Positions 1-64,000 of a DNA stretch of 64,000 nucleotides are shown piece by piece; position 1 is the first letter of the stretch; each line of letters begins with the position of its first letter. The translations under genes and the position numbers were made by a program. This stretch comes from Comamonas koreensis (GTDB taxonomy: Bacteria > Pseudomonadota > Gammaproteobacteria > Burkholderiales > Burkholderiaceae_C): NCBI RefSeq assembly GCF_014076495.1, contig NZ_CP043575.1, positions 5,141,001 to 5,205,000 on the forward strand, given 5' to 3'. Below the pieces are notes generated by a model, which was not told where the DNA came from, did not search any database, and was given only the letters and a program-made list of their open reading frames with translations.

Positions 1-185
1 ACCTGCTGCTGCAGGTGCGGCCCGGCGCGCTGCTCGACGACCTGGCGCACCAGCACGATGTCTTTCGCACCTACTGGCCGCTGGCCAGCGCCGAGAGTTT
101 CCAGCCGCTGGCGCAGCCCCATGTCAAACCCTCGGCACCGGCCGACCACCAGGACATGGTGCCCCAGGCCGCCGAGGCTTCTTGA
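1..185 (+). CDS. 3' end of an unidentified protein gene
   Basis: An open frame enters from the left edge and stops with TGA at 183-185, giving about 60 C-terminal residues (ending HQDMVPQAAEAS). Codon use fits the neighbourhood. The tail is rich in Ala, Pro and Gln and shows no recognisable domain, so I assign no function. It reads toward the kinase-like gene that starts 70 bases on, so the two could be co-transcribed. Confidence 0.5.
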   Translation, partial: LLLQVRPGALLDDLAHQHDVFRTYWPLASAESFQPLAQPHVKPSAPADHQDMVPQAAEAS

Positions 186-254
186 GCGCGCAGCGATAAT
201 GCAAGGTTTTCACTGTTGCTGGAGTGGCCGCTGCGGCGTGCGCCCCGCTTGCGC

Positions 255-1121
255 ATGACCGATACCGCTTCCCCCTTACAGCCCCCTGCCCCCGCTGGCG
301 CCCCGCCCGGCGCCGCATCTGCCGAGCGCCCGGACTATGCCGCATTTTTGCAGCAGCACCTGGCCAGCCAGACCTTCAATGTGGTGCGCTATGAGCTGCC
401 GGCCGAATCGGTCTGGCTCAAAAAAGCCGGCCCGGCAATAGCCGCCTGGCGCTACCGGACCTTGGGCCTGCTCTCGCGCTGGCTGGATGTGCCGGTGCTA
501 CAGCCCGTGGTCAACCCCGGCGGGCAAGCCGCTATTGCGACCGAGGTGCGGCGCCTGCGCGACCTGCATGCGCGCGGCCTGCGCGTGCCGCTGGTGCTGG
601 CCGATGCGCCCGAGGGCTTTCTGATGCGCCACCTGGGCCTGCCCGGCGGCAATACCCCGTCGCTCAGCGACGAAATCGAGGCGGCAGCCCGCCAAGCCCC
701 CGCCAGCACCCTGGCGCTGTGGCAGCAGGGCTTTGCCGCGCTGCAGCGCGTGCATGCCAGCGGCACCTGCCTGAGCCAGGCCTTTGCCCGCAACATGGTG
801 CGCTGCCCCGATGGCGTCATTGGCTATATCGACTTTGAAGACGACCCGCTGGCGACCTTGCCGCCTGCGCTGTGCATCGTCAAGGATGCGCTGTGCTATG
901 CGCATTCCACCGCGCTGTTCCTGGACAATGCCGGCACCCTGGAGGCCGCACGTGCCGATTGGCATGGCTGGCTGGCGCAGACCGATCCTGCGGTGCGCGC
1001 CGCGCTGGAGCGCACCGTGCAGCAGATGCGCTGGGTCGGCAAGCTGCCCAACCAGCGCAAGCTGGGGCGCGATACCTTGCGCCTGCGGGCGATGTACGGG
1101 CTGCTGCGCCCACTGCCCTGA
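255..1121 (+). CDS. BUD32/Kdo-kinase-like small protein kinase fold protein
   Basis: 288 residues starting at ATG 255; an in-frame start further upstream would add an arginine-rich stretch unlike the rest. The C-terminal half has features of the lipopolysaccharide-kinase/BUD32 atypical kinase group: ARNMV (catalytic-loop-like Asn) followed by IDFEDDP, which occupies the DFG metal-binding position. The N-terminal 35 residues are Ala/Pro rich and probably disordered. Such proteins are often misannotated as phosphatases in Burkholderiales. Substrate is unknown; heptose or Kdo phosphorylation is possible but not shown. The gene ends just before a bidirectional terminator. Confidence 0.65.
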   Translation: MTDTASPLQPPAPAGAPPGAASAERPDYAAFLQQHLASQTFNVVRYELPAESVWLKKAGPAIAAWRYRTLGLLSRWLDVPVLQPVVNPGGQAAIATEVRRLRDLHARGLRVPLVLADAPEGFLMRHLGLPGGNTPSLSDEIEAAARQAPASTLALWQQGFAALQRVHASGTCLSQAFARNMVRCPDGVIGYIDFEDDPLATLPPALCIVKDALCYAHSTALFLDNAGTLEAARADWHGWLAQTDPAVRAALERTVQQMRWVGKLPNQRKLGRDTLRLRAMYGLLRPLP

Positions 1122-1146
1122 CCACCGGTTCGCGGCATTTCTCAGA

Positions 1147-1182
1147 CAAAAAAATGGCCTGCATCTGCAGGCCATTCCTTTT
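1147..1182. terminator. Bidirectional Rho-independent terminator
   Basis: A perfect 11-bp inverted repeat (arms 1153-1163 and 1166-1176, core GGCCTGC) lies between convergent genes. A run of seven A on the left serves as the T-tract for dctA on the minus strand, and a short T-run (1179-1182) serves the plus strand. Confidence 0.85.
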
Positions 1183-1196
1183 GGAGCGAGGCGCTA

Positions 1197-2540
1197 TCAG
1201 CCCTTGGCGGTATCCACCACCGGCACCTGCACGGGCGCGCTCTCCAGCACGGTTTCGTTGTTCAGCACCGCGTTGAGCTTGGTATAGTCCAGCGCGTTTT
1301 CCCAGCGCGAGACCACCACGGTAGCCACGGCATTGCCGATGAAGTTGGTCAGCGAACGGCACTCGGACATGAAACGGTCCACGCCCAGAATCAGCGCCAT
1401 GCCGGCCACTGGCACTTCCGGCACCACGGCCAGGGTGGCAGCCAGCGTGATAAAGCCCGCGCCGGTCACGCCCGCAGCGCCCTTGGAGCTGAGCATCGCC
1501 ACCAGCAGCAGCGCAATCTGGTGTCCCAGGGTCAGGTGGGTGTCGGTCGCCTGGGCGATGAACAGCGCCGCCAAGGTCATGTAGATATTGGTGCCATCGA
1601 GGTTGAACGAGTAACCGGTAGGCACCACCAGTCCCACCACGGACTTGCTGCAACCGGCCTTTTCCATCTTGTGCATCAGCGATGGCAGCGCCGATTCGGA
1701 CGACGAGGTACCCAGCACCAGCAGCAGCTCATCCTTGAGGTAGCGGATCAGCTTGAGCACCGAGAAACCGCAGGCACGGGCCACGGCACCCAGAATCACC
1801 AGCACAAAGAGCAGCGAGGTGATGTAGAAGGTCGCGACCAGCTCGGCCAGGTTCAAGAGCGAGCCCAGACCGAACTTGCCGATCGTGAAAGCCATCGCGC
1901 CAAAGGCACCGATGGGCGCGAGCTTCATCACGATGTTGACCAACTTGAAGACGGGCTTGGTCAGCGATTCGAGCAGGTTGAGCACGGGCTTGCCGCTGTC
2001 ACCGACCATGGCCAGCGACACGCCAAACAGCACTGCCACCAGCAGCACTTGCAAAATGTTGTCGCCGACAAAGGGGCTGATCAGCGTCTTGGGGATGATG
2101 TCCATGACAAAACCGGTCAGGGTCATGTCATGCGACTTGGCCACATAGGAGCTCACTTCCTTCTGGTCCAGATCGGCCACATTGATGTGCATGCCGGCGC
2201 CCGGCTGCATCACATTGGCCACGATCAGGCCCACGATCAGCGCCAGGGTCGAGAAGGTCAGGAAGTACACCATGGCCTTGCCAAACACGCGGCCCACGGT
2301 ACTCAGGTGCGTCATGTTCGCAATGCCGGTCACGATGGTCAGAAAGATCACCGGCGCGATGATCATCTTGATCAGCTTGATGAACGCATCACCAAAGGGC
2401 TTCATCGCCGCACCATATTGGGGCTCGAAATGCCCCAACAAGACACCGATGGTGATACCGATAATCACCTGGAAGTACAAAGTCCGGTAAAAAGGCGGCG
2501 CCTGGACGGGCGCCTGGCTGGCGGTGGTATCAATCTGCAT
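1197..2540 (-). CDS. dctA: C4-dicarboxylate:cation symporter DctA
   Basis: 447-residue member of the dicarboxylate/amino acid:cation symporter family, which imports succinate, fumarate and malate across the inner membrane. Visible signatures: multiple hydrophobic segments, the serine-rich reentrant loop [11 protein letters not shown], and the [15 protein letters not shown] motif of family transport sites. Length is close to the usual 430-450. It is divergent from a sensor kinase whose periplasmic domain resembles DctB, so that kinase and its regulator probably control it. The intervening 156 bases (2541-2696) should hold both promoters. The C-terminal tail after the last membrane segment is longer than in E. 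coli. Confidence 0.93.
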
Positions 2541-2696
2541 GGTGGGGCTCCAAAGATGCTCGGCACCAACTCGGTGCGCTGAGGCGCGTTTGTATCCCAG
2601 CCCTTACAGATTGCCCATTAGACATTAGTATTAGGCGCCGCCTTCCCAGAGCTACGGAAAACCCATACTTCGGGAAAATACCTAGGCCTCCGTTAC

Positions 2697-5357
2697 ATGT
2701 TTCCGATCATTCCCCGCCGCTCCCTGCGATCCCTGTGGACCTTCTGCGCCGTGCTGCTGAGCACGGTGGCTGCCGCTGCAGGCGCCTGGCACTGGATGCT
2801 GCAGCACAGCCTGGCCGAGGAAAACCTGCAGGCCCACCGCCAGCTCGTCCTATATGCGCAGGCGCTCAGCCAGCGCCTGGACCGCTACCGGGTGCTGCCC
2901 GATGTGCTGGCGCTCGACGCCGAGCTGCGCGAGGCGCTGACCCACCCGCAAAGCCCCGAGCAGGTGCTGCGCCTCAACCGCAAGCTGGAGCAGGCCAACG
3001 GCGCGAGCCTGGCCTCCACCCTCACCTTGATCGATGCCCAGGGCGTGGCGCTGGCAGCCAGCAACTGGCGCAGCCCTTCGAGCAATGTGGGCGAGGACTA
3101 CAGCTTTCGCCCCTATGTGCAACTGGCGCTGGCCCAGGACAAGGGCAGCTTCTACGGCATTGGCATGACCACCGGCGAGGCCGGTTATTTCCTCTCGCGC
3201 GCCATCAGCAGCGATGCCGGTGGCCAGCACCGGGTGCTGGGCCTGATCGCGATCAAGATCGTGCTGCTGGAGCTCGAGCGCGAATGGATCCAGAACCCCG
3301 ACATCGTGCTGGCCAGCGATGCCAATGGCGTCGTGTTTCTGGCCAGCAACGAGGACTGGCGCTACCGCAAGCTCAAGCCCATCGATGCCCGTGCGCAGCA
3401 GGAGATGGACCGCACCCAGCAGTACCGCAGCCAGCCGCTCAAGCCCATGCGCTATGCGCAGGAGCAGCCGCTGGACGAAGGCGGCGCGCTGGTGCAGTGG
3501 CAGGACCCGGGCGTGGGCCGCAAGCTCTGGCAAACCGTGACCTTGCCCGAAACCGGCTGGCAGCTGCATATCCTGCATGATGTGGACAACAGCGTGGCGT
3601 CGGCCTGGTGGGCCGCTGGCGCGGCGGGCGGCAGCTGGCTGGCGCTGTCGCTGCTGCTGCTCTATGCGCGCCAGCGCCAGCGCCTGTCGGCCTTGCGCCA
3701 GCGCAGCCGCGAAGAGCTCGAGGCCCTCTTGAAGCAACACGCGCAGGAGCTGCGCACTGCGCAAGATGGCATCGTGGCCGCCGCCCACCAGGCCGATGCC
3801 GGCCACAGCCAGAGCCTGGAACACCTGCCCCAGGGCGTGGTGGTGATCGATGCCGCGCTGAACCTGGTCGCCTGGAACTCGCGCTACATGGAGCTGTTCC
3901 GGCTGCCGGCGGGCCTGTTGAAAGTGGGTATGCCGGTCGAGGAGCTGTACCGCTACAACGCGCGCCGGGGCCTGCTGGGCTCGGGCGACATCGACGAGGC
4001 CATCGAGCGGCGCATGCAGTTTTTGCGCAGCGGCAAGCCCCATGCGCGCGAGAGCGAAAAGGCCGACGGCACGGTACTGGAGATCCGCGGCAACCCCCTG
4101 CCCGATGGCGGTTTTGTGACCAGCTATGCCGACATCACCAGCTACAAGAACGCCGCGCGCGAGCTGCGCTCCCTGGCCGATGCGCTGGAAAAGCGCATTG
4201 CCGACCGCACCGAAGACCTGGCCCAGGCCAAGCGCGAGGCCGAGCAGGCCAACCGCTACAAATCCAAGTTTGTCGCCGCCGCCGTGCATGACCTGCTGCA
4301 GCCGCTGAACGCCGCGCGCGTGTTTGCATCGCTGCTGCGCCAGCATGTGCAGGGCGACAAGGCCTTGCAGCTGGCCAGCGATGTCGAAGGCGCGCTGGCC
4401 TCGCAGGACGACATCCTGAACAGCCTGCTCGATATTGCACGCATGGAATCGGGCCAGCTTGAGGTGAACCGCCGCGACTTTGCGCTGCAGCCCATGCTGG
4501 CCCAGCTGGGCAGCAGCCTGGGCGTGCTGGCCCAGGGCCATGGCCTGCAGCTGCAGGTCATTCCCTGCCGCGCGGTGGTGCACAGCGACGAGGCGCTGCT
4601 GCGCCGCATCGTGCAGAACTTTCTCTCCAACGCCATCCGCTACACGCGCCAGGGCCGCATTGTGCTGGGCTGCCGCCGCGTCGGCCAGCATCTGCGCATC
4701 GAGGTGCATGACCAGGGCCCGGGCATCCCCGAGAGCCTGCACCGCGAGATTTTTGAAGAATTCCGCCGGCTGGAGACTGGCCGCCAGCATGAGCGCGGCG
4801 CCGGCCTGGGCCTGGCCATTGTCGAGCGCCTGGGGCGCCTGTTGCAGCACCCGATTGGCCTGCGCTCGGCGCTGGGCCGGGGTTCGGTCTTCTGGGTCGA
4901 GGTGCCATTGAGCCAAACCGCCTTGGCCCCGGAGCCCGCGCGCGAGCCCATGGAGGCAGCACCTGCGGTCGCCAACGCCGCACCGCTGCAAGGCGCCAGC
5001 GCCTGGTGCATTGGCCCGGCCGCCATCGCCGGCGCCGCCCCGCTGCTGCAGCGCTGGGGCTGCCAGGTGGTACCGCAGGCCGATGCCGAGGCGGCCTTGG
5101 CACAGGCCCAACGCAGCCAAAACGCATGGCCGGCTTTGCTGGTGGTGGATGCGGCGCATGCCACGCCAGCAGCAGTCCGTGCCTTGCAGGCCTGCGGGCA
5201 CAAGGCGCCGGGCGTTGTCTGGCTCAGCACCGATGCGGGCCAGCAGGATGCCGCCAGCCAGCAGGCCAGTGTGCTGGGTTGGGGGGTGCTGACGCAGCCC
5301 GCGCGGCCGGCGGCGCTGCGTGCGCTGGTCGGCCAGCTGCTGCTACGCCAGCGCTGA
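2697..5357 (+). CDS. DctB-like hybrid sensor histidine kinase with PAS and a degenerate receiver
   Basis: 886 residues. Membrane segment at about 14-34, periplasmic Cache-type sensor at about 40-300 (FRPYVQLALAQ and GYFLSRAI match the DctB sensor pattern), second membrane segment 302-323, coiled coil 327-365, PAS 375-485, then a histidine kinase with phospho-acceptor His531 in AVHDLLQPLNAAR, N-box NFLSNAIRY and G-boxes DQGPGIP and GAGLGLAIV. The last ~120 residues look like a receiver, but the acidic pair is missing (CIGPAA in its place), though a VVDAA aspartate remains. Divergent from dctA and convergent with a LuxR-type regulator (15-base overlap). C4-dicarboxylate sensing is inferred. Confidence 0.85.
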   Translation: MFPIIPRRSLRSLWTFCAVLLSTVAAAAGAWHWMLQHSLAEENLQAHRQLVLYAQALSQRLDRYRVLPDVLALDAELREALTHPQSPEQVLRLNRKLEQANGASLASTLTLIDAQGVALAASNWRSPSSNVGEDYSFRPYVQLALAQDKGSFYGIGMTTGEAGYFLSRAISSDAGGQHRVLGLIAIKIVLLELEREWIQNPDIVLASDANGVVFLASNEDWRYRKLKPIDARAQQEMDRTQQYRSQPLKPMRYAQEQPLDEGGALVQWQDPGVGRKLWQTVTLPETGWQLHILHDVDNSVASAWWAAGAAGGSWLALSLLLLYARQRQRLSALRQRSREELEALLKQHAQELRTAQDGIVAAAHQADAGHSQSLEHLPQGVVVIDAALNLVAWNSRYMELFRLPAGLLKVGMPVEELYRYNARRGLLGSGDIDEAIERRMQFLRSGKPHARESEKADGTVLEIRGNPLPDGGFVTSYADITSYKNAARELRSLADALEKRIADRTEDLAQAKREAEQANRYKSKFVAAAVHDLLQPLNAARVFASLLRQHVQGDKALQLASDVEGALASQDDILNSLLDIARMESGQLEVNRRDFALQPMLAQLGSSLGVLAQGHGLQLQVIPCRAVVHSDEALLRRIVQNFLSNAIRYTRQGRIVLGCRRVGQHLRIEVHDQGPGIPESLHREIFEEFRRLETGRQHERGAGLGLAIVERLGRLLQHPIGLRSALGRGSVFWVEVPLSQTALAPEPAREPMEAAPAVANAAPLQGASAWCIGPAAIAGAAPLLQRWGCQVVPQADAEAALAQAQRSQNAWPALLVVDAAHATPAAVRALQACGHKAPGVVWLSTDAGQQDAASQQASVLGWGVLTQPARPAALRALVGQLLLRQR

Positions 5358-6005
5358 ATCGCCTGTGGGCAAGCCGCCATCGGCCTCCAGGTTTCGCACC
5401 AGCACGGCAACCTGGGTGCGGCTGTGGCAGCCGAGCTTTTTCAGGATCGCAGTCACATGCACCTTCACCGTGTGCTCGGTCACGCCCATCTCCTGCGCAA
5501 TCTGCTTGTTGAGCAGGCCATCGGCGAGGTACAGCAGGGTCTTGAACTGGTGCGGTGTCAGCTGCGCCATGCGGGCGGCCAGCTCGGCGTCTTCCTGCGA
5601 CAACTCGGCGGCCATTGAGGGGAAGACCGTGTCGCCCTCCAGCACCGCCTCGATCGCTGCGGTGATCGCGTCGGCGGCGGCGGCCTTGGAGATAAAGCCC
5701 GAGGCGCCAAACTGCTGGGCGCGGCGGATGATGCGCGGGTGGTCGTTGGAGGAGATAACCACCACCGGCAGCTGCGGGTAGGCGCCGCGCACATGCAGCA
5801 GCGCCGAAAAGCCATGCGTGCCCGGCATCGTCAGATCGAGCAGCACCAGCTCGATGCCCGGGTGCGCCGCCAACGCCGCGCTGAGCGAGCTGGCACTGGA
5901 GGCTTCGAGCACCTCGAAGGCGCCAAAACGCCCCCGGATCACCTGCACCACGGCAGCGCGAAACAGGGGGTGGTCATCGGCAACAAGCAAGGCGGGAGGG
6001 GACAT
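5343..6005 (-). CDS. LuxR/NarL-family response regulator
   Basis: 220 residues from ATG 6005; longer starts exist but add sequence outside the domain. Receiver at 1-120 with acidic pair ADDH, phospho-acceptor Asp57 in LLDLTMPG and a conserved switch lysine (ISKAAAADAI). A GerE-type helix-turn-helix at about 150-205 (LTPHQFKTLLYLADG, NKQIAQEMGVTEHTVKVH) binds DNA. Its 3' end overlaps the convergent hybrid kinase gene by 15 bases, making the two a likely pair. Regulation of dctA is inferred from position; classical DctD partners are sigma-54 activators, so this pairing is atypical. Confidence 0.85.
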   Translation of the reverse strand: MSPPALLVADDHPLFRAAVVQVIRGRFGAFEVLEASSASSLSAALAAHPGIELVLLDLTMPGTHGFSALLHVRGAYPQLPVVVISSNDHPRIIRRAQQFGASGFISKAAAADAITAAIEAVLEGDTVFPSMAAELSQEDAELAARMAQLTPHQFKTLLYLADGLLNKQIAQEMGVTEHTVKVHVTAILKKLGCHSRTQVAVLVRNLEADGGLPTGDSALA

Positions 6006-6085
6006 AGACGCTAGTCTGCCATGGCTGGGCTTCTCCTGTACTGCGCCACCTCCCTGAAGTCCCGCTAAAGCGCTGTGTTTTCGCG

Positions 6086-7072
6086 TCAATCCATCGAGAT
6101 CTTCGCCGCATCGACAATCGATTTCCAGTGCGCCGCATCGCGCGCGAGCAGCGGCTTGAACTCGGTCGGCGTCGAGCCCACAGGAATCAGGCCCATGTCC
6201 AGCAGGCGCTTGCTGATCTCGGGCATCTTGACGATGGCAGCCAGCTCGTTGCCCAGCTTGTCCACAATCGGCTGCGGGGTGCTGGCCGGCACAAAGTAGC
6301 CAAACCAGCCATTGGCCTCAAAGCCGCTGTAGCCAGCCTCGGCCATCGTTGGCACATCGGGCAACGCCGGGTGGCGCTGCGCGCCCGTGACCGCCAGGAT
6401 GCTGACCTTGTCCGATTTGATATGCGGGTAGGCAGCGGCCGCATCGATAAAAGCCGATTCGAGCTGGCCGCCGAGCATCGCCGCCATCTCCGGGCCCGAG
6501 CCCTGGTAAGGCACGTGCACCATGTCGATGCCGGCCTTGAGCTTGAGCTGCTCGCCATGCAGGTGTGACGAGGTGGCATTGCCGTAGGAGCCATAGTTGA
6601 GCTTGCCCGGCTGGGCCTTGGCCTTGGCGACAAACTGCTGCAGGCTGGTGATGCCCGAGCTGCGCGGCACAAACACCAGGTCGGCCGACTTGACCGCCTG
6701 CGACACGGGCGCCAGATCGCTCAACTGGTAGGGCACCTTCTTGTAAAGCGCCGGGATCTGCACCAGCGCGGTGATGCCCAGCAGCACCGTGTAGCCATCG
6801 CCCGGCGCCTTGGCCACCAGGTCGTTGCCCATCATGCCGCTGGCTCCGGGCTTGTTGTCCACAATCACCGGCTGGCCCCAGCGCTGCGACAGCTGGGTGC
6901 CCATCAGGCGGGCAATGATGTCGGTGCCCCCTCCTGCGGGGTAGGGCACCACCAGGCGGATGGGCTTGCTGGGGTAGTTGTCAGCGGCCAGGGCGCTGCC
7001 CGTGGCGAGCATCAGGGCAGCGCAGGCGGCAGTGGTGAGCACACGGCCCAGGGCCGAGCGGCGGTTTTGCAT
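6086..7072 (-). CDS. Bug/TctC-family periplasmic solute receptor
   Basis: 328 residues. Signal peptide ends at about residue 29 (ATGSALAAD), followed by the family start YPSKPIRLVVPYPAGGGTD and the IVDNKPGASGMMG ligand-loop motif. Bug receptors bind carboxylates in the periplasm and are often orphans in Burkholderiales. No TctA or TctB genes are nearby. A GGAGAC ribosome site precedes ATG 7072. The gene is last in a minus-strand run after the acyl-CoA dehydrogenase (68-base gap), so its ligand is likely the acid activated by that operon. Identity of the ligand is unknown. Confidence 0.9.
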   Translation of the reverse strand: MQNRRSALGRVLTTAACAALMLATGSALAADNYPSKPIRLVVPYPAGGGTDIIARLMGTQLSQRWGQPVIVDNKPGASGMMGNDLVAKAPGDGYTVLLGITALVQIPALYKKVPYQLSDLAPVSQAVKSADLVFVPRSSGITSLQQFVAKAKAQPGKLNYGSYGNATSSHLHGEQLKLKAGIDMVHVPYQGSGPEMAAMLGGQLESAFIDAAAAYPHIKSDKVSILAVTGAQRHPALPDVPTMAEAGYSGFEANGWFGYFVPASTPQPIVDKLGNELAAIVKMPEISKRLLDMGLIPVGSTPTEFKPLLARDAAHWKSIVDAAKISMD

Positions 7073-7140
7073 GGTTTGTCTCCTTGTTGCTGGTTATGCC
7101 GCTGGCGCGCTCTGTGGCGTGCTCGGGGCGCTGATCATGG

Positions 7141-8283
7141 TCAAAGCGTTCTGGCAATGATTTCCTTCATGATCTCGTCGCTGCCGCCGTAGATGCGGCC
7201 AATGCGGGCATCGGTCCAGGCCCGGCCGACCTGGTACTCGGTCATATAGCCGTAGCCGCCGTGCAGCTGCAAAAATTCGTCAAGCAGCTTGTTCTGCAGC
7301 GCCGTCGCATTGAGCTTGACCATCGCTGCGCGGTCCGGTGTCAGCTCGCGCGTCAGGTGCAGGCGCATGCAGTCATCGACAAACACGCGCAACATCGTCG
7401 CCTGGGCCTTGGCCTCGGCCAGCTTGAAGCGGGTGTTCTGGAACTCAAACACCGTCTGGCCAAAGGCCTTGCGCTCGCGGGTGTAGTCCACGGTCTTTTG
7501 CAAGAAGGCCTCGATCGACATCGCAGCGCGCACCGCCACCACCAGGCGCTCCTGCGCGAGCTCGTGCATCAGGTACTTGAAGCCCATGTTCTCTTCGCCC
7601 AGCAGGTTGTCCACCGGCACGCGCACGTTGTCAAAGAACAGCTCCGAGGTGTCCTGCGCCATGAGACCGATCTTCTCGAGCTTGCGGCCCTTGGCAAAAC
7701 CGGGCGTGCCGTCTTCCACCACGATCAGCGATACGCCCTTGGCCCCCAGATCGGGCGCCGTCTTGCAGACCACGACGACGATCTCGGCATTGATGCCGTT
7801 GGTGATAAAGGTCTTGGCGCCATTGATCACATAGTGATCGCCGTCACGCTTGGCCGTGGTGCGCACCGATTTGAGGTCGCTGCCCGCGCCGGGCTCGGTC
7901 ATCGCAATCGCGCCGATCATCTCGCCCGCTGCCATCTTGGGCAGCCAGCGGTCCTTCTGCGCGCTGTTGCCATAGGCATGGATATAGGGCGCCACGATGT
8001 CCGAGTGCAGCGGAAAGCCCAGGCCGCTGGCACCCGTGCGGGCAATCTCTTCGATCAGCACCGCCGCATGGCCAAAATCGCCCCCGCTGCCATAGGGTTC
8101 GGGCAGCATGGTGTTGAGCAAGCCCTCGCGGCCTGCCTTGCGCCAGACCTCCTTGGGCACAATGCCATCGCGCTCCCACTGCGCATGGAAGGGCACGATC
8201 TCCTTGTCAAAGAAATGGCGGACGGCATCACGAAATTGCACATGGTCTTCGCGGAACACGCTGCGTTGGGTCAGGTCTTGCAT
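7141..8283 (-). CDS. Acyl-CoA dehydrogenase
   Basis: 380 residues from ATG 8283 (MQDLTQRSVF); an earlier ATG at 8325 overlaps the upstream ligase stop as TGATG and could also be used through coupling. FAD flavoprotein that forms trans-2-enoyl-CoA. Family signatures are AITEPGAGSDLK-like (IAMTEPGAGSDL), ERKAFGQ and LHGGYGYMTEY near the C-terminus. The usual catalytic Glu position is not certain from sight. It lies between an acyl-CoA ligase and a Bug receptor in one operon, fitting the second step of a carboxylic acid degradation route. Confidence 0.9.
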   Translation of the reverse strand: MQDLTQRSVFREDHVQFRDAVRHFFDKEIVPFHAQWERDGIVPKEVWRKAGREGLLNTMLPEPYGSGGDFGHAAVLIEEIARTGASGLGFPLHSDIVAPYIHAYGNSAQKDRWLPKMAAGEMIGAIAMTEPGAGSDLKSVRTTAKRDGDHYVINGAKTFITNGINAEIVVVVCKTAPDLGAKGVSLIVVEDGTPGFAKGRKLEKIGLMAQDTSELFFDNVRVPVDNLLGEENMGFKYLMHELAQERLVVAVRAAMSIEAFLQKTVDYTRERKAFGQTVFEFQNTRFKLAEAKAQATMLRVFVDDCMRLHLTRELTPDRAAMVKLNATALQNKLLDEFLQLHGGYGYMTEYQVGRAWTDARIGRIYGGSDEIMKEIIARTL

Positions 8284-8324
8284 GGTGGTCAAAGGGTGAA
8301 AGGAAGAGAAATGAATGAGGGGCA

Positions 8325-9902
8325 TCAGCCCTGGGGGCCGCTGCTACTGCGCAGGCCAAAACCCGCCTGCGGCGCCTCCTTGAAACGGTCCTTGAGCACG
8401 CGGCGCAGCAGCTTGCCGGTCTCCAGCCGGGGCAGGCTGGCCTCAAACACCAGGCGCTGCGGCCGCTTGACCTTGGACAGGCTGCCAGCGGCCTGCTCGA
8501 CGATCGCGCGGGCCATGGCCTCGTCGGGCGAAAAGCCGGGCTTGAGTACCACGACGGCCAGGGTCTGCTCGCCAAAGTCCTCATCGGGCACGCCAACCAC
8601 GGCCACCTCTTCCACGGCGGCATGCTGGGCCAGCGCGTTCTCAATCTCTTGCGGATAGAGGTTGACCCCGCCCGACAAAATCAGGTCAGCGCGCCGGTCG
8701 CTCAAAAACAGAAAGCCTTCGGCATCGACATGGCCGATGTCGCCATAGGTGGCCCAGCCGCGCGCGTCGATGGCCTCGCGCGTCTTGCGCTCGTCATTGA
8801 GGTACTGGAAAGCGCCGCCGCCCGAGAAATACACGCGGCCCACTTCGCCGACCCCCAGCTCCTGGCCGTCGTCGCCAACGATATGCAGCTGGCCGCTGAT
8901 GGCCCGGCCCACCGAGCCCGGCCGTGCACGCCATTGGGCCGAGTCGATCAAGGTGGTGCCGCAGCCTTCGGAGCCGGCGTAGTACTCCAGCAAGATGTCG
9001 CCCCACCAGTCCAGCATGCCTTGCTTGACGGCCACCGGGCAGGGCGCTGCCGCATGGATCGCCACGCGGTGGCTGTCCAGCCGGTAGCGGCGCTTGACCT
9101 CATCAGGGAGCTTGAGCAGGCGCCCCAGCATCGTCGGCACCCACTGGCTGTGCGTGACCTGGTAGCGCTCGATCAGCGCCAGCGCCTGCTCGGGGTCGAA
9201 GCGGCTCATGATGATGGCCGAGCCGCCGACATCCAGGGTGCGCAGGCTGTAGCGCAAGGGCGCTGCATGGTAGAGCGGCGCGGGCGAGAGGTAGACGGCG
9301 TCTTCATCAAACCGCATGCTGCGCATCCAGGCGGCGACCTCGGGATCGCGCTGCTGCCGATAGGCCGCTGCCAGCAGCGGCTTTTTGATGCCCTTGGGCC
9401 GGCCGGTGGTGCCGCTGGAATAGAGCAGATCGCGGCCCAGCGGGCGCGTGGCCAGGTCGATCTGCGCGCCCTGGGGCACGGCGGCCAGCGCATCGGCCAG
9501 GGGCGCCACGCCGGGCGTATCGCCATCGACCGAATAGCAGGCCAGCGCCAGGCCCTGCACGGCCTCTTGCGCGGTCGGCCAGGTCTTGCTGGAGACCAGC
9601 AGCATCCGGGCGCCGCTGTCCTGGGCGATATAGGCCACCTCGGCGGCCGTCAGGTGCGTGCTGATGACGGCCGCATACAGGCCGGCCAGCCGCGCGGCCA
9701 GCACCAGCTGCACGATCTCATAGCGGTTCTCCAGCAGCACCGCGATGGTCTCTTCGGCCTGCAGCCCCTGCTGCGCCAGCCACTGCGCCATCTGCTGGGC
9801 CCCCTGCGCTATCTCGCCTGCGGTGTAGCGCCTGCCGCTGTCGGCCTGCGTCAAAACCACCCGCTCGGGCTGGGCCTGGGCCCAGCTGAAGAAGTTGTGC
9901 AT
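8325..9902 (-). CDS. AMP-forming acyl-CoA ligase
   Basis: 525 residues from ATG 9902, which is preceded by GGAG nine bases upstream; an upstream in-frame ATG lacks such a site. ATP-binding P-loop LLYSSGTTGRPKGIKK, central YYAGSEG and hinge-region DRRADLILSGGVN are typical of the ANL superfamily. The enzyme activates a carboxylic acid to its CoA thioester. It heads the minus-strand operon ligase, acyl-CoA dehydrogenase, Bug receptor, and faces a divergent thiolase operon across a palindrome-rich gap. Substrate is not predictable by eye. Confidence 0.9.
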   Translation of the reverse strand: MHNFFSWAQAQPERVVLTQADSGRRYTAGEIAQGAQQMAQWLAQQGLQAEETIAVLLENRYEIVQLVLAARLAGLYAAVISTHLTAAEVAYIAQDSGARMLLVSSKTWPTAQEAVQGLALACYSVDGDTPGVAPLADALAAVPQGAQIDLATRPLGRDLLYSSGTTGRPKGIKKPLLAAAYRQQRDPEVAAWMRSMRFDEDAVYLSPAPLYHAAPLRYSLRTLDVGGSAIIMSRFDPEQALALIERYQVTHSQWVPTMLGRLLKLPDEVKRRYRLDSHRVAIHAAAPCPVAVKQGMLDWWGDILLEYYAGSEGCGTTLIDSAQWRARPGSVGRAISGQLHIVGDDGQELGVGEVGRVYFSGGGAFQYLNDERKTREAIDARGWATYGDIGHVDAEGFLFLSDRRADLILSGGVNLYPQEIENALAQHAAVEEVAVVGVPDEDFGEQTLAVVVLKPGFSPDEAMARAIVEQAAGSLSKVKRPQRLVFEASLPRLETGKLLRRVLKDRFKEAPQAGFGLRSSSGPQG

Positions 9903-9983
9903 CTCCTCGGTCTCCGTGGTGCACAGGAGAGCGCTGCACGCAATCACCTGTGTTACATCTTTACTCTAATTTTGAATCAGTCG

Positions 9984-10060
9984 TCTCGAATTTCGAGATT
10001 TCACGGACAGTATCTGGCGTTTATTCGGAAATTTACTGCGGGTAAATACCAGTAGGTATT
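9984..10060. promoter_or_regulatory. Divergent control region with three inverted repeats
   Basis: The 207-base gap between the ligase and thiolase genes is AT-rich and holds a perfect 7+7 palindrome with one-base spacer at 9984-9998 (TCTCGAATTTCGAGA), a 6+6 repeat at 10031-10047 (ATTTAC/GTAAAT) and a 6+6 repeat at 10045-10060 (AATACC/GGTATT). These are candidate operator sites for a dimeric regulator of both operons. The IclR-family gene at 18.9-19.7 kb is one candidate regulator. Confidence 0.5.
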
Positions 10061-10109
10061 CGGTTTTTTGAAACCTATTATTAATTTAATGATCCACAAG
10101 TCTCATTAA

Positions 10110-11294
10110 ATGATGAAAACACCCGTCATAGTCGATGCCATCCGCAGCCCCATGGCCCGGGCCAAGCCCGATGGCGCCCTGGCCGAACTCCACCCGGTTG
10201 ATCTGCTCTCCCAGGTGCTGGAGCAACTGGTGGCGCGCAACCAGTTGGACCCCGCGACCGTCGATGACGTGATCTGCGGCTGCGTCAGCCAGGCCGGCGA
10301 GCAGGCCGGCACGCCCGGGCGCCTGGCCTGGCTGGCAGCCGGCCTGCCCGCCCATGTGCCCTCGACCACCATCGACCGCAAGTGCGGCTCCAGCCAGCAG
10401 GCGGTGCACTTTGCCGCCCAGGCCATCATGTCCGGCACGCAGGACATTGTTATCGCCTGCGGTGTTGAATCGATGAGCCGCGTGCCGATGGGCAGCTCGC
10501 GCATGGGCAAGAACACCACCGGCGCGCGTTTTGACGAGCGCTATGCACCGGGCCTCGTGGGCCAGGGCGTGTCGGCCGATCTGGTGGCCGCCAAATGGGG
10601 CCTGTCGCGCAGCGATCTGGATGCCTATGCCGCCCGCTCGCACCAGCGCGCCCATGCCGCGCAAAGCAGCGGCGCGTTTGCACGCGAGATCGTGCCCATC
10701 CGCAGCCCGCTCGGCCTCGTCAGCGCCGACGAGACCATCCGCGCCAGCACCACGGCCGAGAAGCTCGCCGGCCTCAAGGCCGTGTTCGAGAACGAAGAGC
10801 TCTCGGCCCGTTTCCCGCAGATCCAGTGGAGCACCACCGCCGGCAATGCCTCGCAGATGACCGATGGCGCCAGCGCCATGCTGATCATGAGCGAGGAGCG
10901 CGCGCTGCAGCTGGGCCTGCGCCCGCGCGCCCGCTTTGTGGCCTTTGATGTTGTGGGCGACGACCCGCTCTACATGCTGACCGCCCCCATCCCGGCCACC
11001 CAGCGCGTGCTGGCCAAGGCGCGCATGCAGCTGGCCGACATTGCGCACTACGAGATCAACGAAGCCTTTGCCTCGGTGCCGCTGGCCTGGCAAAAGGAGC
11101 TGGGTGCCGACGGCGAACGCCTGAACCCGCGCGGCGGCGCCATTGCGCTGGGCCACCCGCTGGGCGCATCGGGCATCCGGCTGATGACCACGATGCTGCA
11201 TGCGCTCGAAGACAGCGGCCAGCGCTATGGCCTGCAGTCGATGTGCGAGGCCGGAGGCATGGCCAACGCCACGATTATTGAGGTGCTGCGCTAA
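10110..11294 (+). CDS. Acetyl-CoA acetyltransferase-type thiolase
   Basis: 394 residues. The nucleophilic Cys92 lies in IDRKCGSSQQA; the C-terminal catalytic motifs GGAIALGHPLGASG (His) and SMCEAGGM (Cys) are intact. Degradative thiolases cleave 3-ketoacyl-CoA with free CoA. The protein resembles the FadA5/steroid thiolase branch in its compact length, but that is an impression. Two adjacent ATG codons open the gene. It is first in a seven-gene plus-strand operon with a 3-hydroxyacyl-CoA dehydrogenase-like SDR next, giving the last two steps of beta-oxidation. Confidence 0.92.
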   Translation: MMKTPVIVDAIRSPMARAKPDGALAELHPVDLLSQVLEQLVARNQLDPATVDDVICGCVSQAGEQAGTPGRLAWLAAGLPAHVPSTTIDRKCGSSQQAVHFAAQAIMSGTQDIVIACGVESMSRVPMGSSRMGKNTTGARFDERYAPGLVGQGVSADLVAAKWGLSRSDLDAYAARSHQRAHAAQSSGAFAREIVPIRSPLGLVSADETIRASTTAEKLAGLKAVFENEELSARFPQIQWSTTAGNASQMTDGASAMLIMSEERALQLGLRPRARFVAFDVVGDDPLYMLTAPIPATQRVLAKARMQLADIAHYEINEAFASVPLAWQKELGADGERLNPRGGAIALGHPLGASGIRLMTTMLHALEDSGQRYGLQSMCEAGGMANATIIEVLR

Positions 11295-11355
11295 AAGCCT
11301 CACAGCCCTCCGGGCTCCATCGGATTGAACGTTTGAACTGACAAGGATTGTTGAG

Positions 11356-12123
11356 ATGCAATTGACTAAAGGAATGACCGCCCTCGTGACCGGCGGCGTA
11401 TCGGGGCTGGGCGAAGCCAGTGCCGTAGCCCTCTTGGAGCGCGGCCTGAACGTGGTGGCGGTGGACCTGAACGAAGAGCGCGGCGCGGCCATGGAAAAGC
11501 AGTACGGCGGCCAGCTCCAATTCATCAAGGCCGATGTGGCCGATGCCGAGCAGATGCAAAAGGCGGTGTCGGCCGCCCAGGCCTGGGGCCAGTTCCGTGC
11601 GCTGGTGCATTGCGCCGGCATCGGCGGCCCGGTGCGCCTGATTGAAAAAGACGGCAGCCCCGGCTCGCTGGAAAAGTACACCAACATCATCCGCATCAAC
11701 CAGATCGGCACCTTCAACACCTTGCGCCTCTCGGCCGTGGCGATGGCCCAGAACGAGCCGGTCGAAGGCGAGCGCGGCGCCTGCGTGCTGACCGCCTCGG
11801 TCGCGGGCTACGAAGGCCAGATTGGCCAGATCCCCTATGCCTCGTCCAAGGCCGCCGTCATCGGCATGACCATCGTCGCCGCCCGCGATCTGGCCTCCAA
11901 GATGATCCGCGTCTGCACCATTGCGCCGGGCCTGTTCGACACCCCCATTCTCGCCAAGCTGCCCGAGAACGTGCGCCAGTCGCTGGCCGCCTCGGTCCCC
12001 AACCCGGCCCGCCTGGGCCGCCCGCCCGAGTATGCGATGACGGCGCTGCACATTCTGGAGAACCCGATGCTGAACGGCGAAACCATCCGCCTGGATGGCG
12101 CCATCCGCATGCAACCGCGTTGA
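11356..12123 (+). CDS. SDR, type II 3-hydroxyacyl-CoA dehydrogenase-like
   Basis: 255 residues. Rossmann glycine motif TGGVSGLGEA near the N-terminus, NAD-binding Asp after beta-2 (VVAVDLN), and catalytic YASSK (Tyr-xxx-Lys). The insert ERGACVLTASVAGYEGQ and the end PNPARLGRPPEYA resemble the HSD17B10/FadB2-like 3-hydroxyacyl-CoA dehydrogenases. It would oxidise 3-hydroxyacyl-CoA to 3-ketoacyl-CoA for the thiolase encoded 61 bases upstream. A TTGAGATG context precedes the start. Confidence 0.85.
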   Translation: MQLTKGMTALVTGGVSGLGEASAVALLERGLNVVAVDLNEERGAAMEKQYGGQLQFIKADVADAEQMQKAVSAAQAWGQFRALVHCAGIGGPVRLIEKDGSPGSLEKYTNIIRINQIGTFNTLRLSAVAMAQNEPVEGERGACVLTASVAGYEGQIGQIPYASSKAAVIGMTIVAARDLASKMIRVCTIAPGLFDTPILAKLPENVRQSLAASVPNPARLGRPPEYAMTALHILENPMLNGETIRLDGAIRMQPR

Positions 12124-12164
12124 GGCGCACTGCCCTGCACCCAACAGTCTGTTGAAAGGTCCCC

Positions 12165-12941
12165 ATGTCTGGCTCTGATACCGCAGAACTCCTGGTCGAA
12201 ACCCGCGGCCCGGTGCTCATCATGCAGCTCAACCGCCCCCAGGCGCGCAATGCCGCCACCCTGGAGATGGCCGAGGCGATGGCCAGCGCGCTCGATGCGC
12301 TGGACAGCCAGCCGGACCTCAGGGTCGGCATCATCACCGGCGCGGGCGGCAGCTTTTGCGCCGGCATGGACCTCAAGGGCTTTTTGCAGGGCAAGCGCCC
12401 CAGCCTGCCGGGGCGCGGCTTTTGCGGGCTGACGATGCGGCCGCCGGCCAAGCCGCTGATCGCGGCGGTGGAAGGCTATGCGCTGGCCGGCGGCTTTGAG
12501 CTGGCGCTCGCCTGCGACCTGATCGTTGCCGCGCGCGACGCCCAATTTGGCCTGCCCGAAGTCAAGCGGGGCCTGGCCGCATCGGCCGGTGGCCTGCTGC
12601 GCCTGCCCAAACGCCTGCCCTACCACGTGGCGATGGAGTGCATTCTGACGGGCGACATGTTTGGCGCCGAGCGCTTTGCCCAGCTGGGCCTGGTCAACCG
12701 TTTGACCGCGCCCGGCGGCGCACTCGATGCCGCGCTGGCACTGGCCCAGACCATTGCCGCCAACGGTCCGCTGGCAGTCGCCGCGAGCAAGCAGGTAGCC
12801 AGCCAGTCGGGTGAATGGCCGCTGGCGGAGATGTTCGACCGCCAGGCCGTCATCACCGCGCCTGTCTTCAGCTCGCAGGACGCGCGCGAAGGCGCAGCCG
12901 CCTTTGCGGAAAAACGCCCACCGGTCTGGAAAGGTGCCTGA
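12165..12941 (+). CDS. Enoyl-CoA hydratase (crotonase family)
   Basis: 258 residues. The oxyanion-hole motif is GSFCAGMDLKGF and both catalytic glutamates appear present, in LAGGFELALACDL and FGLPEVKRGL. A true hydratase adding water to 2-enoyl-CoA is therefore plausible. It follows the hydroxyacyl-CoA dehydrogenase gene by 41 bases with AAAGGT as a weak ribosome site. Together with the previous two genes it provides hydration, oxidation and thiolysis. Confidence 0.88.
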   Translation: MSGSDTAELLVETRGPVLIMQLNRPQARNAATLEMAEAMASALDALDSQPDLRVGIITGAGGSFCAGMDLKGFLQGKRPSLPGRGFCGLTMRPPAKPLIAAVEGYALAGGFELALACDLIVAARDAQFGLPEVKRGLAASAGGLLRLPKRLPYHVAMECILTGDMFGAERFAQLGLVNRLTAPGGALDAALALAQTIAANGPLAVAASKQVASQSGEWPLAEMFDRQAVITAPVFSSQDAREGAAAFAEKRPPVWKGA

Positions 12942-13015
12942 ACCCCGTCCAGCCCGGAACTCTCAGTTGCACAGCCCTAGACGCGCCACAGAAGCGCGCA
13001 GCAGGAGACAAAACC

Positions 13016-14002
13016 ATGCCACGTACCAGCCATCCACGCCAGCCCCTGCGGGCCTTGGCGGCCCTGGCGCTGCTCGCCAGCGCGCTCAGCGCCCATGCCG
13101 AGGCCAACTGGCCCACGCGCACCATCACCTTGATCGTGCCCGGCGCCGCAGGCGGATCGACCGATATCCCGGCGCGCCTGCTGGCGCAAAAGCTGGGCCA
13201 GCGCCTGGGCCAGCCGGTGATCGTCGACAACAAGCCGGGCGCCGGGGGCAGCCTGGGCGCCAGCCTGGTCGCGCGCGCCCAGCCCGATGGCTACACCGTG
13301 CTGGTGGGCAACAGCGGCTCCAATGCCATCAACTACACGGCCTACAAAAAGCTCAGCTACAAGCCTGGCGACTTTGCACCGCTGACCGACATGATCTCGT
13401 TTGCCAACGTGCTGGTCGTGCCCGCCAAGTCGCCGATCCAGAGCCTGGATGCGCTGGTGGCGGCGGCCAAGGCGCAGCCAGGCAAGCTGTCGTTTTCGTC
13501 CGCCGGTGTGGGCCAGACCACGCACCTGATGGGCGAGCTCTTCAAGGAGCGCACGGGTACCGATGTGGTCCATATCCCCTATAAGGGATCGGCCCCCGGC
13601 ACCATGGCGATCGTGACTGGCGAGACCCAGTTCATGTTCGACAACATGACCGCCTCCCTGGTCCATATCAAGGACGGCAAGCTGCGCCCGCTGGCTGTTA
13701 CAGGCGACCAGCGCGAGCCCGATCTGCCCGAGGTGCCGACGATGACCGAGCTGGGCATGCGCAACTTCAACCAGGTCGGTTGGATGGGCTTCTTCGTGCC
13801 CGCCAAGACCCCGCCCGAGGTGCAGAAAAAGCTGGCCGAGAACCTGCAGGCCGTCTTGCATGACCCCGACATCATGCGCCGCTACCGCGAGCTGGGCGGG
13901 CGCCCGGGCGGCATGCCGCAAGCCGGTTTTGCCAAGTTGGTGGCCGATGACCAGCAGACCTGGGGCGCGCTGATCCAAAGCCAGCAGTTGCAGCTGGATT
14001 GA
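13016..14002 (+). CDS. Bug/TctC-family periplasmic solute receptor
   Basis: 328 residues from ATG 13016, chosen for AGGAG eight bases upstream and because the signal peptide begins there (RALAALALLASALSAHAEA). The mature protein starts NWPTRTITLIVPGAAGGSTD and has IVDNKPGAGGSLGAS. It sits inside the beta-oxidation operon between a crotonase and an acyl-CoA ligase gene, so it probably captures the acid that this operon degrades. It has no membrane partners nearby. The sequence clearly differs from the receptor at 6.1-7.1 kb. Confidence 0.9.
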   Translation: MPRTSHPRQPLRALAALALLASALSAHAEANWPTRTITLIVPGAAGGSTDIPARLLAQKLGQRLGQPVIVDNKPGAGGSLGASLVARAQPDGYTVLVGNSGSNAINYTAYKKLSYKPGDFAPLTDMISFANVLVVPAKSPIQSLDALVAAAKAQPGKLSFSSAGVGQTTHLMGELFKERTGTDVVHIPYKGSAPGTMAIVTGETQFMFDNMTASLVHIKDGKLRPLAVTGDQREPDLPEVPTMTELGMRNFNQVGWMGFFVPAKTPPEVQKKLAENLQAVLHDPDIMRRYRELGGRPGGMPQAGFAKLVADDQQTWGALIQSQQLQLD

Positions 14003-14014
14003 GGCGAGCTGACG

Positions 14015-15745
14015 ATGCCTGACACCTCCACCTCCACTTCCACCGCTTCCCCACGCCCTGCGCTGCCGTTCTACTGGCCCAAAGGCGTCTCGCGCGATCT
14101 GCGCGTGCCCCGCATCACGCTGGACGACAACCTGACGGCTTCGGCCCAGCGCTACCCCGACAAGGCCGCCATCATCTACGCGGGCGCCAGCACCAGCTAT
14201 GCCCAGCTGCTGGGCCAGGTGGAGGCGCTGGCCGGGTTCTTGCAGCAACGCCTGCAACTGGCACCGGGCCAGCGCGTGCTGCTGCAAAGCCAGAACTGCC
14301 CGCAGTTCGTCGTTGCCTGCTATGCCATCTTCCGCGCCGGCGGCGTGGTGGTGCCGGTGAGCGCGATGACCACCGCCACCGAGCTGCGCTACTACGCCGA
14401 CAACAGCGGCGCGCGCCTGGCCATCGTCGCCCAGGAGCTGTTGGCCAGCGCCCAGCCCTGTGTGGACGAGGGCCTGCTCGATGCGGTGATCGTCCACGCT
14501 TACAGCGACGCGCTGCCCACCACGCCGCCACCTGATGCCCTGCCCGACGTGGTGACCGCGCCGCGCCAGCCGCTGCCTGCCGGCCCCTACCATGGCTTTG
14601 CCGCAGCGCTGGCGCTGCAGCTGGCGCCTGGCCCGCGTGTGGCGCAGGCGGGCATGCTCGCCACCATCCCCTATACCTCGGGCACCACCGGCCACCCCAA
14701 GGGCTGCATGCACAGCCACCATTCGGTGCTGGCGTCGCTCACCGGCTCGCGCCTGTGGCGCGGCTTCAATGACGACCTGGTGTTTCTGTCGGTCGCGCCG
14801 ATGTTCCACATGCTGGGCACGCAGTACGGCATGAACATGCCCATTGCCGTGGGTGGCACCGTGGTGGTGATGCCGCGCTGGGATGCGCTGCTGGCTGCCC
14901 GGCTGATCGAGCGCCACCAGGTCACCGCCTGGACCGCGCCGCCCAGCATGGTGATCGACCTGTTCAGCCAAGCCGCTGCCCATGGGCTGGACCTGTCGAG
15001 CCTGGCCATGCTGGCCGGCGGCGGCGCGGCCATGCCCGAGGCCGTCTCGCAGATGCTGGCCGAGCGCTATGGCCTGCACTACAGCGAGGGCTATGGCCTG
15101 ACCGAGACCGCCGCTTTCTTGCATGCCAACCCGCCGGGCCACACCAAGCGCCAGTGCCTGGGCGTGCCCACCCAGGGCGTGCATTCGATGGTCGTTGACC
15201 CCGAGACCCTGCAAGAGCTGCCCGCTGGCGAAGTGGGCGAGCTGGTCTCTAGCGGCGCGCAGGTGATGCAGGGCTACTGGCGCAATGACGAGGCCAACCG
15301 CGAGGCCTTTTTCGAGCGCCATGGCCGGCGCTACTTTCGCACTGGCGACCTGGCCTCGGTGGACGCGGACGGTTATTACTTCATGCGCGACCGCTTGAAA
15401 CGCATGATCAATGCCAATGGCTACAAGGTCTGGCCCGCCGAGGTCGAGAACATGCTCTACAGCCACCCGGCCGTGCTCGAAGCCTGCGTGATCGCCGTGC
15501 CCGATGCCAAACGCGGCGAATCGGTCAAGGCCCTGGTGGTGCTACGCCCCGGCGCGCAGGCCTCGGCGGACGAGATCATCGGCTGGAGCCGCGCACAGAT
15601 GGCCGCCTACAAGGTGCCGCGCGCGGTGGACTTTCTCGCCGCGCTGCCCAAATCCGCCACCGGCAAGATCCAGTGGCGCGCACTGCAGGAGGCGGCGCAG
15701 CAAGCCGCCGCCCCCTCCCATTCTTTGCATACGGAACACCCATGA
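14015..15745 (+). CDS. AMP-forming fatty/aryl acyl-CoA ligase
   Basis: 576 residues. P-loop IPYTSGTTGHPKGCMHSH, A5 motif EGYGLTETA and A7/A8 motifs YFRTGDLASVD and RLKRMINANGYKVWP are intact, with the catalytic lysine region PKSATGKIQW near the C-terminus. The N-terminus is Thr/Ser rich. It starts 12 bases after the Bug gene and its stop overlaps the next start as ATGA, indicating translational coupling. This is the second ligase of the island and may act on a different or shorter acid than the one at 8.3 kb. Confidence 0.9.
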   Translation: MPDTSTSTSTASPRPALPFYWPKGVSRDLRVPRITLDDNLTASAQRYPDKAAIIYAGASTSYAQLLGQVEALAGFLQQRLQLAPGQRVLLQSQNCPQFVVACYAIFRAGGVVVPVSAMTTATELRYYADNSGARLAIVAQELLASAQPCVDEGLLDAVIVHAYSDALPTTPPPDALPDVVTAPRQPLPAGPYHGFAAALALQLAPGPRVAQAGMLATIPYTSGTTGHPKGCMHSHHSVLASLTGSRLWRGFNDDLVFLSVAPMFHMLGTQYGMNMPIAVGGTVVVMPRWDALLAARLIERHQVTAWTAPPSMVIDLFSQAAAHGLDLSSLAMLAGGGAAMPEAVSQMLAERYGLHYSEGYGLTETAAFLHANPPGHTKRQCLGVPTQGVHSMVVDPETLQELPAGEVGELVSSGAQVMQGYWRNDEANREAFFERHGRRYFRTGDLASVDADGYYFMRDRLKRMINANGYKVWPAEVENMLYSHPAVLEACVIAVPDAKRGESVKALVVLRPGAQASADEIIGWSRAQMAAYKVPRAVDFLAALPKSATGKIQWRALQEAAQQAAAPSHSLHTEHP

Positions 15746-16545
15746 GCTCTTTCTCCTTTCGCCACCAGCATGTGTTTGTCTCAGGCGGCAGCAGTGGCAT
15801 CAACCTCGGCATTGCCAAGGCCTTCGCCCGCGCGGGCGCGCATGTCGTGGTCATGAGCCGCTCGGCCGACAAGGTGGCCCAGGCCGCCGCCGAGCTGGAG
15901 GCGCTGGGCGCCCAGGCCCTGGGCCTGAGCGCCGATGTGCGCGACCCAGCCGCCGTGCAGGCCGCGCTGGAACAGGCCCATGCCCGCTTTGGCCCCATCG
16001 ATGTGCTGGTCTCGGGCGCGGCGGGCAACTTCATTGCGCCGGCCAAGGACCTGTCGCCCAACGGCTTCAAGACCGTTGTCGACATCGACCTCAATGGCAG
16101 CTTCCATGTGCTGCGCCTGGCCTACCCGATGCTGCGCAAGCCCGGCGCCAGCGTCATCAACATCTCGGCGCCGCAAGGCGTGAACCCGACGATGTACCAG
16201 GTGCATGCCTGCGCGGCCAAGGCCGGCATCGACATGATGACCAAGGTGCTGGCACTGGAATGGGGCGAGGACGGCATCCGCGTCAACAGCATCTCGCCCG
16301 GCCCCATCGGTGATACCGAGGGCATGCGGCGCCTGGCGCCCACCGCCGATGCGCTCGAGCGCGCCGTCTCCACGGTGCCGCTGCTGCGCATGGGCAGCAC
16401 CGATGACGTCGCCCACATGGCGCTGTTCCTGTCGTCCGCGCTGGCCAGCTATGTGACCGGCGCCATCATCCCGGTCGATGGCGGCGCCGCGCTGCGTGGC
16501 GGGCGTGACATGCGCGCCTCGTACGTGCCCCGGAGCGCCGCATGA
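15742..16545 (+). CDS. SDR, 2,4-dienoyl-CoA reductase-like
   Basis: 267 residues. VSGGSSGINLGIA is the cofactor loop. SGAAGNF and the end SPGPIGDTEGMRRL are hallmarks of 2,4-dienoyl-CoA reductases of the peroxisomal DECR type. The usual SDR tyrosine is absent: the site reads QVHACAAKAG, as in that subfamily, so the altered active site is expected. It would reduce dienoyl-CoA arising from unsaturated chains. ATGA overlaps at both ends tie it to the ligase upstream and the crotonase downstream. Confidence 0.8.
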   Translation: MSSFSFRHQHVFVSGGSSGINLGIAKAFARAGAHVVVMSRSADKVAQAAAELEALGAQALGLSADVRDPAAVQAALEQAHARFGPIDVLVSGAAGNFIAPAKDLSPNGFKTVVDIDLNGSFHVLRLAYPMLRKPGASVINISAPQGVNPTMYQVHACAAKAGIDMMTKVLALEWGEDGIRVNSISPGPIGDTEGMRRLAPTADALERAVSTVPLLRMGSTDDVAHMALFLSSALASYVTGAIIPVDGGAALRGGRDMRASYVPRSAA

Positions 16546-17339
16546 GCCGCCACTACGAACGCATCATTTTTGAGCGCCAGGACGGCGTGGCCACCTTGCG
16601 CTTCAACTACCCGGCCAAGCGCAACGCCTTTGACCCGCAGATGCGCGAGGAGATGGCCGAGGTGGTGCGCCTGGTGCAGACCGATGCCAGCCTGCGCGCG
16701 CTGGTGCTGACCGGCGTGGGCGAGCACTTTTGCTCGGGCGGCGACCTGGGCAATATTGCAGCATCTGGCCTGGACAATGCCGGCTGGCGCGCGCGGCTGT
16801 CCAGCCTGCACCACTGGCTCAAGGACCTGATGCTGCTGGACAAACCGGTGATTGCCGCGGTGGACGGCGCCGCCTATGGTGCGGGCTTTAGCCTGGCCTT
16901 GGCGGCGGACTTCATCATTGCGTCCGACCGGGCGCGCTTTGCGATGTCGTTTATCCGCGTCGGCGTGGTGCCCGATTGCGCGGCCTTCTACACCTTGCCG
17001 CGCGTCGTGGGCGTGCAGCGCGCGCGGGAGCTGATGCTCTCGGGCCGCGAGGTCTCGGCGCAAGAGGCCTTGCAGCTGGGCATTGCCAGCGAGCTGGTCG
17101 CCCCCGGGCAGCTGCAGGCACGGGCCCAGGCGATTGCGCACTGCTTTGTGGACGCATCGCCGGTGGCGCTGAGCTTGATCAAACGCTCGCTCGCGATGGC
17201 GGCGAACGACTTGCCCGCGCTGCTGGAGCAAGAGGCGAACGCCCAAGCGCTGGCCATGGGTACGGCCCAGCACCGCGAGGCCGTGCAGGCCTTTTTGAAC
17301 AAGCAGCCTGCGCCCTTCCAGTGGCCTGCGCGAAGCTGA
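16542..17339 (+). CDS. Crotonase-family enoyl-CoA isomerase/hydratase, PaaG-like
   Basis: 265 residues. The oxyanion-hole motif EHFCSGGDLGN is present, but the first hydratase glutamate is replaced (GAGFSLALAADF) and the second region reads SFIRVGVVPDCAAFYTLPR, with Asp where PaaG-type isomerases have it. I infer double-bond isomerisation rather than hydration. The gene overlaps the preceding reductase by ATGA and ends the plus-strand operon. Reductase plus isomerase is the auxiliary set needed for unsaturated or branched acids. Confidence 0.8.
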   Translation: MSRHYERIIFERQDGVATLRFNYPAKRNAFDPQMREEMAEVVRLVQTDASLRALVLTGVGEHFCSGGDLGNIAASGLDNAGWRARLSSLHHWLKDLMLLDKPVIAAVDGAAYGAGFSLALAADFIIASDRARFAMSFIRVGVVPDCAAFYTLPRVVGVQRARELMLSGREVSAQEALQLGIASELVAPGQLQARAQAIAHCFVDASPVALSLIKRSLAMAANDLPALLEQEANAQALAMGTAQHREAVQAFLNKQPAPFQWPARS

Positions 17340-17349
17340 AAAAGCCCGC

Positions 17350-17682
17350 TTATTCGTTGCTGGCGCTGCCGCGCGTTTTGGGCGGCTCCATCGCATTGCG
17401 GCGGCTCATCCCTGCCCGCCCGGCCTTGCTCCAGTCATAGTGCTCGCCATCGGGCGTGCGGCCGTCTTCAACGGCGGCCACCCCTATTTGCCCGACCATG
17501 TCGCGCAGCTCGGACGACATCACCACATGCGCATGGCGCGGGTCGGCACGCAGGCGCTGGCATTGCGCCAGCGCCTCGCTCATCTGCTTGTCGCTATAGG
17601 CCAGGCACTGCGGCTGCCAGTCGGGCGGCACGCCCTCGGCATCCTCGGCCTTGTTGCGCAGGTAAAAAACCACGATGCCCAT
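17350..17682 (-). CDS. Small conserved-looking hypothetical protein
   Basis: 110 residues opening MGIVVFYLRNKAEDAEG. It is soluble, with no signal peptide or membrane segment. The end is basic and Asn/Ser rich. Its codon use matches the region and it fills an otherwise empty gap between convergent operons. I recognise no family. It could be transcribed together with the CaiB/BaiF gene lying upstream of it on the same strand (67-base gap). Confidence 0.6.
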   Translation of the reverse strand: MGIVVFYLRNKAEDAEGVPPDWQPQCLAYSDKQMSEALAQCQRLRADPRHAHVVMSSELRDMVGQIGVAAVEDGRTPDGEHYDWSKAGRAGMSRRNAMEPPKTRGSASNE

Positions 17683-17749
17683 CGGCAGGTCCCTTCATCG
17701 GTGCCCAGCCAGACCTTGTCTGGGCAGCGCATTGTCGCACCTGGGAAGC

Positions 17750-18865
17750 TTAGCGGCGCCAGGCGGCGCTGGCATCGCCTGCAGCCACCAACGCCAGCAC
17801 GGCCTCGGTATGCGCGCCAGCGGCACACATCTCGGGGGTGTCATAGGCCTGGCCGTCAAAGCGCGGTGCGGGCGCTGCCTGCAAAACACCACCTTGCTCG
17901 TGGTACACACCACGCGCCTGCATATGCGGGTGGCCAGCGGCCTCCAAGGGGCTCAATACAGCGCCAAAGCAGACATCGCTGCCCTCGAACACCTGCTGCC
18001 AGTGCGCGCGCGGCTCGGTGATGAACAGCGCCTGCAGGCGCGCACGGCGGCGCGGCCACAGCGCCTTGTCCCATTGCGACTGGGGCGCGGCAAAGTCTGG
18101 GTCATCGGCCAGGCCCAAGGTCTGCAGCAGCAGCGCATAGAACTGCGGCTCGATGCTGCCAATGGTGATGTGCTGGCCATCGGCGCAGACATAGGTCTCG
18201 TAGAACGGCGCGCTGTCATGGATGCTCTGGCCGCGCACATCAGCCACGATGCCGCGCTGGCGGGCGCTGAGCGCCAGGTTCAGCATATGGGCGGCGCCAT
18301 CGACAATCGCGGCATCCACCACGCAGCCCTTGCCGCTGCTGCGCGCCTGGATCACACCGGCGAGCAGGCCGGTCATCAGGTAGAGCGCGCCGCCGCCGAT
18401 ATCGCCCACCATCGCAAACGACGACACGGGCCGCGCATCGGCCGGGCTGCAGCCCCAGAGCGCACCTGAGACCGCTGCGTAATTGTTGTCATGGCCGGCG
18501 CGCGGGGCCAGCGGGCCGCTCTGGCCCCAGCCGGTCATGCGGCCATAGACGAGGGCCGGATTGATGGCATGGCACTCGGCCGGGCCCAGGCCCAGGCGCT
18601 CCATCACGCCGGGGCGCATGCCTTCGATCAGCACATCGGCCCCTTGCACCAGGGCCAGCACCAGGGCCTTGCCCTCGGGGCTTTTCAGGTCGGCAAACAC
18701 CGAGCGCTTGCCCCGGTTGAGCAGGTTGCCCGTCGGCGCTGCGCCCTTTTCCTCGCGCACGATGGAGATCACATCGGCGCCCAGGTCGGCCAGGTGCATC
18801 GCGCAAAACGGGCCCGGTCCCAGGCCACCAATCTCCAGCACCTTGATGCCGTCCAATACTTTCAT
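17750..18865 (-). CDS. CaiB/BaiF CoA-transferase family, alpha-methylacyl-CoA racemase-like
   Basis: 371 residues from ATG 18865, with AGGAG nine bases upstream. The N-terminus VLEIGGLGPGPFCAMHLADLG is the family CoA-binding start. GHDNNYAAVSGALW carries the His/Asp-containing motif seen in alpha-methylacyl-CoA racemases, and it lies beside RGKRSVFADLKS. Racemisation of 2-methylacyl-CoA would make branched acids accessible to the acyl-CoA dehydrogenase of the island. A CoA transferase role remains possible. The IclR gene lies 83 bases upstream on the same strand. Confidence 0.82.
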   Translation of the reverse strand: MKVLDGIKVLEIGGLGPGPFCAMHLADLGADVISIVREEKGAAPTGNLLNRGKRSVFADLKSPEGKALVLALVQGADVLIEGMRPGVMERLGLGPAECHAINPALVYGRMTGWGQSGPLAPRAGHDNNYAAVSGALWGCSPADARPVSSFAMVGDIGGGALYLMTGLLAGVIQARSSGKGCVVDAAIVDGAAHMLNLALSARQRGIVADVRGQSIHDSAPFYETYVCADGQHITIGSIEPQFYALLLQTLGLADDPDFAAPQSQWDKALWPRRRARLQALFITEPRAHWQQVFEGSDVCFGAVLSPLEAAGHPHMQARGVYHEQGGVLQAAPAPRFDGQAYDTPEMCAAGAHTEAVLALVAAGDASAAWRR

Positions 18866-18948
18866 GCTTGTCTCCTGTGGTTGTTGTTTGCGTTGCGCCT
18901 TCAGGTCCGGCCAGGTAGATCTGGCCGGGCAGGCCCCGCCGGGTAAGG

Positions 18949-19731
18949 TCAGGATAGGCTGGAAGTACCAATCAGCCCTTCGAGCGAGCGCACCAGGGTC
19001 ACCAGGCGCGGGCCGATGTCGGTCTCCAGCTCGCGGCTCTTGGGGTTGTAGGTGGGGACCGAGGCGCCAAACACCCAGCGCTCGCCATCGATGGGCTGCG
19101 ACAGCGGCACGGCGATCGACAGAATCTCGCGGTGCAGATCGCCATGGCTGCGGCAAAAGCCGTGAAGGGCCAGGTCCTGGCGCGCATCGTCCAGGCGCTC
19201 GCGCAGCAGCGCAGCACGCTCGGGCGCGCGGCCATCCAATTCGTCCAGATAGGCCTGGCGCTCGGCTTCGCTCTGGCCCAGCAGGTAGGCGCGGCCCGTC
19301 GCTGTGCGCACCAAGGAGACGGCCACGCCGATCTCGGGCGTGAAGACCTTGTTGTCCATGCCATTGGCCAGCTCGGCCAGCACCAGGCGCCGGCCCTCAC
19401 CGACGGCCAGCTGGATCTGGCCGCCCATGTAGTTGGCCAGCTCCTGCATCTGCGGGCGGGCAAACTGGCGTACCGTCATGCGCGATAGCAGCGGCGAGGC
19501 CAGGTTCAGCACTCCTATGCCCAGCACGTATTTGGACAGGCGCTCCGAATAGCGCAGCAGGCCCAGCTCGCACAGGGTCTCGGTCAGGCGGAACAAGGTC
19601 GGTTTGGGCAAACCCGTCAGGTCCATCAGCTCTTTGCCACTGAGTTCTTGCTGCTTGTTGTTAAAGCACTGCAAAATACTGACGCCGCGCACCAAGGCGC
19701 TGACCAGTTTTCCATCCGCTTCAGAATTCAT
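18949..19731 (-). CDS. IclR-family transcriptional regulator
   Basis: 260 residues. N-terminal winged helix at about 8-65 (LVRGVSILQCFNN, GLPKPTLFRLTETL), then the IclR effector-binding domain with GRAYLL and the C-terminal IAVPLSQPIDGERWVFGAS pattern. It is encoded at the edge of the CoA-ester island and directly upstream of the racemase-like gene, so it likely responds to a pathway acid or CoA ester. Two palindromes lie immediately upstream of its start and may be autoregulatory sites. Confidence 0.9.
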   Translation of the reverse strand: MNSEADGKLVSALVRGVSILQCFNNKQQELSGKELMDLTGLPKPTLFRLTETLCELGLLRYSERLSKYVLGIGVLNLASPLLSRMTVRQFARPQMQELANYMGGQIQLAVGEGRRLVLAELANGMDNKVFTPEIGVAVSLVRTATGRAYLLGQSEAERQAYLDELDGRAPERAALLRERLDDARQDLALHGFCRSHGDLHREILSIAVPLSQPIDGERWVFGASVPTYNPKSRELETDIGPRLVTLVRSLEGLIGTSSLS

Positions 19732-19741
19732 ATTTCAGTAT

Positions 19742-19771
19742 ATAAGTTACTTATTACGAGACTAATGTCTC
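19742..19771. promoter_or_regulatory. Two palindromes upstream of the IclR gene
   Basis: ATAAGT-T-ACTTAT (19742-19754) and GAGAC-TAAT-GTCTC (19758-19771) are perfect inverted repeats within 40 bases of the IclR start codon, in an AT-rich stretch. Position and symmetry fit operator sites for IclR autoregulation. The half-sites differ from those in the ligase/thiolase gap, so a shared regulator is not demonstrated. Confidence 0.45.
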
Positions 19772-19874
19772 AATTTATGAAATTCTAATCGGGAATGATC
19801 CGCTATGGGCAGCTTGCATGCTCGCTTGCTGCCCCCAGCCGCCTACGTGGCGGTTATCTGCAACACTCCCACCG

Positions 19875-20273
19875 ATGAGCCTGAACCAATACGGCATGCC
19901 CTCACGCGTGCCCGCCATTGCCGAAATTGGCCGCCTGCTGGCCGGGCAGCAGCTGTCTGCCGCAGAGCAGCAGCGGGCGCTGGACCTGCTGGTGCAAGAC
20001 CATGCCGATCTGGACGAGGTCGAAAGCCAGGCCGCCCTCTGGGCCATCGCCCAGCTGGGGCGCAGCGAGGCTGCATGCGCAGCGCTTCTGGCCTGCGCCG
20101 ACATCTGGCTGAACAGCGCCGAGCTGGCCGCCTCGTTTTTGGATGGCTATACCCAGGTCTGCGGCAACACCATCGCGCCCGCTGCAGCGCCGGCCTTTGC
20201 CCAGCTGCAGCAACTGGCGCAGCACGACCCTGAACTGGCCGCCCGCCTGCCTCTGTTTGAGAAAGCCCCTTGA
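19875..20273 (+). CDS. Hypothetical protein, all-helical
   Basis: 132 residues from ATG 19875. The composition is rich in Ala, Leu, Gln and Glu, suggesting an alpha-helical soluble protein; no signal or membrane segment is seen. Its stop overlaps the next start as TGATG, so it is translationally coupled to the YnfA-like gene. I do not recognise the family. Confidence 0.6.
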
Positions 20274-20605
20274 TGTCCCTGCTGACCACCACCGCCTTGT
20301 TTGTGCTGACGGCAATTGCCGAGATCGTGGGCTGCTACCTGCCCTATCTCTGGCTCAAGGACAAGGCGCCGGTCTGGGTGCTGCTGCCCGCGGCGCTGGC
20401 GCTGCTGGCCTTTGTCTGGCTGCTGAGCCTGCACCCGACCGCATCGGGCCGGGTCTATGCCGCGTATGGCGGGGTCTATGTGACGACGGCAATTGCCTGG
20501 CTGTGGCTGGTCGATGGCATCCGCCCCAGCAGCTGGGATATCGCCGGCGTGCTGCTGTGCCTGGCCGGCATGGGTGTGATCATGCTGGGCGCGGCGCAGC
20601 GTTAA
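20273..20605 (+). CDS. YnfA/UPF0060 family small membrane protein
   Basis: 110 residues with four hydrophobic segments, the family length. The segment [14 protein letters not shown] and the end [21 protein letters not shown] pattern ([17 protein letters not shown]) match UPF0060, a branch of the drug/metabolite transporter superfamily. Function is not established for the family. The start overlaps the stop of the hypothetical gene upstream by one base. A preceding TTG codon is in frame but ATG 20273 is preferred. Confidence 0.85.
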
Positions 20606-20623
20606 ACCTGCGCCTGCCTGGTT

Positions 20624-21754
20624 TTAGCCTTGGTTGGCAGCGCGGCGCGCCTGCACCGCTTGCGCCAGCTGGGCCAGCACCGGCACGGTCTGCTCCATGC
20701 TGATGCAGGCATCGGTGAGCGAGACACCATAGGCGAGCGGCTGGCCTTCTACGATGTCCTGCCGGCCTTCGTGGATATGGCTCTCGATCATCACGCCGGT
20801 GATGCGGCGGTCGCCCCCTGCCACCTGCTGGGCCACATCGGCGGCCACCTCGATCTGGCGGCGGTGCTGCTTGCTGCTGTTGGCATGCGACAGGTCGATC
20901 ATCACCTGCTCGCGCAGGCCACCCTTGGCCAGCACCTCGCAGGCGGCCTGCACATCGGCCGCGCTGTAGTTGGGCTGCTTGCCGCCGCGCAGGATGATGT
21001 GGCAGTCCTGGTTGCCCCGGGTCTCGAAGATGGCGCTCTGACCCATCTTGGTCATGCCCATGAAGGCATGCTCGGACTGCGCCGCCAAAATCGCGTCGCT
21101 CGCCACCTTGACGCCGCCATCGGTGCCGTTCTTGAAGCCCACCGGGCAGGACAGGCCGCTGGCCAGCTGGCGGTGGCTCTGGCTTTCGGTGGTGCGCGCG
21201 CCAATGGCGCCCCAGCTGACCAGGTCGCTGATGAACTGCGGCGAGAGCAGGTCCAAAAACTCGGTGCCGGCTGGCAGGCCCAGCGCCAGAATATCGAGCA
21301 GCAGGCGGCGCGCCAGCTCCAGCCCCTCGTTGACGGCAAAGCTGCCATCGAGGTGCGGGTCGTTGATATAGCCCTTCCAGCCCACCGTCGTGCGCGGCTT
21401 CTCGAAGTACACGCGCATCACCACCAGCAGGTCATCCTTCAAAGCCTCGGCCTGCACCTTGAGCTGGCGGGCATAGTCCATTGCCAGGTCATGGTCGTGG
21501 ATGGAGCAAGGGCCCACCACGACGACCAGGCGGTCGTCCTGCCCGTGCAGGATCTTGGAGATGGCCGCGCGGCTCGATTCCACCAGCTGGTAGGCCTCGT
21601 CGGTGATCGGCAGCCACTCCTCGAGCAAGGCGGGCGTGATCAGCGGCCGCACCACCTTGATGCGGGTGTCATCGATGCGGGTCTTGTCAACCGTGGAAAG
21701 CCGGGACGGGGACTTGCGAGGCACGGTGCCTGCAGCGGTAGAGGAATCGGTCAT
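20624..21754 (-). CDS. aroG: 3-deoxy-7-phosphoheptulonate synthase, class I (AroF/G/H type)
   Basis: 376 residues. This cytosolic enzyme condenses phosphoenolpyruvate and erythrose 4-phosphate in the first step of the shikimate pathway. Signatures: VVVGPCSIHD, RVYFEKPRTTVGWKG, IGARTTESQSHRQLASGLS and DLSHANSSKQ, all typical of the E. coli-like class I enzymes. The N-terminal ~25 residues are longer than in E. coli and Ser/Thr rich. Which aromatic amino acid inhibits it cannot be read from the sequence, so the G suffix is provisional. Confidence 0.92.
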   Translation of the reverse strand: MTDSSTAAGTVPRKSPSRLSTVDKTRIDDTRIKVVRPLITPALLEEWLPITDEAYQLVESSRAAISKILHGQDDRLVVVVGPCSIHDHDLAMDYARQLKVQAEALKDDLLVVMRVYFEKPRTTVGWKGYINDPHLDGSFAVNEGLELARRLLLDILALGLPAGTEFLDLLSPQFISDLVSWGAIGARTTESQSHRQLASGLSCPVGFKNGTDGGVKVASDAILAAQSEHAFMGMTKMGQSAIFETRGNQDCHIILRGGKQPNYSAADVQAACEVLAKGGLREQVMIDLSHANSSKQHRRQIEVAADVAQQVAGGDRRITGVMIESHIHEGRQDIVEGQPLAYGVSLTDACISMEQTVPVLAQLAQAVQARRAANQG

Positions 21755-21827
21755 CCCGCTATTGTCGCAGGGCCTGCAAACACGTTCACGGGCCTAAGGC
21801 ATCCCCGCTGCAGCCACCCGCAGGCCA

Positions 21828-22145
21828 TTAGGAAGAGGACAGCTTCATCAGTACCAAACCGCTGACAATCAGCAAGGCCGCCACGACGCGCATCGGTGTC
21901 AGCGCCTCGCCCAGCACGGTGATGCCCACGATAAAGGCACCTACGGCACCAATGCCCGTCCAGATCGTATAGGCCGTGCCCAGCGGCAGGCTGCGCATCG
22001 CGACCGACAGCAGACCAAAGCTGGCAATCATTGCCACCAGCGTGATTGCGCTGTATTTGATATTGGTAAAACCATGGGACTGCTTCATCGTGAACGCCCA
22101 CACCACTTCCAGCACACCGGCAACCAGCAAATACACCCAGGCCAT
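21828..22145 (-). CDS. gdx: Guanidinium exporter Gdx (SugE), SMR family
   Basis: 105 residues, the same length as E. coli SugE/Gdx, with four membrane segments. MAWVYLLVAGVLEVVWA holds the essential SMR glutamate, and GTAYTIWTGIGAVGAF is the Gdx-type signature separating it from EmrE-like drug pumps. Gdx proteins exchange guanidinium for protons in the inner membrane. ATG 22145 has AAGGAG six bases upstream. A guanidine-II riboswitch in its leader supports the substrate assignment independently. Confidence 0.92.
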   Translation of the reverse strand: MAWVYLLVAGVLEVVWAFTMKQSHGFTNIKYSAITLVAMIASFGLLSVAMRSLPLGTAYTIWTGIGAVGAFIVGITVLGEALTPMRVVAALLIVSGLVLMKLSSS

Positions 22146-22179
22146 ATCGAACTCCTTGAACAAAGGGAAATTTGGAATG

Positions 22180-22240
22180 GCCAGGCCGTCCTGGCGGTGG
22201 TGCGCGCCGCTGCTGCAGCGCCATGCAGGGCCGTCCCTGC
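22180..22240 (-). promoter_or_regulatory. Guanidine-II (mini-ykkC) riboswitch
   Basis: Read on the minus strand, two perfect 6-bp hairpins each carry an ACGG tetraloop: GCAGGG-ACGG-CCCTGC (22240-22225) and GCCAGG-ACGG-CCTGGC (22195-22180), separated by a 29-base linker. Paired stem-loops with ACGR loops just before a ribosome site define the guanidine-II class, and this one precedes gdx. The AAGGAG site lies 22 bases beyond the second hairpin, so translational control is the expected mode. Confidence 0.9.
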
Positions 22241-22365
22241 GCAATGGGTCCCATGATAGCGGCGCGCGCCCAGACCGGCCGCACAGGCCGCGCATCGCCC
22301 GCCAGGCCATGGGTGGTTGGGGCGCAACAGTTGAAGCCGCGCCCGCCCTGTGCTGGCGCGGGCGC

Positions 22366-22860
22366 TCAGGCCAGCGCTTGGGCCTCGGCAGGCTCCATCT
22401 GCAGCAAGTTGCCCACGGTGGCGCCGTAGTAGGTGGCCACTCGTTTGCGCTGCTTGAGCACCGCCTTGTCCTTGCTCACCAGCAAGGCCTGGTGCTGGCT
22501 GGCCAGGTCCAGAAAATGCTGGTCGTCCGGATCGGTGCAGCTAAAGCGAATCTTGGGCGCGGCATCGACATACTGCACTGCGGCATCAAAGGCGGCCATT
22601 ACGCCCTCGGGCGTCTTGCCGTAGTAGCTCACGCGCGGAGCGATCTGGCTGTAGTGCAGCACGCGTTCGAGCTCGATGCGCTGGGCCTCGTCGGCAATCC
22701 AGCGCAGCGCGCCCTGGGCCACCAGCGTGCGGATCGGCGGGATATGCGGGTCATCGAAGATCAGCATGTCGAGCACCACATTGGTGTCCAGCACCACCGG
22801 CCGGGGAAGCGGTCCGGTGTAACCTTCATTGCACGTTGGCCACTTGAGCACCACCTTCAT
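22366..22860 (-). CDS. PIN-domain putative toxin/ribonuclease
   Basis: 164 residues. The PIN acidic residues appear in RPVVLDTNVVLDML near the N-terminus and CTDPDDQHFLDLA near the C-terminus, fitting the COG1569-like putative toxin group. Such domains are Mg-dependent RNases. The start overlaps the rlmL stop as ATGA, so translation is coupled to an rRNA methyltransferase. No antitoxin gene is next to it. It may be a housekeeping RNase rather than a toxin. Confidence 0.82.
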   Translation of the reverse strand: MKVVLKWPTCNEGYTGPLPRPVVLDTNVVLDMLIFDDPHIPPIRTLVAQGALRWIADEAQRIELERVLHYSQIAPRVSYYGKTPEGVMAAFDAAVQYVDAAPKIRFSCTDPDDQHFLDLASQHQALLVSKDKAVLKQRKRVATYYGATVGNLLQMEPAEAQALA

Positions 22861-24134
22861 GGTTGACCGCCTGGCGCGGGCTGCTCTCCCCGGGGCTTGA
22901 GCGCCCCCTTGATCATGTCAAAGCGGAACAAGCGGCACTCGATCGGGCCATTCCACATGGGGGTGCGGCGCGATTCCTTCAGGCGCATCTTGCCGGGCAG
23001 CTTCAGATCGGGGGTCAGCAGCCAGGCGCTCCAGCCGCTGTAGTTCTTTTTCCAGTGGCTGGCCAGCTGGGTGAAGAACTCGCCGCCATCTTCGGTCTGC
23101 GCCGTCTCGCGCCCTGCGCGCTCGACATGGCCCATGCGCTCGGCCGCATTGCGGCCGGCAGCGCCCGCCGCCGCGATACGCTCGCCATACGGCGGGTTGA
23201 GCAGCATCATGCCGGGCTGCTCGCAGGGGGGCATGCGCTGCAGCGCATCGCCGCCGCGCAGCTCGATGGTCTCGGCCACACCGGCGCGCTCGGCATTGCG
23301 CTGGGCAAAATCGACCATCCGGAACGAGATGTCCGAGCCATAGATGCCCACCGGGCTCTGGGGCAGGATCTGGCGCTCGGCCTCATCGAGCATCGCCTCC
23401 CAGACATGGCGCTGGAAAGGCACGAGCTTTTCAAACGCAAAGCGGCGCAGGATACCGGCCGGGATCTTGCGCGCGATCTGGGCCGCTTCGATCAGCACCG
23501 TGCCGCTGCCACAGCAGGGGTCGTAGAGCGGCTGCGGGTCGTCGCCGTGCGGGTCCCAGCCGCTCGCGGCAATCATCGCCGCGGCCAGCGTTTCCTTGAG
23601 TGGCGCATCGCCCTTGTCCTCGCGCCAGCCGCGCTTGAACAGCGCCTCGCCCGAAGTATCGATATAGATGGTGGCGCCATCGGTGGTCAGGTGCAGGTGC
23701 ACGCGCACATCGGGGTGGTGCGTCTCCACGCTGGGGCGCACGCCGTGGCGGCGCTCGCGGAAGCGGTCGGCAATCGCATCCTTGACGCGCAGCGCGGCAA
23801 AGTTCAGGCTGGTCAGCGGGCTGTGCTGGGAGGTGACCTCGATCTTGAAGGTCTCCTTGGGCGAAAACCAGATCTCCCAGGCCACCTCGCTGGCGGCACG
23901 GTAGAGGTCGTTCTCGTTGCGGTACATGCTGTGCGAGAGCTCGACCAGCACGCGCTGGGCCAGGCGGCTGTGCAGGTTCAGCAGCAGCGCATCGCGCCAC
24001 ATGCCGCGCAGCATGACGCCGCCGCGCGCCACCAGGAGGTCCTGGCCGCTGGCGCCGGTGATGGCATGGACTTCGTCCGCCAAAAGGCCCTCGACGCCGG
24101 CGGCGCAGGGCAAAAACAAATGCAGTTGGTTCAT
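22857..24134 (-). CDS. rlmL: THUMP-domain class I rRNA methyltransferase, RlmL-like
   Basis: 425 residues from ATG 24134 (MNQLHLFLPCAAG); earlier in-frame ATGs add unrelated sequence. A ferredoxin-like and THUMP region covers about 1-160, then the methyltransferase with LYDPCCGSGTVLIEAA (SAM loop) and LLNPPYGERI (catalytic NPPY), typical of N2-guanine methylation of 23S rRNA G2445. It lacks the C-terminal RlmK half found in E. coli RlmKL, as expected in many proteobacteria. The downstream PIN gene overlaps by four bases. Confidence 0.88.
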   Translation of the reverse strand: MNQLHLFLPCAAGVEGLLADEVHAITGASGQDLLVARGGVMLRGMWRDALLLNLHSRLAQRVLVELSHSMYRNENDLYRAASEVAWEIWFSPKETFKIEVTSQHSPLTSLNFAALRVKDAIADRFRERRHGVRPSVETHHPDVRVHLHLTTDGATIYIDTSGEALFKRGWREDKGDAPLKETLAAAMIAASGWDPHGDDPQPLYDPCCGSGTVLIEAAQIARKIPAGILRRFAFEKLVPFQRHVWEAMLDEAERQILPQSPVGIYGSDISFRMVDFAQRNAERAGVAETIELRGGDALQRMPPCEQPGMMLLNPPYGERIAAAGAAGRNAAERMGHVERAGRETAQTEDGGEFFTQLASHWKKNYSGWSAWLLTPDLKLPGKMRLKESRRTPMWNGPIECRLFRFDMIKGALKPRGEQPAPGGQP

Positions 24135-24331
24135 AAGCAGGGGGGCAAGCATACGCGCTTGCCCCATTGTCTGCCAAGCGCACGGGAATGTGGACTGTGC
24201 CAGTGGCATTCGGCAGCCCGGCTCCTATAGCGCAGCGGTAACGGGTGGCTGGCTGCTATAGTCTGGCCCCAGAGCGGGCCGCAGCCCTCGGTGCAGCCGC
24301 CCTTCCCCTCCATCACTCAGAGAGAATGCGG

Positions 24332-25084
24332 ATGCCCTACCTCGGAGCTGGCGTACACGTCATCATTGCGCTGTTTTTTGCGGTCCACGCCGTGCGCAGC
24401 GGCCAGAACAACTACTGGCTGTTTGTGCTGCTGGCCTTCCCCTTCCTGGGCAGCGTGGTGTATTTCTTTGCCATCTACCTGCCCAATTCGCGCCTGCAGC
24501 GCCATGCCCGCAGCCTGGCGAGCAACGCCGTCAAGGCGCTGGACCCGACCCGCGAGGTGCGCGAAGCCCAGGCCGCCTACGACTACAGCCCCACCGCGCA
24601 GAACCAGATCCGCCTGGCCCAGGCCCTGCTGGCCAATGGCCAGGCCGAGCAGGCCTTTGGCCACTTTGAGGCCAGCATGAAGGGTCCGTTTGCCAACGAC
24701 CTCGATATCCGCTGGGGCGCTGCGCAAGCGGCCTACCAGGCCGGCCATCCGCAGCAGGCGCTGCAGCAGCTGCGCGTGATTGCCCAGGCGGATGTGCACT
24801 TCCGCGCCGAGGCCGTGGGCCTGCTGGTGGCCAAGGCCTACGCCCAGCTGGGCGACCAGGAGATGGCGCGCAAGAGCTTTGACTTTGTGCGCCAGCACTC
24901 GGGCAGCTTCGATGTGATGGCCGAGTACGCGATCTGGGCTGCGGGCCAGGGCGACTGGCAGACGGCCAATGGCCTGCAGGCCGAGCTGAACAAGGCGATG
25001 ACGCACTGGAGCGGCCAGCAGCGCCAGCTCAACCGCGAGATGCTGCAGCGCCTGAAAACCGCCTTTGCCGCCCAGCCCAGGTAA
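24332..25084 (+). CDS. Membrane-anchored TPR protein
   Basis: 250 residues from ATG 24332, preferred over ATG 24326 because GAGAG is then about nine bases away. Two hydrophobic segments at about 4-20 and 25-46 (YWLFVLLAFPFLGSVVYFFA) resemble the PLD N-terminal membrane region. The rest is helical with TPR-like repeats, for example NQIRLAQALLANGQAEQAF and AEAVGLLVAKAYAQLGDQEMA. Such proteins scaffold envelope complexes; the partner is unknown. Confidence 0.75.
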   Translation: MPYLGAGVHVIIALFFAVHAVRSGQNNYWLFVLLAFPFLGSVVYFFAIYLPNSRLQRHARSLASNAVKALDPTREVREAQAAYDYSPTAQNQIRLAQALLANGQAEQAFGHFEASMKGPFANDLDIRWGAAQAAYQAGHPQQALQQLRVIAQADVHFRAEAVGLLVAKAYAQLGDQEMARKSFDFVRQHSGSFDVMAEYAIWAAGQGDWQTANGLQAELNKAMTHWSGQQRQLNREMLQRLKTAFAAQPR

Positions 25085-25222
25085 GCCCACCTGGCTTGCC
25101 ATTGACCAAACCGCAATAGGCCTGCTGCCAGCAGGCCATCCCACCGCCCCGCAGCCCTTGCCGCGCGCCAGTTTGCGCTTGCGCAGACAGCCGCCACAGC
25201 ACAGTCGCTAAAATCGCTGTCT

Positions 25223-26146
25223 ATGGCAAAAATCATCGTTCTGGCCCTGGTGCTGCTTTTCACTGGCTGCGGCCTCTACATGCACCTGCGTGGCAAGGTG
25301 CGGCACAAGCTGCTGCGCCAGCTGTTTGACCACTCCACGTTCACGGCGCCATTCAATGTGTTCATGCTGATGTTCAGCAAGGTACCGCGCACGCCCTACC
25401 TGCCCACCAGCACCTTCCCCGACCTGGCCCCGCTGCAGGCCCACTGGCGCGAGATCCGCGAAGAGGCCATCGGCCTGCACCAGGCCATGCAGATCAAGGC
25501 CGCAGCCAACAACGACGACGCGGGCTTCAACTCTTTCTTCAAGACCGGCTGGAAGCGCTTCTACTTGAAGTGGTACGGCCAGGCCCACCCGTCTGCGATG
25601 GAGCTGTGCCCCAAGACCACGGCGCTGGTGCAGTCCATCCCCGGCATCAAGGCGGCCATGTTTGCCGAGCTGCCGCCCGGCGCCAAGCTCAACCTGCACC
25701 GCGACCCCTATGCGGGCTCGCTGCGCTACCACCTCGCTGTGCTGGCGCCCAATGATGACCGCTGCATGATCGAGGTCGATGGCACGCCCTACAGCTGGCG
25801 CGAGGGCGAAGGCGTGATCTTTGACGAGACCTTCATGCACTGGGCCGAGAACCGGTCCGAAGGCAACCGCATCGTGCTGTTCTGCGATGTCGAGCGCCCG
25901 ATGACCAATGGCTTTGCGCAGTGGCTCAACCGCTGGCTGGGCACGCATGTGGTCGCTGCCGCCAGCTCGCCCAACAACGAAGGCGATCCGCGTGGCTTCA
26001 TCAGCCGCATCTTCAAGATCTCGTTCTACATGGGCCAGTACCGCCGCCGCTTCAAGGCCTGGAACAAGACGGCCTACAAGCTCACCAAGTTTGGCCTGAT
26101 GCTGGCCGTGCTGGCCTTGTTCATCTGGTGGCTGTGGCCAAAGTAA
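25223..26146 (+). CDS. lpxO: Lipid A 2-hydroxylase LpxO-like (Asp/Asn beta-hydroxylase domain)
   Basis: 307 residues. Fe(II)/2-oxoglutarate-dependent hydroxylase domain at about 110-225 with metal ligands in LHRDPYAGSLRYH and MHWAENRS and a 2-oxoglutarate-binding Arg nearby. Hydrophobic segments at both ends (4-20 and 283-303) anchor it to the inner membrane, as in LpxO, which hydroxylates a secondary acyl chain of lipid A. Followed by a strong terminator. Assignment to LpxO rests on architecture and length. Confidence 0.85.
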   Translation: MAKIIVLALVLLFTGCGLYMHLRGKVRHKLLRQLFDHSTFTAPFNVFMLMFSKVPRTPYLPTSTFPDLAPLQAHWREIREEAIGLHQAMQIKAAANNDDAGFNSFFKTGWKRFYLKWYGQAHPSAMELCPKTTALVQSIPGIKAAMFAELPPGAKLNLHRDPYAGSLRYHLAVLAPNDDRCMIEVDGTPYSWREGEGVIFDETFMHWAENRSEGNRIVLFCDVERPMTNGFAQWLNRWLGTHVVAAASSPNNEGDPRGFISRIFKISFYMGQYRRRFKAWNKTAYKLTKFGLMLAVLALFIWWLWPK

Positions 26147-26166
26147 AGCGGCTCCGTCTCAAAGCA

Positions 26167-26200
26167 AAACCGCAGTGCCTAACGCAACTGCGGTTTTTTT
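26167..26200. terminator. Rho-independent terminator between lpxO and rpoN
   Basis: 10-bp stem (AAACCGCAGT, 26167-26176, with ACTGCGGTTT, 26187-26196), 10-base loop and a seven-T run on the plus strand. The minus strand also has a T-run beyond the stem, so it may serve the convergent rpoN. Confidence 0.88.
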
Positions 26201-26221
26201 ATGGGCCCTGGCTGCTTGCGC

Positions 26222-27838
26222 TTACAGCGCCTTGCGCAGGCTGGCCGGCGGGATGCGCATCGCCTCGCGGTACTTGGCCACCGTGCGGCGCGCGCATTCA
26301 ATGCCCTGGGCCTGCAGCAGATCGGCGATTTTTGCATCCGACAGCGGCTTTTTCGCGCTTTCCTCGTCCAGCAGCTGCTTGATCAGCGCCTTGACCGCCG
26401 TGCTCGACGCACTGCCGCCGGTCTCGGTGCCCAGGCCCGAGCCAAAGAAGTACTTGAGCTCGAACGTGCCCTGCGGCGTGGCCATGTACTTGGCCGTGGT
26501 CACGCGGCTGATGGTGGACTCGTGCAGGCCCAGCTCATCGGCAATCTCGCGCAGCACCATGGGGCGCATCGCCAGCTCGCCATGGACAAAGAAATTGCGC
26601 TGGCGCTCGACGATGGCCTGCGAGACGCGCAAGATGGTGTCAAAGCGCTGCTGGATGTTCTTGATGAACCAGCGCGCCTCCTGCAGCCGCTGCTGCAGCG
26701 CGCCATGGCCTTCGCTGCCCTTGTGGCTGCGCAAGGCATTGGCGTAGACATCCTGCACGCGCAGGCGCGGCATCACCTCGGCATTGAGCTGCACGCTGAA
26801 ACCGGGCACCGGCAGGCCGCGCTCATTGCTGAGTCGCACGATGACATCGGGGATGATGGTGTTGCGGTCCACATCGGCATAGGGCCGGCCGGGGCGGGGC
26901 TCGAGCTTGGCGATCAGCGCCAGCGCGCTGCGCACCGCGGCATCACTGCATCCGGTCAGTTGCACCAGCTTGCGCACATCACGGCGCGCCAGCAGCTCCA
27001 GCGATTCCTGGCAGACCAGCAAAGCGGTCTCCAGCGCCAGCGCATCGGCCTCGGGCGTGTCCGAGCCCTCTTCATCCAACAGGCGCTGCTGGGCCTTGAT
27101 CTGCAGCTGCATGCATTCGGACAGGTTGCGCGCGCCCACGCCAATCGGCTCCAGGCTTTGCAGCAAGCGCAGCGCCACAGTCAGGTGGTGCAGCAGCACT
27201 TCGTAGCGCTCGGGGTCACTGGCGTCGCCAAAGCTTTGCGCGAGCTCGGCCAGCGTTTCTTCGAGGTAGCCGTCGTCGTTCAGTGATTCAATCAGAAAGT
27301 AGAGCGCGGCCCGGTCTTCCTGGCACAGGCGCAGCGACAAGGCCTGGCGGTGCAGCACATCCTGCAGGCTCAGGTGCTCGCTGCGCCGGTCGGACATCGG
27401 CGTCTCGTCGTCGTCATCGCTGGCGCTGGAGCGCGCGGGCAGATCGCCACCCCACTCTTCCCAGTCCGATGCCGAATCGCCGGCAGCGGCCTCGGCATCG
27501 ACGCCGGTTTCCTTGCCCGCGCCAAAATCCAGCGGCTGGTCGGAGGTTCCGGGCTCGAAATCGCTACTGTTGTTGGTGTCGGTGCTGGCAGCAGTATCGG
27601 CACCCTTGTCGGCTGCGTCTGCAGCGTCTGCAGCTTCGGCAGATTCAGCGGCTTCTTTACCGGCTTCAGCCTCGGGGGCCTCATCGCCCTCGCGCTCCAG
27701 AAACGGGTTTTCGTCGAGCATCTGCTCGACTTCCTGCGTCAGTTCCTGCGTGGACAGCTGCAGCAGGCGAATCGACTGCTGCAGCTGGGGGGTCAGGGTC
27801 AGGTTCTGCGATACGCGCAGCGACAGCGACGGCATCAT
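26222..27838 (-). CDS. rpoN: RNA polymerase sigma-54 factor RpoN
   Basis: 538 residues. Region I is Leu/Gln rich (LTLTPQLQQSIRLLQLS), binding activators. Region II is a long acidic Ala/Asp/Glu linker (about 50-150). Region III has the core-binding domain and a helix-turn-helix (LGLHESTISRVT), and the RpoN box ARRTVAKYRE is near the C-terminus for -24 recognition. It follows lptB on the same strand, the usual proteobacterial arrangement, with a 105-base gap. Confidence 0.96.
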   Translation of the reverse strand: MMPSLSLRVSQNLTLTPQLQQSIRLLQLSTQELTQEVEQMLDENPFLEREGDEAPEAEAGKEAAESAEAADAADAADKGADTAASTDTNNSSDFEPGTSDQPLDFGAGKETGVDAEAAAGDSASDWEEWGGDLPARSSASDDDDETPMSDRRSEHLSLQDVLHRQALSLRLCQEDRAALYFLIESLNDDGYLEETLAELAQSFGDASDPERYEVLLHHLTVALRLLQSLEPIGVGARNLSECMQLQIKAQQRLLDEEGSDTPEADALALETALLVCQESLELLARRDVRKLVQLTGCSDAAVRSALALIAKLEPRPGRPYADVDRNTIIPDVIVRLSNERGLPVPGFSVQLNAEVMPRLRVQDVYANALRSHKGSEGHGALQQRLQEARWFIKNIQQRFDTILRVSQAIVERQRNFFVHGELAMRPMVLREIADELGLHESTISRVTTAKYMATPQGTFELKYFFGSGLGTETGGSASSTAVKALIKQLLDEESAKKPLSDAKIADLLQAQGIECARRTVAKYREAMRIPPASLRKAL

Positions 27839-27943
27839 GGCTGCGCCTCCCCACGGGCTGGGGCAGCTGGCAACGGATCAGCCCTGCCGGCCCCGCAGCG
27901 CGGGACGGCATCTTGGCTGGCACGCCCGCCAAGGCGTGCGGTG

Positions 27944-28747
27944 TCACATACGGAAATGTTCACCCAGATACACCCTCCGGACCTCTGCGTTCTCCACAAT
28001 CTCTTGCGGCGTCCCGGCGGCCAGCACCTTGCCATCGCTGATGATGCAGGCATGGTCACAGATACCCAGGGTTTCGCGCACATTGTGGTCGGTGATCAGC
28101 ACGCCAATGCCGCGCTCCTTGAGAAAGGCGACAATGCGCTGGATCTCGATCACGGCGATGGGGTCGATGCCGGCGAAAGGCTCGTCGAGCAGGATGAAAC
28201 GGGGCTGGGTGGCCAGCGCACGGGCGATCTCGACCCGGCGGCGCTCGCCGCCGGACAGCGCGACTGACGGTGATTCGCGCAGGTGCTCGACCCGCAGCTC
28301 CTGCAGCAGCGCGGTGAGCTGGCGCTCGACCTCGGCGCGCGAGAGCGGCTTGCCATGCTCATCTTTTTGCAGCTCCAGCACGGCGCGCACATTGTCCTGC
28401 ACGCTGAGCTTGCGAAAGATCGAGGCTTCCTGCGGCAGGTAGGACAGGCCCAGCTGCGAGCGCTGGTGGATCGGCATATTGGCCACCGACTGCCCATCGA
28501 TGCGGATATCCCCGCCATCGCTGCGTACCAGGCCCACGATCATGTAGAACGAGGTGGTCTTGCCCGCGCCATTGGGGCCTAGCAAACCCACCACTTCGCC
28601 CTTGCGCACCGACAGCGACACGTCCTTGACCACCTTGCGGCTGCCATAGGATTTCTCCAGGTGCAAGACCTCCAGCTGGCTGCGGTGGTCGCTGTTGGCG
28701 ACCCGGGCGTTGACGGAAATGGTCGACGAGTTTTCTGCCACGGTCAC
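27944..28747 (-). CDS. lptB: LPS export ABC transporter ATP-binding protein LptB
   Basis: 267 residues, starting at GTG 28747 which overlaps the lptA stop as GTGA. Walker A GPNGAGKTT, signature LSGGERRR and Walker B FILLDEPFAGID are intact. LptB powers LptFG extraction of lipopolysaccharide from the inner membrane. A 25-residue N-terminal extension before LEVLHLEKSYG is longer than in E. coli. Confidence 0.96.
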   Translation of the reverse strand: MTVAENSSTISVNARVANSDHRSQLEVLHLEKSYGSRKVVKDVSLSVRKGEVVGLLGPNGAGKTTSFYMIVGLVRSDGGDIRIDGQSVANMPIHQRSQLGLSYLPQEASIFRKLSVQDNVRAVLELQKDEHGKPLSRAEVERQLTALLQELRVEHLRESPSVALSGGERRRVEIARALATQPRFILLDEPFAGIDPIAVIEIQRIVAFLKERGIGVLITDHNVRETLGICDHACIISDGKVLAAGTPQEIVENAEVRRVYLGEHFRM

Positions 28748-29412
28748 TTGGCTCCGTCGTTCAGTTGGGTGCTGGGGCGCAATGGCGTCTTGTCATCGGC
28801 AGCGGGCTTGGCCGGGGCGCTGGCCTTGTCGTCCGCCTTGCCATCGGCCTTGGGCGTCAGGATCACACGGACGCGGTCCTTCTTGGGCGCACCGGGCTTG
28901 GGATCGGCCGCCGCCTGGGCGCCCTTTTGGCCGGAGACCGTGAAGGTATCGCTCAGATTGTTGTAGACGATCAGCGGGCCACTGACCTGGTCGGTCAACG
29001 TGGTCTCGCGGTAACGGCGCAACTCGCCGCGGCGCTCAAAGTGCACGGTGTCATCGCGGCCGTTATAGGTGATGACCTCGCCTTCGCCTTCGACGAACTC
29101 GTCAGGCGCGCCTGGGGCCGAGTCACGCTTTTGGCGGAAGAATGCGAGCTTGCCCGGCGCAGCAGTCACCACGCCGTGCTGGAAGCCGTCGCGGTCCTGG
29201 CTCACGGTCAGCTGCGCGCCACGGATGATGATGGTGCCCTTGGTCACCACCACATTGCCCGTGAAGACACTGGTCTGCTTGAGTTCATCGTGGCGGCCAT
29301 CGTCCGCCTCGATGTTCATGGGTTTGGTGCGGTCTGCACGCTCGGCGTGCGACAGCAGCGGCACGGCCAGGGCCACTGCCACCAACAAAGAGTTAAAAAT
29401 ACGGTGTCTCAT
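28744..29412 (-). CDS. lptA: LPS transport periplasmic protein LptA
   Basis: 222 residues with signal peptide ending near LSHA and an OstA-like beta-jellyroll domain from TKPMNIEADDGRHDELKQ to about residue 145. The C-terminal 70 residues are Lys/Asp/Ala/Pro rich and likely disordered. LptA bridges LPS across the periplasm. No lptC gene lies upstream where it usually is; instead there is an IS element and then dsbA. Confidence 0.93.
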   Translation of the reverse strand: MRHRIFNSLLVAVALAVPLLSHAERADRTKPMNIEADDGRHDELKQTSVFTGNVVVTKGTIIIRGAQLTVSQDRDGFQHGVVTAAPGKLAFFRQKRDSAPGAPDEFVEGEGEVITYNGRDDTVHFERRGELRRYRETTLTDQVSGPLIVYNNLSDTFTVSGQKGAQAAADPKPGAPKKDRVRVILTPKADGKADDKASAPAKPAADDKTPLRPSTQLNDGAK

Positions 29413-29436
29413 AAGGCATGAATCTTGCTCTGCCCC

Positions 29437-29442
29437 ATTGTA
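29437..29442 (-). promoter_or_regulatory. Candidate -10 element of lptA
   Basis: TACAAT on the minus strand, 25 bases upstream of lptA. No good -35 hexamer lies 16-18 bases further, so this is tentative. If real, the lptA-lptB-rpoN promoter survives between the gene and the IS. Confidence 0.35.
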
Positions 29443-29474
29443 GCCATGCTGGAGCGTTAGGCCGTTTCTGGCAC

Positions 29475-29489
29475 AAAAAAGCCCGCGTG
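29475..29489 (-). terminator. Left half of the dsbA terminator, split by the IS
   Basis: AGCCCGCG with six A before it (T-tract on the minus strand). Its complementary arm CGCGGGCT lies at 30953-30960, on the other side of the IS. Removing the IS and one GTG copy rebuilds an 8-bp stem with the target site as the loop, followed by six T. Confidence 0.8.
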
Positions 29490-29522
29490 TGAACTGACCC
29501 CAAGAAGTTGGACAGTTGGAAG

Positions 29523-30359
29523 CTAGGGACTGAAGGCCTGAATCCGGTATTGCACCGGACTCAGGCCTTTTAGTTTTAGCTTGATGCGTTGGTGATTGTA
29601 GTAATGGATGTAGTGGTGAAGACCTTCTTGAAGCTGCGCCACACTGCTGAACTTGTTGAGGTGGAAGAACTCGGACTTCAAGGTTCCGAAGAAGCTCTCC
29701 ATCGCTGCGTTATCCAAGCAATTGCCCCGACGTGACATGCTTTGCACCAGGCCATGATCGGCCAGCAAGCGGCGATAGGCACGACTTTGGTACTGCCAGC
29801 CCTGGTCGGAATGCAGCAATGGTTTTTCCTCCCTGCCCAGCTTGCCTAGCGCCTTGCGCAACATGTCACCCACCATCTTCAAGCGCGGTTGCGTATTCAT
29901 CTGATAGCTCACCACCTCGCCATTGAATAGATCCATGACAGGCGACAGGTATAGCTTTTTACCCAAGACGTTGAACTCTGTCACGTCCGTCACCCATTTC
30001 TGGTTAGGCTGCTCGGCCATGAACTGGCGCTGCAACACATTGGCCACGTCCGCGTGCTGCCCGGCGCGATAGGAGCGATATTTCTTGGGCCGAACCAGGG
30101 ACTTCATCCCCATTACCTGCATCAGGCGCTGCACGCTCTTGTGGTTCACATGACAGCCATTGCGCTTGAGTTCAAGCGCAATACGCCGATAGCCATAGCG
30201 TCCTTTGTGAAGCTCGTAGACAGATCGGATCTGAGCCTTGAGCTCAGCGTATTTGTCGCCTCTCCTGTGCACTTGAGCCTGGTAATAGAAGGTGCTGCGC
30301 GCCAGCTTACCTGCCCGCAGCAAGTCCTTGAGGTCGTGATCTGGCCTTAGCTCAAGCAC
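29523..30359 (-). CDS. IS3-family transposase OrfB (DDE integrase domain)
   Basis: 278 residues as an independent frame from GTG 30359, but the natural product is probably an OrfAB fusion made by -1 frameshifting, since the frame stays open upstream of the GTG. The helix-turn-helix-like HTH_21 region precedes the rve core with catalytic Asp in WVTDVTEF, Asp in HSDQGWQYQ and Glu in NAAMESFFGTLK, all present. It carries out DNA strand transfer. Confidence 0.93.
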   Translation of the reverse strand: MLELRPDHDLKDLLRAGKLARSTFYYQAQVHRRGDKYAELKAQIRSVYELHKGRYGYRRIALELKRNGCHVNHKSVQRLMQVMGMKSLVRPKKYRSYRAGQHADVANVLQRQFMAEQPNQKWVTDVTEFNVLGKKLYLSPVMDLFNGEVVSYQMNTQPRLKMVGDMLRKALGKLGREEKPLLHSDQGWQYQSRAYRRLLADHGLVQSMSRRGNCLDNAAMESFFGTLKSEFFHLNKFSSVAQLQEGLHHYIHYYNHQRIKLKLKGLSPVQYRIQAFSP

Positions 30360-30898
30360 TATCCGCGCTTTTTCTGCGCAGCTTGTTTTTTCGCCTGAAC
30401 CAAGGCCTCCAATTTTTTTAGGTACGCCACCTCCGCGCGCAGGTACTTCACCTCTTTGAGCAAATCTGCGTGCGAACGCGTGTCGTCCGCAGACATAACT
30501 GCTTGTGCCTGTGCGGGCTTGGCTGTGGGTGGGTTTGGCATCTTCTTGGAGCGTCCTCTTGGCCGGGGTGCAAGTGCTTGCGGCCCACCGTCGTGATATT
30601 GCAGCTCCCAGGCGCTGATGACACCCGTGCCACCCCGGATATCAAACAAGGTAATCGTCTCTCGTGCAGACAGATCATCTCGCCACATCCGCTGCAACAC
30701 TGCCAGTTTGAAGTCAGCGCTGTAGCGACTGAACTTCTTGCGCAACCCTGATAGGCCATGCTGCTGGTAGCTCTTTACCCAACGTCGCACTGTCGCTTGG
30801 TCGAGACCGTGAGCATGGGCCAGTGCTCTGAACCCATGCTGCCCCTGCACGTAGCCCTGGACAACTTCCAGCTTGTAACTCTCGTCGTACTTCGCCAT
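30359..30898 (-). CDS. IS3-family transposase OrfA
   Basis: 179 residues from ATG 30898. Two helix-turn-helix segments (ALAHAHGLDQATVRRWVKSY and a second near ETITLFDIRGGTGVISAWE) are typical of the longer OrfA of the IS150 subgroup. A C-terminal leucine-zipper-like helix (LLKEVKYLRAEVAYLKKL) may pair with OrfAB. The last codons contain CAG-AAA-AAG, a plausible -1 slip site, before the TAG stop. Confidence 0.9.
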   Translation of the reverse strand: MAKYDESYKLEVVQGYVQGQHGFRALAHAHGLDQATVRRWVKSYQQHGLSGLRKKFSRYSADFKLAVLQRMWRDDLSARETITLFDIRGGTGVISAWELQYHDGGPQALAPRPRGRSKKMPNPPTAKPAQAQAVMSADDTRSHADLLKEVKYLRAEVAYLKKLEALVQAKKQAAQKKRG

Positions 30899-30985
30899 GA
30901 AAAACACCCCAAAGGTTGGATTGATGTCCAACTTTTGGGGTGCAGTTCAGTGCGCGGGCTCTGTCTCAAGCGTTGGGGAATCCGC

Positions 30986-31630
30986 TCAGCCTTGTGCAGC
31001 CAGGAACTCTACCACTTGCAGCACGTTGCTCATCGAGCCGGCACGGGTTCCGTCGGTGTAGTACTTGCCCGCCACGCCCAGCGATGGAACGCCTTCGACG
31101 CCGTACGACTCTTGCAGCTGGGTGGCCTTGCGCACCTGGCCTGCGACGCTGAACGAGTTGTAGGCTTCCTTGAACTTGGCCAGGTCCACGCCGTTCTTGT
31201 CCATCCAGGCGAAGATCTCGTCGTCCTTGTTCAGGCGCTGGCGCTCGACGTGGATCGCACGGAAAACCTTGACATGTACGTCAGGGATCAGGCCCATCGA
31301 CTCCAGCGCAAAGTAGATCTTTTGCTGCGGCACAAAGGTGTTGTTGAAGGCCACAGGCACGCGGCGGATCTGCAGGTTCTTGGGGGCAGTCTTGGCCCAG
31401 GCTTCAAACTGCGGCTCGAAGGCATTGCAGTGGGGGCAGCTGTACCAGAAGAATTCGATCACCTCGACCTTGCCAGCGGGCGCATCGGGGGTGACGGGCT
31501 TGGCCAGCTTCAGGTAGTCCTTGCCTTCCTTGAACTTGGCCTGTGCGTTGGCGCCGGTGGCAAAAGGCAGGCTCAGCGCCGAGGCGGCAGTAGCGGAAGC
31601 CGCCAAAGTGGAAAACTCACGACGTTTCAT
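30986..31630 (-). CDS. dsbA: Thiol:disulfide interchange protein DsbA
   Basis: 214 residues. The signal peptide MKRREFSTLAASA ends near residue 30 and carries an RR pair, so Tat export is possible. The thioredoxin fold has catalytic CPHC (Cys65 and Cys68, in WYSCPHCNAFEP) and a cis-Pro region RRVPVAFNN. DsbA introduces disulfides in periplasmic proteins. It ends the argS-SPOR-dsbA minus-strand run and its terminator is broken by the IS. Confidence 0.94.
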   Translation of the reverse strand: MKRREFSTLAASATAASALSLPFATGANAQAKFKEGKDYLKLAKPVTPDAPAGKVEVIEFFWYSCPHCNAFEPQFEAWAKTAPKNLQIRRVPVAFNNTFVPQQKIYFALESMGLIPDVHVKVFRAIHVERQRLNKDDEIFAWMDKNGVDLAKFKEAYNSFSVAGQVRKATQLQESYGVEGVPSLGVAGKYYTDGTRAGSMSNVLQVVEFLAAQG

Positions 31631-31686
31631 GTTTTGTTAACTCCAGTGACAAGTTGCGGTTAGGAGTGCCCTGCACCGCCAAAAGT

Positions 31687-32391
31687 TCAACGCTGCACGC
31701 GGACGATTTGCGCATCCACGCCGGCGCCATCGAGCTTGCCTTTGAGGCCATCGGCATCATCGCGCTTGTTGAAGGGGCCCACGCGCACCCGGTATACGGT
31801 GCGGCCATTGACTTCGCGCTCGCTCACGCGCGCTTCCCAGCCCATCATCGCCAGCTTGGCGCGCTGTGCATCGCCATCGGACTGGCTGCGGAAAGCACCG
31901 GCCTGCACGAAGTACTGGAAGCCGTCGGTGCCATCGGCACTGCGCGACTTGGCCAGATCGCCCAGCGGATCGGCGCCCTGGCCGGCCTTGGGGTCGAGCT
32001 TTGCGACCTGGGTCTTGTCTGCCGGCTTGTCAGCGGGCTTGGTGGTATCGGGCAGCACCACTTCGGGCTTGGCAGGCTTGTTTTCCACTGGCGCGGGGGC
32101 GTTGTCAGCCACCGTGCGCGGCGGCTCAGGCACCACCACGCCCTGAGCGGCCGGTGCCACAGCCGCGGGCGCACGCGCGGGGTTCTTGCCATAGAGCGGC
32201 GAGTTCGGGTCCCAGTTCTGGTTGCGCTGCGCCTCGGCCTTGTCCTTGGCCTCGCCGCGCACGCCACCTTTGTTGACAAACGGCACCGGCACATTGGTGA
32301 CGTACACGGCCACGGCCAAGGCCGCGCCCACGCCCACCAGCAGCCCCAGGATCAGGCCCAGGATGGTTCCACCACGTTGATGTCGTCGCAT
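31687..32391 (-). CDS. SPOR-domain membrane protein
   Basis: 234 residues from ATG 32391. One membrane segment at about 8-30 (GTILGLILGLLVGVGAALAVAVYV), a Pro/Ala/Lys-rich periplasmic linker, and a C-terminal SPOR domain at about 160-234 (FQYFVQAGAFRSQSDGDAQR), which binds denuded peptidoglycan at the division site. FtsN-like architecture but without evidence that it is FtsN. It starts 26 bases after argS. Confidence 0.88.
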   Translation of the reverse strand: MRRHQRGGTILGLILGLLVGVGAALAVAVYVTNVPVPFVNKGGVRGEAKDKAEAQRNQNWDPNSPLYGKNPARAPAAVAPAAQGVVVPEPPRTVADNAPAPVENKPAKPEVVLPDTTKPADKPADKTQVAKLDPKAGQGADPLGDLAKSRSADGTDGFQYFVQAGAFRSQSDGDAQRAKLAMMGWEARVSEREVNGRTVYRVRVGPFNKRDDADGLKGKLDGAGVDAQIVRVQR

Positions 32392-32417
32392 TGCAGTTAT
32401 TACCTTTGTTCGCAAAA

Positions 32418-34127
32418 TCACATGCGCTCTGGTGCACTCACACCCAGCACGGCCAGGCCATTGCGCAGCACCTGCGCGACCGCTGCCACGAGTGCCAGAC
32501 GGGCCAGTTTGGTGGCTTCGTCATCCACCAAGATACGCTCTGCATCATAGTAGCTGTGGTAGGCCGAGGCCAGGTCACGCAGATAGAACGTAACATCGTG
32601 CGGCGCATTGCCAGCCGCGGCGTTGCTCAGCATCTCGGGATACTGGGCCAGCATCTGCATCAGCGCCTGGGCCTGCGGCCCTTGCAGCGCGCCCAGGTCA
32701 ATGCCGCTCAGCGCAGGCAGACCAGCGCCGCCTTGCTCCTGCCAGCCGCGCAGCACCGAGCAGATGCGCGCATGGGCGTACTGCACGTAGAACACCGGGT
32801 TGTCATTGTTCTGGGCCACGGCCAGGTCGACATCAAAGGTGTACTCGGTATCGGGCTTGCGCGAGAGCAGGAAAAAGCGCACCGCATCCTTGCTGGTCCA
32901 CTCGATCAGGTCGCGCAAGGTGACATAGCTGCCGGCGCGCTTGCTGATCTTGACCTCTTCACCACCGCGCACCACGCGCACCATGGTGTGCAGCACATAG
33001 TCGGGGTAGCCCTGGGGAATGCCGACATTGACCGCCTGCAGACCGGCGCGCACGCGGGCGATGGTGCCGTGGTGGTCCGTGCCCTGGATGTTGACGGCCT
33101 TGCCGTAGCCGCGCAGGAACTTTTGCGTGTGGTAGGCCACATCGGGCAGGAAGTAGGTGTAGGTGCCGTCGGACTTGCGCATCACGCGGTCCTTGTCGTC
33201 ACCGAAGTCGGTGGTGCGCAGCCACAGCGCGCCATCTTGCTCATAGGTGTGGCCGCTGGCGATCAGGCGCTGGACGGTCTCGTCCACATGGCCGTTCTGG
33301 TACAGGCTCGATTCGAGGTAGTACTCGTCAAACTTGAGGTTGAAGGCCTGCAGGTCCTTGTCCTGCTCGTTGCGCAGGTAGGCCACCGCAAAGTTGCGGA
33401 TGTTGTCGTAATCCTCGACATCTCCATTGGCGGTGAACGCGCGGTCATCGGCCTCGATGGTCTGCTTGGCCAGGAACGCCTGGGCAATATCGCCGATGTA
33501 GTCGCCGTTGTAGAAGTTCTTGGCCAGCGGGTTGTCGCTGTCGGTGGGCCAGCAGTCGTCACCGGGCTTGAAGCCCTTGGCACGCAGCTGGGTGCTCTTG
33601 GTCAAGGTGTCGATCTGCACGCCCGCGTCGTTGTAGTAGAACTCGCGGTGCACGCTCCAGCCCTGGCTGCCGTAGAGGTTGCAGATCGCATCGCCCAGCG
33701 CGGCCTGGCGGCCATGGCCCACGTGCAGCGGACCGGTGGGATTGGCCGAGACAAACTCGACGATGATCTTTTCATCGCGCGGCGGCTGCATGCCAAAGCG
33801 CTCGCCCTGGGCCAGCACTTCCTGCACCACCTGCTGCTTGGCAGCGGGCTTGAGGCGCAGGTTCAAAAAGCCTGGACCGGCGATCTCGACCGCATCCACC
33901 CATTGCGCAAAGGCGGGCGCGGCCTCCAGCGCCGCCTTGAGCTGCTCGCCCAGCGCGCGGGGATTGGCCTTGAGCGGCTTAGCCAGCTGCATCGCGGCGG
34001 TCACGGCATAGTCACCGTGGGCGGCCACCTTGGGCGTTTCAAAGGCCGCACGGCTACCTGCGCCAGGCGACAATTTCTCGAGCTCGGCAGCAAGCACTGC
34101 GAGCAAATCTTTTTTGACTTGCAACAT
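32418..34127 (-). CDS. argS: Arginyl-tRNA synthetase
   Basis: 569 residues. Class I signature HVGH in [15 protein letters not shown] replaces HIGH, and KISKRAG serves as the KMSKS-like loop. N-terminal arginyl-tRNA synthetase-specific domain covers about 1-110 and the DALR anticodon-binding domain ends the protein ([23 protein letters not shown]). It charges tRNA-Arg. First gene of the argS-SPOR-dsbA run. Confidence 0.96.
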
Positions 34128-34168
34128 ATTTGAAACTTAGACGAAGCGGTTACCAGCGCCAGGCCGGT

Positions 34169-34615
34169 TTACCAGCCCCGGGCATAAAACACGGCGACGG
34201 CGGCGATCACGGGAATCAGATGGGCTTGCCACATGACCCATTTACGCGTGGCGCGCACCTCGGCGTCCCCGGGCAAAGCGCCATTGTCGCGCAATTGCCG
34301 TAACCAGCGGCGGAACACGGCTGTCGGCTTGAAGGACAGCATCACGCCGACGACGACCAAGGTCATCTTCAGGTGAAAAAGCGGCTGGCTGACATACCAG
34401 GTCACGCCCTTGGCGCCCAGAAACAGGCGCAGCAAGCCGGTGGCCAGCACCGCCAGCGCGGCAAAGGCGTAGATCAGATCGAGGCGCGCTAAGCGCTGCA
34501 CCACGGCCCCATTCATCCACTCGGCGCGGCACAACGCCGCCTCGCTGGAGAGAAAAACCACCATGGTCAACAAGGCCAGCAGGTGCAGGCAGGCCAGAAC
34601 AGCTTCCAAAGTCAT
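34169..34615 (-). CDS. DUF2214-family membrane protein
   Basis: 148 residues from ATG 34615, four bases after the LysR stop, implying coupling. Four hydrophobic segments, including LACLHLLALLTMVVFL and LIYAFAALAVLATGLLRLF. The YVSQPLFHLKMTLVVVG loop fits DUF2214. Function is unknown. Confidence 0.75.
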   Translation of the reverse strand: MTLEAVLACLHLLALLTMVVFLSSEAALCRAEWMNGAVVQRLARLDLIYAFAALAVLATGLLRLFLGAKGVTWYVSQPLFHLKMTLVVVGVMLSFKPTAVFRRWLRQLRDNGALPGDAEVRATRKWVMWQAHLIPVIAAVAVFYARGW

Positions 34616-34619
34616 CGTG

Positions 34620-35546
34620 TTACTCCATCTTTTTCCAGAAATCGGCACGTTCGTAGTGCTGCTTGACGAAATCGATCCACAAGCGCACCCGCAGCGGCAG
34701 GTGCTTGCGCTGCTGGAACATCACATAGATGCCGTTGGGCGGCGCAGCAAAGTCCTCCAGCACCTCGACCAGGCGGCCGGCGGCAATCTCGGACTCGACC
34801 TCCCAGGTGCTGCGCCAGGCAATGCCCCAGCCTTGCTGGCACCAGTCGTGCAGCACCTGGCCGTCCGAGCAATCGAGCGGGCCGCCAGGCTTGAGGTAGA
34901 CCACCTCGCTGGCGCCAGTGGCCGCCGGCATGCGAAACGCCCAGCCCCGCGTTTGCGAGGCCTCGCTCGACAAGGTCAGGCAGTCATGCTGGCTCAGCTC
35001 GCTGGGGTGGCGGGGAATGCCGCGGCGGCGCAGGTACTCGGGCGTGGCCACGCACAGGCGCCGGTTGTCGGCCACGCGCACGCTGACCAGTGAGGAATCG
35101 GGCAGGTCGCCCACGCGAATCGCGCAGTCATAGCCCTCGCCGGCCAGGTCGACCAGGCGGTCGCTCAGGTTCAGCGAGATCGTCACATCCGGGTGGCGCG
35201 CATGGTAGAGCGGCAGCAGCGGCGCCACATGGCGGCGCCCAAAGCCGGCCGGTGCGGTCACGCGCAGATGCCCAGTGGCCTTGATGCCCCCGGCGCTGAC
35301 GCTGGCCTCGACACTGGCTAGCTCGGCCAGCAGGCGCTGGCAGTCTTCCAAAAAGGCCGCGCCCTCGTACGTCAGGGTGAGCTTGCGCGTGGTGCGCACC
35401 AGCAGCTTGACGCCCAGGCGCTCCTCCAGCGCATCGAGCCGGCGGCCCATGATGGCCGGGGCCACGCCTTCGGCCTTGGCAGCGGCCGTGAGGCTGCCGC
35501 GCGAGGCGATGGCGACAAATGATTCGAGCTGCTTGAGGCGATCCAT
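34620..35546 (-). CDS. LysR-family transcriptional regulator
   Basis: 308 residues from ATG 35546 (MDRLKQLESFVAIASRGSL). N-terminal winged helix with the LysR helix-turn-helix at about 18-38, then a periplasmic-binding-like effector domain starting near GHLRVTAPAGFGRRHV. The second residue block TAAAKAEGVAPAIMGRRLDALE is the classic DNA-binding motif. Divergent from the histidine kinase at 35716, and upstream of the coupled DUF2214 gene. Confidence 0.93.
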   Translation of the reverse strand: MDRLKQLESFVAIASRGSLTAAAKAEGVAPAIMGRRLDALEERLGVKLLVRTTRKLTLTYEGAAFLEDCQRLLAELASVEASVSAGGIKATGHLRVTAPAGFGRRHVAPLLPLYHARHPDVTISLNLSDRLVDLAGEGYDCAIRVGDLPDSSLVSVRVADNRRLCVATPEYLRRRGIPRHPSELSQHDCLTLSSEASQTRGWAFRMPAATGASEVVYLKPGGPLDCSDGQVLHDWCQQGWGIAWRSTWEVESEIAAGRLVEVLEDFAAPPNGIYVMFQQRKHLPLRVRLWIDFVKQHYERADFWKKME

Positions 35547-35715
35547 ACCAGACAGAACACAGAAAATACGCAAAGCCCGCTGGCCGCCGCTTGTGCGACG
35601 CGCTGGCTGGGCCACAGCCTATTATCATCGGGGCTCCGGCCTGGCGGGCGCATGAAAGCGCACATCCCGCTGCGACACTCATTGACAGCCGCTCTTTTCC
35701 CGCGCCCCCGCTCCT

Positions 35716-36966
35716 ATGCCGTCAGCTTCAACGCCGCCCACCAGCACTCCCTCCAGCGCCGACGCGCTCTGGTACGCCCCCGCGCAACTGCTGCGCTTGT
35801 TTGGCAGCAGCCCCGTTGCCATGGCCTACTGGGGCCGTGACCAGCGCCTGCGCCTGGCCACGCCGCAGTGGTGCGAATGGTTTGGTGTGCCCACCACCGG
35901 CATCGTCGGCCAGCAGCTCGATGAAGCGCTGCCCCCCGACTTTGCCCAGCAGCACCACGCGGCGCTGCAGGCCGCCACCCAGGGCCTGCGCCAGCAGTTC
36001 GACACGTGCAAGACCGATGCCCATGGCCAGGTCGCCTGGCGCCGCATCAGCCTCTCGCCCCACCTCTGGCCCGGGCCGGCAGGCAGCAAAACCGCCCAGG
36101 GCGTGCTGATGCTGATGCAGGACTGCAGCGCCGAATACGCCAATGCGGCGCAAGCGGATGACCTGCGCGCGCAACTGGCCGCGCTGTCGTCCACCGACCT
36201 GGAGCGCACCGAGGAGAAAAGCGAGCTGCTCAAGCTGCGCACCTTGCTGGACTGGCGCACCGCCATGCTCACCGAGCACAGCGAAATGCTGCAGCTGCTC
36301 TCGCATGAGATCCGCCAGCCGCTCAACAACGCCTCGGCCGCGATGCAGGCCACCATGTCGGCCATTGCCGAGCTGCAGCTGAGCCAGACCACGCCGGCCA
36401 CCAAGGCCTTGCTGCGCGCCGAGCATGTGCTCCAGCAGGTCATCGGCACCCTGGACAACACCCTGGCCGCCGGCACTATTCTTGCCGTGGGCGGGCGCGC
36501 TGGCGCCTCGTCCGATACCGATCTGCCCACCCTGGTCAACCTGGTGCTGCACGACATCGCTGCCGATGCCCGCCCGCGCATCCAGGTGGTCTGGGATGCC
36601 GAGGCGCGCACGGTGCAGCTGCACCCGGCGCTGATGCGGCTGACCATCCGCAACCTGCTCAACAACGCGCTCAACTACGCGTCGGTCGACAGCCCCGTGC
36701 TGCTGCGCCTGGCCGATTCGGACGACCCGCTGGCGCTGATCATCGAGGTGATCGACGAAGGCCCGGGCATCCCCGACAGCCTGCGCCCGCGCCTGTTCGA
36801 GAAAGGCACGCGCGGCACCGAGCACCGCCACCGGGCGGGTGCCGGGCTGGGTCTGTTCATCGTGCGCTCGGTGGTGCAGTTGCACCAGGGCACGGTGCAG
36901 GCCTTGCCGCGCCAGCCAAACGGCACCATCATGCGTATCGAGTTGCCCCAAGGGCTGGATGATTAG
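35716..36966 (+). CDS. Cytosolic PAS histidine kinase
   Basis: 416 residues with no membrane segment. PAS at about 20-135, coiled coil 140-185, then HisKA with His197 in LLSHEIRQPLNNA and HATPase with NLLNNALNY, DEGPGIP and GAGLGLFIV. The PAS probably senses an internal signal. It is followed after 96 bases by a response regulator on the same strand, which is its probable partner. Confidence 0.87.
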   Translation: MPSASTPPTSTPSSADALWYAPAQLLRLFGSSPVAMAYWGRDQRLRLATPQWCEWFGVPTTGIVGQQLDEALPPDFAQQHHAALQAATQGLRQQFDTCKTDAHGQVAWRRISLSPHLWPGPAGSKTAQGVLMLMQDCSAEYANAAQADDLRAQLAALSSTDLERTEEKSELLKLRTLLDWRTAMLTEHSEMLQLLSHEIRQPLNNASAAMQATMSAIAELQLSQTTPATKALLRAEHVLQQVIGTLDNTLAAGTILAVGGRAGASSDTDLPTLVNLVLHDIAADARPRIQVVWDAEARTVQLHPALMRLTIRNLLNNALNYASVDSPVLLRLADSDDPLALIIEVIDEGPGIPDSLRPRLFEKGTRGTEHRHRAGAGLGLFIVRSVVQLHQGTVQALPRQPNGTIMRIELPQGLDD

Positions 36967-37062
36967 CCAGCCACGCGATGGCCACCGGCCGCTTGCCCCT
37001 GCAGAAGCTGGCACCGCGCTTCTCAGGACTTTTCACCGACTGCACCATTTCACGGAACCACC

Positions 37063-37749
37063 ATGCTCCCCGCCACGCTCGCCCTGGTCGACGACGACCC
37101 CGAATACAGCGAATTTCTGGCCCAACACTTGCGCAACCAGGGCGTGCAGGTACAGGTTTACAACGACAGCAGCGACCTGCTGGCCGATATCGAGCCCTAC
37201 CGTTTTGACTTCTATGTGCTGGACCTGATGCTGCCCGGCGTCAACGGCACCGAGCTGCTGCGCATTCTGCGCAAGCGCAACCAGGCGGGCGTGCTGATCG
37301 TCTCGGGACGGCTGGGCCCCGAGGTGTTTGCCGAGGTCATCAATGCCGGCGCCGACATGTACCTGACCAAGCCGGTGACCTTCGAGCAGGTGGAGCTGGC
37401 CGTGCGCGCCGTGCACCGCCGCATCATGACCACCGCCCAGGTCGCCACGGCCTGGAAGCTCGACAGCCACCGCAGCCTGCTGCTGACGCCCGATGGCCAG
37501 AGCGTGGAACTGAGCCCCACCGACCTGATGCTGATGCAGTGTTTTCTAAAAGCCCAGGGCGCCGTCGTGGGCCGCGACCAGATCCGTGAACTGCTGGGCT
37601 ACCCGACCGCCAGCGACTCCGACAACAGCCTGCACGCCACCATCTACCGCCTGCGCCGCCGCATCGAGAAGGCCACGCCGCTGGCGGTGCCGCTGCAATC
37701 GCAGCAAAAAGTGGGCTACCAGTTCCGCGCGCCGCTGGTCTCGGCCTAA
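37063..37749 (+). CDS. OmpR/PhoB-family response regulator
   Basis: 228 residues. Receiver with acidic pair VDDD, phospho-acceptor Asp54 in VLDLMLPG and Lys103 in LTKPV. A winged helix at about 135-225 (LSPTDLMLMQCFLKAQG, SLHATIYRLRRRIE) binds DNA. Likely paired with the kinase just upstream. A terminator follows at 37778 and faces the Roadblock-like gene on the other strand. Confidence 0.9.
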   Translation: MLPATLALVDDDPEYSEFLAQHLRNQGVQVQVYNDSSDLLADIEPYRFDFYVLDLMLPGVNGTELLRILRKRNQAGVLIVSGRLGPEVFAEVINAGADMYLTKPVTFEQVELAVRAVHRRIMTTAQVATAWKLDSHRSLLLTPDGQSVELSPTDLMLMQCFLKAQGAVVGRDQIRELLGYPTASDSDNSLHATIYRLRRRIEKATPLAVPLQSQQKVGYQFRAPLVSA

Positions 37750-37777
37750 CCTGCGCAGCACGGGCGCTGCAAAAGCA

Positions 37778-37798
37778 AACGGGCCCATCGGGCCCGTT
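37778..37798. terminator. Hairpin between response regulator and Roadblock-like gene
   Basis: 9-bp stem AACGGGCCC/GGGCCCGTT with a 3-base loop (ATC). A-rich flank (AAAAGCAA) on the left suits minus-strand termination; the plus-strand T-tract is weak. Confidence 0.7.
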
Positions 37799-37820
37799 GT
37801 GCTGTGGCGACCAACGTCGT

Positions 37821-38180
37821 TTACATGGTCATGTTCGATTCGACATCGGCCACCTTGCGGCGGGCCAGCGCCAGGTTGGAGCGGGCCTTGTCCAGCACGT
37901 AGTAGACGAAGATGCCGGCCAGCTTCTGCGATGGGCGGATAAGGTGGTACTGCTTGCCCAAGGTGATGAGGATGTCGTCGATGTTGTCGTTCAGGCCCAG
38001 GGCCTTCATCGTCTTCATCTTGGCGCGCACCACTTCGGTGTTGCCAGCTGCTGCCAGCTCCATGTCCACACCGCTGCCGATGCTGCCCAGCATCATGCCG
38101 CTGCTGTAGTCCACCACGGCAGCGCACAGCGCGCCGTCCATCGTCATCAAGTCGCTCAAGCTGTCGTTCAGATTTGCCAT
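37821..38180 (-). CDS. Roadblock/LC7-like small protein A
   Basis: 119 residues from ATG 38180, with GGAG about eight bases upstream. The pattern of a short helix, LMTMDGALCAAVVDYSSGMML and a later ITLGKQYHLIRP strand fits the Roadblock/LC7 fold, which often acts with GTPases or gliding/polarity systems. It is about 80 percent identical by eye to the next gene, differing mainly in scattered conservative changes. No partner GTPase is visible nearby. Confidence 0.75.
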   Translation of the reverse strand: MANLNDSLSDLMTMDGALCAAVVDYSSGMMLGSIGSGVDMELAAAGNTEVVRAKMKTMKALGLNDNIDDILITLGKQYHLIRPSQKLAGIFVYYVLDKARSNLALARRKVADVESNMTM

Positions 38181-38546
38181 GTCGATCTCCAATCCATGTG
38201 ATCTATATCAAGCACTACCACCTTATGAAGGTATAGATGATTCTAATAAGTCACTTCTGATCGGAGCAATCATTCTCTGCATGCGGCTGTTACCCAGGCA
38301 GGTGCATTCGGCGCAGATATTCGACATTTGGATAGCAACCGCGCATGGTCTGGCTTATGTCCGCCTGCAAAAAATGCAGGCGAAGACCATACCCGCATAT
38401 CGTAACAAAGCGTATGTTATTTGCGACGCTATGGCCGCCTGGGCGCCCAGTCGGGTGGCAGGGCAGCGCACCACCCCAGGCACGAAGGCAAAACTGGCGC
38501 AGACGCCAGCTTGGCCTGGCGCGGCCCGGCCTGGCGCGGCCCGACC
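38181..38546. other. Intergenic 366 bases between the two Roadblock-like genes
   Basis: No convincing gene. The AT-rich part next to gene A holds a perfect inverted repeat ACCTT-ATG-AAGGT at 38220-38232 and probably gene A's promoter. A hairpin at 38362-38382 (CGCCTGCA/TGCAGGCG, five-A loop) lacks a T-tract. A GC-rich direct duplication (GCCTGGCGCGGCCCG) sits at about 38515-38545, just after the end of gene B. Confidence 0.5.
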
Positions 38547-38906
38547 TTACATGGTCATCGCGCTTTCGACGTCGGTCACCTTGCGGCGTGCCAGTGCCAG
38601 GTTGGCGCGCTTGTTGTCGAGCACGTAGTACACAAAGATGCCGGCCAGACGCGAGCAAGGACGGATGATGTGGTACTGCTTGCCCAGCGTGATGAGGATA
38701 TCGTCGATGTTCTCGTTCAGGCCCAGGGCCTTGATGGTCTTCATCTTGGCGCGCACCACTTCGGTGTTACCGGCAGCTGCCAGTTCCATGTCCACGCCAG
38801 TGCCGGCGCTGGCCAGCATCATGCCGCTGTTGTAGTCGACAACGGCTGCGCACAAAGCGCCGTCCAGAGACATCAGATCATTCAAGCTGTCGGTCAAATT
38901 CGCCAT
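38547..38906 (-). CDS. Roadblock/LC7-like small protein B
   Basis: 119 residues from ATG 38906 with AGGAG seven bases upstream. Same fold pattern as protein A: SLDGALCAAVVDYNSGMML, a shared stretch MELAAAGNTEVVRAKMKT, ITLGKQYHIIRP and the shared tail ALARRKVTDVES. It has one extra Cys (RPCSRLAG). A tandem duplication is the simplest origin. A separate leader of about 400 bases suggests independent expression. Confidence 0.75.
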   Translation of the reverse strand: MANLTDSLNDLMSLDGALCAAVVDYNSGMMLASAGTGVDMELAAAGNTEVVRAKMKTIKALGLNENIDDILITLGKQYHIIRPCSRLAGIFVYYVLDNKRANLALARRKVTDVESAMTM

Positions 38907-39304
38907 GGAAACACTCCTGAGAAGCGAAGGCGCGTGGAAAATTACCGCCTCCTGATGAAAATGATTGTATCTGATCATTTCTGATTTCCATCAAGCTTTG
39001 CGCGCTTTTCTGACGGCTTGCTACTTTTGGGCAACAGCTGTGGTAGGGGCGCTGCAGCAAGCCAGCGCCTACGCCGACAGCATCCTGACAAAGGCTTGAT
39101 ATATAAATATGTCGGATCAGATCATTCAAACCATCACATCCACACCCCCCCCCTAACGAGGCGCTGACAGTCGTTGATTACATCCATAAAAGTCATATAT
39201 CAAAGTGTTTTTAATGGATTGATTGCCATGGCGGGTATGGAATAAAGTGTGCTGATGGGTGCTCCCGCGCACCTGCAGTTGTTAAGTATTGAAAGGTAGA
39301 CACC
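38907..39304. other. Divergent intergenic region, Roadblock B / glcB
   Basis: 398 bases, notably AT-rich, with no convincing gene. It must hold promoters for both genes. Features seen: a nine-C run at 39145-39153, an AT stretch TATATAAATATG near 39098-39109, and repeated TGATC-containing words around 38972-38985 and 39111-39125. No clear operator could be defined. Confidence 0.5.
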
Positions 39305-41497
39305 ATGACTGAACGCACCACCGTCCACGGCCTGCAAGTGGCCCAGGTTCTGTATGACTTTGTGAACACCCAGGTGCTGCCAGGCACCGGCGTGGAGCCC
39401 GCTGCGTTCTGGCAAGGTTTTGATGCCATCGTCTCTGACCTGGCGCCCAAGAACGCGGCCCTGCTGGCCGAGCGCGACCGCCTGCAAGCCGAGCTGGACA
39501 GCTGGCACAAGGCCCATCCCGGCCCGATCACCGACATGCCGGCCTACCGCCAGTTCCTGACCCAGATCGGCTACCTGGTCGAGCAGCCGCAAGACGTGAA
39601 GGCCAGCACCGAGAACGTGGACTCCGAGCTGGCCGTGCAAGCCGGCCCGCAGCTGGTGGTGCCCATTCTCAATGCGCGCTATGCGCTCAACGCGGCCAAC
39701 GCCCGCTGGGGCTCGCTGTATGACGCGCTCTACGGGACCGATGTCATTGGCGAAGACGGCGGCGCAGAAAAGGGCAAGGGCTACAACCCGGTGCGCGGCG
39801 CCAAGGTCGTCGCCTATGCCCGCCAGTTCCTGGACCAGGCCGCGCCGCTGGCAAAAGGCTCGCACGCCGATGCCAGCGGCTACGCCGTCGAAGGCGGCCA
39901 ACTGGCCGTCACGCTCAAGGACGGCAGCAAGACCGGCCTGCACGAAGCTGCCAAGTTCGTCGGCTTCCAAGGCGATGCCGCCGCACCCCAATCGGTGCTG
40001 CTGAAGAACCATGGCATCCATATCGACATCATCATCAACAAGGCCACCCCCATTGGCAGCAGCGATGCCGCCGGCGTCTCTGACGTGGTGGTGGAAGCGG
40101 CGCTGTCGACGATTCTCGATCTGGAAGACTCGGTGGCGGCGGTGGACGCTGAAGACAAGGTCAACGGCTACGCCAACTGGCTGGGCATTCTCAAGGGCAC
40201 CTTGACCGAGTCCTTCGACAAGGGCGGCAAGACGGTGACCCGGGGCCTGAACGCCGACCGCGAGTACACGGGCGCCAATGGCGACAGCCTCAAGCTCCAT
40301 GGCCGCTCGCTGATGTTCCTGCGCAATGTCGGCCACCTGATGACCAACCCGGCCATCCTCTGGGGTGCCGACCAGAAAGAGATCCCCGAAGGCATCATGG
40401 ATGCGGTGGTGACCACGGCGATTGCCATGCACGACCTGCAGGGCAAGGGCGCCCAGGGCATCCGCAACAGCCGCACCGGCAGTGTCTACATCGTCAAGCC
40501 CAAGATGCATGGCCCGGCCGAAGCGGCCTTTGCCAACGAGCTGTTTGGCCGCGTCGAGCAGATGCTGGGGCTGCCTGCCAACACCGTCAAGCTCGGCATC
40601 ATGGACGAAGAGCGCCGCACCACGGTGAACCTGAAAGCCGCGATTGCCGCAGCGCCTGCACGCGTGGCCTTCATCAACACCGGCTTCCTGGACCGCACCG
40701 GCGACGAAATGCACACCGCCATGTACGCCGGCCCCATGGTGCGCAAGGCGGACATGAAGACCTGCGCCTGGCTGCCCGCTTATGAAAAGAGCAATGTGCT
40801 GGTGGGCCTGACCATGGGCCTGCGCGGCCGCGCCCAGATCGGCAAGGGCATGTGGGCCATGCCCGACCTGATGAAGGCCATGCTGGAGCAAAAGATTGCC
40901 CAGCCCAAGGCCGGCGCCAACACCGCTTGGGTGCCCTCGCCCACCGGCGCCACCCTGCATGCGCTGCACTACCACCAGGTCAATGTGGCCGAGGTGCAAA
41001 AGGAGCTGGAAAAGACCAGCGCCGATGCCGAGCGCGACAACCTGCTCAATGCCATCCTGCAAGTACCCGTGGCCGCCAACCCGAACTGGAGCGATGCCGA
41101 CAAGCAGCAGGAAGTGGACAACAATGTGCAGGGCATCCTGGGCTATGTGGTGCGCTGGATCGACCAGGGCGTGGGCTGCTCCAAGGTGCCCGACATCCAC
41201 AACGTGGGCCTGATGGAAGACCGCGCCACCCTGCGCATCTCCAGCCAGCACATCGCCAACTGGCTGCAGCACGGCATCGTGACCGAAGCGATGGTGCGCG
41301 ACAGCTTCGCCCGCATGGCCAAGGTGGTCGATGGCCAGAACGCAGGCGACGCGGCTTACAAGAGCCTGGTGGCCAACCCGCAGGGTGCCGCCTTCCAGGC
41401 CGCACTGGACCTGGTGTTCAAGGGCAAGGAGCAGCCCTCGGGTTACACCGAGCCATTGCTGCACGCCTGGCGCCTGAAGGTCAAGGCCGGCGCATGA
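39305..41497 (+). CDS. glcB: Malate synthase G
   Basis: 730 residues, the G-isoform length. Condenses glyoxylate with acetyl-CoA to malate. Signatures: [34 protein letters not shown] and [15 protein letters not shown] (metal and glyoxylate binding). AAAGG lies upstream of ATG 39305. Two terminators follow. The gene stands alone, without glcDEF. Confidence 0.96.
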
Positions 41498-41555
41498 ACG
41501 CAGGCCTCCGCCTTGCGCGGCACAGCGCATGGTTTGCCCTAGGGTAAACACCAGG

Positions 41556-41580
41556 AGCAGCCCAATGGGCTGCTTTTTTT
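41556..41580 (+). terminator. glcB terminator 1
   Basis: Stem arms 41556-41564 (AGCAGCCCA) and 41566-41574, then a run of T to 41580. Confidence 0.88.
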
Positions 41581-41607
41581 TATAGCACCCCCGCTAATCC
41601 GGTTCAA

Positions 41608-41635
41608 AGCCTGCCCCATTTGGGCAGGCTTTTTT
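41608..41635 (+). terminator. glcB terminator 2
   Basis: 9-bp stem AGCCTGCCC/GGGCAGGCT with a 5-base loop, then a T-run. A second strong terminator insulates the AT-rich leader and operon downstream. Confidence 0.85.
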
Positions 41636-41930
41636 ACTTATTCGTAAAAACAAAGCTCAAAAGTAAAGCGCCTTACCAATTTGCAGATCTTTGTAAAGAA
41701 ATTGCTTACGCATCTATTCGGTTTATAGGCTCATATGTAATTCACTTGTTACTCGCATATTTATTTTCTATAGGCACTTTCAAAAAATCAAAGTCAATTG
41801 CTACCAGATATTTCTTATGTCATGAAATATTCATGAATCACTCGGTTTCAACTCGTCATTTCGCGGCACCGGTCTGCAGTTAAAAACACGCCTTAGCAAG
41901 TTTTCGTCTATCGGCAAGGAGCTATTGACT
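41636..41930 (+). promoter_or_regulatory. AT-rich leader of the CsgG-like operon
   Basis: About one third G+C by eye, far below the flanking genes. An 88-codon frame at 41620-41883 overlaps the terminator and has no ribosome site, so I do not call it. A near-perfect palindrome TCATGAAATATTCATGA lies at 41820-41836. AAGGAG at about 41915-41922 serves the next gene. This composition is typical of H-NS/MvaT-silenced or regulator-rich promoters. Confidence 0.55.
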
Positions 41931-42344
41931 ATGGGCCATCAATCCATTACATGCGCCAAGCAGGCATGCATCCAGGTACTGGCACAACAGCGGCATCTGC
42001 TGCTGTGGGCAGGCCTGGGGCTGAGCGCCTCGGTATTCGCCCAAAACAACCAGCAGGTGGTGGTCAATGGCGGCATCGTCAATATCTCCGGCCCGGCGGC
42101 CCAGGCGGTGATGAATATCTCATCGAACAAGAACATCCGCCAGATTCGCGGCAACAACCAGGTGACCTCGGTCAATGGCGTGGTCGCGAACATGGCCAGT
42201 TTCGGTGCCTATAGCGAATTGAATATTGCGTCGCGCAATGGCGGAGTCGGCAGCGGCAGCCAGGTGGTGTCCGTAGGCGGACCGGTGGTCAACCAGGCCA
42301 CCGGCACCGGCATGCGCAGCGTAGTGAACATTGGTGGACGGTAG
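41931..42344 (+). CDS. Small secreted repeat protein A (candidate fibre subunit)
   Basis: 137 residues from ATG 41931, with AAGGAG upstream. The hydrophobic segment LLLWAGLGLSASVFAQ acts as signal, preceded by a longer basic N-region. The mature part has three imperfect ~30-residue repeats centred on VVVNGGIVN, SVNGVVANMA and VSVGGPVVNQA, each followed by NISS, NIAS or NIGG. Asn, Gly, Val, Ser rich, one Cys-free mature part. Alternating hydrophobic residues suggest beta-strands. Exported fibre subunit is an inference. Confidence 0.7.
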   Translation: MGHQSITCAKQACIQVLAQQRHLLLWAGLGLSASVFAQNNQQVVVNGGIVNISGPAAQAVMNISSNKNIRQIRGNNQVTSVNGVVANMASFGAYSELNIASRNGGVGSGSQVVSVGGPVVNQATGTGMRSVVNIGGR

Positions 42345-42462
42345 CAGGGCGCCCTGCGGCCGCACGCCAATGAACGGTTCGGTTTCTCCGACATGGGGAG
42401 CTGACTGCAGAGGTGCATACACAGGAAGTGCACCATATTCTTTCAGTAACGAGGAGATTTAT

Positions 42463-42762
42463 ATGAAGAAGTTTTTCGCAATTCTGGTGTCGGTTTCGGC
42501 TATCGCCATGTCTGCCCAGGCAGAAGTGAAAATCAAGGGCAACAACGACCAGAAGGTCACTGTAAAGAACGGCGCTGTCGCCAATATGGCCATCGGCGCA
42601 GGTGCTACCGCTACGCAAAACCTGGCCTCCAACAAGGGCAACGTCAATATTGGCGGCAATAACAAGCAGGAAGTCTCGGTCACCAATGGTGCCGTGGCCA
42701 ATATGGCGATCGGCGCGATGACCAAGGCCGAGCAAAACCTCGCCTCCAACGACGGCAAGTAA
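42463..42762 (+). CDS. Small secreted repeat protein B (candidate fibre subunit)
   Basis: 99 residues from ATG 42463 with GAGGAG six bases upstream. Clear signal peptide ending SAQA. Two near-identical repeats of about 39 residues: core VKNGAVANMAIGAG and VTNGAVANMAIGAM, each followed by QNLASN and preceded by GNN. No Cys. This is the clearest repeat form in the cluster and shares VxNGAVAN with proteins A and D. Likely a beta-rich extracellular subunit. Confidence 0.75.
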   Translation: MKKFFAILVSVSAIAMSAQAEVKIKGNNDQKVTVKNGAVANMAIGAGATATQNLASNKGNVNIGGNNKQEVSVTNGAVANMAIGAMTKAEQNLASNDGK

Positions 42763-42861
42763 TCCCCATCCCTTCATCCCGCTGGCCGCCGAATGCGTCT
42801 GGAGACCATTTGCTGGCCGGCCCCTATAAAAAAGATCTTCTGCAGAGCATTCGTCAGCGCC

Positions 42862-42883
42862 AAGGGATGCGGCCGCATCCCTT
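42862..42883. repeat. 22-bp perfect palindrome in the gene C leader
   Basis: AAGGGATGCG followed by its reverse complement with a two-base-overlap centre GCGGCCGC; 43 bases upstream of gene C. No T-tract, so it is not an obvious terminator. It could be an operator or an RNA stem separating genes B and C. Confidence 0.6.
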
Positions 42884-42926
42884 CGCCTGCGATCGTTGTG
42901 CAGAGGGTCCCTCAAGGAGACTGCGC

Positions 42927-43262
42927 ATGAAAGCCAGCTATGCCGGGGTATGGGTTCTCGCCCTGTTGTGCGCCGCCGCACAGGCCCAGCAAAAGCCACC
43001 CGCAGGCCGCACCGGGCTCGATCCAGCCTCACGCAACAAGGTGAGCAATGCCATGGCCCGCAACTACCTGACGGAGCAGGACTCCAGATCCGCCATCGAG
43101 CGTGAAATGGTCACCGGCCCCTCGGGCAAGAACTGCAATACCAATGTGGGTGCCGCCCCCCAGATCAACGAAGGCACGGCCGGTATCGGTAACCGCTATG
43201 GGGCAGGCAATGCCGACCAGGTCACCGTGGTACGTGGCTCAGTCATCAATATCTGCAAATAA
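42927..43262 (+). CDS. Small secreted protein C with C-terminal operon motif
   Basis: 111 residues from ATG 42927 with AAGGAG seven bases upstream. Signal peptide ends AQAQ. Middle part is charged and helical. The tail ADQVTVVRGSVINICK repeats the QVxVxxGxVxN pattern of proteins A, B and D, and two cysteines (CNTN and ICK) could form a disulfide. Possibly a minor or nucleating subunit; this is an inference. Confidence 0.7.
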   Translation: MKASYAGVWVLALLCAAAQAQQKPPAGRTGLDPASRNKVSNAMARNYLTEQDSRSAIEREMVTGPSGKNCNTNVGAAPQINEGTAGIGNRYGAGNADQVTVVRGSVINICK

Positions 43263-43379
43263 ACACGATGGCTTCTGCGCCAGAGCCAGAAAACTCTGTG
43301 CAGCCACCCCGGGACGAGGGAGCCCGGCAGCACGCTGAGCCCAGCGGCAGCCCCACCATCGCCATAACGAATAACCACC

Positions 43380-45056
43380 ATGCATCTTTCATCGATTCGC
43401 CGCCTGGCGCTTGCGCCCTGCGTGCTGGCCTTGTCTGCCTGCAGCATCCAGCCCACCTTGTCCGACCGCAAGGACATCATTGAAAAGGGCATCACCGAGC
43501 AGTCACCGCTGGTCACGCCCACCAAATCCGCATCGGCGATGCGCGAAGGCCTGGCCTGCATGGACCGCATGCTGGCGGCCGAGCAGGTGCCCTCGACGCT
43601 GGTCGCGGTCAAGAGCATCCCCGATCCCTCGGGGCTGTTTTCCACCGGCACCAAGGAGATGGTAATCACGGCGCTCTCGCGCATGTCACGCACCAGCCAG
43701 GCCTTCCGCGTGGTCGACTATGAAGTCGATGCGCTCAAGCAGGACACCGTGCAGACGATGACCAGCCTGCTGCTCAACAACGGCCAGATCGAGCTGCGCA
43801 AGCCACAGATCTATGTCTCGGGCGCCATCAGCTTTGGCGACAAGACGGTGGTCTCCAAGCGCAGCAGCCTGGGCGTCTCCACCGCCAATACCGACACCGG
43901 CTACAGCTGGGACTTGCTGGGTACGGTGGTGGGGCTCGATCTGCATCTGGGCGACATGAACTCCCGCACGCTCTACCCCGGCCTGGATTCAGCCAACGAG
44001 CTGGTCGTCGCCACCGGCGGCCGCTCGGTCGAGATCGGCGGGCGCGCCACCGGCCTGCCCAAGCACATCTACCGCCTGGGCGTGCAGTACGAAGTGGCTG
44101 CCGACGTGAACCAGGGCGCGGGCGCGGCCGTGCGCCTGCTGGTCGACCTGGCCACCATCGAGCTGGTGGGCAAATGGGCCAAGGTGCCGTACTGGGAATG
44201 CATCGACTACGAGCAAAACCACCCCGAATTCAAACGCCAGATGCGCACCTGGTTTGACGAGCAAGGCGCGGCCGACCGCATCACCTTGGCCCAGCGCGTG
44301 CTGCAGGCCCAAGGCGCCTGGAGCGGCCCCATCGATGGGAACGACTCCACCGCGCTGCGCAATGCGCTCGCGCTCTACCAGGCATCGCTGGACCTGACCC
44401 CGGTTGGCGTCGTCAACTTTGAGACCTATATGGGGCTGCTGCGCCTGTATGCCGGCATGTCGGCCGATGACAAGATCGCCTCCAGCTACTCGCCGCAAAG
44501 CAACGAACTGAAGCCGCGCCCGCACGGCCTGCCGGACAACGAGCCGACCACCGACGCGTTGGCGCTGTCCCTGCTCGGCCACAAGGAGCTGGCCTCGCAG
44601 CTGCCCATCGGCACCTCGGTGGTGCTGCGTGTGGCGCCGGCCCGCACCGGCTTTCTCTACTGCTACTACCAGGATGCCGCCCAGGTGGTCACCCAGGTCT
44701 ATCCCAACCCGCAGCAGCAGGCGGTGGTGGCCCAGGGTCGCATCGGCCTGATGGTGCCCGATGTGTCGCAGGCCAATTCCTTCCTGATCGAGACCGCCCG
44801 CCCTGGCGTGGAGCAGGTGTACTGCGCCCAGACCACCAAGCCGCTGACCGGCCGCGTGCCGGTGGCCCTCACCCAGGCCCAGCTGGCACCGATTGAGGGC
44901 CTGACCAGCATCGAGGCCGTGCAGCAGCAGATTGCCGCGCAGACCGGCGTCATCGCCCAGTCGCAGCTGCGCTGGGAAGTGGAGGGCCCTGTGGCCACCC
45001 CCCTTGCCCAGCCTGCCCCTGCCGCCGCCCCCGCACGCCGCGGCAAAACGCGATGA
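43380..45056 (+). CDS. CsgG-like outer-membrane lipoprotein with peptidoglycan-binding and DUF4384-like regions
   Basis: 558 residues. Signal with lipobox LALSAC. N-terminal ~270 residues resemble CsgG/HfaB secretion channels (MVITALSRMSRTSQAFRVVDYEVDAL is the closest-looking stretch). Then a PG-binding-1-like repeat (ITLAQRVLQAQGAWSGPIDG) at about 300-360, and a DUF4384-like end (PIGTSVVLRVAPARTGFLYCYYQ). C-terminal Pro/Ala tail. Family calls are by eye and moderate. It follows protein C by 117 bases and overlaps the Sel1 gene as ATGA. Proposed role: export or anchoring of proteins A-D. Confidence 0.6.
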   Translation: MHLSSIRRLALAPCVLALSACSIQPTLSDRKDIIEKGITEQSPLVTPTKSASAMREGLACMDRMLAAEQVPSTLVAVKSIPDPSGLFSTGTKEMVITALSRMSRTSQAFRVVDYEVDALKQDTVQTMTSLLLNNGQIELRKPQIYVSGAISFGDKTVVSKRSSLGVSTANTDTGYSWDLLGTVVGLDLHLGDMNSRTLYPGLDSANELVVATGGRSVEIGGRATGLPKHIYRLGVQYEVAADVNQGAGAAVRLLVDLATIELVGKWAKVPYWECIDYEQNHPEFKRQMRTWFDEQGAADRITLAQRVLQAQGAWSGPIDGNDSTALRNALALYQASLDLTPVGVVNFETYMGLLRLYAGMSADDKIASSYSPQSNELKPRPHGLPDNEPTTDALALSLLGHKELASQLPIGTSVVLRVAPARTGFLYCYYQDAAQVVTQVYPNPQQQAVVAQGRIGLMVPDVSQANSFLIETARPGVEQVYCAQTTKPLTGRVPVALTQAQLAPIEGLTSIEAVQQQIAAQTGVIAQSQLRWEVEGPVATPLAQPAPAAAPARRGKTR

Positions 45057-46288
45057 GGCGCCTCGCACCTACCCGCCGCCGGGCGGGCCTTTTGGCGCTG
45101 ACCGGCGGGCTGCTGCTGCAAGCCTGCGCCAGCTGGGCCGCCATCGTGCTGCCATCGGCAGGCGGCGGCGATGCCGGCGCGGCCGCCAGCAGCCCGGCCC
45201 CTGCAGCGCCCGCCGCGCCGGGCTCATCGATCCGCATGCCAGCCCAGCGCAGCGATGCCAGCCTGCAGGCGCTGCGCCGACAGGCACAGGAAGGCGAAGT
45301 CAGCGCCCAGTTCGAGCTGGGCATGTACTACTACCAGAACGCCGGCCTGCCGCAAGCGGGCGCCCAGGCCCGCCAGTGGCTGGGCCAGGCCGCCGCACAA
45401 GGCGATGCCCGGGCCATGGCGGCGCTGGGCTACATGCTGGGCACGGGCACCGGCGGTGTGCGGGATGTGCCCACCGGCCGCCAGTGGTTGCAGCGCGCAG
45501 CCGATGCGCGCCTGGCCAAGGCCACCTACCTGCTGTCCCTGGTCGAGCGCAAAGTGACTGGCCCCAAGGCCATGCAGCAGTCGCGCTTGCTGCTGGAGCA
45601 GGCCGCGCGCGATGGCGATGCGATGGCGCTCAATGACCTGGCCGTCGAGCGCGAGCTCGAAGGACGCATGAACGAGGCCAAGGAGCTGTACGCCCAGGCC
45701 CAGGCCGGCGGCAGCCAGACGGCGGCCCAAAACCTCGGCCGCATCGCCAGCTACCAGCGCGCCAGCACCGCCGAGCAGCTGGGCCGCCTGCGCGCGCGTG
45801 CCGACGAGGGCAATGCCAATGCGCTGCTGGAGCTGGCCTACCGCTACCATCTGGGGCGCGGCGTGCAGCGCAATTTCGCCACCGCCATCCAGTACTACCG
45901 GCGCGCGGCCGATGCCGGCTCGCCCAAGGCGCGCGAGTTTCTGGCGCTGATCTTCAGCCGCAGCAACGACAAGCAACCGGTCATTGACGAAGCCTGGATG
46001 CAGGAGCTGGCCGCGCGCATCAATGCCGTGGCCTTGCAGGTCGAAGAAAAACACCCCAGCGCGCCGCCCGATCGCCCCCAACGCGTGGCCGACCCGCTCT
46101 CGCAGCTGAGCCAGCAGCCCTTTGCCTGGCCAGAGCCGCCCGCCGCCGATGGCGATGCGGCGGCAGATACCAACACCCCACCGCTCTCGCAGGAGCAGGT
46201 GGTGCCGACCGAGGGGCTCCCCTCTGCCGCGCATGCCCCAGGCATGCAGCCCTCCAACCTGAGTCACAACGCGCCGCTCACCGAGTAG
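45053..46288 (+). CDS. Sel1-repeat lipoprotein
   Basis: 411 residues. Lipobox-like LLLQAC near residue 25. Sel1/TPR-like repeats at about 75-300 (AQFELGMYYYQNAGLPQAG, QWLGQAAAQGDARAMAALGYM, LAYRYHLGRGVQRNFATAI). The C-terminal 90 residues are Pro/Ala/Asp rich. ATGA overlap with the CsgG-like gene indicates coupled synthesis, comparable to accessory proteins in CsgE/F- or HfaD-like roles, though unrelated in sequence. Confidence 0.75.
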   Translation: MRRLAPTRRRAGLLALTGGLLLQACASWAAIVLPSAGGGDAGAAASSPAPAAPAAPGSSIRMPAQRSDASLQALRRQAQEGEVSAQFELGMYYYQNAGLPQAGAQARQWLGQAAAQGDARAMAALGYMLGTGTGGVRDVPTGRQWLQRAADARLAKATYLLSLVERKVTGPKAMQQSRLLLEQAARDGDAMALNDLAVERELEGRMNEAKELYAQAQAGGSQTAAQNLGRIASYQRASTAEQLGRLRARADEGNANALLELAYRYHLGRGVQRNFATAIQYYRRAADAGSPKAREFLALIFSRSNDKQPVIDEAWMQELAARINAVALQVEEKHPSAPPDRPQRVADPLSQLSQQPFAWPEPPAADGDAAADTNTPPLSQEQVVPTEGLPSAAHAPGMQPSNLSHNAPLTE

Positions 46289-46305
46289 CGCAAGAAAGGA
46301 CAAGC

Positions 46306-46872
46306 ATGCAACAACCCAAAATCAAGCAGGCCCTGGCCGTGCTGACCCTGAGCCTGGCCGCTGGCGGCGTCTGGGCGCAAGGCGCCGTCATCTCGGCCCC
46401 CGGCGTCGATGTGCGCGGCGGCAGCCAAGGCGCCTCGGTCACCGTCAACGGTGCCGTCGTCAATGCGGCTTCGGGCCGTGGCGCCGTGGCCGAGACCAAT
46501 ATCCCCGGCCGCAGCAGCACCGTGCACGGTGGGGCCGGTGGCGCAGCCGTCGTCGTCGAAGGCCAGGGCAAAACGTCGGCCACCGTGCGCAGCCAAAAGC
46601 GCAGCGGCGGCGGCAACCAGGCCCATGTGAACGCCAATATGTCCGGCTCCAACCTGCCCCAGGCCAACTTTGCCGGCCACAGCTTCACGAATGTAGACCT
46701 GTCCAACTCCAACCTGCAGGGCGCCAACTTCCAGGGCGCCGAGCTGGTCAATGTGAGCCTGGACAACTCCAACCTGGCCGGCGCCAACCTGACGGGCGCC
46801 ACCTTGGTCAACGTGTCGATGGAAGGCGCATTGACCACCGGCGCGATCTGGACCAACGGCCAGCGCCGCTGA
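46306..46872 (+). CDS. Secreted pentapeptide-repeat protein D with operon motif
   Basis: 188 residues. Signal ends VWAQ. Residues about 40-70 carry GASVTVNGAVVNAASG and AETNI, matching the motif of proteins A and B. A Gly/Ser/Lys linker follows, then at about 135-180 a pentapeptide-repeat solenoid (ANMSGSNLPQANFAG, LSNSNLQGANFQGAEL). Starts 17 bases after the Sel1 gene with AAAGGA as ribosome site. A hybrid of repeat motif and pentapeptide domain is unusual. Perhaps a tip or anchor subunit. Confidence 0.75.
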   Translation: MQQPKIKQALAVLTLSLAAGGVWAQGAVISAPGVDVRGGSQGASVTVNGAVVNAASGRGAVAETNIPGRSSTVHGGAGGAAVVVEGQGKTSATVRSQKRSGGGNQAHVNANMSGSNLPQANFAGHSFTNVDLSNSNLQGANFQGAELVNVSLDNSNLAGANLTGATLVNVSMEGALTTGAIWTNGQRR

Positions 46873-46931
46873 GCGAGGACACGGCAACCCTTCAGGTCGA
46901 CAGGCCGCAGGCCAGCCACTACGATGCGCGA

Positions 46932-47777
46932 ATGATGCAAATACCATCCATTCGCAATGGTGGCTGGCTGTCCGGCCTGCTGGGTCTGGCGCTGCTGGGC
47001 GGTTGCACAAGCCAACCGCCCCAAGCCGCAGCCTCCGCCAACGCCGAATTCAACCTGGCAGCCTTGGCGCGCTCCAAAGCGCCCGATGTGCTGCTGCTGG
47101 GCGAGCAGCATGATGCGCCCGAGCACCAGCAGTGGCAGCAGACCACGGTGGCCCAGTGGGCCGCGCGACAGCAATTGGCCGCCGTGGTGCTGGAGATGGC
47201 CGACGCCGGTCACAGCACCCAGGGCCTGGCCCCCAGCGCCAGCGAAGCCCAGGTGCAGCAGGCGCTGGCCTGGAATGACAAGAGCTGGCCTTGGCGCCAC
47301 TACGGCCCGGCGGTGATGACGGCGGTGCAGGCGGGGGTGCCCGTGCTGGGCGGCAACCTGCCGCGAGCGCAGATGCGCGATGTGATGCAGCAAACTCGCT
47401 GGGACAGCCACCTGCCCGCTGCTGCATGGCAGCGCCAGCTCGACGCCATTGCCGACGGCCACTGCGGCCTGCTGCCCGAGGGCCAGCTGGCCCCGATGGC
47501 GCGCATCCAGCTGGCCAAGGACGACAGCATGGCCCAGACCGCTAGCTCCCAGCTGCAGCCCGGCAAGACGGTGCTGCTGATCGCCGGGCGCGGCCATGTG
47601 CTGCGCAGCATCGGCATTCCGACCTGGCTGCCTGCGGGCACCCGCTCGGTGGTGGCCATTGGCCAGGCGGGCAGCCAGGCCCAGGCCGATGCGGCCGACC
47701 GCGACTGGGTACACAGCACCCCGGCGCTGCCGGCCCAGGACCACTGCGCCGCGCTGCGCGAGAAGTGGAAGAAGTAG
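46932..47777 (+). CDS. ChaN-family lipoprotein
   Basis: 281 residues; ATG 46932 and 46935 are both possible. Lipobox LLGGC. DVLLLGEQHDAPEHQQWQQ and the later RGHVLRSIGIP fit the ChaN/haem-binding-uptake and EreA-like fold. Members are linked to iron or haem handling. The gene is 59 bases after protein D and may be cotranscribed, but the family is widespread and its membership in the fibre cluster is doubtful. Confidence 0.8.
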   Translation: MMQIPSIRNGGWLSGLLGLALLGGCTSQPPQAAASANAEFNLAALARSKAPDVLLLGEQHDAPEHQQWQQTTVAQWAARQQLAAVVLEMADAGHSTQGLAPSASEAQVQQALAWNDKSWPWRHYGPAVMTAVQAGVPVLGGNLPRAQMRDVMQQTRWDSHLPAAAWQRQLDAIADGHCGLLPEGQLAPMARIQLAKDDSMAQTASSQLQPGKTVLLIAGRGHVLRSIGIPTWLPAGTRSVVAIGQAGSQAQADAADRDWVHSTPALPAQDHCAALREKWKK

Positions 47778-47796
47778 AGGCCAAGCCTCTGCGTGC

Positions 47797-49368
47797 TCAG
47801 GTCACCGGGGCGGGGTTGAACAGCACCAGCGCATTGTGCAGCTGCCACTCCTCGGCCCAGGTCTTCTTGCGGCCGCTGGCCACCTCCAGCATCAGGCGGA
47901 ACATCTCCCAGCCCATCTCCTCGATGCTCGCCTCGCCATCGGCAATGCGCCCGGCGTTCACATCCATCAGGTCATGCCAGCGGCGCGCCAGATCGCTGCG
48001 CGTGGCCACCTTGATCACCGGCACCTGCGCCAGGCCATAGGGTGTGCCGCGCCCGGTGGTGAACACATGCAGGTTCATGCCGGCGGCCAGCTGCAAGGTG
48101 CCGCAGATGAAGTCGCTCGCGGGCGTCGCCGCATAGACCAGGCCGCGCTCGATGCCGCGATCTGCGAGTCTCTGGCCGGGCGAGAGCACGCCGGTGATGG
48201 GCGCTGTGCCGCTCTTGATGATCGAGCCCATCGCCTTTTCCACGATGTTGGACAGGCCGCCCTTCTTGTTGCCCGGCGTGGTGTTGGCGCTGCGGTCCAC
48301 CTTGCCCTTGTCCAGGTAGGCGTCGTACCAGGCCATCTCGTCGATCATCGCCTGCGCCACCTCAGGGGTTGAGGCGCGTGAGGTGAGCTGGTCAATGCCA
48401 TCGCGCACCTCGGTCACTTCGCTGAACATCACGGTCGCCCCTGCGCGCACCAGCAAATCGGTGCAAAAGCCGACGGCCGGGTTGGCGGTGACGCCGCTAA
48501 AGGCATCGCTGCCGCCGCACTGCACGCCCACGACCAAGGCACTGGCCGGCACGGTCTCGCGCCGGCGCTGGTTCAGCCGTGCCAGGTGCGCCTCGGCGCG
48601 GGTCATGATGGACTGCACCATCGACATGAAGCCCACATGCGCCTCGTCCTGCAGGCAGACCACATCCAACGCGGGCGCGCGCTCATCGGCGATCGGGAAG
48701 GAGCCCGGCGGCAGCAGGCGCTCGGGCTGCAGCTTTTCGCAGCCCAGGCTCACGACCATCACCTCGCCGCCAAAGTTCGGGTTGTGGCTGATGTTGCGCA
48801 AGGTGCGCTGCGGGATCTCGGCACCCACCGCATCAATGGCCACGCCGCAGCCATAGCTGTGCTCGAGCCCGACGACATCGTCGACCTGCGGGTAGCGCGG
48901 CAGCAGCTCGGCCTTGATGCGGCGCACCGCAAAATCGAGCACGCCCGCCACGCACTGCACCGTGGTGGTGATGGCCAGGATATTGCGGGTGCCCACCGTG
49001 CCATCGGCATTGCGGTAGCCCTCAAAGGTATAGCCCTCCAGCGGTGGCAGATCGGGGGCCGGCACCGTGGCAATGGGCAGGCCTTCGAGCGAGCGGGCCT
49101 CGGGCATCTGCAGCAGGCGCTCATGCACCCAGCTGCCCGCGGCAATGGCCTGGCGCGCATAGCCGATGACCACGTTGTAGCGGCGCACGGCCTCGCCCTG
49201 CGCAATGTCCACCAAGGCCACCTTGTGCGCCTGCGGCACCTGCTCGACCAGCCGCAGGCCCGAGGGCAGCACCGTGCCGGCCGGCAGCCCGCCGTCATTG
49301 GCGATGATCGCGACGTTGTCCGCCGCATGCATGGAAATCGAAAGTGGGGTCGTTCTGGCTTGTGTCAT
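47797..49368 (-). CDS. garD: Galactarate dehydratase
   Basis: 523 residues, identical in length to E. coli GarD. N-terminal SAF domain ([17 protein letters not shown]) and UxaA-type dehydratase core with [21 protein letters not shown] and the Cys-containing [13 protein letters not shown]. Dehydrates galactarate to 5-keto-4-deoxy-D-glucarate. Last gene of the minus-strand uronate/aldarate operon, 101 bases after the Bug gene. Confidence 0.92.
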
Positions 49369-49469
49369 GGCAAATACTCTCTACGGCGGTGCTCCGGCAG
49401 CGTAGCGCATGCGCGCTGCCGGCCCGCCTGGCACCTGTCGCTTTGCGCGACAGGGCCGCACGCAAACGC

Positions 49470-50471
49470 TCAATCGGCCTTGATGCCGGCGGCCTGGATC
49501 ACCTGCGCCCATTTGGCCACCTCGGCCTTCTGAAACTCGGCCAGCTCGGCCGGCGTCATCGTCGAGGGCTGCATGCCAAAGGCCTTCAAACGCGTCTGCA
49601 CTTCCGGCGTGGCGACGATCTTCATGATCTCGGCATGCAGGCGGTCCACCACGGGCTTGGGTGTGCCAGCGGGTGCAAACACCGCCTGCCAGGAGCCCAT
49701 GTCAAAGCCCTTTTCACCAGCCTCGGCAATGGTCGGCACATCGGGCAGCGATTCCAGACGCTTGGAGCTGGTCACCGCGATCGGGCGCAGCTTGCCGGCC
49801 TGGATGTGCGGGCCCACGACCAGGGCCGTGTCAAACATCATGTCCACCTGGCCGCCGATGACATCCTGCACCGCCGGGCCGCTGCCCTTGTAGGGCACAT
49901 GGGTGAACTTGACGCCCGTCTGGTAGGCCAGCAGCTCCAGCGCCATGTGGTTGGAGGTGCCGCTACCGGGCGAAGCCGAGGTCAGCCCGCCGCTGGAGGC
50001 CTTGGCCTTGCTGCCAGCCATCACATCGGCCAGGGTCTTGTAGGGGCTGGAGGCGGGCACCACCAGCACCAGCGGGCCCGAGCCCAGCATCGCGACCGGC
50101 GTGAAGGATTTGACCGGGTCGTAGTCGAGCTTGGAATACAGGCTGATATTGATCGCATGCGAGCTGATGGTGCCGCCCAGGATGGTGTAGCCATCGGGCG
50201 CGGCGCGCGCGGCCAGTGCCGAGCCCACGCTGCCGCCGGCCCCGCCCTTGTTCTCGATGATCATCGGCGTGCCCAGCGCCTTGCCCAGCGGCTGGGCGAT
50301 CACGCGTGCCAGGGTGTCGGTATTGCCGCCGGGGGGAAACGGCACCAGGTAGGTGATGGATTTGCCCGTGGGCCAGCTGCTTTGGGCCAGCGCGGAGGTG
50401 CTGGCCAGGCCGGCGCCCAGCATCAAGGCGCTGGCCGCGAGGGAGCTTTGGATCAGGGTTCTGCGTTGCAT
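49470..50471 (-). CDS. Bug/TctC-family receptor, aldarate operon
   Basis: 333 residues. Signal peptide and WPTGKSITYLVPFPPGGNTDT start, then IIENKGGAGGSVGSALAA. GGAGAC precedes ATG 50471. It lies between gudD and garD, so a galactarate or glucarate ligand is likely. The operon also contains a TRAP system, making two importer types for related acids. Confidence 0.9.
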   Translation of the reverse strand: MQRRTLIQSSLAASALMLGAGLASTSALAQSSWPTGKSITYLVPFPPGGNTDTLARVIAQPLGKALGTPMIIENKGGAGGSVGSALAARAAPDGYTILGGTISSHAINISLYSKLDYDPVKSFTPVAMLGSGPLVLVVPASSPYKTLADVMAGSKAKASSGGLTSASPGSGTSNHMALELLAYQTGVKFTHVPYKGSGPAVQDVIGGQVDMMFDTALVVGPHIQAGKLRPIAVTSSKRLESLPDVPTIAEAGEKGFDMGSWQAVFAPAGTPKPVVDRLHAEIMKIVATPEVQTRLKAFGMQPSTMTPAELAEFQKAEVAKWAQVIQAAGIKAD

Positions 50472-50527
50472 GGATGTCTCCTTGGTTTGTAATCGTCAAA
50501 AGGCTGGTTCAATGAACTCGGTGGGGC

Positions 50528-51823
50528 TCAGAAACGCGGCTGCTTGCCGTCGAAGCTCGGGTCGTACTTGCGCATCTGGCCCAGGTCATCGCGGTTGCGG
50601 ATGCCGCAGTGCAGGTAGTTGTCATGCAGGCGCGCCAGCGCATTGCGGTCCAGGCGCACGCCCAGACCCGGCGCGGTGGGCACGCGCAGGCTGCCCGCTT
50701 CAAACTGCAGGCGCCCGCCTTCGATGACCTCCTCGTCCTGCCAGGGGTAGTGCGTGTCACAGGCATAGGTGAGCAGCGGCACGCTGGCACACAGATGCGT
50801 CATCGCCACCAGGCTGATGCCCAGGTGCGAGTTGCTGTGCATCGACAGGCCCAGGTCAAAGGTGCGGCACAGGGTGGACAGGCGCTGCGTGGCGCGCAGG
50901 CCGCCCCAGTAGTGGTGGTCGCTCAGCACAATCTTCACCGGGCAGCCCATCTCGGCATTGCGCCGGAACTCGGCAAAATCGGTCACCACCATATTGGTGG
51001 CCAGCGGCACCTCACAGGCGCGGGCCACGGCCGCCATGCCGTCCAGCCCGGGGGCCGGGTCTTCGTAGTACTCCAGCACGCCGCGCAGCTTCTCGACAAT
51101 GCGCAGGCTGGTCTCCACCGTCCAGTTGGCATTGGGATCGAGGCGCAAAGGCAGGCCGGGAAAGGCCTCGGCCAGGGCCAGAATGCCGGCAGCCTCCTCA
51201 TCGGGCGGCAAGGCCCCGGCCTTGAGCTTGATGCTCTGAAAGCCGTACTGGCCCATCATGCGCTGGGCCTGTGCCACCAGCTGCTGCGGTGTCAGCGCCT
51301 CGCCCCAGGCATCCGGGGCATAGGGCTGGCCGGCATGCTCGGCGTACTTGTAGAACAGGTAGGCCGAGAACGGCACACTGGGGCGCGCCGCGCCGCCCAG
51401 CAGATCCACGACGGGCGCATTCGCCATCTGGCCTTGCAGATCAAGCATGGCCACCTCGAACGCACTGACCACCTTGGCCACTGTTTTGGACACATGGGTG
51501 CCCGGCGCGAGCGACACCTGCTGGCCCAGAAACTCCGAGGCCGTTTGCACGGGCGGCGCCACCAGCGCGGCCACCCGCTGCTCCATCTCGTTGAGCGCCC
51601 AGGGCGACAGCCCCACCAGTGCCGGTGCCGCCTTGGCCAGTGCATCGAGCATCGGCTGGTCGCCATAGCTCTCATTGATGCCCACCAGGCCCGAGGCCGT
51701 CTCGATCTCGATGATGGAGCGCAGCGCCCAGGGCTCGTGGATGCCGGCAGCGTTGAGCAGCGGCGGATCGCGGAAGGCAATCGGCGTGATGCGGATATGG
51801 CGAATGGCGTGTGAGGTACTCAT
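50528..51823 (-). CDS. gudD: Glucarate dehydratase (enolase superfamily)
   Basis: 431 residues. Enolase-superfamily fold with KxK in QSIKLKAGA, metal ligands in RLDPNANW and YYEDPAPG, and catalytic His in SMHSNSHLGIS, all fitting GlucD. Converts glucarate to 5-keto-4-deoxyglucarate, converging with GarD. The last gene of the TRAP block is 54 bases upstream. Confidence 0.9.
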   Translation of the reverse strand: MSTSHAIRHIRITPIAFRDPPLLNAAGIHEPWALRSIIEIETASGLVGINESYGDQPMLDALAKAAPALVGLSPWALNEMEQRVAALVAPPVQTASEFLGQQVSLAPGTHVSKTVAKVVSAFEVAMLDLQGQMANAPVVDLLGGAARPSVPFSAYLFYKYAEHAGQPYAPDAWGEALTPQQLVAQAQRMMGQYGFQSIKLKAGALPPDEEAAGILALAEAFPGLPLRLDPNANWTVETSLRIVEKLRGVLEYYEDPAPGLDGMAAVARACEVPLATNMVVTDFAEFRRNAEMGCPVKIVLSDHHYWGGLRATQRLSTLCRTFDLGLSMHSNSHLGISLVAMTHLCASVPLLTYACDTHYPWQDEEVIEGGRLQFEAGSLRVPTAPGLGVRLDRNALARLHDNYLHCGIRNRDDLGQMRKYDPSFDGKQPRF

Positions 51824-51877
51824 CGTGAAAACGCAGAAGAAAGCAGAAGGAGTGAAGGGTTGGGAGGCGGTGAATGC

Positions 51878-53173
51878 TTAGCGCACGGTCATGAAGATCT
51901 GCGGCAGCCAGGTGGTGAAGGCCGGCACAAAGGTCACCAGGCCCAGCGCAAAGATGAGCGCGCCATAGAACGGCCAGATGGTGCGCATGACGGTACCCAC
52001 CGACACACCACCAATGGCGCAGCCGACAAACTGGGTCGTGCCTACCGGCGGGGTGTTCAGCCCCAGCGCGCAGTTGATCAGCAGCACAATGCCGAACTGC
52101 ACCGAGCTCATGCCGTAGTGCTGGGCAATCGGCAAGAAGATGGGCGTGCACAGCAAGATGGTGGCGGCCATGTCGAGGAAGGTGCCGAGCAGAAACAGGA
52201 TGATGTTGATCAACAGAAACACCATCCAGGGCGTGGTGGTGACCTGGGCCAGCATCTGGCCGGTGAGCTCGGCCACGCCGTAGAGGCTGATGAGGTAGCC
52301 AAAGGTGCTGGAGATGCCGATCAGCAGCAAGATGATGCCGGTGTTGCGCACGGCCTTGGAGGCGGCCTTGACAAAGTGCGACCAGCTGAGTGACCGGTAG
52401 ACAAACACCGTCAGCGCCAGCGCATAGAGCACGGCGACCACGGCCGACTCGGTCGCGGTGAACACGCCCGACAGAATCCCGCCCAGAATCAGCACCACGA
52501 CAAACAGACCCGGCAGCGCCGCGGCCAAGCTGCGGCCCACGACCTGCCAGCCGGGGAAGGTGCCGGCCGGGTAACCACGGCGGCGTGCCACCCAGTAGGC
52601 CGCGCCCAGGTTGCTCAGGGTCAGGATCAGCGCCGGGATGATGGCCGCCAGAATCAGCGCCGCAATCGAGACCTTGCCGCTGGCCGCCAGCGCATAGATG
52701 ATGATGTTGTGGCTGGTGGGCATCAGTGCGCCCACCAGGGCAGCATGCGTGGTCACGTTGACCGCGTAATCGGCGTGGTAGCCCTCTTTCTTCATCATCG
52801 GGATCATCACCGCACCCATGGCCGAGACATCAGCCACCGGCGAGCCCGAGACGCCACCAAACAAGGTGCAGGCCACTACGTTGGACATGCCCAGGCCGCC
52901 GCGCACATGGCCGATGAGCGCCCGCGCAAAGTTGACGATGCGGTCGGCAATGCCGCCGTGCAGCATCAGCTCGCCGGCAAAGATGAAGAACGGAATCGCC
53001 AGGAAGGAGAACACCCCCATGCCGGCAGTCATCTGCTGAAAGCCCACCTCCAGCGGCAGCCCCTCATAGGCCAGCGTGGCCAGCGCAGACAGACCAATGG
53101 AGAAGGCCACCGGCACGCCCAGCAGCAGCAGGACGGCAAAGCTCAGGCTCAGAATCAGCAAGGCTGTGGTCAT
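51878..53173 (-). CDS. TRAP transporter large permease (DctM)
   Basis: 431 residues, about 12 membrane segments, with FGGVSGSPVADVSAMGAVMIPMM and the TSHNIIIYALAAS motif of DctM proteins. Imports organic acids with sodium, using a DctP receptor. Starts 10 bases after DctQ. Substrate is inferred to be uronate or aldarate from neighbours. Confidence 0.92.
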   Translation of the reverse strand: MTTALLILSLSFAVLLLLGVPVAFSIGLSALATLAYEGLPLEVGFQQMTAGMGVFSFLAIPFFIFAGELMLHGGIADRIVNFARALIGHVRGGLGMSNVVACTLFGGVSGSPVADVSAMGAVMIPMMKKEGYHADYAVNVTTHAALVGALMPTSHNIIIYALAASGKVSIAALILAAIIPALILTLSNLGAAYWVARRRGYPAGTFPGWQVVGRSLAAALPGLFVVVLILGGILSGVFTATESAVVAVLYALALTVFVYRSLSWSHFVKAASKAVRNTGIILLLIGISSTFGYLISLYGVAELTGQMLAQVTTTPWMVFLLINIILFLLGTFLDMAATILLCTPIFLPIAQHYGMSSVQFGIVLLINCALGLNTPPVGTTQFVGCAIGGVSVGTVMRTIWPFYGALIFALGLVTFVPAFTTWLPQIFMTVR

Positions 53174-53183
53174 CGCCGCGCTC

Positions 53184-53666
53184 CTAGTTGGGCTGCACTT
53201 CGCGGCCTTGCGCGAGTGCGATCAGGTGTTCGATGGAAAACAGCACAATCAGGCTGCCGGCAACGATGGCGGGCACGTATTTCCAGCCTTCGGACACGCC
53301 CAGGGTCGGCAGGCGGTAGTCCCAGACCGATTCGGCCAGCGACGCGCAGCCATAGGCCATGGCCGCGCCAAACACCAGGATCAGCGCATGGATCAGAAAC
53401 TCCATCTTGGTGCGCAGCCAGTCCGGCGCCAGCACCAGGAGCGACTCCAGCCCGATATGGCCGCTGTCGCGCACGCCCACGGCGACGCCGAACATGGTCA
53501 CATAGAGCACCAGCAACAGCGACAGGCTCTCGGCCCAGGTGGGCGTGTTGTTGAGCACATAGCGGCCAAACACCTGCCAGCTCACGGCAGCAATCAGCAG
53601 CATCAGGCCGGCAATTCCCAGCCACATGCACAAGCGCGACAAGGCGCTGCAAATCTTGGTAAACAT
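53184..53666 (-). CDS. TRAP transporter small permease (DctQ)
   Basis: 160 residues from ATG 53666, four membrane segments. WQVFGRYVLNNTPTWAESLSLLLV is the DctQ signature. Works with DctM. A longer N-terminus is possible but lacks a better ribosome site. Confidence 0.9.
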   Translation of the reverse strand: MFTKICSALSRLCMWLGIAGLMLLIAAVSWQVFGRYVLNNTPTWAESLSLLLVLYVTMFGVAVGVRDSGHIGLESLLVLAPDWLRTKMEFLIHALILVFGAAMAYGCASLAESVWDYRLPTLGVSEGWKYVPAIVAGSLIVLFSIEHLIALAQGREVQPN

Positions 53667-53767
53667 CGTGGTGCCCGTGCAGGCCCGGGGCGTACAGCCT
53701 CCGGGCAAAGAGTTGCAAGGAGCCAGCACCCGGCGGGCACTGGCATTGGCGTGGGATCAGCGGCGGA

Positions 53768-54733
53768 TCAAGGTGTTTCCTGCGCGCGCTTGACCAGGTC
53801 TTTCAACTTGGCATCGGTGATGAACTTGTCATACACCGGCCGCATCGCCGCCTGGAACGGGGCCTTGTCCACCTCGATGATCTCGGCGCCGCCCGCCTTC
53901 ACGACCTCGAGCGACTTGGCCTCACGCTCGGCCCACTGCTTGCGCATATAGGGCACCGACTCCTTGGCGGCCTGGCGTACCCAGCGCTGCTCCTCGGGCG
54001 AGAGCTTGTCAAAGGTGCGTTTGGAGAACAGCAAAATCTCCGGCGCCATCGAGTGCTCGGTCTTGCTGAAGTACTTGGCGACTTCGAACGAGCGCGAGCT
54101 CTCAAACGTGGGGTAGTTGTTTTCGGCCGCATCGATGAGGCCGGTCTTCAGCCCGGTGTAGACCTCGCCCATCGGCATTGGCGTCGCATTGGCGCCCATC
54201 GCTTCGAGCATGCTCACCCACAGGTCGGACTGCTGCACGCGCACCTTCATGCCCTTCATGTCGGCCAGGCTCTTGACCGGCCGCTTGGCGGTGAACATGG
54301 AGCGCGCACCACTGTCGTAAAAGCCCAGGCCGATGAAGCCCTGTTTTTCGCAGGCTTTGAGGATCTCTTCGCCCACGGGGCCATCGAGCACCTTGTGCAT
54401 GTGCTCCACTGAGCGGAACAAGAAGGGCATCGTGGGCACCACGGTCTCGTTGCAGACATTGTTCATCGCGCCTACGTTGACCCGCACCATCGCCAGCGCG
54501 CCGATCTTGGCCTGCTCGATGGTTTCCTTCTCGCCCCCCAGTGCCCCGTTGGGGTAGACGCGGATGCTGTGCTTGCCGCCGGACAGCGCCTTGAGGCGCT
54601 CGCCCATGAACTTCACCGCCTGCACGGTCGGGTAGTCGTCCGGGTGGATATCTGATGAACGAAATTCGGTGGCCTGAGCGCTGAGCGCCAGCAGACCGGC
54701 AGCCAGCGCTGCACTGAGAGTGGAAAGTCGCAT
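53768..54733 (-). CDS. TRAP transporter substrate-binding protein (DctP)
   Basis: 321 residues. Signal ends LSAQA. DctP fold with the conserved Arg in [13 protein letters not shown] and the [20 protein letters not shown] motif. Binds a carboxylate; in this operon a uronate or aldarate. First of three TRAP genes. Confidence 0.92.
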
Positions 54734-54814
54734 TTGTCTACCTCGTTATCTCTATGGTTGGGGGAACATGCCCGAATGGTTTCCGGGTCTCTGGGTCACA
54801 CACACCTCGCCTGT

Positions 54815-55723
54815 TTACAGGGGCCGAAATTCCGTCTCCTCCATTCCTGAAACGCCCGGGCGCAGCGCAAACACGCCACCGGCCAGCGGTTGGTCCGACA
54901 GATCGATACCGTCCGGCCGTATCGATGTGACATAGAGCACATCCAGGCCCGGGCCGCCAAAGGCGCACATCGCCGGCTTCTTGACCGGCAGCGCCAACGA
55001 GCGGTCCAGCCGGCCATCGGGCCGGAAGCGGTGCACCAGGCCCGCGTCGTTGCCGCAGATCCAGTAGCAGCCTTCGGCATCGATGGCCGCGCCATCGGGC
55101 CGGCCCGGCAGGCTCGTCATATCGACAAACTGGCGGCGGTTGTGGGGTGTGCCGGTGTCCGCGTCGTAGTCAAAGGCCCAGATCTGCTGGCTGCTGGGGT
55201 GCGAATCCGACAGGTACATGGTTCGCCCATCGGGGCTGAAGGCCAGGCCGTTGGGCGTGACCAGCGGGCCCAGCTGCAGATCCTGCGCGCGGCCTGCCGC
55301 CATGTCCTCTGCCCCAAAGCGGTAGAGCTTGCCCACCGGCTGCGCGGCGGCCATGTCCATCAGCATGCTGCCCGCCACAAAGCGGCCCTGGCGGTCGCAG
55401 CGCCCATCGTTAAAGCGCATGCCTGGCATGGCGTGGACGACGGCAGCCAGTTGTTGGGTGTGAGCCTCACCATCGCCCAGCGTCACCTGGTAAATGCCGT
55501 CTTCCAAGCCGGCAATCCAGCTGCGCGGCTCGCCCTGCCAGGCGGCGATGCAGGCCAGCATCTGCGGCAGCTGCCACTGCGTGGCGGCGCCCTGCCCCGG
55601 CTGCCAGCGCTGCAGCAGGCCGCGCGGTATGTCGGCCCAGTACAGCGCAGCCTCCTGCGCACGCCACACAGGGCTTTCGCCGGTGGCATTGCGGGCGTCG
55701 AGCACCAGCTCGGCGGCTGTCAT
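54815..55723 (-). CDS. SMP-30/gluconolactonase-family lactonase
   Basis: 302 residues from ATG 55723, overlapping the udh stop as ATGA. Beta-propeller with metal ligands in ATGESPVW, RFNDGRCDRQGRF and TPNGLAFSPDGRTMYLSDS. Hydrolyses the aldarolactone made by uronate dehydrogenase. Confidence 0.9.
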   Translation of the reverse strand: MTAAELVLDARNATGESPVWRAQEAALYWADIPRGLLQRWQPGQGAATQWQLPQMLACIAAWQGEPRSWIAGLEDGIYQVTLGDGEAHTQQLAAVVHAMPGMRFNDGRCDRQGRFVAGSMLMDMAAAQPVGKLYRFGAEDMAAGRAQDLQLGPLVTPNGLAFSPDGRTMYLSDSHPSSQQIWAFDYDADTGTPHNRRQFVDMTSLPGRPDGAAIDAEGCYWICGNDAGLVHRFRPDGRLDRSLALPVKKPAMCAFGGPGLDVLYVTSIRPDGIDLSDQPLAGGVFALRPGVSGMEETEFRPL

Positions 55724-56553
55724 GCAGACGGCTCCGGCGCATCGCCAAAGGGGCCTTGGGCGGTGAAGGCCCCGCCCTGGTAGACGGCGACCGGGTCGTT
55801 GGCCGCAGGGGCGGGTTGTGCCTCCACCTGGGCGCGCCAGGGCTCGGAGCTGTCCTTGGGCACAAAGCCCAGGTGGGCAGCGGCATGGTTGTCCCACCAC
55901 AGGTCGCGGTTGGCCGATGCGCCGTAGACGACGGTATGGCCAACGTTAGGGGTGAACAGGCTTTTCTCGACCAGCTGCACCAGGTCGTCATAGCTCAGCC
56001 AGCTGTGCATCATGCGCCGGTCCTTGGGCGCGGGAAAGGACGAACCAATGCGTATGCTCACCGTCTCGATGCCGTAGCGGTCAAAGTAGAAACTCGCCAT
56101 GTCCTCGCCAAAGGATTTGGACAGGCCGTAGTAGCCATCGGGGCGGCGGCGCGCATGGGCGTCGATCTTCTCGCTTTGCTGGTAAAAGCCGATCACATGG
56201 TTGGAGCTGGCAAACACAATGCGCTTCACGCCGTGGCGGCGCGCGGCCTCGTAGAGGTGGAAGATGCCTTTGATATTGGCCTCCAGCACCTCTTCAAAAG
56301 GCCGCTCCACCGACACACCGCCCAGGTGCACGATGGCGTCGCAGCCGGCCACCATCGCGTCGACGGCCTGCTTGTCGGCCAGGTCGCAGGGGACGACTTC
56401 TTCTTGCGCATCCCGCGGCGCGCCCATGCCGGCGATGTCGGACACGCGCAGCACAGGGGCCAGGCCGCGCAGGCGCTGGCGCAGCACCTGGCCCAGGCCG
56501 CCGGCAGCACCAGTCAACAGCAAGCGTTGCAGCGGGGTTGTTTGTGCCTGCAT
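55720..56553 (-). CDS. udh: Uronate dehydrogenase
   Basis: 277 residues. Extended-SDR fold: LLTGAAGGLGQVL, catalytic YYGLSKSFGED (Tyr-xxx-Lys), and SSFPAPKDRRMMHSWLS typical of Udh. Oxidises galacturonate or glucuronate C1 to the aldarolactone. AAGGAG precedes ATG 56553. First gene of the catabolic operon; the terminator of the aminotransferase gene sits just before its ribosome site. Confidence 0.9.
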   Translation of the reverse strand: MQAQTTPLQRLLLTGAAGGLGQVLRQRLRGLAPVLRVSDIAGMGAPRDAQEEVVPCDLADKQAVDAMVAGCDAIVHLGGVSVERPFEEVLEANIKGIFHLYEAARRHGVKRIVFASSNHVIGFYQQSEKIDAHARRRPDGYYGLSKSFGEDMASFYFDRYGIETVSIRIGSSFPAPKDRRMMHSWLSYDDLVQLVEKSLFTPNVGHTVVYGASANRDLWWDNHAAAHLGFVPKDSSEPWRAQVEAQPAPAANDPVAVYQGGAFTAQGPFGDAPEPSA

Positions 56554-56570
56554 GGCCTGCTCCTTTCCAT

Positions 56571-56597
56571 AAAAAAAGGCGCTTATGAAAAGCGCCT
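56571..56597 (-). terminator. Terminator between aminotransferase and udh
   Basis: 8-bp stem AGGCGCTT/AAGCGCCT, 5-base loop, seven T on the minus strand. It ends only 17 bases before the udh start. Confidence 0.85.
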
Positions 56598-56604
56598 GGG
56601 GTGG

Positions 56605-57816
56605 TCAGCCTTGAGCCAGGCCGTCGATGGCAGAACGCATGTTCTTCAGGGCCTTCACCACCAGCGCAGGGTCGGTGGCGAACGACAGGCGGATATAAGG
56701 CGACATGCCAAAGGCCGCGCCCGGCACGGTGGCCACATTGGCCGCCTTGAGCAGAAAGCTCGAGACGGCAGCATCGCTGTCCAGCACCTGGCCTTCGGCC
56801 GTGCGGCGGCCGATCAGGCTTTGGCAACCGAGGAACAGGTAGAAGGCGCCATCGGGCACCGACGACAGGGTCAGCTCAGGCACGATGGCCAGCTCGCGGC
56901 GAATGGTCTCGAGCCGGTCCACAAAGGTCTGGCGCGCCTGGCGCACGCAGTCCTGGTCGCCCAGCAAAGCCGCTTGCGCAGCGGCCTGCGCCACCGATGT
57001 GGCACTGGTGCAGCTTTGCGATTCGAGCTTGTTCATGCCGCCGATCAGCTTCTCGGGGCCTGCCGCATAGCCAATGCGCCAGCCGGTCATCGCGTAGGAC
57101 TTGGAGACGCCGTTGATGATCAGCATGCGGTCCTTCAGATAAGGACAGGCCTGGGCGAACGAGACAAAGGGCACACCGGTCAGGATGATGTGCTCGTAGA
57201 TTTCATCGGACATGACCAGCACATCGGGGAAGTCCTTGAGCACCTCGCCCAGCGCCTGCAGCTCGGCGCGGCTGTAGACCGCGCCGGTGGGGTTGCCGGG
57301 ACTGTTGATGATCAGCCAGCGGGTCTTGGCCGTGATGCTCTGGCGCAGCGCGTCGGGCGTGAGCTTGAAGCCCACCGCTTCTGCGCAAGGCACATAGACC
57401 GGCACGCCGCCATGCAAGGCCACGATGTCGCCATAGGACACCCAGCAAGGGGTGGGCACCACGACTTCGTCGCCGCTCTCCAAGGTCGCCATGAAGGCAT
57501 TGAAGATCAGCTGCTTGGCGCCGACACCGGTGGTGATCTCGGCCACCGTGTAGTCGAGTTCGTTGTCCTGTTTGAACTTCTGCGCAATCGCCTTGCGCAG
57601 GCTCTCGGTGCCGGCCGGCACCGTGTACTTGGTGGCACCGGCCTTGGCCGCGGCCATCGCCGCATCAATGATGTGCTCGGGCGTATTGAAATCGGGCTCA
57701 CCAATGCTCAGGTCGATGACATCGATGCCTTCGGACTTCATCTTCTTGGCCAGCGAGGAAATCGCCATGCTCGGCGACGAAGGCAGGCCCTCGACTTTTT
57801 GACTTAGCTTCAACAT
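56605..57816 (-). CDS. Class I pyridoxal-phosphate aminotransferase (aspartate-type)
   Basis: 403 residues. NSPGNPTGAVYSR and SKSYAMTGWRIGY (PLP lysine) place it in the fold-type I aspartate aminotransferase subgroup. 24 bases after a glutamate/aspartate-binding protein gene, which suggests joint amino-acid use. Its own terminator follows. Confidence 0.9.
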   Translation of the reverse strand: MLKLSQKVEGLPSSPSMAISSLAKKMKSEGIDVIDLSIGEPDFNTPEHIIDAAMAAAKAGATKYTVPAGTESLRKAIAQKFKQDNELDYTVAEITTGVGAKQLIFNAFMATLESGDEVVVPTPCWVSYGDIVALHGGVPVYVPCAEAVGFKLTPDALRQSITAKTRWLIINSPGNPTGAVYSRAELQALGEVLKDFPDVLVMSDEIYEHIILTGVPFVSFAQACPYLKDRMLIINGVSKSYAMTGWRIGYAAGPEKLIGGMNKLESQSCTSATSVAQAAAQAALLGDQDCVRQARQTFVDRLETIRRELAIVPELTLSSVPDGAFYLFLGCQSLIGRRTAEGQVLDSDAAVSSFLLKAANVATVPGAAFGMSPYIRLSFATDPALVVKALKNMRSAIDGLAQG

Positions 57817-57840
57817 AAATTCGCAATCGCTCGGTTTCTC

Positions 57841-58734
57841 TTAGATGCCCTTGTCATTGGGGTTGGCGTAGAGCGCCTTGGTCGAATCGCTGAGCGGGAA
57901 GTTGATGTTCACGTTGCGCGGAGGGATCGTGGTCATGAACCACTTCTGGTAGAGCGCTTCCATCTCGCCGGACTTGATCATCGCGTAGACGGTGTCATCG
58001 ACCAGCTTCTTGAACGTCGGGTCATCCTTGCGCAGCATCACGCCATAGGGCTCGGTGCGCAGCGGCTCGTTGAGGATCACATACTGGTCGCGCTGGGGCG
58101 AGGTGGCGATAAAGCTGGCCAGTTGCACGTCATCGAGCACAAAGGCGTCGGCCTTGCCCGATTCGAACATCACAAAGGCTTCGGACGGGTCCTTGCCATA
58201 GACCTCGTTGAACTTCACGTTCTGGGCCTTTTTGTAGGCGCGCAGCAGCTGGATCGAGGTGGTGCCGGTCACGGTGGCCACATTGCGGTTTTGCAGATCG
58301 GCAATACCTTTGACTGGCGAGTCCTTGCGCACGGCCAGGGTCACATTGGCCGAGAAGTAGCTCGGCGAGAAGGAGACTTGCTCCTGGCGCGCAAGGGTGT
58401 TGGTCACCGGTGTGCAGTCCAGATCGACGGTGCCGTTCTGCACCAGCGGGATGCGGCTGGTGGGCGTGGTGATCAGGTACTTGATTTCCATCTTCTGCAA
58501 GCCCGCCGCCTTTTGCGCCGCCTCTGCTACCTTCAGGCAGATGTCATTGATCAAGCCGATAGGGTCCGCATTGCCGTTGACCTTGTAGCTGAAGGGCACG
58601 GACATGTCGCGCGCACCGATGGTGATTGCGCCGTTCTGCTTGATCTTCTCCAGCGTGGAGGTCTGCGCTTGCGCCAGGGAAGCAGCCAGCAGAGTGACGG
58701 CACATACGGTGGTTTTGGAGAAAAGCTTGAGCAT
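57841..58734 (-). CDS. Glutamate/aspartate-type ABC amino-acid binding protein (GltI-like)
   Basis: 297 residues. Signal ends LAQAQ. Family-3 solute-binding fold with TPTSRIPLVQNGTVDL and QEQVSFSPSYF. Delivers acidic amino acids to an ABC permease, but no gltJKL genes are adjacent. Co-oriented with the aminotransferase. Divergent from the GntR gene across the repeat array. Confidence 0.88.
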   Translation of the reverse strand: MLKLFSKTTVCAVTLLAASLAQAQTSTLEKIKQNGAITIGARDMSVPFSYKVNGNADPIGLINDICLKVAEAAQKAAGLQKMEIKYLITTPTSRIPLVQNGTVDLDCTPVTNTLARQEQVSFSPSYFSANVTLAVRKDSPVKGIADLQNRNVATVTGTTSIQLLRAYKKAQNVKFNEVYGKDPSEAFVMFESGKADAFVLDDVQLASFIATSPQRDQYVILNEPLRTEPYGVMLRKDDPTFKKLVDDTVYAMIKSGEMEALYQKWFMTTIPPRNVNINFPLSDSTKALYANPNDKGI

Positions 58735-58771
58735 GATTGGAAAGTAGGTTACAACAAGGCATCAGTCATGT

Positions 58772-58786
58772 GTTGTCTGACGACAG
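58772..58786. promoter_or_regulatory. Candidate GntR operator, gltI side
   Basis: GTTGTCTGACGACAG contains a TGTC/GACA inverted repeat and shares GTTGTxTGAxGxC with a site on the promoter at 60205. FadR-type regulators often bind such sequences. Confidence 0.4.
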
Positions 58787-58807
58787 GTGTGAATTATGAT
58801 CACAGCT

Positions 58808-58939
58808 ATGCTCAAAAGCCCCTCGGAATTACCCGCATCCTCGTCAATGGCATCAGGCCAGGATGCCACTTTGCACGGTTGCCACACCCCGCAAGGCAGC
58901 TGCTTGGCCCACCTTCAGCCGGATCACAGCTATGCTTAA
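58808..58939 (+). CDS. Upstream ORF 1 (repeat unit 1)
   Basis: 43 codons beginning MLKSPSELPAS and ending SYA. Its TAA lies inside ATGCTTAA of unit 2, eight bases of overlap. Translation is not demonstrated. Confidence 0.35.
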   Translation: MLKSPSELPASSSMASGQDATLHGCHTPQGSCLAHLQPDHSYA

Positions 58940-59063
58940 AAGCCCCTCGGAATTACCCGCATCCCCGTCGATGGCATCGGCCAGCGCTGCCACTTTGTAC
59001 GGTTGCCGCGCCGCAAAAGCCAACGGCCAGGCCCACGTTCTGCCGGATCACAGCCATGCTTAA
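58932..59063 (+). CDS. Upstream ORF 2 (repeat unit 2)
   Basis: 43 codons, MLKSPSELPASPSMASAS start, stopping within the start of unit 3 by the same eight-base overlap. Confidence 0.35.
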   Translation: MLKSPSELPASPSMASASAATLYGCRAAKANGQAHVLPDHSHA

Positions 59064-59187
59064 AAGCCCCTCGGAATTACCCGCTTCCCCGTCAATGGCA
59101 TCGGCCAGCGCTGCCACTTTGTGCGGTAGCCGTGCCGCAAAAGCCAACGGCCAGGCCCACGTTCTGCCGGATCACAGCCATGCTTAA
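59056..59187 (+). CDS. Upstream ORF 3 (repeat unit 3)
   Basis: 43 codons, stopping eight bases inside the GntR gene. It would deliver ribosomes to the real start codon. Confidence 0.35.
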   Translation: MLKSPSELPASPSMASASAATLCGSRAAKANGQAHVLPDHSHA

Positions 59188-60001
59188 AAGCCCCTTGGAA
59201 CTCGCTACAACCCCATCGATGGCCATAGACTCCGCCGCCAGTCTGCGCGGCAGCCGTGCCGCCAAGGGCAGCCGCAGCCTGGCCAATCTGTTGTCGGAAG
59301 AATTTGAAAACAAGATCCGCCAGGGGCTGTTGCAAGAGGGCGACAAGCTGCCCACAGAAACCGAACTGGTGCGCAGCTATGACGTCAGCCGCACAGTGGT
59401 GCGCGAGGCGTTGTCCAAATTGCAGGCCTCGGGTTTGGTGGAGACCAAGCACGGCATCGGCACCTTTGTGCTGCCCGCGCGCAGCACGCCGGGCATGGTG
59501 CTCAGCGCCCACGAGCTGAGTGAATCGGTCGATGTGCTCGCGGTGCTGGAGCTGCGCATCAGCCTGGAGACCGAGGCGGCGGGACTGGCTGCGACCCGGC
59601 GCCAGGAGCCGCATCTGCGCGCGATGCGCACTGCGCTGCAGGCCTTTGAGCAGAACTTTGCACTGGGCCGCGAGACCGTGAGCCATGACCTGGACTTTCA
59701 CCTGAGCATCGCCAAGGCCACCGGCAACCGCTATTTCCAGGAGATCCTGCAGCACTTTGGCTCGATGCTGATTCCGCGCAACCGGATTGCCTCGATCCAC
59801 ATCCCCACGCGCGACCCGGACTACCTCAAGCGCGTCAACCGCGAGCATGAAGAGATCTTCTCCGCGATCGAGCGCCAGGATGCGGACTCGGCCCGCGCTG
59901 CGATGCGCATCCACCTGACCAACTCGCGCGAACGCCTGCGCCTGGCACAGCGCCTGGCCCAGGAGCAGCAAGCAACCGGCGCACCAGGCAGCGAGCGCTA
60001 A
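59180..60001 (+). CDS. GntR-family (FadR subfamily) regulator
   Basis: 273 residues from ATG 59180. An N-terminal ~35-residue extension (MLKSPLELATTPSMA) precedes the winged helix (LPTETELVRSYDVSRTVVREALSKL) and an all-helical FCD effector domain with metal-ligand His (DLDFHLSIAKATGN, EHEEIFSAIE). It heads the KdgD operon, so it probably represses it and responds to an aldarate intermediate. The start lies within the repeat array. Confidence 0.88.
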   Translation: MLKSPLELATTPSMAIDSAASLRGSRAAKGSRSLANLLSEEFENKIRQGLLQEGDKLPTETELVRSYDVSRTVVREALSKLQASGLVETKHGIGTFVLPARSTPGMVLSAHELSESVDVLAVLELRISLETEAAGLAATRRQEPHLRAMRTALQAFEQNFALGRETVSHDLDFHLSIAKATGNRYFQEILQHFGSMLIPRNRIASIHIPTRDPDYLKRVNREHEEIFSAIERQDADSARAAMRIHLTNSRERLRLAQRLAQEQQATGAPGSER

Positions 60002-60185
60002 GCCGCGCAGCAGCCCGGCACGGGGCTGCTGCCTTCACGCCCCGGGTCGCGCCACCGCTGCGCCCGCCACACCTATCCGTTGGCGCAGCGCCCGGCCCGC
60101 CCCAGCGCCAGCCCACGGCGGCGCCAGGCGGCATGACCGGCCCAGCCGCCCACCCACACAAGCGTTTCCCCTAGTCAACCAAAGC

Positions 60186-60219
60186 TTGGCGATCTGCGTT
60201 TTGAGTTGTATGATGTCTT
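60186..60219 (+). promoter_or_regulatory. Promoter of the Bug-kdgD operon with overlapping operator
   Basis: TTGGCG (60186-60191), a 17-base spacer and TATGAT (60209-60214) form a good sigma-70 promoter. The GntR-like word GTTGTATGATGTCTT (60205-60219) covers the -10, consistent with repression. Confidence 0.6.
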
Positions 60220-60244
60220 ATATCTAAAAAGGAGACAAAGACCT

Positions 60245-61222
60245 ATGCATCGCCGTTCGCACCTGATCTATTCAGCGCTGGCCCTGGCCGCCGGTAGCTT
60301 GTTATCGACTCCGCTGTTGGCGGCCGATGCATGGCCCAGCAAGCCGATCCGGCTGATTGTTCCCTACCCGCCCGGCGGCAGTTCGGACATCATTGCGCGC
60401 TCGATCGGCCAGCTGATCTCGCAAGAGCTCAAGCAGACGGTAGTGATCGACAACAAGCCCGGAGCGAACGGCAACCTGGGCGCCGAGTTTGTCACCCGCG
60501 CCCAGCCCGATGGCTACACCTGGCTGCTGTGCGACCTCGGAGCGCTCGCGATCTCCCCGTCCATCTACACCAAGCTGAGCTTTGACCCCAGCAAGGACCT
60601 GCGTGGCGCCGCCATGCTGGCCTACTCGCCGCACATGCTGGTGGTGCACCCGTCGGTGCAAGCCAACAACCTGCAGGAGCTGGTGGCCCTGTCCAAGAAG
60701 CAGGACCTGAACTTTGCCGTCACGGCCACCGGCAGCGCGCCGCATCTGGCCGGTGTCGAGCTGGCCCGGCTGACGGGCGCCAAATGGGTCTATGTGCCCT
60801 ACAAGGGCGGCGTGCAATCGGTGCAGGACACGGTGGCTGGCCAGACCCAGGTGCTGATGAACGGCATGCTGGCCACCTACCCCCATGTGCAAAGCGGCAA
60901 GTTAAAGCTGCTGGGTATCTCCAAGAACACCCGCATGCCGCTGATCGCCGATGTGCCGACCCTGGCCGAGCAAGGCGCAGCCGGCTTTGCCTCGGGCACC
61001 TGGCAAGGCGTGGTACTGCCGGCCAAAACGCCAGAAGCGGTGATCCAGAAGGTGAACCAGGCGCTGCTGACTGCCATCCGCTCGCCCGAGGTGCGCTCGC
61101 GCCTGACCGGCCAGGGCGCCGAGGTGGTCACGATGACGCCGGCCGAGACTGACCAATTTTTCAAGGCCGAACGCCAGCGCTGGCGCACGGTCGTTCAAAC
61201 CGCCAATCTGCAGCTCGATTGA
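60245..61222 (+). CDS. Bug/TctC-family receptor, KdgD operon
   Basis: 325 residues from ATG 60245; AAGGAG lies about 11 bases upstream. Signal ends PLLAAD, then WPSKPIRLIVPYPPGGSSD and VIDNKPGANGNLGAE. Likely receptor for an aldarate or uronate in the operon regulated by the GntR protein. Confidence 0.9.
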   Translation: MHRRSHLIYSALALAAGSLLSTPLLAADAWPSKPIRLIVPYPPGGSSDIIARSIGQLISQELKQTVVIDNKPGANGNLGAEFVTRAQPDGYTWLLCDLGALAISPSIYTKLSFDPSKDLRGAAMLAYSPHMLVVHPSVQANNLQELVALSKKQDLNFAVTATGSAPHLAGVELARLTGAKWVYVPYKGGVQSVQDTVAGQTQVLMNGMLATYPHVQSGKLKLLGISKNTRMPLIADVPTLAEQGAAGFASGTWQGVVLPAKTPEAVIQKVNQALLTAIRSPEVRSRLTGQGAEVVTMTPAETDQFFKAERQRWRTVVQTANLQLD

Positions 61223-61274
61223 GCCGCCCGGATTTGGCACTGTCGATTCCCTCTCTTTTCTTTGAAAGTTTGAT

Positions 61275-62192
61275 ATGAGCACCATGAGCCCCCAGGATGT
61301 GAAGAACGTGATGAGTTCCGGACTGCTGTCCTTCCCCATTACCGACTTTGATGCACAAGGCAACTTCAATGCCAAGGGCTATGCCGAGCGCCTGGAATGG
61401 CTGGCCCCGTTTGGCGCCAGCGCGCTGTTCGCCGCTGGCGGCACCGGTGAGTTCTTCTCGCTGACCGCCGAAGAGTACCCTGCGATCATCAAGACCGCCG
61501 TGGACACCTGCAAGGGCAAGGTGCCGATCATCGCCGGTGCAGGCGGCCCGACCCGCTTTGCGATCCAGTGCGCACAGGCTGCGGAAGCCGCTGGCGCCCA
61601 CGGCATCCTGCTGATGCCCCACTACATGACCGAAGCCAGCCAGGAAGGCCTGGCCGCGCACGTCGAAGCCGTCTGCAAGAGCGTGAAGTTCGGCGTCATC
61701 ATCTACAACCGTGGCGTGAGCCGTTTCACCCCCGAGACCGTGGCCAAGCTCTGCGAGCGCAACCCCAACCTGGTCGGCTTCAAGGACGGCGTGGGCGACA
61801 TCGAAGCCATGTCGGCCATGTACCTGACGATGGGCGACCGCCTGGCCTACCTGGGTGGCCTGCCAACCGCCGAAGTCTATGCCGCCGCCTACAAGGCACT
61901 GGGCACGCCCGTGTACTCTTCTGCCGTGTTCAACTTCATCCCCAAGACCGCCATCCGCTTCTACGAAGCCGTGCGCACCGATGACCACGCCACCCAGCAC
62001 CAGCTGCTCAAGGACTTCTTCATGCCCTACCTGAAGATCCGCAACCGCAGCGCTGGCTACGCCGTGTCCATCATCAAGGCCGGTGCCAAGCTGGTGGGCC
62101 ACGATGCCGGTCCGGTGCGCGCGCCTTTGGCTGACCTCAAGCCCGAGGAAGTCGATATGCTGGCAGCACTGATCAAGAAGGTCGAAGCCTGA
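61275..62192 (+). CDS. kdgD: 5-dehydro-4-deoxyglucarate dehydratase
   Basis: 305 residues, DHDPS/NAL fold. Schiff-base lysine in [15 protein letters not shown], Tyr in [10 protein letters not shown], and [14 protein letters not shown] near the start. Dehydrates and decarboxylates the GarD/GudD product to 2-oxoglutarate semialdehyde. Central to the pathway. Confidence 0.95.
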
Positions 62193-62280
62193 TCTCCGTT
62201 GACCTCCTGGCCCGGTAACCACCTGCAGCACGGTGCTGCGGATGGTGCCGGGCTCTTTCCGTTGAAAGCCCTCTCCACAC

Positions 62281-63267
62281 ATGACTGCCACCCACCGCCC
62301 ACGCGTGCTGCAAATGGGCAAGATGCCGCTGCCCGCGCTTGATGCCGATCTGGCCCAGGAATTCGATACCACCGTGCTGAGCGCACAAGCGGACCCGCAG
62401 CAGTTCCTGGCTGCCCACGGTTCGGAGTTTGCCTACCTGGTCACCTCGGCCAGCATGGGCGCATCGGCCTCGGTGATCCAGGCCTTGCCGGCGCTGCGCG
62501 GCATCAGCAGCTTTGGCGTGGGCTTTGATGCGCTGGACCAGCAGTCCATCCTCGCCCAGTCCGCGCGCGTGGGCTACACCCCCGGCGTGCTGGACGACTG
62601 CGTGGCCGACATGGCCTTTGCACTGCTGCTGGACAGTGCCCGCCGCCTGGCAGCGGCCGACCGCTTTGTGCGCGCGGGCCTGTGGCCCACCGAGCGCTTT
62701 GGCGTCTACACCCGTGCCTCGGGCAAGCGCCTGGGCATTCTGGGCATGGGCCGCATTGGCCGCCAGGTGGCGCGCCGCGCCAGCGGTTTTGACATGGAGG
62801 TGGCCTACCACAACCGCCGCCCAGTCAGCGATTCGCCGCACCGCTACATGGAGTCGCTGCAGGAACTGGCCCAGTGGTGCGATTTTCTGGTCATCACTGC
62901 TGCCGGTGGCGACGACACCCGCCACCTGGTCGATGCCCAGGTGCTGGACGCCCTGGGCCCGCAGGGTTTTGTGATCAATGTGGCGCGCGGCAGCGTGGTC
63001 GATGAAGCGGCCTTGCTGGACGCGCTGCAACACCAGCGCATTGCCGGCGCGGGCCTCGATGTGTTCGAGGACGAACCACGCCCCCTGCCCGGCCTGCTGC
63101 AGCAGGACAACGTAGTGCTGGCACCGCATATCGCCAGCGGCACCCAGGAGACGCGCCGCGCGATGGCCGATCTGGTGCTGGCCAACCTGCGCAGCTTGAT
63201 CGCCAATGGCCAGCCGCTGCAGGAAGTGCCCTGGTCCCAAGCTGCGGCACAGGCCCGTGCTGGTTGA
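62281..63267 (+). CDS. D-2-hydroxyacid dehydrogenase
   Basis: 328 residues. NAD(P) loop LGILGMGRIGRQVARR, catalytic Arg (NVARGSVVDEA), Glu (DVFEDEP) and His (LAPHIASGT). Similar to glyoxylate/hydroxypyruvate reductases. Its role in aldarate degradation is unclear; it may handle a side product such as tartronate semialdehyde-derived acids. Confidence 0.88.
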   Translation: MTATHRPRVLQMGKMPLPALDADLAQEFDTTVLSAQADPQQFLAAHGSEFAYLVTSASMGASASVIQALPALRGISSFGVGFDALDQQSILAQSARVGYTPGVLDDCVADMAFALLLDSARRLAAADRFVRAGLWPTERFGVYTRASGKRLGILGMGRIGRQVARRASGFDMEVAYHNRRPVSDSPHRYMESLQELAQWCDFLVITAAGGDDTRHLVDAQVLDALGPQGFVINVARGSVVDEAALLDALQHQRIAGAGLDVFEDEPRPLPGLLQQDNVVLAPHIASGTQETRRAMADLVLANLRSLIANGQPLQEVPWSQAAAQARAG

Positions 63268-63336
63268 GAACGTTTTTACGACGACCGAACCATCCACCCA
63301 TTTTTTTGAGAACAGGCCCAACCGCCTGGCAAGCTT

Positions 63337-64000
63337 ATGACGACACACAACAACCTGATCAACGGCAGCTGGACACCCGGCAAGACCACCTCGCCCAACA
63401 CCAACCCCAGCGACCTGTCCGACGTGATCGGCCAGTATGCGCAGGGCGATGCCAGCGATGTGGATGCCGCAGTGGCAGCAGCCACGGCGGCCTTCCCGGC
63501 CTGGAGCGTCTCGGGCATCCAGGCGCGCCATGATGCGCTGGACAAGATCGGCAATGAAATCCTGGCGCGCAAGGAAGAGCTGGGCGACCTGCTGGCCCGC
63601 GAAGAAGGCAAGACCCGGCCCGAGGCGATTGGCGAAGTGGCCCGCGCCGGCCAGATCTTCAAGTTCTTTGCCGGTGAATGCCTGCGCCTGGCCGGTGAGA
63701 GCCTGCCGTCGGTGCGCCCCGGCATTGGCGTGGAAATCACGCGCGAGCCCGTCGGTGTCGTCGGCCTGATCACCCCCTGGAACTTCCCCATCGCCATTCC
63801 GGCCTGGAAGATCGCACCGGCGCTGGCCTTTGGCAACTGCGTGGTGATCAAGCCCGCCGATCTGGTGCCCGGCAGCGCCTGGGCGCTGGCCGACATCATC
63901 CACCGCAGCGGCATCCCCGCCGGTGTCTTCAACCTGGTGATGGGCCGGGGCCGCATCATTGGCGATGCGCTGGTGCAGCACCCCGATGTGGCCGCGATCA
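63337..64000 (+). CDS. 2-oxoglutarate semialdehyde dehydrogenase (5' part)
   Basis: First 221 residues, cut by the window end. ALDH superfamily: LITPWNFPIAIPAWKIAPAL and NCVVIKPADLVPGSA are the NAD-binding region. The catalytic Cys lies outside. Position after kdgD supports oxidation of 2-oxoglutarate semialdehyde to 2-oxoglutarate. Confidence 0.88.
   Translation, partial: MTTHNNLINGSWTPGKTTSPNTNPSDLSDVIGQYAQGDASDVDAAVAAATAAFPAWSVSGIQARHDALDKIGNEILARKEELGDLLAREEGKTRPEAIGEVARAGQIFKFFAGECLRLAGESLPSVRPGIGVEITREPVGVVGLITPWNFPIAIPAWKIAPALAFGNCVVIKPADLVPGSAWALADIIHRSGIPAGVFNLVMGRGRIIGDALVQHPDVAAI

What the first reader, a model, noticed from the sequence alone, without database searches (positions are those of the whole stretch)
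41931..46872. Candidate undescribed fibre/amyloid-like secretion system with a shared motif in four exported proteins
Seen: proteins A, B, C and D each have a signal peptide and share a core close to VxVxNGxVxNxA, followed by NIAS/NLAS/NI (in C only the QVTVVRGSVIN part). Repeat number differs: three in A, two in B, one in C, one in D. They surround an operon pair joined by ATGA: a lipoprotein with CsgG-like N-terminus, peptidoglycan-binding and DUF4384-like regions, and a Sel1-repeat lipoprotein. Known: CsgG/HfaB channels export curli or holdfast proteins. Inference: A-D are its cargo.
Basis: partly seen in the sequence, partly recalled or inferred. Interest (0 to 1): 0.88.

Follow-up and report, generated by a model that had tools for sequence, protein, structure and literature searches.

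The report
Unnamed CsgG-type fibre export locus
This Comamonas-like bacterium carries a gene cluster that probably makes an outer-membrane pore and the repetitive, fibre-like proteins it exports; related clusters occur in many environmental bacteria, and I found no description of one.

The parts
41606..41632 (+). intrinsic-terminator-like hairpin (11 pairs, T tail), with another at 41553-41577, between the cluster and the malate-synthase-like gene 39305-41497
   Evidence: consensus match only; 9 found, 4.1 expected in the stretch; gene name of 39305-41497 is recalled, not tested
41931..42344 (+). A: exported 137-aa protein with three repeats of the B type
   Evidence: E 3.3e-3, above its shuffles; A-like protein at this position in 15 of 80 loci (L061 read again)
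42463..42762 (+). B: exported 99-aa protein, two ~39-aa repeats; proposed main cargo / fibre subunit
   Evidence: homologue L092 modelled as beta-solenoid
42927..43262 (+). C: exported 111-aa protein, two Cys that recur in its relatives, C-terminal QVTVVRGSVINICK; proposed accessory factor (nucleator, plug or cap)
   Evidence: C-family HMM hits in 78 of 80 loci, always just upstream of G, nowhere else; 2 misses at contig edges; Cys read by eye
43380..45056 (+). G: outer-membrane lipoprotein; CsgG-like channel domain (about residues 50-275), PG_binding_1 (299-350), DUF4384 (408-488)
45053..46288 (+). S: Sel1-repeat protein with lipoprotein-like start, overlaps G by ATGA; proposed periplasmic partner or gate
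   Evidence: Sel1 2.3e-19; Sel1-type gene after G in 78 of 80 loci, 2 misses at contig edges
46306..46872 (+). D: exported 188-aa protein, one B-type repeat then pentapeptide repeats (about residues 109-175); proposed tip or cap
   Evidence: D-like protein with pentapeptide-like tail in 13 of 80 loci, and a B-type repeat fused to DUF2807 instead in L051 and L061

Best explanation
The cluster encodes an outer-membrane export system built on a CsgG-type channel, with its own repeat-protein cargo. A, B, C and D cross the inner membrane by Sec (signal peptides seen). G is a lipoprotein whose N-terminal half forms a CsgG-like ring and beta-barrel in the outer membrane (fold shown by prediction; ring formation inferred). 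Its PG-binding and DUF4384 domains tie the pore to the cell wall and form a periplasmic vestibule (inferred). S works in the periplasm as a partner that delivers or gates cargo, in the place that CsgE fills in curli (inferred from conserved linkage only). B, and in this class A, pass through the pore and fold outside as beta-solenoids of ~39-residue rungs held by Gln/Asn ladders; their open ends let them stack into fibres (solenoid predicted, stacking inferred). C is an assembly factor encoded next to the channel, perhaps the nucleator or plug (inferred). D, one B-type rung joined to a beta-helical head (pentapeptide here, DUF2807 'head GIN' in two relatives), caps the fibre or carries its adhesive tip (inferred).
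Confidence: 0.68

Rival explanations
1. G is a periplasmic CsgG/LpoB/PelC-fold scaffold on the outer membrane, not a protein channel; A, B and D are periplasmic or outer-surface solenoid proteins that reinforce the envelope or organise polysaccharide with it.
For: The PG-binding domain and DUF4384 suggest a cell-wall role; PelC, LptE and GNA1162 folds are also structural hits; the pore-lining constriction loop is absent.
Against: The model has the long strands 144-167, 171-192, 197-225 and 231-243 and aligns to CsgG chains over 173-214 residues, against 117-123 for PelC, so the membrane-hairpin part appears present, though 221-250 is of low confidence. Tight coupling to small exported repeat proteins fits cargo better.
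Confidence: 0.17
2. It is a divergent holdfast-anchor (HfaABD-like) complex: G exports an anchor that holds a polysaccharide, and the repeat proteins tether rather than form free fibres.
For: HfaB resembles CsgG, HfaA resembles CsgA and is amyloid-like, and HfaA/HfaD targeting needs HfaB (PMC6707917, passages). D-type proteins combine a B-type rung with a beta-helical head, as a tether might.
Against: No HfaA or HfaD sequence was compared. No polysaccharide genes caught my eye in the gene lists of the 18 neighbouring loci, which were not annotated systematically.
Confidence: 0.1
3. It is canonical curli that has merely diverged.
For: Same kind of channel fold; a divergent LuxR-type regulator in 52 of 58 four-gene loci with enough upstream sequence recalls CsgD.
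Against: No CsgE or CsgF match in the genome and no curlin repeat over cut-off, with E. coli ringing as positive control; extra G domains and a Sel1 partner; ~39-residue repeats instead of ~20.
Confidence: 0.03

Closest known systems
Curli (CsgG/CsgA, type VIII secretion)
   Same: CsgG-type channel domain by fold and profile; exported repeat protein with conserved Gln/Asn; lipobox on the channel protein; often a divergent LuxR-type regulator in the four-gene class
   Different: no CsgE or CsgF match and no curlin over cut-off in the genome; G carries PG-binding and DUF4384 domains and lacks the Y66/N70/F71 constriction loop; Sel1 protein and C protein instead; repeat ~39 instead of ~20 residues
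Fap (FapC of Pseudomonas)
   Same: FapC has imperfect repeats of ~35-40 residues, one cross-beta layer each, with conserved Asn/Gln (PMC12392863, passages); FapC is the best Foldseek hit of the B-like model
HfaABD holdfast anchor of Caulobacter
   Same: CsgG-like HfaB with two exported partners at the outer membrane (PMC6707917, passages)
   Different: HfaA and HfaD were not compared by sequence, so partners cannot be called the same or different; G's extra domains were not compared with HfaB
PelC-type lipoproteins
   Different: align over only 117-123 residues

Membership tests
CsgG family (Pfam PF03783) | match to the Pfam CsgG model | tested here: not met
   0 of 40 family members match at E <= 10; the genome's two PF03783 hits lie elsewhere
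CsgG superfamily (fold) | CsgG-like fold including the membrane hairpins | tested here: met
   predicted model only, low confidence at 111-140 and 221-250; profile homology
CsgG superfamily (fold) | constriction loop with Tyr66, Asn70, Phe71 | tested here: not met
   12-residue gap at that loop in the global and N-terminal profile alignments (the local one starts after it); residues from PMC7304575
CsgG superfamily (fold) | oligomeric beta-barrel pore | not testable with these tools
   needs purification and cryo-EM
Curli system | CsgE and CsgF in the genome | tested here: not met
   no match at E <= 1, E. coli control rings
Curli system | curlin repeat (PF07012) cargo | tested here: not met
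   best genome hit 12.7 bits, below the 20.7 cut-off, not in this locus; A-D show no curlin hit at E <= 1
Functional amyloid | repeat protein predicted to fold as stacked beta rungs | tested here: met
   AF2 of the L092 homologue (59% identical to B); stacking read from strand period, B itself not modelled
Functional amyloid | cross-beta fibres binding Congo red or thioflavin | not testable with these tools
   experiment needed
Fap system | FapF exporter and the other Fap genes | not tested
   only the structural similarity of a B-like protein to FapC was examined
Hfa holdfast anchor | HfaA and HfaD partners | not tested
   no Hfa sequence compared

The most novel reading that the evidence does not exclude
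A separate class of nucleation-and-secretion system: a wall-anchored CsgG-type pore that has lost the constriction loop exports FapC-like 39-residue solenoid subunits, joining the exporter type of curli to the subunit type of Fap, with a tip protein made of one subunit rung fused to an exchangeable beta-helical head. In deeper relatives the pore keeps its place while the cargo repeat is swapped, so one pore scaffold has served several unlike fibre proteins in Burkholderiales and beyond.
Probability: 0.35. Interest if true: 0.88.

Novelty: new variant of a known kind. Interest (0 to 1): 0.74.

Why it matters
Comamonas, Acidovorax, Delftia, Polaromonas, Hydrogenophaga and Limnohabitans are common in water, soil and sludge, and their matrix proteins are little known (general knowledge). 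A conserved, so far unnamed pore with its own repeat cargo gives a concrete gene target for their biofilm fibres, and a natural test of whether the curli constriction loop is needed for amyloid export. Loci with one to eight detected repeats are also a ready series for asking how fibre stability scales with repeat number.

Tried and rejected
Rejected or not supported: the motif in C; canonical curli; a defence system (PADLOC on A, B, G, S and D, C not included: only PtuA 0.0054, 13.6 bits, on S); NCBIfam names for any of the seven proteins scanned (none over cut-off). Led nowhere: single-sequence and profile search of G against PDB sequences, hhalign against E. coli CsgG alone (3.5%), the B profile against PDB sequences (no FapC or CsgA), Pfam on nine long B-type proteins (nothing but stray hits), the class-wide G search, whose 44 of 369 genomes matched mostly by the PG-binding or DUF4384 part alone, and the promoter scan (1 found, 1.0 expected). 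The absence of other folds in the VIA lists excludes nothing.

Mistakes and their repair: a first repeat search returned nothing because my script cut the program short; it was repeated. In one search the A-like instead of the B-like protein was stored for four loci (L048, L051, L052, L053), which entered the repeat figures; one search recounts with the right proteins, and the report uses. L061 was first counted in the four-gene class; it has an A-like protein and a D-type protein, so recounts with 15 six-gene and 65 four-gene loci. The C and Sel1 profiles were built from these same loci (C from 70 of them; Sel1 from loci where one phmmer search had hit, 76 of 80), so their presence counts are partly by construction; the absence of C hits elsewhere is not. 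The tree used a quick method and L061 outside the six-gene label; L051, L061 and L092 sit on long branches, so one origin of the six-gene class is neither shown nor excluded. The output was cut in the middle; one search repeated 11 of its 21 loci.

Full report
What is in the window. Six same-strand genes fill 41931-46872: A (137 aa), B (99 aa), C (111 aa), G (558 aa), S (411 aa) and D (188 aa). G and S overlap by ATGA; terminator-like hairpins lie upstream at 41553-41577 and 41606-41632. A ChaN-like gene (46932-47777; PF04187, 2.9e-36) follows. The window lies in a 5.22-Mb single-contig genome; its closest named relatives at this locus are Comamonas sp. JUb58, B21-038 and BIGb0152 (95-97% for G), so I take it to be Comamonas (inference). 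All six genes have dN/dS between 0 and 0.28 against L041, L043 and L044; B has 0.017, 0.019 and 0.049, the lowest or second lowest each time (some dS values against L044 exceed 1).

Is the motif more than chance? An HMM was built from 20 related repeats without the window's two (its training set includes close relatives of B, so the B score is not independent; A and D were not in it). With 500 shuffles each, A scores 14.4 bits (best shuffle 6.4), B 102.8 (8.0), D 16.9 (8.1), C -0.6 (7.0). The motif is therefore real in A, B and D and not demonstrated in C.

Conservation of the whole set. A scan of named genomes found 108 relatives of G, of which the best 80 were kept. Among their 11,782 six-frame ORFs, 93 match the B repeat at E <= 0.01, every one on the strand of G: 78 are the gene upstream of G in 78 of 80 loci, 8 lie at the A position and 7 are D-type genes. 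The two loci without B (L058, L087) have 152 and 1 bases of upstream contig. C-family hits: 78 of 80, the same two misses, none at any other position. Sel1: 78 of 80, the misses L078 and L110 ending 1.8 and 1.5 kb after the start of the G match. Two layouts exist. A six-gene class, as here: 15 loci (L041-L053, L061, L092) have an A-like protein, and all 15 also a D-type protein. In 13 of them its tail looks like pentapeptide repeats (by eye); in Variovorax L051 (where it lies between G and S) and in L061 the B-type repeat is fused instead to DUF2807, 'putative auto-transporter adhesin, head GIN domain' (6.8e-7 and 2e-9). The class reaches from Comamonas, Acidovorax and Ottowia to Lysobacter and Aggregatibacter kilianii. 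A four-gene class B-C-G-S: the other 65 loci; of 58 with more than 2.6 kb upstream, 52 have a divergent LuxR/NarL-type response regulator (family name recalled), and no such hit at E <= 1e-20 was found in the 15 six-gene loci. Ottowia beijingensis and Acidovorax sp. A1169 hold both classes (L050/L111, L046/L057). A tree of 81 G proteins groups the window with Comamonas; several deep rows are long and their places unsure.

A test that does not start from the locus. 200 family-level genomes were searched with the G profile and, in the same draw as far as the printed rows show, with the B profile. G at E <= 5e-202: 24 genomes (25 places). B at E <= 1e-5: 24 genomes, the identical set, every listed B place within about 2 kb of a G place. 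The other 176 genomes, 13 of them with weaker G-like hits (4e-21 to 1.5e-92), have no B hit. In a sample of genus and order, 20 of 61 genomes had a G match.

How it may work. Signal peptides, lipobox and the CsgG-like domain point to a pore in the outer membrane, with PG-binding and DUF4384 domains on the periplasmic side. No CsgE, CsgF or curlin match over cut-off exists in the genome, with E. coli ringing as control, so S and C are the linked candidates for gate, chaperone or nucleator. B as main cargo is the step best supported (strict linkage, variable repeat number, solenoid fold). A repeats the design. D-type proteins join one such rung to a beta-helical head of exchangeable kind and would suit a cap or adhesive tip. 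Secretion and fibres are inferred.

Deeper relatives. I fetched 20 loci with weaker or more distant G-like hits (L153-L172). Read by eye, 7 have a different exported repeat protein and a small C-like protein upstream (L153, L154, L156, L158, L160, L170, L172), 5 have instead a Cys-containing ~200-270-aa exported protein (L155, L157, L159, L161, L162), and in 8 I assigned no cargo. This suggests a larger family with swapped cargo.

Novelty. The 35 B homologues and the 65 homologues of an Acidovorax B-type protein are unnamed, 'hypothetical' or carry stray names such as YjlB; the only precomputed Pfam domain among the 100 is PF10106 on one of the 35. Ten literature searches showed no paper on this system in the rows listed, which for four of them were the first 15-20 of 43 to 253; 'CsgG' with 'Comamonas', and 'CsgG' with 'Comamonadaceae', 'amyloid' and 'secretion', returned 0 papers. 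These cover open-licence papers only. The 2012 curli survey reports two betaproteobacterial curli systems, both Burkholderiales, and says that non-specific CsgG hits suggest a larger family; its main text names neither Comamonas nor Acidovorax (PMC3521004, passages). I place it as a new variant of a known kind: a CsgG-type export system with new cargo, partners and pore architecture.

Noticed in passing
L194 (G000:C1:532800-547800), reverse strand, about genome 533.2-539.3 kb: A second, PF03783-type CsgG protein (469 aa) in the same genome, between a 218-aa exported Asn/Gln-rich protein and a 999-aa exported repeat protein, with a divergent LuxR-type regulator (name recalled); another PF03783 protein (358 aa) lies about 5 kb further.
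   Followed up: partly
L054-L120 without L061 and L092 (four-gene class), about 1.3-2.6 kb upstream of G, opposite strand: Divergent LuxR/NarL-type response regulator in 52 of 58 testable four-gene loci, none in the 15 six-gene loci at E <= 1e-20.
   Followed up: partly
L153, L154, L156, L158, L160, L170, L172: Other exported repeat proteins with unlike motifs (such as QTQSGSRN or INASKNTLTNTQAIG) upstream of distant G-like genes, with small C-like proteins between; L172 has three near-identical copies in a row.
   Followed up: partly
L155, L157, L159, L161, L162: A ~200-270-aa Cys-containing exported protein takes the cargo place before a distant G-like gene.
   Followed up: no
L051:8583-9407 and L061:9009-10076: D-type proteins in which the single B-type repeat is joined to DUF2807 (head GIN) instead of pentapeptide repeats.
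   Followed up: partly
L092 (Aggregatibacter kilianii) and P0147 (Actinobacillus succinogenes): The six-gene set, or its B protein, in Pasteurellaceae, far from Comamonadaceae; could be transfer.
   Followed up: no
window 37821-38180 and 38547-38906 (- strand): Two similar 119-aa proteins in tandem that look like Roadblock/LC7 proteins (name recalled, not tested), near a response-regulator-like gene at 37063-37749.
   Followed up: no
L024 against L021-L023: The six-gene cluster sits beside malate-synthase-like genes in three relatives but between other genes in the fourth, so its position is not fixed.
   Followed up: no
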